Origin: a virus
Virus record (IMG/VR): IMGVR_UViG_3300046812_000821
Coordinates: 1 to 21,834 of that record
Strand: one strand, 5' to 3'
DNA: 21,834 nt
Of this stretch, positions 1 through 21,834 are shown piece after piece. The notes under the pieces are model-generated. The model did no database searches. It saw nothing but the letters and a program-made list of their open reading frames with translations, and was not told the origin of the DNA. The number at the start of each line of letters is the position of its first letter. The stretch's first letter is position 1. The position numbers were made by a program, and so were the translations under genes.

Positions 1-3
1 ATG

Positions 4-29
4 AAAAACCCCACCAAAATGATGGGGTT
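4..29 (-). terminator. Rho-independent terminator after the endolysin gene
   Basis: On the minus strand AACCCCA, a 9-nt loop and TGGGGTT form a perfect 7-bp stem followed by a run of five T. It lies about 125 bp downstream of the endolysin stop and faces the right way to end the long minus-strand transcript. The sequence supports it directly; its use in the cell is inferred. Confidence 0.75.
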
Positions 30-43
30 CGTCAGCAATCTGA

Positions 44-148
44 GCGGCCATTCATGGCCGCGTAAAGGCATCTTTATGGATTGGGCTTCAGCCCCTGGTC
101 TCTTTGGGTTTATGAAAAGCTAACGGCTAATGGCTAAGGGCTAACAGC
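44..148. repeat. Dispersed short repeats and hairpins between endolysin and terminator
   Basis: Three elements are packed here: a perfect 8-bp palindromic stem GCGGCCAT/ATGGCCGC (44-61), the small hairpin GGGCTTCAGCCC (83-94), and four imperfect copies of a GGCTAA-like unit (118-148). A related GGGCTGAAGCCC hairpin occurs at 16198-16209 and a GCTAATTGCTAATGGCT variant near 9609-9625. No coding region is visible. They look like genome-wide intergenic repeats rather than phage signals. Confidence 0.6.
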
Positions 149-154
149 TCCTCA

Positions 155-649
155 TCACGCTTCCGCCCGCTTCATCCATCCCGCCAGGTTCACAGCCTGT
201 GCTGGATTCACTGCCGCCACATGCCGGTAATGCGCCACGCTCAGCTCGCACAGCGCCTGGTAATAGCCAATGGGATCAGCGCCATTGATGGCCGCCAGCG
301 TCCTCGTCCCAATCACTCCGTCTTCAACCACGCGTGCCGCTCGCTGCGCATAGACCGCGGCCTGCCGCACTCCCATGTTCACGCCCATATCGAAGAGCTT
401 GTTGGCTACGTTCTGGTTCTCCACCTCGGCCAGGCGCATGCGGTCCCAGTATTCGCGTTGTTCGATCTTCTCCGCTTCGGCCAGCGCGTCTTCCGCCGGC
501 CCGGTAAAAAACTCTTCCGGCAGATCAGGATGGAACTTTTCCGCAATGCCAAAGCGCGTCCGTCCGCCGACATCCACAGTCACCTTACCGGAGCGTGTTG
601 AGTCTTCATGTTGCAGCGTAAGTAAAAATGCCGTTTTGAAATCGGCCAT
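155..649 (-). CDS. GH108-type peptidoglycan hydrolase (phage endolysin)
   Basis: Predicted lysozyme-like N-acetylmuramidase of 164 aa that would cut the cell wall at the end of the lytic cycle. The N-terminal glycosyl hydrolase 108 region shows the likely catalytic Glu15 in QHEDS, an Asp near residue 26 and the GGRTRFGI block at 28-35. The C-terminal half (about 91-122, NMGVRQA to TLAAIN) matches a family-type peptidoglycan-binding domain. The usual EGGY-like motif is replaced by EDST, a mild deviation. I chose the ATG at 649 because GGAG lies about 8 nt upstream; the longer reading from 688 lacks a ribosome site. It has no signal peptide, so release would need a holin or another membrane protein. 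It follows the HNH gene closely and ends the minus-strand run before a terminator. Confidence 0.85.
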   Translation of the reverse strand: MADFKTAFLLTLQHEDSTRSGKVTVDVGGRTRFGIAEKFHPDLPEEFFTGPAEDALAEAEKIEQREYWDRMRLAEVENQNVANKLFDMGVNMGVRQAAVYAQRAARVVEDGVIGTRTLAAINGADPIGYYQALCELSVAHYRHVAAVNPAQAVNLAGWMKRAEA

Positions 650-700
650 GGCTTCTTCTCCAAGAATTGAAATTGGTGGTTCGGTCATCAGGAACGGTGA

Positions 701-1249
701 TCAAAGCTCGTCTTCAGGGACCGTGATAGAGCTAACGAATTCCTGCTTTGGCTGATCGACAGCGTCGCTTTGAATTACCGCCGTAGCCAGCTTGACGTGG
801 CGCCAGCTCGTGCCTCTGGCAATACAGCCGATGGTCGAGTGCGTCACGCCATATTCGCGTGCTATGTCACTCACCCGCATGAAGCCTTCGGCCAGCATGG
901 TCTTGATCCTTCTTACCTGCTCGGTCGTCAGTTTGGCGCTCCTATTTTTTTCACCGTGCTGGCCCCTGCCTTTCTCCATCATGTCTCTTACGTTGTCCAT
1001 CATCGTTCCCAGAAACAAATGATCAGGATTCACACAGGCCCGAACGTCGCACTTGTGGCAGACCACCAGTCCGGGCGCAATCTCGCCACGAAAGAACTTC
1101 CACGCCAGCCGATGCGCTAGATACAGCTTTCGCTCAAAGCGCACCAGGCCGTAGCCATCGGCACGCAGTTGCCCGCGCCACAACCAGCATCCGGTTCCCG
1201 GCTCGGGACACACCTTGGCCAGAAATCTTTCTCTTGGAGTAAGTTTCAT
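701..1249 (-). CDS. HNH endonuclease with C-terminal helix-turn-helix
   Basis: A 182-aa protein with an HNH_3-type nuclease core: AHRLAWKFF at about 46-53, then CHKC (64-67), C72 and NPDHL (74-78), the typical metal- and DNA-binding arrangement of homing-type or phage HNH nucleases. Residues about 107-151 (KLTTEQVRRIK to GTSWRHV) form a predicted helix-turn-helix like those that give site binding in intron-encoded nucleases. The ATG at 1249 has AGGTG about 8 nt upstream. Single HNH genes are common in phage late regions, either as packaging partners or as selfish homing genes. Because it sits beside the endolysin and not the terminase, a homing role seems more likely, but this is inference. 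No split gene or intron is seen nearby. Confidence 0.85.
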   Translation of the reverse strand: MKLTPRERFLAKVCPEPGTGCWLWRGQLRADGYGLVRFERKLYLAHRLAWKFFRGEIAPGLVVCHKCDVRACVNPDHLFLGTMMDNVRDMMEKGRGQHGEKNRSAKLTTEQVRRIKTMLAEGFMRVSDIAREYGVTHSTIGCIARGTSWRHVKLATAVIQSDAVDQPKQEFVSSITVPEDEL

Positions 1250-1264
1250 TGGGGTTCACCTGAA

Positions 1265-1344
1265 GGCCGCGAATTGCGCGACTGAACACGATCAGAACTT
1301 GAAAAAATGATTCGTATTCGCGCTCTTCGCGTTGATTCGCGGCC
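1265..1344. repeat. 80-bp element bounded by perfect 10-bp inverted repeats
   Basis: GGCCGCGAAT at 1265-1274 is the exact inverse of ATTCGCGGCC at 1335-1344. Between them lies a degenerate run of ATTCG and CGCG units. It fills almost exactly the gap between the HNH gene start and the next small gene. No target-site duplication is clear. It resembles a non-autonomous dispersed palindromic repeat. Confidence 0.65.
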
Positions 1345-1347
1345 GCA

Positions 1348-1512
1348 TTAAACACTGGTCGCATGCTTACCATTCGCGCTGATGCCCTTGCGCTCGGCAA
1401 AGTCTGTCCACATGAGCTTGTGCTGGTACACAATGATCGACATCTTGCGATAAATCCCCAGCAGCACCAGCAGGTTCGCTGCGGTAACAAAATCAGTAAA
1501 GTGAATTTGCAT
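1348..1512 (-). CDS. Small membrane protein of 54 aa, possible lysis or moron protein
   Basis: The reading frame starts at an ATG at 1512 with AGAGGGA just upstream and encodes 54 aa ending in TSV. It begins MQIHFTDFVTAANLLVLLG and has one probable membrane-spanning stretch (about residues 11-32, broken by one Arg-Lys pair), followed by a charged tail. It is upstream of the HNH and endolysin genes on the same strand, where a holin or spanin could be expected. I do not recognise the family: a one-segment holin is possible, but the helix is only moderately hydrophobic. The ribosome site and correct orientation are the main evidence that it is real. Confidence 0.55.
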   Translation of the reverse strand: MQIHFTDFVTAANLLVLLGIYRKMSIIVYQHKLMWTDFAERKGISANGKHATSV

Positions 1513-1601
1513 GGGTTCCCTCTTTGGAAGAAATGTTCACTCAAAACAAAAATCCGGCGGGCACATATGAAACAGGAGACGCGCTCCGCTAAAATCCAGA
1601 C

Positions 1602-2375
1602 GTGCATCAGGGCGCATCCCACAAATATCGTTTGCTGTTCAAGCTGCTTTTCAGCCGTCCATCCGAGTTTTTTGACCGGGTCAAGACCGCCGCTGAAGGA
1701 ATCGTCTCACCGCCGCAATCCGCCGCCGGAGCCAAAGGGCTTGATCTTGCGGCAATGCTCGATCTGAGCTCGAAATACCTGGGCACAGATCTGAGCCGAT
1801 TCCTGCATGATCCGGACGCCGTGGCTATCCGCGAGCACATCGCTTCTGAGCGGGCGCTTCTGGACCGGCCAGCCTCGGCCGCCATGCATGACGCCGATGC
1901 GGGCCTCCCAGATTTTTGCTATGTCATTTGCCGCGCCTTACGGCCGCGCGTTGTGGTGGAAACCGGGGTTGGCAGCGGCGTGACCACTTCTTTTATTCTC
2001 CAGGCCATGGCCGCCAACGATGAAGGGCGTCTCTGGAGCATTGACCTGCCGCCCATCGGCGCGGAACAGTTTGCCGGCAGCTTTGTTCCGCAGCCACTGC
2101 GCAGCCGCTGGACCCTGCGCCGTGGCCGTTCACGCGACCTGCTGCCACAACTCTTGAACGATCTGCCTGCCCCTGACGTGTTTCTGTATGACAGCCTGCA
2201 CACCACCAGAAACATGACTTTCGAATTTCAAGCCGCATGGCAAAAGATGAACCCCGGCGGAGTTCTTCTCTCCGATGACATCCATATGAGCAAGGCCTTT
2301 GCGCGCTTCATCACCGGCAAACAAGTCGGCCTGTCTCTGGTAGGCAACCGCTTCGGAGTGGCGTTCAAACGCTGA
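1602..2375 (+). CDS. Class I SAM-dependent methyltransferase (Methyltransf_24 type)
   Basis: A 257-aa protein with a Rossmann methyltransferase fold in its second half: motif I VVETGVGSGVTT at about 118-129, the acidic loop WSIDLP at 145-150, VFLYDSLH at 193-200 and LLSDDIH at 223-229. This pattern fits the Methyltransf_24 group, members of which often modify sugars or small metabolites. The first 100 residues are helical and unassigned. The start is a GTG at 1602 just after an in-frame stop at 1590 and has no clear ribosome site, so the true start is uncertain. It runs against the surrounding phage genes, as cargo genes often do. The substrate cannot be read from the sequence. Confidence 0.8.
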   Translation: MHQGASHKYRLLFKLLFSRPSEFFDRVKTAAEGIVSPPQSAAGAKGLDLAAMLDLSSKYLGTDLSRFLHDPDAVAIREHIASERALLDRPASAAMHDADAGLPDFCYVICRALRPRVVVETGVGSGVTTSFILQAMAANDEGRLWSIDLPPIGAEQFAGSFVPQPLRSRWTLRRGRSRDLLPQLLNDLPAPDVFLYDSLHTTRNMTFEFQAAWQKMNPGGVLLSDDIHMSKAFARFITGKQVGLSLVGNRFGVAFKR

Positions 2376-2439
2376 CGGACCGTGTCGGGGAATCTTCTAA
2401 AACCCAATCATTTTTGTTGGAGGCCATCGAAGGATTACA

Positions 2440-2625
2440 ATGTTGCTTATGATCTGGCAGTGGGTATTAGGCGCGATTGTAGCCCTTGTTTTGTGTGGAG
2501 CGCTTTGGGCCGTTGGCTCATTCATATATTTGAAACTTCACTATCGGAAGATGTCCGAGAAGGAGCGCAGTTTGTTTGCCGATCTGGACAAGGAACAGCG
2601 GACACCGCGATCAGACTCTTTGTAA
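2440..2625 (+). CDS. Small single-span membrane protein, 61 aa
   Basis: The ATG at 2440 has AAGGA about 6-7 nt upstream. The protein has one strong hydrophobic segment (about residues 4-32, rich in Leu, Val, Ala and Trp) followed by a basic-acidic cytoplasmic-type tail. It follows the plus-strand methyltransferase by 64 bp and may share its transcript. Its last third overlaps the 3' end of the opposing methyltransferase gene by about 100 bp. No family is recognised. Confidence 0.55.
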   Translation: MLLMIWQWVLGAIVALVLCGALWAVGSFIYLKLHYRKMSEKERSLFADLDKEQRTPRSDSL

Positions 2626-3211
2626 TTCCACAAAACTTTTCCTCGATTATCTCAACACCCGGAAACAGCTCTTGCAGGTCACGCTTGCTCAGTAGCCGCA
2701 TGTTAGCGAAGTCTTCCATATCTCCTGAGTCCGATTTAAAGACCAAGAATCGGGGCGAGAAGCGAATAAGTTTTTTGAAAATCCTCTGAGGCAGCCAGTG
2801 CGCGAACGGCATTAGCGTATGCGTGTCGAAGGGGAACCATTTATTCGGCGTTTGGACGAAGATGCTGCGCCCGCAACGCATGCACTCTTTGGCGAACTGC
2901 TGTTGCCGCTCAAATCCACCTACGTGCTCAATCACAGAGTTGCTGAAGACGATATCGAAGCTGCCCGTCTCAAAATTGGTAGCGCATCCATTGCCGACAA
3001 CGTAAACAGCCCACGGCGCTTTATTTGGGTGGTCGTACACGTCGAGGATGGTGATTTGCGGGCGATCTCGTACCATGGTCCAGTTGAAAGCGCCGCCTCC
3101 CATATCCAACACCGTAGTTCTTTGGTCGATGGCAAACCGATCAGCAAACAAGGCCATGCGACCTTTACGGAAGTACTGAAGAATCGGCCGATAGAAGGCG
3201 TGAACGTTCAC
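2522..3211 (-). CDS. Class I SAM-dependent methyltransferase (Methyltransf_11 type), glycan-associated style
   Basis: A 229-aa protein with motif I VLDMGGGAFNW (34-44), the acidic residue in ILDVYD (55-60) and the post-motif FDIVFSNSVIEHV (85-97). The segment TPNKWFPFDTHTL (121-133) followed by FAHWLP resembles methyltransferases found in O-antigen and other surface-polysaccharide clusters. It starts with GTG at 3211 and lies only 19 bp below the fibre-like gene, so it is probably co-transcribed with the tail genes. The last ~25 residues (after about 205) look unconserved and overlap a plus-strand gene, so the stop may have drifted. A role in changing host surface glycans after lysogeny is possible but is inference. 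Confidence 0.8.
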   Translation of the reverse strand: MNVHAFYRPILQYFRKGRMALFADRFAIDQRTTVLDMGGGAFNWTMVRDRPQITILDVYDHPNKAPWAVYVVGNGCATNFETGSFDIVFSNSVIEHVGGFERQQQFAKECMRCGRSIFVQTPNKWFPFDTHTLMPFAHWLPQRIFKKLIRFSPRFLVFKSDSGDMEDFANMRLLSKRDLQELFPGVEIIEEKFCGITKSLIAVSAVPCPDRQTNCAPSRTSSDSEVSNI

Positions 3212-3230
3212 AGGCCACCATCTTACCGCA

Positions 3231-4868
3231 TTACTTTCCGACGCAAATAAAATTCAATGTGTAAGTGGTTCCTGCAACTGGTAGAGCATTCAAGAAGAAT
3301 GAAACGTTTGTCGCAGTCGGAGTGTTTGCGATCATTATGCCCTGCGGAGAGAAGCCGTCTCCCCTCACCGCAAGACACAGAGGCGCGGTCGTCCACGTAC
3401 CATCATGAAACGTCAGAGTAAGACCGGCATTTACAGCTTGCCCGGTTCCATTCGATGTGATGCTGATCTGCCCGATAACATCATTCCCAGCCACCGATGC
3501 CACGCTTGCGGTCGACCCCCAGCCAGCGCCCAAACCACCAACGTCCCCAACCACTAAAGACGATCCTTGATTGGCCTTAATGCGCTTCACGTTTGTGTTG
3601 CCGCTAATTGTCGGATCGGACATCGCCGGAGAAGTGATCGACATCCCCGTTTCTGTTCCAGTAAAAGCAGGGCTGGCAAGCGTCTTGGCGCTTAGCGTCT
3701 GGGTTGCGGTGGTTGTGACCGTATTCGCTGGAACGCTCGCCCCGCAACTGAAAGTATCCGTGCTTTGCGTGTAATTGATGTGATTGCCGGTCGTATCGGT
3801 GCAGTCTGGAACTACTTTGTACGTCTCAGTGTTTGCTGCCGTGGTCACAGGAACGCTATGGGTTGACGGCCCAGAGGGATAACTTACGCCATTCACCTTG
3901 GCCACCGTGGTAGTGGTGGATGTGGCCGCACTGATAACGTCGCCCGTGAGCGCCGGCATCATGTCCGGAAAAGCTGTAGTGGCAGAGTCAAAGCTGTACT
4001 GTTGCGAGGCACAGGCATTGGCGGCAATCGGCAAAGCACTCCATTGATTCAAGCCTGCTGGATTCGCGAACGTCCGGCCGCCGGTGGCATCCTGGCAGAT
4101 CTCAAAGGTCACAAGCTGTCCCGCCTGGCAATTGGCCAGAGATGAACTAGTGACGTTGCCGGTGAGCGTAAGCTTTTGCACGCTGCCCAGAGAGCAATCG
4201 AATGTGGGAGTGGCCGAGAACGTAACCGTGTTTATCGTTCCCGGGCGGCAGTCAGTCCGGAACGTTCCCGCGTTATCAGAACAGGTGATGCCGGAAAAGA
4301 AGTTCACGCCGGTGCGCTGTGTCTGTCCCACACCTGAGCTGAAGATCTGCTGCAGGATGGAGCTGGGGATATTCGATCCTGTCACCGTCCCGGTGAACGT
4401 GGCATTGCCGTTGCCGCTTAGGTTGCCGCTTACCGTGGTCCCGCTCAGTGGAGCGCCTTGCGCAAGATTGGTGGGAGCGTAGTTATCGAAGTTGAACGTG
4501 GCGCCGGTGAAGCTTACAAGCGTATAGCGCAACACTTCCTGCCCGGTGGAAGAATCTTTTACCATCACACGGTAGTAGATTCCGCTGGGCGACGTGGCGG
4601 AAGGATTGGGAACGGTGAAAGCTGTGACCACGCCCGCGGCATCGGGTGAGCAATAGCCGCGCTTGAGCGCCTGGCCGCCGCCGCCGATGGAAACCGATAT
4701 TGGGTTGTCGCTCTGGTCAGTGATGAGAAAGCACAACTGGCCAATTGCCAGCTTGGTTCCGTTGATATCGGTAATGTTGGCCCCTGAGACCGTGGTGAGG
4801 TTCTGAGAAAACCCTGAACCGCAGAGGACGCAGAGAGTCGCAGAGAAAAGAAAAAACTTTTTCAACAT
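3231..4868 (-). CDS. Fibre-like beta-rich tail protein with an N-terminal signal peptide
   Basis: A 545-aa protein low in charge and rich in Thr, Ser, Gly and Asn, with repeating short beta-strand patterns such as GTTVSGNLSGNGNATFTG, typical of tail fibres or receptor-binding proteins. It follows the 1052-aa tail protein and is the last structural gene, the normal place for a host-recognition protein. I start it at the ATG at 4868, with GGAG about 8 nt upstream. The first ~22 residues (MLKKFFLFSATLCVLCG and a SGFSQ end) form a good Sec signal peptide, which is unusual for a phage tail protein assembled in the cytoplasm. The DNA coding this part matches a dispersed repeat type. Several Cys are present, fitting an exported, disulfide-bonded protein. 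It may be a secreted adhesin rather than a virion part. Confidence 0.65.
   Translation of the reverse strand: MLKKFFLFSATLCVLCGSGFSQNLTTVSGANITDINGTKLAIGQLCFLITDQSDNPISVSIGGGGQALKRGYCSPDAAGVVTAFTVPNPSATSPSGIYYRVMVKDSSTGQEVLRYTLVSFTGATFNFDNYAPTNLAQGAPLSGTTVSGNLSGNGNATFTGTVTGSNIPSSILQQIFSSGVGQTQRTGVNFFSGITCSDNAGTFRTDCRPGTINTVTFSATPTFDCSLGSVQKLTLTGNVTSSSLANCQAGQLVTFEICQDATGGRTFANPAGLNQWSALPIAANACASQQYSFDSATTAFPDMMPALTGDVISAATSTTTTVAKVNGVSYPSGPSTHSVPVTTAANTETYKVVPDCTDTTGNHINYTQSTDTFSCGASVPANTVTTTATQTLSAKTLASPAFTGTETGMSITSPAMSDPTISGNTNVKRIKANQGSSLVVGDVGGLGAGWGSTASVASVAGNDVIGQISITSNGTGQAVNAGLTLTFHDGTWTTAPLCLAVRGDGFSPQGIMIANTPTATNVSFFLNALPVAGTTYTLNFICVGK
4817..4848 (-). repeat. Dispersed CTCTGCGTCCTCTGCGGTT-type repeat used as coding sequence
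   Basis: On the minus strand TTTCTCTGCG is followed by CTCTGCGTCCTCTGCGGTT, a common style of intergenic bacterial repeat built from degenerate CTCTGCG units. Here it is read in frame and codes residues SATLCVLCGSGF of the fibre-protein signal peptide. Related sequence with CGCAAAGG units lies at 14683-14765. Confidence 0.5.
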
Positions 4869-4923
4869 TGAAAAATCTCCAGAATATTTTTGGAATAATT
4901 TGCGCAGATTTTTACAGGCTGTT

Positions 4924-7900
4924 TTAGTTGCGTGGCAGCGGCCTGCCCGGAGCGCCAGAACCGCCAGAACCGCTTGAGCCCTGTCCGCCGGTATCGCCGC
5001 CTGTGCCGGATGCATTGCAGGTTGGCTGGATTGAGCCAACGCGCATTTGACCGCGATATACCGCTTGAACGTAATTGTTGTAATTGGCCCATACGCGATG
5101 CGTGGCTGCGTTGAAGTCGTAGCTGATCCAATAGAAAGTACTGATCTGGATGGCCCCGCCGCCCGGATCATCCGTCAAGGTAAGCGTTTGCGCTGGAATG
5201 GTGCGAGTCGCGCCCTGATCTTTCATCTTCCATGCGGTATAAGAATTTCCTACGCCGCCCGGTCCATAAACTCTGATGTTGTCCGCTGTGCCGGAGATGA
5301 AAGCTGAATCGATGGTGGCATTGTTTGCCGGAGTTTCATCATGGTTCCCAAAAATACCGTTGAATGCGAAGCTGAATGGCGCGGCGTTGGCCAGCGATTG
5401 CTCCATCAATCCCATGCGGTTGAAGCTGGTGAATTTGAAATAAATGGTGGTTCCCACCAGAGTGGGATCGGCTTCCCAGACAAACACGCCGTTATCGAGC
5501 CGAAGAAAAACGGACCCTGCATTGTGCGTTGCGATAGGCGATCCGAAAACGCCGCGCCGCAGCCGCGCTGCTACCACGGCCGTCCCGCCGGATGTATAAG
5601 CGCCGTTGCCGGTGCTGCCGTTCAGGTTGAAATTATTAGCGTCGACAACCGTGATCACCCATGTTCCATTTGCCGCCGTGTTACCGCCGACGCCGGCAAT
5701 TACCACGGTCTCGCCGGTGTTGAATCCGTGATTTGCCACGGTGATCTTAATTGGGCTGGCATTGCTAGCCGCGGTGATTGCCGCCGGCGAACCGTGAGCG
5801 CCGAGATCGTAGTGATAAGGCCCGGTAAGCGTGGCGTCTTCATAACTGATGAGTTCGCCATCCACATAACAGAGCGTGCGGAAATTATCACAATCCGCTT
5901 GCGTGCCGGAATTCAGTATCCCGGTGGATTGCGTGAGATCAACCGCGAGTGTATGCGTGGTGTCAGGATCAGCCGAGCTGACAAGCTGCGCAGAGAGCAC
6001 GCCCATACGCGAAGGCCCGTACATCTTGCCAAGCTGCACGTAATTGCTGTTGTCCGGCGATATCCAGACGGAAGCGCCACCCCAATCCTGGTTCACTGCC
6101 ACGCCGCCGGATGTGTAAGTCCCAGAACCAATCGAGCCGTTCAGCGTGAAATTATTCGGATCGACCACGGTAACAGTCCATGTGCCGTTCGCCGCAGTGA
6201 TTCCGCCAACTCCGGAGATGGTAGTTTTCTGTCCTGTCTTATAGCCGTGATTTACGGCCGTAATCTGGATCGGCGAAGGCGACAGAGGCGGCGGCGCAGG
6301 GTAGGTTACGCCGGTGATCGCGACCGTAGGACCGCAGACACCAAGCCACACTTCATAATTGCCAGTGAGCGATAGCCGATCATTCGCTTCAAAAATTATC
6401 GGCGTGCTTACCGCGCCGGGATCTGAATTGGCTTGCGTAATGAATCCTGAGCCCACCTGGTGGGGATAAAGCGTCGGCGCTGCTGTTCCCCAGGGAAAAT
6501 CTTCACAATCAACTTCCAGTTTGCCGCTGTCATCTTCACGCATGGCCGTGATGCGTACCGGCTTTTTGTTATAGCCAAGCTCTGGAATCGTCAAAGTAAC
6601 AAGGTCCATCGGTTCCAAAAGGTTGAATTGCCAGCCCAGAGAAAACGTGTAGGTTGCCCGGATTTCAACATTACGCTTGCGGATCAGGTTCGCGGCAAAC
6701 TTGGCTACCGTGGTGCTGGTAATGGAATGTGCCTGGACTGGCGATGCCTTGCGCAAACCGTAAAGCGCGATCATGACATCGTCTTTGTCCTCGGCCACGT
6801 CTGGGTTGTAATCATTGGCGCGATTGGCGAATTCAATGGAGACGGAATTCATTACGTCCGCCACCGATGGCCGCTTGATCACCACCGCCGTTAAGAGATC
6901 ACTGGTGGTAAGGTCGTAAATAGGCGATGTGTTTGGAATGAATGTTGCCCCGTTGCCTACCTGAGTGGTATCGCCATAGGGGACGATCTTTAGAACGCCT
7001 TCACTCCACACCGCTGCGGCATTCGTGACATCAAGGATTTCCTGAATCCATGCGCTGGCGTCTTTTTGCGCATCGAGCACAGGAGAAAGAAATAGTCCAT
7101 TCGCGGTGCAGAAATTTTTGTATTGAGTGAGATCACCCGGAGCAACTACGCCGGCCAATCCATAAAACTGATTGCCTAGCAGATCAGCAATGATGGCTGA
7201 AGGTTCTGCATCCGCAATTCCGGCGCCGAACGTGATGCCGCTCAAAACTTCAAAGCTGAGATTGGGCAGCGTTCCTGATTCGCCCAGATCCATAGCAGAC
7301 GCGGCGACGTAAGCCAATCCGTTATAGCCAAGGTCTTGCCCCGGATGTGCCGATGTCAAATAGCTCCAAGGCGTTTGCGGCCGAGTTCCAAGAAACAGCG
7401 TAAGACTTAATTTCTGCTGCGGCTGGCCATTTGAGTTGGAATCAGGAACAGAGTACACGTAGGTGATAGTCATCACCTTGCCGGCATCGGCCGCCGAGAA
7501 ATTGAACATTGCGCCGGATTGTGTAAACTGCCCTGCACCTGGAGAACTGACAACTTGTGTTAAAGGCGTTTGCTGCGTGCCAGAGAAAGACACTGAGCCA
7601 TCGGAACCAAAATCGCTCTGGCTGAAACTGAAAGCGTCCGCGCGGCTTACGCCCCTGTGAGAGTGATATATTCCGCTGCCCGGAGGAGTAACGGTAATGT
7701 TTCCTCCGCCTCCGGGAACCGTGAAAGGAACAGTTGCGGTGATGAGCGTCAGCTTTCCTTTTGTGTCCCAGACATTGTGAATGTTTTGGATCGGCCCTTG
7801 GCACAGCGCCATCGCTACTGCAGTTTGATACGTGTAAGTAGTGTTGCTAATGGCGTTGCCTCCGCCTGAACCCAGCCCCTTGCCGCCAACCTTTGTTGTC

Positions 7901-8082
7901 GAAGTATGCGGAATTGCCTGAAAGTCACCTGCCCAGATCAACCGTGCCGCAATGCGGTTCTGTCCGTAGAGGATCGGAATCACTTGCCCATACGAACTGG
8001 TTTGCACGCGCAATGCGGAGAGCAGATTCGGTTTTGCCGCGAGTGCATTCTTCCCACCGCCTTTTCCGCCCATCAAAGCCAT
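4924..8082 (-). CDS. Large tail-tip protein, Gp15/J-like (putative phage tail protein)
   Basis: A 1052-aa protein. Residues about 1-115 (QVIPILYGQNRIAARLIWAGDF, TYTYQTAVAMALCQGPI) are typical of central tail-tip or host-specificity proteins of siphophages and of the gene-transfer-agent 'megatron'. It would cap the tail and mediate contact with the cell. Two copies of a ~62-residue beta domain occur at about 603-662 and 775-836, each with the core NHGxxTGxxxxIxGVGG, AANGTWxxTVVDxNNFxLNGS and YTSGG. These resemble E1_FCCH-type inserts often seen in phage tail proteins. The end is a Gly/Ser-rich tail. GAGGA lies about 8 nt before the ATG, and the gene follows NlpC/P60 by 25 bp, the canonical order. 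Confidence 0.88.
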   Translation of the reverse strand: MALMGGKGGGKNALAAKPNLLSALRVQTSSYGQVIPILYGQNRIAARLIWAGDFQAIPHTSTTKVGGKGLGSGGGNAISNTTYTYQTAVAMALCQGPIQNIHNVWDTKGKLTLITATVPFTVPGGGGNITVTPPGSGIYHSHRGVSRADAFSFSQSDFGSDGSVSFSGTQQTPLTQVVSSPGAGQFTQSGAMFNFSAADAGKVMTITYVYSVPDSNSNGQPQQKLSLTLFLGTRPQTPWSYLTSAHPGQDLGYNGLAYVAASAMDLGESGTLPNLSFEVLSGITFGAGIADAEPSAIIADLLGNQFYGLAGVVAPGDLTQYKNFCTANGLFLSPVLDAQKDASAWIQEILDVTNAAAVWSEGVLKIVPYGDTTQVGNGATFIPNTSPIYDLTTSDLLTAVVIKRPSVADVMNSVSIEFANRANDYNPDVAEDKDDVMIALYGLRKASPVQAHSITSTTVAKFAANLIRKRNVEIRATYTFSLGWQFNLLEPMDLVTLTIPELGYNKKPVRITAMREDDSGKLEVDCEDFPWGTAAPTLYPHQVGSGFITQANSDPGAVSTPIIFEANDRLSLTGNYEVWLGVCGPTVAITGVTYPAPPPLSPSPIQITAVNHGYKTGQKTTISGVGGITAANGTWTVTVVDPNNFTLNGSIGSGTYTSGGVAVNQDWGGASVWISPDNSNYVQLGKMYGPSRMGVLSAQLVSSADPDTTHTLAVDLTQSTGILNSGTQADCDNFRTLCYVDGELISYEDATLTGPYHYDLGAHGSPAAITAASNASPIKITVANHGFNTGETVVIAGVGGNTAANGTWVITVVDANNFNLNGSTGNGAYTSGGTAVVAARLRRGVFGSPIATHNAGSVFLRLDNGVFVWEADPTLVGTTIYFKFTSFNRMGLMEQSLANAAPFSFAFNGIFGNHDETPANNATIDSAFISGTADNIRVYGPGGVGNSYTAWKMKDQGATRTIPAQTLTLTDDPGGGAIQISTFYWISYDFNAATHRVWANYNNYVQAVYRGQMRVGSIQPTCNASGTGGDTGGQGSSGSGGSGAPGRPLPRN
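5574..5757 (-). repeat. Second copy of the internal FCCH-like domain repeat
   Basis: This stretch codes the second ~62-aa beta domain of the large tail protein and is clearly similar at protein and DNA level to 6097-6276 (shared AANGTW, VTVVD, NNF, LNGS, YTSGG blocks). It is an internal duplication or an exchangeable domain cassette. Confidence 0.7.
6097..6276 (-). repeat. First copy of the internal FCCH-like domain repeat
   Basis: Codes the first ~62-aa beta domain, at about residues 603-662 of the large tail protein. Its partner is at 5574-5757. The two copies are separated by about 110 residues of unrelated sequence. Confidence 0.7.
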
Positions 8083-8107
8083 ACTCGATCCTCGCCTTTT
8101 CTGGTGT

Positions 8108-8608
8108 TTATAACGTGACTTTCATCGGTGAATCATTGTTGAGCCGACGTGCCGCTTCCATCGCTGCTACTGGACGCACTTCAAAACACTTGTGCTCCCT
8201 TCCTAGCAGTTCGCCATCGCGTAAAGCGTCGCTCAAAAGAACGCCGTGAGGAATATAAGAGTGAATGACGATTGGCCATTCCACCACGATTGCGCCATGG
8301 GAAAATGTCCGCCCGAAGCGAAACACGATAAAGTCCGCAGCTTGCGGCACTGCGTCAATTTCCGTCACAAACTTTTCGATTTCATTCAGGTAAAGTTCTT
8401 CACTTCGATGCAGATGCCACTGGACCGAGTACTGCGGCGGCCTGTATTCTCGCGGCAGGGCGCCGCACTCTTGATACACAGCCAGTGGAAACATGGCGCA
8501 ATCCGCACCGGCATGCTTTACCCGCGCATGATGGTGATATGGCGTGCCCAGCCACTCTTTGGCTGCGCGCACAATATTGCTGCGCTGCTCTGTTGTCAGT
8601 CGCTGCAT
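8108..8608 (-). CDS. NlpC/P60-family tail peptidase
   Basis: A 166-aa protein of the NlpC/P60 papain-like fold, which cuts peptide bonds in peptidoglycan stems and in phages sits in the tail tip to help DNA pass the wall. The catalytic Cys37 is seen in GADCAMF, the His104 in SHGAIVV, and H116 in VIHSYIP can serve as the third polar residue. WLGTPYHHH at 19-27 is the usual N-terminal motif. AGGAGG lies about 10 nt before the ATG at 8608, so I reject the 19-codon upstream extension. Placement between the DUF2163 and Gp15-like genes equals g14 of the Rhodobacter gene transfer agent. Confidence 0.88.
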   Translation of the reverse strand: MQRLTTEQRSNIVRAAKEWLGTPYHHHARVKHAGADCAMFPLAVYQECGALPREYRPPQYSVQWHLHRSEELYLNEIEKFVTEIDAVPQAADFIVFRFGRTFSHGAIVVEWPIVIHSYIPHGVLLSDALRDGELLGREHKCFEVRPVAAMEAARRLNNDSPMKVTL

Positions 8609-8621
8609 TTGGCGGTTCCTC

Positions 8622-9500
8622 CTAGATAGCGGTTTCCGGAGCAGGCACGTAAGGAAAGCCTTCAAAGTTCACCAGATTGGAAAACTTACTACTCGCGCAG
8701 GTGGCTTGAGTTTTGTCGCATCCTGGGTAAGCGATAAATGCATCTCCGGCGTTCGGAACAAATGGCAATGGAGAATTGAAAGTAAAGAACGGGCCGCCTG
8801 TAGAGAAGTACTGCTTCACCGCTTTGACTAATCCGGCATTCGCTCCCGATGTAAAAGCAATCTGACCATTGTCGTAATAGCCGTTGTCTTTGGCGGAAAG
8901 CGAAAGCACCTTATTGACCGTGCTCCCCGCTTGCACAACGTTCGCTTCCGCAAAGCTCGCCTTGACCAATCCGCAGCGCGCATCAAAGAGAGTGTTCGTG
9001 CATCCGGGTTGAAGAATTACCGCGGGAAGCTGCATGCTCAGAAAAGCCGTGCCGGCGTTAACAGACAGCTTGGCTGAAGAGCGCGTAAGTTCATCCAGCG
9101 CGCCGATGAAGCCGGAAAACCTCACAACCGTCCCGATCTGGTTTGAGCTGGAGTCCATGAACAGGCGGTCAATCTTGAAAGACGCGCCATCAAACAATCC
9201 CTGACCGATGGCTTGCAGAATCGGCACGCCATTGATCGTGTCGGTGAGACTGGCTTCGATGGTGATCTCCAGCGTCGCCACGTCCATGCCGAGCTTCTCT
9301 TCAATCGCCGACCGCGAAATGTTCGGCGGCCCGGTCAGAAATGTGTTTCCCCGCACCACCAGGTTCGTATCCCAGCTTGTATAGCGCAATGCTGTGCCAT
9401 TTTTGAGCGCGATGGTGTAAAGGTCCGCCATCCGGATTTCTGTTGCGCTCTGCAGCCACGTGACCAGGTTGTTGCCACCGATATTTGTAGGTGTTTTCAT
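8622..9500 (-). CDS. DUF2163/BR0599-family baseplate hub protein
   Basis: A 292-aa protein matching the DUF2163 N-terminal (about 12-150, ALRYTSWDTNLVVRGNTF, GMDVATLEITI) and BR0599 C-terminal (about 165-285) pair. It forms the hub at the tail end in phages and in the gene transfer agent (g13). Four Cys are placed as in that family: C167 and C176 (PGCTNTLFDARCG) and C261 and C268 (PGCDKTQATC). In the Rhodobacter particle, as I recall the published structure, such cysteines hold an iron-sulfur cluster. The ATG at 9500 has only a weak ribosome site; MADLYTI at residue 24 is an alternative start but has none. The NlpC gene starts 14 bp after the stop. Confidence 0.85.
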   Translation of the reverse strand: MKTPTNIGGNNLVTWLQSATEIRMADLYTIALKNGTALRYTSWDTNLVVRGNTFLTGPPNISRSAIEEKLGMDVATLEITIEASLTDTINGVPILQAIGQGLFDGASFKIDRLFMDSSSNQIGTVVRFSGFIGALDELTRSSAKLSVNAGTAFLSMQLPAVILQPGCTNTLFDARCGLVKASFAEANVVQAGSTVNKVLSLSAKDNGYYDNGQIAFTSGANAGLVKAVKQYFSTGGPFFTFNSPLPFVPNAGDAFIAYPGCDKTQATCASSKFSNLVNFEGFPYVPAPETAI

Positions 9501-9632
9501 TTTTTCGCAAACCGCCTTACTCTATTCGTGTTGCCGGAGATGGTGAATGCGCCTGATGCGGCGCAGCTCGCCGCGTGTGCGGGCTCGCTGCTTTATGCTT
9601 TGGCTGGGCTAATTGCTAATGGCTGGCGCGCG
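9501..9632. other. 132-bp gap in the tail operon with repeat remnants
   Basis: The only sizeable gap inside the tail-tip block. It holds a GCTAATTGCTAATGGCT-type repeat near 9609-9625 and the string CTATTCGTGTTGCCGGA near 9523, which recurs with one change near 13171 between the lipoprotein genes. No minus-strand reading frame or strong terminator is visible. Confidence 0.4.
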
Positions 9633-10304
9633 TTATTTGCGCACAGAAATCAACTGGACTTCCTTGCATTCATAGAGATTGAAATAGAAGTTGCTGAATT
9701 CAATGCCTTCGCGCGTTCCGCTCGATGAACTGCCTCGCGTCGTTCCAGCGTCAAAGCGCACGCGGTGCAAGAAAGTGAAATCCGCTGTAATGGCTGCGCC
9801 GCTGGCTGGAGGAGCATTGAACGTCACCAGCCCAAGAGACACGTTGTAATCCGTGCCCTGGGCCTTCTTTCCGCCGTTCACATAGATAGTTGCCTGCTGG
9901 TTCGCCGGATTTTGGCAGGCTTCCAAAAAACCGCCAACGTTGCGTACAAGCTGGAAATTCGTGGTGACACCATCTCCTGTACCGATGGGCTGCCCGGAAA
10001 AAACAGAATCCTCAAGCCGTTGCGTCAGGTCACTTTCATTCAGCAGGAAGTCATCAAACTGGCCGCCGCGGGCCAGAAAGAAACCGACCAGCGTTTCTAG
10101 CGGCGTCTGTTCGTTTTCGTCCCTGGATCGTGGATCGTTCAACAAATATTCATAGGCCAGGGTGAACTCCCAGATGGGATTCTGGAAGTTCTGTACCCTT
10201 ACTTCGCGGCCGGCCAGCGAGGACTGGATTTCCGTCGAGAACGTGGGGTTCTTCGTAATAGTCCAACCCAGGCCCCGAATCTTGGGAAACAGAAGGTTGC
10301 TCAT
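9633..10304 (-). CDS. DUF2460-family distal tail protein
   Basis: A 223-aa protein of the DUF2460 family (TIGR02217-like), equal in position to g12 of the Rhodobacter gene transfer agent and to the distal tail ring of siphophages. Family features are the N-terminal LFPKIRGLGW, the ENPIWEF-like block NFQNPIWEFTLAYEYL (39-54), FFLARGGQFDDFLL (72-85), and GTGDGVTTNFQLVR (107-120). The start has AGGAG 6 nt upstream and overlaps the tape-measure stop by 4 nt, a sign of translational coupling. No oddity is seen. Confidence 0.9.
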   Translation of the reverse strand: MSNLLFPKIRGLGWTITKNPTFSTEIQSSLAGREVRVQNFQNPIWEFTLAYEYLLNDPRSRDENEQTPLETLVGFFLARGGQFDDFLLNESDLTQRLEDSVFSGQPIGTGDGVTTNFQLVRNVGGFLEACQNPANQQATIYVNGGKKAQGTDYNVSLGLVTFNAPPASGAAITADFTFLHRVRFDAGTTRGSSSSGTREGIEFSNFYFNLYECKEVQLISVRK

Positions 10305-12394
10305 CTTGCTCCTTTCCGTTTGAGCGCCCGCGTAACTTCATTGGCAATCATGTTGCTGTGTCGGCGAATGTGGCCTTGGAATGATGCAGCATCAACGGCG
10401 CTTACGGAGTGATTTACTACAATCGTGATTCCAGCACCTCCGCTGTAGCCTGGGCCTTGCATGCTGGCTGGAATCACTTTTTCACCTTTGTGCAGGTAGG
10501 CAAGCCCGTCCATGGGAACGTAGTCGGTTCCAATCGCGAGAGAAGCCGCGCCCATTGCTATAGCGCCCATACCTGAAGCCGTTGCCCCGGCTGCTGCTGC
10601 AACTGCCGGGGCCATAGACACATTTATCGGAAACGGTAGCGCCTGCATCGCAGAGGCAAACCCAGCCATTGACGCTATCCCAGTAGCAGCAGCCGTTTCG
10701 CTGCCAATTTTCTTTTCCGTGAACAGCTTGTCAATCAGCCATTCCTCGGCCTTTTTTTCCGCTTTCTGGGCAACATAATCGGCGAATGAGCTGATCAGTG
10801 AGTTGAACATCTTGGCGAAACCCTGAGCTACGGTTTCCGTTCCCTGGATCATTCCAAGGATTTCTGTTTTGAAGGAATTGCCGATCTGAGAGAACACCTG
10901 CTTGTACTGCTGTTCCTGCGCTTTCAGGCCATCGGTTACGGCCTTGGTTTGAACCTGCTTGGATTGCGCGATGATCTTATCGATCTGGTTCTGGACTTCC
11001 TGCTGCTTTTTTTTGTCGCCATCCCACAAAGCCCAGCGCTTCTGCTGGGTAAGCTTCTCGATTTCCAGCTCCCGTTCTTTCTCTTGCGCGATCAGCGCAA
11101 TTTCCTGCTGCTGAGTGATCTTGCCTTTTTCAAAATCCTGGGTGATTAGCTGGATCTTGGTCTCGCTGGCGATCTTGGCGACTTCAATCTGGCCCTTGTA
11201 GCCTTCATCCCAGACCTGAAATTGTTCGTCAGCCCCTTTAATGATCGTGTCGTTCTCGGCTTTGACCTGCGCCAATGCGTCTGAGCTCTGTTTTGCCAGC
11301 GTTGCGCTCTGCTGGTCCTCGAGCTTGTGCCGCTCGGCGACGCCTTGCGCTCGAATCTTGGTCAAGGTGGCCTCGTGGTTCGTGGCCAGGACTTGTAACT
11401 GACTATTAATTGTGACTGTTTGGGCAGTATTGTTGTCCTGTTTGGCCAGTCGCAATCTGGCTTCGAGTGCCTCCCTTTGGATCTGATAGGAGCGGTTTTC
11501 AAAACCCGTTTCGATCCTTTCATTCTCTTCGGCCGTCGTTTTTACAAGCCCTTTTATAGCGTTCCACTTTTCTCTCTCAAGCGCCAAAACGGCTTCCTTG
11601 CGCCGCTGTCCGGCGGATATTTCTGCCTGTGAAGTTGCTGCCGCCTGTTCAGCCAGATCATTCGCGATAATCTGACCAGTTCTTTTCGTCTCCGCATCGG
11701 CAACACGAATTGCGGCGGCGTAAGCATTGATGGTGTTTTCCAGCTTTGCTATCTTGGCATCTGATTCTTCTACTTTCTGATTGAACTCTGCTATTGCCTG
11801 ATCGGGAGCAACCGCCGTGCCGTCTTCTGGCCGTCCAAAGGATGGTCCGTCTTTCTCCAGCTTCGCAGCTTGTGCTCTCGCACTTGCTAGGTCCGCGATA
11901 GCTTCGTCCATCTTGGCTTTAAGAGCTTTAGGGTCTCCTCCTAGATCTTCAAGTTTGAATTGCAACCGAAGTTTCTCTTTGCCGGCTTCGCTTTTTTCAG
12001 CTGCAATCTGGGTTTCCCGCCCCAAAGCCTTTACTCGGGCGGCAGAGGCTTCCAGTGATTTGTTGGCCGATGCAAGGGCTTTGTCTTCCTCTTTCATCGC
12101 GTCCGTGTAGATGTAAGTGTCCGCGATCAACTTGCTCAGTTTGTCGGCGACCTCGGCAACAACCTGGGCAAAGGCGATGATTTCTGCCGGGCTGAATGCC
12201 AGCCCGAGATCGATGCCCAGGGTCTTACTCAGTTCGCCCAGAGATTTGAACGCGCCCGCCAGATCGCCATCGAGGACATGGTTCAAGGCTTCGGCGGCTT
12301 CTTTGCCTTCTTTCAGCGACTTGTTGACCTGCTGGAGCGCTTCTTTCGCTTCAGACGGATCGGCCTTGAGCTCAAGGTTGACGGTTTCGGACAT
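10301..12394 (-). CDS. Tail tape measure protein
   Basis: A 697-aa protein with the composition of a tape measure: about residues 85-480 are Lys/Glu/Gln/Ala-rich coiled coil, followed by an amphipathic region (KTEILGMIQGTETVAQGFA), then a hydrophobic Ala/Gly/Met-rich part (about 570-625, up to AAGATASGMGAIAMGAASLAIG) that could enter the host membrane. The end (GITIVVNHSVSAVDAASF, HIRRHSNMIANEVTRALKRKG) is typical of lambda-like tape measures. By the rough rule of 0.15 nm per residue it would set a tail near 100 nm. The gene is preceded by a strong terminator instead of the chaperone gene, so expression needs read-through or a separate promoter. No good ribosome site is seen right before the ATG beyond a GGAGAG about 9 nt away. 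Confidence 0.9.
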   Translation of the reverse strand: MSETVNLELKADPSEAKEALQQVNKSLKEGKEAAEALNHVLDGDLAGAFKSLGELSKTLGIDLGLAFSPAEIIAFAQVVAEVADKLSKLIADTYIYTDAMKEEDKALASANKSLEASAARVKALGRETQIAAEKSEAGKEKLRLQFKLEDLGGDPKALKAKMDEAIADLASARAQAAKLEKDGPSFGRPEDGTAVAPDQAIAEFNQKVEESDAKIAKLENTINAYAAAIRVADAETKRTGQIIANDLAEQAAATSQAEISAGQRRKEAVLALEREKWNAIKGLVKTTAEENERIETGFENRSYQIQREALEARLRLAKQDNNTAQTVTINSQLQVLATNHEATLTKIRAQGVAERHKLEDQQSATLAKQSSDALAQVKAENDTIIKGADEQFQVWDEGYKGQIEVAKIASETKIQLITQDFEKGKITQQQEIALIAQEKERELEIEKLTQQKRWALWDGDKKKQQEVQNQIDKIIAQSKQVQTKAVTDGLKAQEQQYKQVFSQIGNSFKTEILGMIQGTETVAQGFAKMFNSLISSFADYVAQKAEKKAEEWLIDKLFTEKKIGSETAAATGIASMAGFASAMQALPFPINVSMAPAVAAAAGATASGMGAIAMGAASLAIGTDYVPMDGLAYLHKGEKVIPASMQGPGYSGGAGITIVVNHSVSAVDAASFQGHIRRHSNMIANEVTRALKRKGAR

Positions 12395-12424
12395 ACTGTG
12401 TCTCTCCAGACTGGCTTTCTGTGC

Positions 12425-12451
12425 AATAAAAAAGCAGCCCGCAGGCTGCTC
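12425..12451 (-). terminator. Rho-independent terminator after the lipoprotein pair
   Basis: On the minus strand AGCAGCC, a 4-nt loop and GGCTGCT form a perfect 7-bp stem followed by TTTTTTATT. It is placed 22 bp after the stop of the second lipoprotein gene and before the tape measure. It is one of the clearest terminators in the window. Confidence 0.85.
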
Positions 12452-12472
12452 GAATCAGTCGATACCAAAATG

Positions 12473-13141
12473 TTAGGTTTGTGAGGACTGTTTACGCCAT
12501 CCATCTGAGTAGCGTTTAAATTTCATAACACCTCGCTGTACAACATTGTCAGGAGGGAAAGGCAGGGGCATGTGACCGCCGTAAATCGAGTATTTTTCCA
12601 TCTGCTCTCGTTCTTCCGGGCTGAGCAAGACATAGCCTTTGCCATCTTCCCGCAGAGCACGGCCAAGATCCGTCGGGGCCCACTTCCAATCATATTCAAC
12701 TTCTGGAGCGTTCTTATCCGCACTAACGTTTACTACCCTTACAAGTGCCGGAGTCGCAATCAACAGTTCTACCATCTTGTAGTCGCATCCATTTTTAACA
12801 TTTTCGTCAAGGACTCCGATGGCTGCCCCGTCTGCTTTAGCTTTGTCGGTAAGTTCTACCTTCCAGAAATCAGGTCCGTCAGGTGCTACGGACAAATAGC
12901 CCGCGGCCTCACCGAGCCGGATCGATTTAGACGTCGAGGGTGTCACACTTAGAGTAAACTGCTGCCCTTTGACCTCGATGGTTCCACAATGGGCCCCCAC
13001 TCTGCCAACCTCCGCAACCAAATAGCTTCGATCAGATCTTAGGTATGGGGCGACTTTTTCTTCTGCAGTCTTTTTGTCCATCATTTTGCTGCCGGAGCAG
13101 GCGGTCAAGAGGCACAGCAGTAACAAGCATCCTTTGCGCAT
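12473..13141 (-). CDS. Predicted lipoprotein, second of a paralogous pair
   Basis: A 222-aa protein with a lipoprotein signal peptide (MRKGCLLLLCLLTAC, lipobox LTAC), so it should be lipid-anchored at the cell envelope. After the start the sequence has EVGRVGAHCG, NGCDYKMVELL, LVRVVNV, YDWKWAPTDLG, LREDGKGY, LSPEEREQ and a final KFKRYSDGW, all shared in order with the neighbour at 13222-13902. I begin at the ATG at 13141, with AGGAG 6-7 nt upstream; two TTG codons before it were not used. It is not part of a normal tail operon. Superinfection exclusion or another lysogen surface trait is a reasonable guess, but the family is not recognised. Confidence 0.75.
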   Translation of the reverse strand: MRKGCLLLLCLLTACSGSKMMDKKTAEEKVAPYLRSDRSYLVAEVGRVGAHCGTIEVKGQQFTLSVTPSTSKSIRLGEAAGYLSVAPDGPDFWKVELTDKAKADGAAIGVLDENVKNGCDYKMVELLIATPALVRVVNVSADKNAPEVEYDWKWAPTDLGRALREDGKGYVLLSPEEREQMEKYSIYGGHMPLPFPPDNVVQRGVMKFKRYSDGWRKQSSQT

Positions 13142-13221
13142 CAACAACTCCTCTCTGGTTCGTTTCCGCTATTCATGTTGCCGGATGGATCAAGTACAAC
13201 CGCTCGCACAATTGGCGCTTA

Positions 13222-13902
13222 CTATGCCGGCCCCCAGCCATTCGCGCCTTTCTTAACTCGAACGCTGCCCGTTCCGGTGTAGTCCTCCCCAGGCACCGGT
13301 AGCGCGAGCTTCTGGAAACCAAAGTCAATATGATTGATACGGCGCTGCAGATCCTCGCGCTGTGGCGACGTCAGCATGGAATAAAGCTTTCCATCCTGAC
13401 GCAATCCTTTTCCGAGTTCGGTCGTGTTCCATTTCCACACAAAGGCGATTTCAGTAGAGTTTTCGCCCGGCGTGATTGCGGTCACCTTCACCAATTCCGG
13501 TACAGCAACGTTGAAAAAATCGGTTTCGTAATCGCAACCATTGAGCGCCGCATTGCTCAGATGTCTACTTCCGCTCTCCTGAAAAAGCTTTTTCCCTTGG
13601 TCCGTCAGCGCCACTTTCCAATATCCATCCCCGTCTGCGTTGACTGTGACGTATCCGGCCATCTCGGCAAAAACGGTAGCTGGCTGGGATTGAGGCGTGA
13701 GGTCCAGGGGCAGTTCCGCTTGCTGCCCTTTGTCATTCAGGTAAGGGCACTGGGTCCCAACTCGGCCCACATGCAGGCTGAACCTGGCTGGATTTGAGGA
13801 TAGAATACGCTTCATCAGCCCCTCGGCAGTAGCCTGATCCAATTTATTGCCAGAACAACCGAAGCAGACCAACAGCAGCAGCAGGACTCCTGCCTGGCGC
13901 AT
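13222..13902 (-). CDS. Predicted lipoprotein, first of a paralogous pair
   Basis: A 226-aa protein whose N-terminus (MRQAGVLLLLLVCFGC) is a lipoprotein signal with a slightly unusual lipobox (CFGC). It shares the blocks HVGRVGTQC, LNGCDYETDFFNVAVPELVKV, VWKWNTTELG, LRQDGKLY, TSPQRED, LPVP and VRVKKGANGW with the gene downstream, so the two arose by duplication. Two Cys in the mature part (VGTQC and NGCDY) are conserved and may form a disulfide. AGGAG lies about 9 nt before the ATG, the best ribosome site of the pair. A promoter candidate lies directly upstream and a terminator follows the second gene, making a self-contained two-gene cassette. Function unknown. Confidence 0.75.
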   Translation of the reverse strand: MRQAGVLLLLLVCFGCSGNKLDQATAEGLMKRILSSNPARFSLHVGRVGTQCPYLNDKGQQAELPLDLTPQSQPATVFAEMAGYVTVNADGDGYWKVALTDQGKKLFQESGSRHLSNAALNGCDYETDFFNVAVPELVKVTAITPGENSTEIAFVWKWNTTELGKGLRQDGKLYSMLTSPQREDLQRRINHIDFGFQKLALPVPGEDYTGTGSVRVKKGANGWGPA

Positions 13903-13927
13903 GAGTTACTCTCCTTTGGAAAGCGAG

Positions 13928-13955
13928 ATACTAAGTGAACGTTTCGAATTTGCAA
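13928..13955 (-). promoter_or_regulatory. Candidate promoter for the lipoprotein pair
   Basis: On the minus strand TTGCAA (13955-13950) and TAGTAT (13933-13928) are separated by 16 nt, each matching four of six consensus bases. It lies 26 bp upstream of the first lipoprotein ATG in an AT-rich stretch. It is a weak match by itself; its position, with the terminator at 12425-12451, makes it plausible. Confidence 0.35.
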
Positions 13956-14034
13956 AGCAAAAAATGAACGATCTGGCACAACCGTAATATCTAAAGTTTT
14001 ACGTTCCACTATCGGCACGCAACGCCTTATAAAG

Positions 14035-14627
14035 TTATGCCTTATAGAACTGCGGAAGCTTTTTGGTTACGCTTCCGCCAGCGAAAGAGACAGCTTGCGT
14101 AAGTTCATTGAAATGTCCGTCAGTAAAGTTTCGGATTTTGCCGACTGTTTTCTTCTTTCCACCCATCAGATATGCAGCCACAAGAACATGGGTCGGAGGA
14201 TAGTCCTTCCAGTACGCCATCAAATCATTCAGTTCCCATAGAGTCAGCTGCTCGATCTCATGCAGAGTCCATCCGGTAGCGGTGGCGACGTGGCCAAAGA
14301 CAAACGGCCAGTCCGCTATACCGGTACCGGAGTCGGTTCCCCCGCGGCCGCCTTCTTGAGTCCCGAGACTTCAAGCATGGCGTTGAAAAGAACATTGAAA
14401 TCGTCAAAGGTAAGGCCGTTCTCAAGCTGCTCTGCGGTCAGGTCCTGGTGCACTTTTCTTATGGCATTCTGGATCACGGGCAAATACCGGAGCAACGAAG
14501 CAAGTCCGGAGTTTTCCGCGGAAGGTTTTTCCTGGAACAGCGAGTCCAACTGGCGCAATTCACCCAGCGTAAGCGATGAGACCGTGAGTTGTCCGAGCGA
14601 AGTGGGTACAGTTTGTTGCTTGAGCAT
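14035..14627 (-). CDS. Tail assembly chaperone, G-T fusion made by -1 frameshift
   Basis: Expected 197-aa long form of the tail chaperone. The first 96 residues are shared with the short form; at the GGG codon (14342-14340) inside a run of five G, a -1 slip enters an open frame giving about 101 more residues, with DWPFVFGHVATATGWTLHEI and ELNDLMAYWKDYPPTH, then a basic end. The downstream frame has no ribosome site of its own near a start and is open from before the short form's stop to 14035. The G/GT arrangement upstream of the tape measure is conserved in long-tailed phages, where both forms help fold the tape measure and recruit tube subunits. The slip site is not the classical heptamer, so efficiency is uncertain. 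Confidence 0.65.
14316..14627 (-). CDS. Tail assembly chaperone, short form (G-like)
   Basis: A 103-aa protein of the tail chaperone G type: small, acidic to neutral, helical, with LTLGELRQLDSLF (19-31), SLLRYLPVIQNAIRKVH (44-60) and FDDFNVLFNAMLEVSGL (74-90). GGAGG lies about 9 nt before the ATG at 14627, so the 26-codon upstream extension is rejected. It sits between the tail-tube remnant and, past the lipoprotein insertion, the tape measure: the usual tail order. The stop (TAG) comes only 24 bp after the likely slip site used for the long form. Confidence 0.75.
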   Translation of the reverse strand: MLKQQTVPTSLGQLTVSSLTLGELRQLDSLFQEKPSAENSGLASLLRYLPVIQNAIRKVHQDLTAEQLENGLTFDDFNVLFNAMLEVSGLKKAAAGEPTPVPV

Positions 14628-14682
14628 GGTACGTGTCCTCCAATAAAAGTGTGTTGATCGCGCCACAGAAAACCCATTCACC

Positions 14683-14774
14683 ACTAAGGACGCAAATGAC
14701 CGCAAAGAAGATTGGATTGTAAAAACCTAGCCAACCTTTGCGACCCTTGGCGCCCTTTGCGGTTAAATCTTCTT
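14683..14774. repeat. Dispersed CGCAAAGG-type inverted repeat pair
   Basis: GACCGCAAAG occurs at 14699-14708 and, inverted, CCTTTGCGACCCTTGG and CCCTTTGCGGTT at 14735-14764. The flanks AAGAAGATT (14705-14713) and AATCTTCTT (14766-14774) are perfectly complementary over 9 bp. The element fills the gap between the chaperone and tail-tube remnant and reaches the remnant's stop codon. It is a common style of intergenic dispersed repeat. Confidence 0.6.
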
Positions 14775-14977
14775 ACTCGCTCGAATACATATCGATGACC
14801 TGGCCCGCCGCATTGGCAAAGGCCTCAAAGTCAAACTCAGGAATGATGAAGTCTTCCTGCTTGGTGGCAAACGTTAGCTTCGATGCGACCACGGAATACA
14901 ACAGCACGTTGAATTGGTTGCCGTTGTAAACGTTTTCCAGCAGCACCTGGATCGTCGGCGCAAAGCCCATGAGCTGG
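14773..14977 (-). pseudogene. C-terminal fragment, probably of the major tail tube protein
   Basis: The frame encodes about 65 residues from MGFAPTIQVLLENV to VIDMYSSE, containing NGNQFNVLLYSVVASKLTF and EDFIIPEFDFEAFANAAGQV. It lies directly upstream of the tail chaperone, the place of the major tail tube gene, and looks like the beta-rich end of such a protein. It is far too short to be complete and has no ribosome site at the internal ATG (14970). It is joined, in a different frame, to a portal-like N-terminus. The family assignment rests on position more than on motifs. Confidence 0.5.
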
Positions 14978-15202
14978 CATCTGGTCAAAAGAGATGGGCT
15001 CCATGTTGCGCGGCTGGATGTTGATGTTGTAGCCGACTGGATAATCGAGCGTCCGCGGCGGAGTGCCTGCGGGAGCGCTGGGCGACATGGGAAGGTCAGG
15101 ACCAAACCACACGTCGAGCGTGTTGCGCAGCTTGCGGCCGACGCGATCTACAAAGCCAGTTTCGAGAGCAGTAAGTTTTCCGCCATTGAGTGTTTCAGAC
15201 AT
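14978..15202 (-). pseudogene. N-terminal fragment of a phage portal protein
   Basis: About 75 residues starting MSETLNGGKLTALETGF and containing DVWFGPDLPMSP, TLDYPVGYNINIQPR and EPISFDQM. From memory, portal proteins of many siphophages start with a similar WFGP then FDYPxGxNxxxxPR then EPISFxQLRALADxYDLL block. Here the match stops exactly after SFDQM, at about 14978, and the open frame then runs on into unrelated residues (PAHGLCADD) to a stop at 14837. The portal ring, the gateway for DNA into the head, therefore cannot be made from this gene. The ATG at 15202 overlaps the end of the preceding 55-aa gene region within 5 nt. Confidence 0.55.
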
Positions 15203-15204
15203 AG

Positions 15205-15372
15205 TCAGGCAATCCCCACTTTCACGCCCATCACGGCGGAAGTTTCAATGATGAATTCAATCAGAGAGTTTTTGCGGTATGCGGACTTCATGTGCTCATC
15301 TTGAATGCGCATGCCTTCATGCCAGCGGCACTGACCTGCGTCATCGATGATGTATTCGCCTGTCCATTTCAT
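15205..15372 (-). CDS. Small protein of 55 aa upstream of the portal remnant
   Basis: An ATG at 15372 with GGAG about 11 nt upstream opens a 55-aa frame beginning MKWTGEYIIDDAGQCRWHEG and ending VMGVKVGIA; the TGA is 2 bp from the portal-fragment ATG, an operon-like spacing. The composition is normal for a coding region and the middle (RIQDEHMKSAYRKNSLIEFI) could be helical. No family is recognised. Its upstream region and ribosome site lie inside or beside a 109-bp tandem repeat, which may have replaced its original promoter-proximal neighbour. Confidence 0.55.
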   Translation of the reverse strand: MKWTGEYIIDDAGQCRWHEGMRIQDEHMKSAYRKNSLIEFIIETSAVMGVKVGIA

Positions 15373-15374
15373 AA

Positions 15375-15618
15375 TGTCGCTTCGCTCCAGACCGCTTTTG
15401 CAGTGTTGATGGGATTATGTGTCTTCAGCCCTGCGGGCTAGCGGCTCGGCGATCCGGGCCTCGCCGCCTGTGACCTCGAATTTTGTCGCTTCGCTCCAGA
15501 CCGCTTTTGCAGTGTTGATGGGATTATGTGTCTTCAGCCCTGCGGGCTAGCGGCTCAGTGATCCGGGCCTCGCCGCCTGTGACCTCGAATTTTGTCGCTT
15601 CGCTCCAGACCGCTTTTG
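15375..15618. repeat. 109-bp direct tandem repeat, 2.2 copies
   Basis: TGTCGCTTCGCTCCAGACCG starts at 15375, again at 15484 and again at 15593, so the period is exactly 109 bp. The two full copies differ at only two bases (GGC versus AGT near 15447 and 15556); the third is cut after about 26 bp. Each copy carries the small hairpin AGCCCTGCGGGCT. No reading frame crosses the copies on either strand. The near identity points to recent duplication. Confidence 0.9.
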
Positions 15619-15644
15619 TAGCAAGCAATCGACAAGTCGATCGA

Positions 15645-16181
15645 TCAGTATCCAACGATCACACGGTCAGTACAGGTGCCAGCGGTGGCAACGTCATTTT
15701 TCTCAAAGAAGGAGACAGCGAGTTGTGGAAGCCGGACAGGCGCACCCAGTGTTCCGCTGGTGACGGTGGGAGCAAGTTCAGTTGCCAGATAAGCCTGCTG
15801 CGCACCGGACGCAATGTTAGTCGCAATGACGTAGCTGTTATAAAGCACAAAATTCGGATTCGACTGGCCCTGATCGTCAGCAACGTAAACGCTCATGACT
15901 AGATCAAAGTTCTGGGTGCAAGACGCGAAGACCGTCATTTTGGTGGCATCGCCGACGCGAATGATGGTGGTGTTTGGTGTAGCGCCGCCGATGGAAGCCG
16001 GGAGAGCAACGCCGCTGTGCGCCAGATCCGTTGGAGAGTAAGCCAGGTGGGGCATGGGACGCGGCAGCAGCGGCCGGCCGTTCTTATCCATTTCAGGAAA
16101 CTGGCTGGAAGTTTGAGAGAAGACGAGAAGCGTGGTGACGCAGAGCAGGGCGAGAAGGGCGAACGCGATTTTTTTGTTCAT
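15645..16181 (-). CDS. Exported protein of unknown function, 178 aa
   Basis: The ATG at 16181 has GGAG 8 nt upstream. The first ~23 residues (MNKKIAFALLALLCVTTLLV, then FSQ) form a clear Sec signal peptide. The mature part is beta-rich: TTIIRVGDATKMTVFASC, FDLVMSVYVADDQGQSNP, FVLYNSYVIATNIASGAQQAYLATEL, and a final TCTDRVIVGY, with two Cys that could pair outside the cytoplasm. I do not recognise a family. It lies where head or connector genes would be expected between terminase and tail. It and the fibre-like protein both carry signal peptides with FSQ at the end. It may be a secreted or surface product, not a virion part. Confidence 0.65.
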   Translation of the reverse strand: MNKKIAFALLALLCVTTLLVFSQTSSQFPEMDKNGRPLLPRPMPHLAYSPTDLAHSGVALPASIGGATPNTTIIRVGDATKMTVFASCTQNFDLVMSVYVADDQGQSNPNFVLYNSYVIATNIASGAQQAYLATELAPTVTSGTLGAPVRLPQLAVSFFEKNDVATAGTCTDRVIVGY

Positions 16182-16503
16182 AGTTCTCCATTTGCAGGGG
16201 CTGAAGCCCATATATTTTGGAAGCGGTACGGCACGAGTGAACTCGTGCCCTGACACTTGTTCTTTTGCGAATGCGGTTAGGTTCAGGACGCTTTGTTGAG
16301 GCAAAACACGATTCTGGCTCACGCGATGCAGCAGCGGAGCCGGTCCCTCATCACTGCACCCCAAAACGCACAAAACCCGGCGCGCTTTGGGGACCCCGCG
16401 CTCGGTCTCACCTAAGCTCGACCCTCGGAGTTCGGGATGGCATGTCTGAGGAGGAAACAGCTAACTGGCTTACCAGTTGTTCGGTTCCTTCAAAAAGTCT
16501 GTT
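16182..16503. repeat. Gene-free 322-bp gap made of dispersed repeats
   Basis: It contains the hairpin GGGCTGAAGCCC (16198-16209), a perfect palindrome GGCACGAGTGAACTCGTGCC (16230-16249), and a longer element at 16357-16401 (CACCCCAAAACGCACAAAAC to GGGGACCCCGCGC) that is closely similar to 19084-19129 inside the terminase gene. No credible coding frame is seen on either strand. Confidence 0.65.
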
Positions 16504-16758
16504 TTACATTCTCCGCAAAGACTCGATCCCAATCGGCATGTCAGTCTCAAAGGGCGAGAATGCCGACGAAATGGCATGCGCGACGATGCGACGGCGGCGC
16601 TTCTTCTTCATGACGGGAAAAGGATAGAGCGCGCAGTAGCAGTCGACGCAGAGCGAACGCGAGAGCTCCGATGAGGAGCGGCGGTCATCAGAGTTGAGGG
16701 GCGCGTTACATTCTTCACAGCGCGGCGGACCGACGCGTCCGTTATGATCGTGTGCCAT
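16504..16758 (-). CDS. Small CXXC zinc-finger-like protein, 84 aa
   Basis: The ATG at 16758 has GAGGTG about 8 nt upstream. Two CXXC pairs (CEEC at 16-19 and CVDC about 24 residues later, in LCVDCYCALYP) form a likely zinc site, followed by a strongly basic stretch (KKKRRRR) suited to nucleic-acid binding. The rest is unassigned. It is the first minus-strand gene after the divergent promoter region, with a leader of about 350 nt. It could be a small regulator like DksA/TraR-type or zinc-ribbon phage proteins, but the fit is not specific. Confidence 0.55.
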   Translation of the reverse strand: MAHDHNGRVGPPRCEECNAPLNSDDRRSSSELSRSLCVDCYCALYPFPVMKKKRRRRIVAHAISSAFSPFETDMPIGIESLRRM

Positions 16759-16883
16759 GGGAAACACCTCGACGCCGGACAGAGGCCAGCGCGAGTAGAG
16801 CGGCCTGAGACGGCAGATTGTTTTGCTGGGATAGCTAAGGGTTGAACAGGTATTTATTTACAGCCTGGTTTTTGACGGTTTTT

Positions 16884-17011
16884 GGGAACCTATCATTCTG
16901 CGATGGAGTAAGAACCTGCAGAGGTCCTTTTGCTCTGCTCCTGATGTGAGCGCGCATTCCTGCGAAAGCAGACGAATGACGGCACATCAAAAAGCCCAGA
17001 ATGAGGTTCCC
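16884..17011. ncRNA. Candidate structured RNA or folded mobile element with a three-way junction
   Basis: Outer stem: GGGAACC, a UA bulge and TCATTCTG (16884-16900) pair with CAGAATGAGGTTCCC (16997-17011), 15 perfect pairs. Inside are hairpin GCAGAG/CTCTGC (about 16919-16939) and a third arm TGATGTG/CACATCA (about 16942-16948 with 16983-16989) topped by CATTC/GAATG and CTGC-GAAA-GCAG. The GAAA tetraloop favours the plus strand; the upstream promoter at 17118-17147 would instead transcribe the minus strand as the leader of the operon starting at 16758. No reading frame fills it. It matches no family I can name; a dispersed palindromic element is the alternative. Confidence 0.55.
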
Positions 17012-17065
17012 GCAGCAGACGCAAACGGTACGCCGGCCTTGGAAAGGTTGCAGGCCGTTGGATTA

Positions 17066-17113
17066 AGCCGGCGCCGCTCCCGGCTATGCAGAACCAACTT
17101 CAGCCCTGCATAG
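17066..17113. promoter_or_regulatory. Nested inverted repeats at the predicted minus-strand transcription start
   Basis: AGCCGG (17066-17071) pairs with CCGGCT (17080-17085), and CTATGCAG (17084-17091) pairs with CTGCATAG (17106-17113). The second repeat overlaps the predicted start of the minus-strand transcript (near 17111). It may be an operator or the first hairpin of the leader RNA. Confidence 0.4.
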
Positions 17114-17117
17114 ACAT

Positions 17118-17147
17118 CTTATACGACAACTCTGTTTCGGAAGTCAA
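17118..17147 (-). promoter_or_regulatory. Predicted sigma-70-type promoter, leftward
   Basis: On the minus strand TTGACT (17147-17142) and TATAAG (17123-17118) are 18 nt apart, each five of six consensus bases. It would drive the operon starting at 16758 with a leader of about 350 nt that contains the structured element at 16884-17011. Confidence 0.55.
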
Positions 17148-17210
17148 TAGAAAAATCGCTATTCGATGATTTTTTCTCTATTATCTGCCAATTATCAGAC
17201 ATGTAAAGCG

Positions 17211-17245
17211 TTGACAATTATTTAGACACTGCTTAGACTTTAGAC
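17211..17245 (+). promoter_or_regulatory. Predicted rightward promoter with three TTAGAC repeats
   Basis: TTGACA (17211-17216) is followed after 17 nt by TAGACT (17234-17239), a good -35 and a modest -10. The start of transcription would be about 6 nt before the ATG at 17252, giving an almost leaderless message; no ribosome site is seen. TTAGAC occurs at 17222, 17233 and 17240, overlapping the promoter, and may be a repressor site. Confidence 0.5.
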
Positions 17246-17251
17246 ACACTT

Positions 17252-17656
17252 ATGGCGCGCGAAACATACAAGCAAGCTTACGCGGCAGCGAAACTCGATC
17301 TGCTAGAGCACCTGCAAAAACGAGACGCCCTGGACCAGAAGGTCCGCAAGCTGAAACAGACAGTCAAGGCGCTGGGCGAGCTATGCGGCGCTGCCCCGGA
17401 GGAGATTGACAAGCTGCTCCTGGTGGAGGGCTTTGCCATTGACGCCAAGCCGGGATTCACTGACGCTATCCGGCGGTTGTTCCGCATCCACCAGACTGCG
17501 CTAAGTCCAACCGATATCCGCGACGATCTAATGAAGATGGGAATCGGTGAGGGCCAGGTAAATCTTTTGTCGTCGATTCATACCGTTTTGCGACGCATGG
17601 CAGAAGCCGGCGAAATTGAAAAGACAGAAGATGCCAGGTTTCGGTTGCCGGGGTGA
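17252..17656 (+). CDS. Coiled-coil plus winged-helix protein, possible regulator
   Basis: A 134-aa protein. Residues 1-50 are a charged heptad-like helix (KLDLLEHLQKRDALDQKVRK, LKQTVKALGEL), a probable dimerisation coiled coil. Residues about 68-132 (GFTDAIRRLFRIHQ, LSPTDIRDDLMKMGI, LLSSIHTVLRRMAEAGEIEK, RFRLPG) form a winged helix with a wing ending in FRL, of a type seen in HARE-HTH and similar DNA-binding domains. It starts right at a predicted promoter and is divergent from the minus-strand operon, which fits a self-controlling regulator of this switch-like region. The role is inferred; the fold is a reasonable reading of the sequence. Confidence 0.65.
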   Translation: MARETYKQAYAAAKLDLLEHLQKRDALDQKVRKLKQTVKALGELCGAAPEEIDKLLLVEGFAIDAKPGFTDAIRRLFRIHQTALSPTDIRDDLMKMGIGEGQVNLLSSIHTVLRRMAEAGEIEKTEDARFRLPG

Positions 17657-17698
17657 TTGTGTGTTACGTTTCCACGCCTTTCGTCAATCGCGGCAGAA

Positions 17699-17718
17699 CA
17701 CAGCCGAGGGCGGCTGTG
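17699..17718. repeat. Dispersed hairpin CACAGCC-GGCTGTG
   Basis: A perfect 7-bp stem with a GAGGGC loop in the 95-bp gap between the two plus-strand genes. This is a widespread style of intergenic repeat; there is no T-run, so it is not a good terminator. Confidence 0.6.
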
Positions 17719-17751
17719 CCACACGGGTTTCGCTGAACAAGCACGTGAGTT

Positions 17752-18465
17752 ATGCTGTCAGACGCTACAATGCCGGAATTCAAAAAACTAATCGCGAAAC
17801 TTAAGAAGCACTACGGCGCTCCTGCGATGCCGCCCGCCAAAGGACCGTTCGAACTAGTGATGTGGGAAAACGCGTGTTACCTTCTGCCGGACGAGCGCCG
17901 TACCGCTGTGTTCGAGGGCCTGAGGAAACAGATCGGGCTGAGCGCAAAAGCAATCCTGAAGGCCGATCCTGATTCCCTGCTGGCGCTGGCCACGATGGGC
18001 GGCATGCGCCCTAAAGTGCGAGTATTTCGCTGGCAGGAGATTGCACGAATCACCATGAGCCAGTTTGATGGCGACCTGGACCAGATACTCAAGCTGCCTT
18101 ACGCTCAAGCCAAAAAAGCGTTGAAACAATTCCCAAACATCGGAGATCCCGGCGCGGAAAAGATATTGATGTTCTGCAGCGCTTCACCCGGCTTACCACT
18201 GGAATGGAACGGGCTGCGCGTTCTGACCCGCGTCGGCTATGGACGGTGGCAGAAAAATTACGGCGCTGCGTATCGATCAGTGCAAGAGGCGTTGAAGCCG
18301 GAGCTTCCGCGCAAGGTGGAAGCGATTGCACAGGCCCATTTGTTATTGCGGCAACATGGCAAAGAAATCTGCCGGGACAAATCGCCGCAGTGTTATGAGT
18401 GTCCGGTGAAGGAGCTGTGCGCCTATCCGGCGAAGCAGCTCAAGATGTTTAGCCGAGGGGCATGA
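17752..18465 (+). CDS. HhH-GPD DNA glycosylase-like protein with an iron-sulfur loop
   Basis: A 237-aa protein of the endonuclease III superfamily, which removes damaged bases from DNA. The helix-hairpin-helix lies at about 121-141 (KKALKQFPNIGDPGAEKILM). The C-terminus has the exact cluster loop C207-X6-C214-X2-C217-X5-C223 for a [4Fe-4S] cluster. However the Lys of the GVGRK motif in EndoIII is replaced (NIGDPGA), and the catalytic Asp of DTHxFRV aligns with Glu in EWNGLRV. It may therefore be a non-classical glycosylase or a DNA-binding relative. ATG at 17752 or 17770 (MPEFKK) could be the start; neither has a strong ribosome site. It follows the regulator gene by 95 bp on the same strand. 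Confidence 0.8.
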   Translation: MLSDATMPEFKKLIAKLKKHYGAPAMPPAKGPFELVMWENACYLLPDERRTAVFEGLRKQIGLSAKAILKADPDSLLALATMGGMRPKVRVFRWQEIARITMSQFDGDLDQILKLPYAQAKKALKQFPNIGDPGAEKILMFCSASPGLPLEWNGLRVLTRVGYGRWQKNYGAAYRSVQEALKPELPRKVEAIAQAHLLLRQHGKEICRDKSPQCYECPVKELCAYPAKQLKMFSRGA

Positions 18466-18765
18466 TTTGTGCCGCCCTTACGGGGCGAACTTATCTTCTG
18501 CTGACCCACGCTTCCGGCTTCGCGTTGCTCGCCTTCAGCATGGGCTAATCTGTGGTCGCGCCTTGCGGCGCTTAGCGTATTGGTGAATCCGCGGTTTCGC
18601 AGATGATTATCAGTTTTTGTATCGAACCTAAGGCTCTCTTACGTTTACAGCCTTCTCAACGGTGGAAACATGCTCGCTTGTTGCAAGCAAAAGGTCCCTC
18701 GCTCCTATTCGGGCGCTCTGCCCATTTACGCGCAAGAGCGCAAATGGGGGCCTGAAAGCGCCCCC
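18466..18765. repeat. Repeat-rich 300-bp gap between glycosylase and terminase genes
   Basis: Convergent genes meet here. The gap shows CGCCC/GGGCG (near 18485), a GCTTGTTGCAAGC palindrome (near 18674), a GGTCCCTCGCTCC string, and GGGGGCCTGAAAGCGCCCCC (about 18746-18765) just after the terminase stop. These are dispersed-repeat pieces; no T-tract terminator or gene is visible. Confidence 0.6.
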
Positions 18766-20784
18766 TCAATCTACGGGGCTCGGGATGACGGACCCTTTCT
18801 GATCCGTCGCTTCTTGTCCTTGAGCCGTCGTTCTCGAGATTACCTCCGGCTCATTGCGACTCAAGAACAACAAATCCAATCGCTCAATCTCACTGCGGGC
18901 CCACAAGGCTTGAGGTCCGTTTTCAAGTCCGTTCCATCTCACCATAGCGTCTGTCAGTGCAGCGCGAATTTCTGGGTACTGCTTGTAATGGCACTGAATC
19001 TGGCTGCCCTGGGCGACAGCGGCAGTCACGTTTTGAGCGAGAGTCGAGTCCGAAAGACCTCCCTTCGCAGGCGAGGGCACCTCCACCCCACCGCGCGCAA
19101 AACCGGCGCGCTCTGGGGACCCCGGCGCCTGCGGTCCACAATCTTTGTTTGAGCCACTTTGCGTTTGCTTGATGCTTCGTCCTGGTGTGACTTCTCCGGT
19201 CGCCTGCTGGCGGTAGAACTCTACAATGCCGCCACCGAGACGGCTACGCATATAAATGAGCGCCTGCGACGTAGCATCGACATCATCATCATGAGCGGCC
19301 TTGGGAAACGTGCAGATATTATGGAGATAATCTTCAATCCAGTTGCAGCCGAAAATCTGCGGATCAGGCAGCTCAATGCTGCCGGATTCCCAGAGAGGCG
19401 CGGTGGCCTGAGCGCGAGCGAGCTTTCCACCTTCAGGATTTACGGCAACCACCCCGGCGATTTCTTTCTGTAACTCACTGATGATGGCCGGACCGTTGGC
19501 CTTATCTTCAATGAGCACGGCGTGCGCCTGCGGATATTTTGCATGGCAGGCCTTGATGGCGGACATGGTGGGACCGAAATCAAGCCGGTCATAAGTGCGA
19601 TACGGCAGCATGAAATATTTTCCGCCGGAGCGCGCCCAGACCTGGCCAGCGACAAAGTCATTCTCCTGGCCGCCGCTGAAGGTGCAGTCCCACGACTGGA
19701 CCATGAACTCAAATTTCTCCGGCATCTGACGATAAAATCGCACCCATTGGCGCTTGATGATGCCGCCCTCGAGCGGAGCCGGCGTTTGCTGATATTGTCC
19801 GTTGAAAGCCCAGCTACCCATGCCAACACGCTGACTATCCAGAAAAGATTGCGGCAGCCGAGCGGACCAGAGCAGTTCACCAGCTTTCTGCGTTTTCGTT
19901 TCACCCGAAGGAAATATCCAGTTTTTATCTTCAGGGGCGATGGCCGGCAGACTGACATGTTCCCAACGGCTACTTTCCCGAGCGAGCACGTGACCGGTGA
20001 GATCAAGCTCATGCAGGCGCTGCATAATAATGATCTTTACACCGGTGGCGGGATCATTGATGCGACTGCGAAATGTGGTATCGAAGCGCAGGTTGACCGC
20101 TTCCCTTTCCACCTGGCTGATGGCCTGTTCCGGATTCAGCGGATCGTCAAAGATAAGAACGTCACCACCCATGCCGGTGGCTGTGGCTTGCATGCCGGTG
20201 GAGAACATGACGCCACGCGAAGAATTCCCATAGTGGCTTTTGACGTTCTGATCACGCGAAAGCGTGAAGACTTTGCCCCATTCTTTTTGGTACCACTCTG
20301 ACTCAATGATGCTGCGGCGGAAGATGCTGTGCTGCGTGCTGAGCTTCTCAGAGTATGAAACGAACATGAAGCGGCGCGATGGATCGGTGGTCCATACCCA
20401 GATGGGAAAGAAGACGGTGATCAGCAGGCTCTTCATGGTCCGCGGAGGGACATTGAAGATGATGCCTTCACGGTCAGGGCAAGCGTCTTTGAATTTTCCG
20501 TCCCTGATCAGCGTGAGGTATTCACAGATGAGATCAAGATGCCAGCTCCAGACGCGAGTACTGACAGGCTCAAGAATTCCCCATGCCCGTTTAACAAACT
20601 CTTTGAGCGAGAGCCTGAGGAGTTTGGTTTTCTTTGCCGGTGCGGACGCACTACCAGTCTTATGATCGTGTGGCTTGGTTGAGGCCGACCTGGAATTGGC
20701 CGTTGCCCGCAATTGAGGCGTGAGATTGGAACCGCCTTCTTTTTTGCGACGTTTCATAATCTGGCGTTTGCCGGTTTCAGCCAT
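18766..20784 (-). CDS. terL: Terminase large subunit (packaging ATPase-nuclease)
   Basis: A 672-aa motor protein that translocates and cuts DNA into the prohead. ATPase part: a degenerate Walker A, NVPPRTMKSLL (111-121), Walker B VLIFDDP (209-215) and the coupling region IIIMQRLHELDL (251-262). Nuclease part, RNase H-like: D366 in QSWDCTF, E426-D427 in VLIEDKANG, and D499-D503 in AHDDDVDAT. This is Terminase_6-type with all expected acidic residues, so it looks active. The last ~145 residues are abnormal: a 45-bp dispersed repeat is read in frame at about residues 549-564, and the end (SVIPSPVD) also resembles repeat-derived sequence. The start has GAGG 11 nt upstream and overlaps closely with the upstream gene. 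No small terminase is evident; the two Cys-rich upstream genes are not clear candidates. Confidence 0.93.
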   Translation of the reverse strand: MAETGKRQIMKRRKKEGGSNLTPQLRATANSRSASTKPHDHKTGSASAPAKKTKLLRLSLKEFVKRAWGILEPVSTRVWSWHLDLICEYLTLIRDGKFKDACPDREGIIFNVPPRTMKSLLITVFFPIWVWTTDPSRRFMFVSYSEKLSTQHSIFRRSIIESEWYQKEWGKVFTLSRDQNVKSHYGNSSRGVMFSTGMQATATGMGGDVLIFDDPLNPEQAISQVEREAVNLRFDTTFRSRINDPATGVKIIIMQRLHELDLTGHVLARESSRWEHVSLPAIAPEDKNWIFPSGETKTQKAGELLWSARLPQSFLDSQRVGMGSWAFNGQYQQTPAPLEGGIIKRQWVRFYRQMPEKFEFMVQSWDCTFSGGQENDFVAGQVWARSGGKYFMLPYRTYDRLDFGPTMSAIKACHAKYPQAHAVLIEDKANGPAIISELQKEIAGVVAVNPEGGKLARAQATAPLWESGSIELPDPQIFGCNWIEDYLHNICTFPKAAHDDDVDATSQALIYMRSRLGGGIVEFYRQQATGEVTPGRSIKQTQSGSNKDCGPQAPGSPERAGFARGGVEVPSPAKGGLSDSTLAQNVTAAVAQGSQIQCHYKQYPEIRAALTDAMVRWNGLENGPQALWARSEIERLDLLFLSRNEPEVISRTTAQGQEATDQKGSVIPSPVD
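19084..19129. repeat. Dispersed repeat inside the terminase coding sequence
   Basis: CACCCCACCGCGCGCAAAAC to GGGGACCCCGGCGC closely matches 16357-16401 (about 38 of 45 positions by eye). In the terminase frame it codes the unusual residues APGSPERAGFARGG, after the nuclease domain. The open frame is kept. Confidence 0.65.
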
Positions 20785-20790
20785 GGGTTT

Positions 20791-21300
20791 TTATGCCTCA
20801 ATTTTTGCGGAATACATTTGCCGATGTTTGAATGCTTCGCCCGGCATGTTACCTTCATCTTCAATTTCCAGATCAGCTAAGATTTCATCGTCAATAGACG
20901 TAACGGTTGCCAGATTCTTTCTCCATCCAACGTAAAGAGCAGCCTTGACGCGGTCTGAGCCCGCTGCATACTCCCAGATGGCTGTTCCATTGATGTTGCA
21001 GCTTGTATCCCGCAAATAAGTAAGCTTGGCGAACGTGAGCTGCAGAGCAGTGTTTTTATGAATGAACACAGCCAGACCGTCTCTAACGAGCGTGAGGGCC
21101 GAAATAAAACGTACAGCAAATGCCGGCGGCGCGGGATAAGCCCGCTCACACTCCACGGTCTTGCCCTGAAGGCAATCTTTGCAGGGATCCGACAGACAAT
21201 ACGCGTGAATGGCGCAGGTGTGGCATGGCTCGCCCAGAATGCAGGGCGAGAGGAATGTGGGCTGATGCATCCGATATACAGGCACAATATACTGCGACAC
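20791..21300 (-). CDS. Cys-rich protein of unknown function upstream of terminase
   Basis: A 169-aa protein. Seven Cys lie in the first 51 residues (C20, C26, C29, C35, C40, C43, C51; CHTC and CKDC), a metal-binding signature of unknown type. The middle is beta-rich (FAVRFISALTLVRDGLAVFI, YLRDTSCNINGTAIWEY) and the end is acidic (DDEILADLEIEDEG). It starts at a GTG with GAGG 9 nt upstream; an ATG at residue 11 is an alternative. The stop is 6 nt before the terminase start, so it is co-transcribed with it. No helix-turn-helix typical of small terminases is seen. I do not recognise a family. Confidence 0.6.
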   Translation of the reverse strand: MSQYIVPVYRMHQPTFLSPCILGEPCHTCAIHAYCLSDPCKDCLQGKTVECERAYPAPPAFAVRFISALTLVRDGLAVFIHKNTALQLTFAKLTYLRDTSCNINGTAIWEYAAGSDRVKAALYVGWRKNLATVTSIDDEILADLEIEDEGNMPGEAFKHRQMYSAKIEA

Positions 21301-21426
21301 TAGATATTCCCTCTCTCACGCGTTGAATAGGTTGCTGATTTTGGTTTGAGTGACGCTGTGAAGATTTGCTAACCGACACACTTGCCTTCGCGCCGCGAAG
21401 AACCATTCCGTTGCGGCTATTTCTTT

Positions 21427-21834
21427 TCAGGGGCTGTTGGTTTCACCATCAAGCTGCGGATCCCAACGAGTAGGCTCAACAATATGAACCTGATGGAATG
21501 GAAGATCTCTTGATGTAAGCCCGGAGCCGAGCAGAACGAAGGTGCATTCCTGCCCACATTCCGGACACCCAATGACGGAGTGCGCTGGTAGATCTGCAAT
21601 TGCCTGGCGAACAGAACCACAGCGCGAGCACAAGAGAGCAATGTAGATACACGAATGCAAACTATGCTGTCCGGCCGACGATGGCTGAGTAGAAGCTTGA
21701 CTGCGATCGTCGGGCATTGCAGAGCAAGGCGAGGAGCGCTGCATGGAAGCTGATGCGGGTTCATGATCGAAAAGCATTTTGTTCTTCTCTTGTACGGCTG
21801 AAACGATTTGTGTTTGATTGAGCGGGGTTGTCAT
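21427..21834 (-). CDS. Zinc-ribbon protein at the window edge, 135 aa
   Basis: Starts with ATG at the last base of the window (it could start further upstream). The N-terminal 60 residues are Ser/Gln-rich and low in structure. A zinc ribbon is formed by CSRC (69-72) and CPEC with C97 (90-97), embedded in ALLCSRCGSVRQA and IGCPECGQECTFV, similar to the small ribbons of nucleic-acid-binding proteins. It is the third Cys-rich gene near the terminase. It lies 126 bp upstream of the next gene on the same strand, and the ribosome site is outside the window. Function unknown. Confidence 0.5.
   Translation of the reverse strand: MTTPLNQTQIVSAVQEKNKMLFDHEPASASMQRSSPCSAMPDDRSQASTQPSSAGQHSLHSCIYIALLCSRCGSVRQAIADLPAHSVIGCPECGQECTFVLLGSGLTSRDLPFHQVHIVEPTRWDPQLDGETNSP

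Follow-up and report, generated by a model that had tools for sequence, protein, structure and literature searches.

A conserved leader RNA heading the head-and-tail operon of Acidobacteria phages, and its candidate role in processive antitermination

The leftward head-and-tail operon of a family of soil phages infecting Acidobacteria appears to be headed by a conserved structured RNA: its structure, its minus-strand orientation and its leader position are well supported by sequence comparison, and in function it is probably a cis-acting processive-antitermination element, like the put RNA of phage HK022 in its mode of action. The window, by which is meant the whole stretch of 21,834 nucleotides analysed, is a 21.8-kb linear viral record (IMG/VR IMGVR_UViG_3300046812_000821) that encodes TerL, the tape measure and tail genes. 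Searches of IMG/VR by pattern and by protein yielded over 20 related contigs from soil phages, a scan of GTDB genomes added two Terriglobia MAGs carrying homologues of the RNA, and two divergent members, reached through the neighbouring genes g17 and g15, were added to the alignment. Covariance-model (CM) matches to the whole leader RNA score 67-279 bits in 25 phages and prophages. One Terriglobia MAG has a 57-kb contig with YebC, cytochrome c peroxidase and PPIase genes on its left and phage on its right, and since chromosomal genes there adjoin the phage it is a prophage of Terriglobia.

The window has a peculiarity of its own near position 14975, between the ORFs 14837-15202 and 14773-15105, where the N-terminal part of the portal gene and the C-terminal part of the major tail gene are fused. 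Missing there is ~6 kb that is present in relatives covering the region, i.e., the rest of the portal, the protease, capsid, adaptor and neck genes and the terminators T1-T3 described below, so that the window is either a deleted phage or a misassembly.

Strand, fold and extent of the RNA

An earlier note had drawn attention to positions 16884-17011 as a perfectly paired three-way junction. The shape was confirmed, with outer stem, short arm and long arm all present, and the segment folds at -54.3 kcal/mol on the plus strand and -55.3 on the minus strand (z -5.4 and -5.5, none of 200 shuffles being as stable), but the pairing is not perfect, the arms being bulged. The outer stem exists, though rather than the 15 continuous base pairs ascribed to it there are 7 + 8 bp split by a 2-nt bulge. 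Nearly every homologue keeps its inner 8 bp, and most of these pairs are invariant. Its outer 7 bp, GGGAACC/GGTTCCC, are invariant among close relatives and absent from the most divergent ones, in which the 5′ GGGAACC segment pairs upstream instead; lacking covariation and missing in divergent members, these 7 bp were rejected as a conserved pairing.

On which strand is such a structure read? The GAAA loop capping the long arm had led to the guess of the plus strand. That loop is indeed in the window but is peculiar to it, most homologues having loops of UNCG/YNMG type on the minus strand (CUUCGG, CCUCGG). In the 25-sequence alignment the minus reading pairs 91.3% of cells and includes 222 G-U, against 79.4% and 17 for the plus reading (a first alignment gave 207 G-U against 27), and the RNAalifold consensus is -56.0 kcal/mol for minus and -23.1 for plus. 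The G-U counts and RNAalifold rule out a plus-strand RNA, and the asymmetry of the former, together with the minus-strand promoter described below, means that the guess from the loop was wrong.

The 128-nt junction is in fact the 3′ half of an RNA of ~245 nt (window 17116-16874, minus strand), the element continuing to 17116 with a 5′ hairpin and its most conserved stretch. Conservation spans from 16874 to a promoter near 17147 and peaks at 17084-17046, outside the segment that was first noted. The order from 5′ to 3′ is P1, P2 with its loop GAGCGGCG, the tail AACGGCCUGCAACC, P3/P3b, P4 with its arms P5 and P6, and 3′ GGUUCCCAAAAACCGUC, placed as follows.

16874-17116, minus: the whole conserved structured leader RNA, supported by CM matches and covariation; its start is that of the aligned region, and the transcript probably begins at ~17111
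17085-17112, minus: P1, the 5′ hairpin, arms 17112-17103 and 17094-17085; 99% of cells paired
17067-17084, minus: P2, the core hairpin GCCGG-GAGCGGCG-CCGGC; loop kept, stem varying
17046-17059, minus: the core tail AACGGCCUGCAACC, near-invariant in the alignments; the host copy described below reads AAAGGCCUGCAACC
17007-17045, minus: P3 (arms 17045-17041 and 17011-17007) with its inner hairpin P3b; covariation
16884-17011, minus: the three-way junction, with P4 as its base, P5 as the long arm and P6 as the short arm; fold z-scores and covariation

In the covariance-model alignment of 25 sequences, double compensatory changes affect 33 of the 71 pairs, with 87 double-changed cells (26.8 in shuffled and 23-34 in slid controls) and a covariation score of 0.267 (at most 0.081 in controls). 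Being fitted to the structure, that alignment leans towards it; a MAFFT alignment of 23 sequences, whose count does not, has 23 pairs of a 75-pair structure changing on both sides. Four pairs of P1 change on both sides, as do three of the five pairs of P3 and two of the eight of P3b. P1 also has many G-U pairs that are possible on the minus strand alone, and the sequence of P3/P3b is replaced in three relatives (L044, L154 and L156) with its pairing retained. The P2 stem can likewise be replaced with the loop kept (GCGGG/CCCGU in L156, GCCAG/CTGGC in the second copy in L045), its closing pair being A-U, U-A or C-G. Sequence conservation is highest in the unpaired parts, the P2 loop and AACGGCCUGCAACC, and the core as a whole is ~60 nt with two hairpins, the second bearing the loop GAGCGGCG. 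Two further pairings were rejected. One is a pseudoknot between GCGG in the P2 loop and CUGC in the tail; it fits 23 sequences with hardly any variation, and it breaks down in L154 and in the L046 second copy. The other, a long-range GGGA/UCCC closure proposed by RNAalifold, fails in L043 and L154.

Could the inverted repeats merely look like RNA and instead serve as a packaging site, a replication origin or an attachment site in the DNA? Their intergenic location near the TerL gene of a phage would suit this, but the confinement of G-U to one strand (222 vs 17), the double compensatory changes and the conserved promoter point to RNA and largely refute the idea, which is hardly credible. The suggestion that this is a folded dispersed element also fell: the record contains a single copy, each relative carries one or two in fixed positions, and compensatory changes occur throughout.

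Promoter, operon head and terminators

Among the possibilities first raised was that the leftward operon has a cis-regulatory RNA in its leader, and this holds up, the minus-strand promoter being conserved and the synteny fixed. The features of the operon, with the divergent gene beside it, are these.

17142-17147, minus: -35 box TTGACT; TTGAC[T/A] in 21/21 loci tested, the sequence of the spacer varying
17118-17123, minus: -10 box TATAAG after an 18-bp spacer; TATAAG or TATACA in 21/21 loci
16504-16767, minus: g16, the first gene of the operon, for an 87-aa small zinc-finger-like protein; the RNA's immediate downstream neighbour in all relatives that have the region
17252-17656, plus: g17, a divergent 134-aa gene, beside the RNA in relatives and not found in the RNA-less L209 and L211
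12432-12451, minus: T4, intrinsic terminator, GAGCAGCCTGCGGGCTGCTT and a T-run, preceding the tape measure; in the same place in L005, L010, L156 and others

Across loci the promoter, of sigma70 type, is TTGAC[T/A]-N17/18-TATA just upstream of the RNA, with the predicted transcript start at ~17111-17112 (minus), and in all 21 promoter loci (21/21) the core starts 30-33 nt past the -10. The RNA heads the same leftward head-and-tail operon in every relative with the region, its order being g16, g15, portal, protease, capsid, adaptor, neck, major tail, tape measure and further tail genes. Between RNA and first gene lies a spacer of 71-252 nt, variable in length and sequence, and no terminator was found behind the RNA. 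Neither the g17 protein nor the other neighbours tested matched a named regulator family in PHROGs or Pfam.

Some smaller observations belong here. The promoter of g17, TTGACA-N17-TAGACT (window 17211-17250, plus), has a predicted start that leaves almost no leader, and three operator-like TTAGAC repeats (17222, 17233 and 17240) overlap it. Just 5′ of the Shine-Dalgarno (SD) of the 87-aa gene, relatives (e.g., L006, L015, L044 and L047) have a hairpin of the type CCGG-uCUGCGu-CCGG, possibly a separate translation-control element, and in L010, L012, L013 and others the spacer between the RNA and g16 has runs of the heptamer-like repeat TTGGTAC/TTGGTAT.

A leader with a complex junction fold invites the thought of sensing, i.e., of a riboswitch or a protein-binding RNA, perhaps for the g16 (87-aa zinc-finger) or g17 product, that controls translation of the first gene or attenuation locally, and the choice of GGGAACC between upstream pairing (P3) and GGTTCCC is switch-like. 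However, the outer 7 bp of that alternative pairing are not kept in divergent members, the spacer to the first gene is as variable as stated, and no expression platform (a terminator or a sequestered SD) is apparent in it; such a sensing leader we consider quite improbable.

Further down, intrinsic terminators are predicted on the operon strand at fixed junctions: T1 between portal and protease, T2 between capsid and adaptor, T3 between major tail and chaperone, and T4 before the tape measure. Their stems show compensatory changes among phages and they often abut the next ribosome-binding site. Among 19 RNA-bearing loci T1 is present in 18/19 and T2 in 15/19, and where the T3 junction is reached or kept, most loci have T3 as well. 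T1 directly adjoins the Shine-Dalgarno of the protease gene, which leaves no promoter between them, so the protease gene can be transcribed only by way of T1. Strong terminator-like sites (dG <= -14) in RNA-bearing operons number 30 on the operon strand; the opposite strand has 19, and a reversed-sequence control has 8. Two relatives, L209 and L211, retain the order TerL-g15-portal-...-tail without the RNA, g17 or T1-T3; in them TerL runs on to g15, and L209 retains one terminator further down. In two distant contigs that do not reach the operon head (L210 and L212) no convincing terminators were found at those junctions. A single evolutionary change may lie behind the RNA-less relatives, in which case the association of RNA with terminators amounts to one event.

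Terminators of partial strength behind the capsid and tail genes might do no more than adjust dosage. If they are dosage devices, the RNA might be a stabiliser or 5′ protective structure for a long late transcript, and the stable hairpin P1 right at the predicted start, and the high and stable expression that late genes require, would accord with that. Yet conservation of the unpaired P2 loop and AACGGCCUGCAACC exceeds what stability alone needs, and the relatives without the RNA are without T1-T3 too, which makes a mere stabiliser very improbable.

Further copies of the core, and known systems

The core of P1, P2 and tail is repeated ahead of g20, a gene of the TerL operon upstream of TerL, in two phages (L045 and L046), and such a copy in the g20 leader was found in L045 and in the Terriglobia prophage. 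By blastn there are copies at two places in one Terriglobia MAG and at one in the other, and a further weak CM match is a host leader. This host copy of the core is on a bacterial contig of a Terriglobia MAG, next to trigger factor-clpP-clpX, and the order there is promoter-like boxes, core, ~270 nt, a clean terminator GCCATCCCCACGGATGGCTTTTTT, SD and an HNH_repeat gene. At L088 14060-15200 (G001 contig C10) the chromosomal HNH_repeat gene was seen to have a ~300-nt leader, with the core near the promoter and the terminator before the SD. Both the g20-leader copies and the host copy are without the three-way-junction half, which counts against the antitermination reading set out below. In ~400 genomes of the class no other convincing chromosomal copy was found, which leaves the host copy as an isolated instance. 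Matches to the pattern and to R2 turned up in other Terriglobia genomes and were discarded, those inspected lacking the full core and some being plainly coding. A chance pattern match (L051) inside a coding region was discarded too.

These copies bear on whether the RNA could be a stand-alone trans-acting one (a sponge, a 6S-like polymerase decoy, or a packaging RNA like the pRNA of phi29) that shares the operon promoter and is cut from the transcript. The very high conservation of the ~245-nt fold, its two well-marked ends and gene-like placement, and the variable 71-252 nt gap to the first gene would favour it, as would the three-way junction, pRNA having one also. However, no terminator lies behind the ~245-nt RNA, a trans-acting RNA would not need a fixed place at the operon head, and the core without the junction is an internal leader of g20 (L045, L046) and a host leader, which fits action in cis. 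A trans-acting RNA is accordingly unlikely. With pRNA, the Acidobacteria phage RNA has in common that it is a phage RNA with a three-way junction; its leader position differs, and its G-U covariation is in a different architecture.

The suspicion that the element matches no known class was borne out: no Rfam 15 family scores above the gathering threshold in the window, relaxing to E up to 5 gave only two spurious eukaryotic matches over the RNA stretch, and a search of six related loci gave none at the position of the RNA. Two of the phage contigs do carry a known orphan RNA, Acido-Lenti-1 (RF01687), matched at L043 5687-5732 (minus) and L042 8442-8487 (plus), which implies that it travels on phages.

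Few systems are known to use RNA antitermination that is independent of factors. Foremost among them is HK022 put, where the RNA alone binds polymerase. The likeness to put includes a cis RNA early in a phage transcript, a two-stem-loop core of ~60-70 nt, a duplicate at the head of another transcription unit in some phages, and terminators spread over >10 kb downstream. In HK022 the putRNAs are ~70 nt with two stem-loops, one just past its promoter and the other ~270 nt down, and they give factor-independent processive antitermination at terminators at least 10 kb away (PMC9378689). In the Acidobacteria phages P1 (10 bp) and P2 (5-6 bp) are directly adjacent and within ~50 nt of the predicted start, with T1-T4, as computed, at conserved junctions downstream in the same unit. 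Homology with put is another matter and was rejected, there being no detectable similarity in sequence or by CM: with filters off, the R2 CM against HK022 18000-40751 gave at best 9.3 bits (E 0.63), and no match at 28057-28422, the nun-cI interval where putL is expected. In addition, the phage leader would act on a late virion operon and put acts on early ones, the leader is much longer with an extra three-way-junction domain of ~130 nt, and the hosts are Acidobacteria rather than Enterobacteria.

Similar RNAs are canT of Tn916, EAR of Bacillus eps operons and conAn2 of pLS20 (PMC11658703). These too are cis RNAs of considerable length and complexity, and the proposal is that they render polymerase resistant to terminators along extended operons of mobile elements or biofilm genes, but they are Firmicute elements, and the phage leader matches no Rfam family. 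Lambda Q and N resemble the proposed system in that late (Q) or early (N) phage operons are transcribed past terminators. Q and N need a phage protein, with the signal in DNA (qut) or in boxA/boxB RNA. In the Acidobacteria phages, by contrast, a large conserved RNA dominates, with the g17 product (134 aa) a possible protein partner.

Processive antitermination as the proposed function

With the RNA at +1, its near-invariant core, terminators that abut genes and are absent from the RNA-less relatives, and extra copies of the core before other genes, cis antitermination fits best; we infer from this pattern that the RNA is active, that its target is polymerase and that it works in cis. Once transcribed the leader would fold, the P1-P2 core first and then P3 and the three-way junction, and would stay on the elongating polymerase, which, so modified and terminator-resistant, would pass T1, T2, T3 and T4 over >10 kb. 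The g17 product and a host factor may modulate this, and in some phages the second core before a gene of the TerL operon would act likewise. In the prophage state the terminators would protect the virion genes from being read by stray transcription of the host.

More broadly, we lean towards seeing here a previously undescribed family of cis RNAs that reprogramme RNA polymerase in temperate Acidobacteriota phages, driving the late virion operon, unrelated in sequence to put and EAR and presumably to canT, and once adopted as the leader of a chromosomal gene. If that is true, an unrelated, highly conserved RNA in the phages of so little-studied a phylum would mean that the antitermination trick arose more than once, and there would be to hand a portable, directly testable element with a defined core, the hairpin loop GAGCGGCG and AACGGCCUGCAACC.
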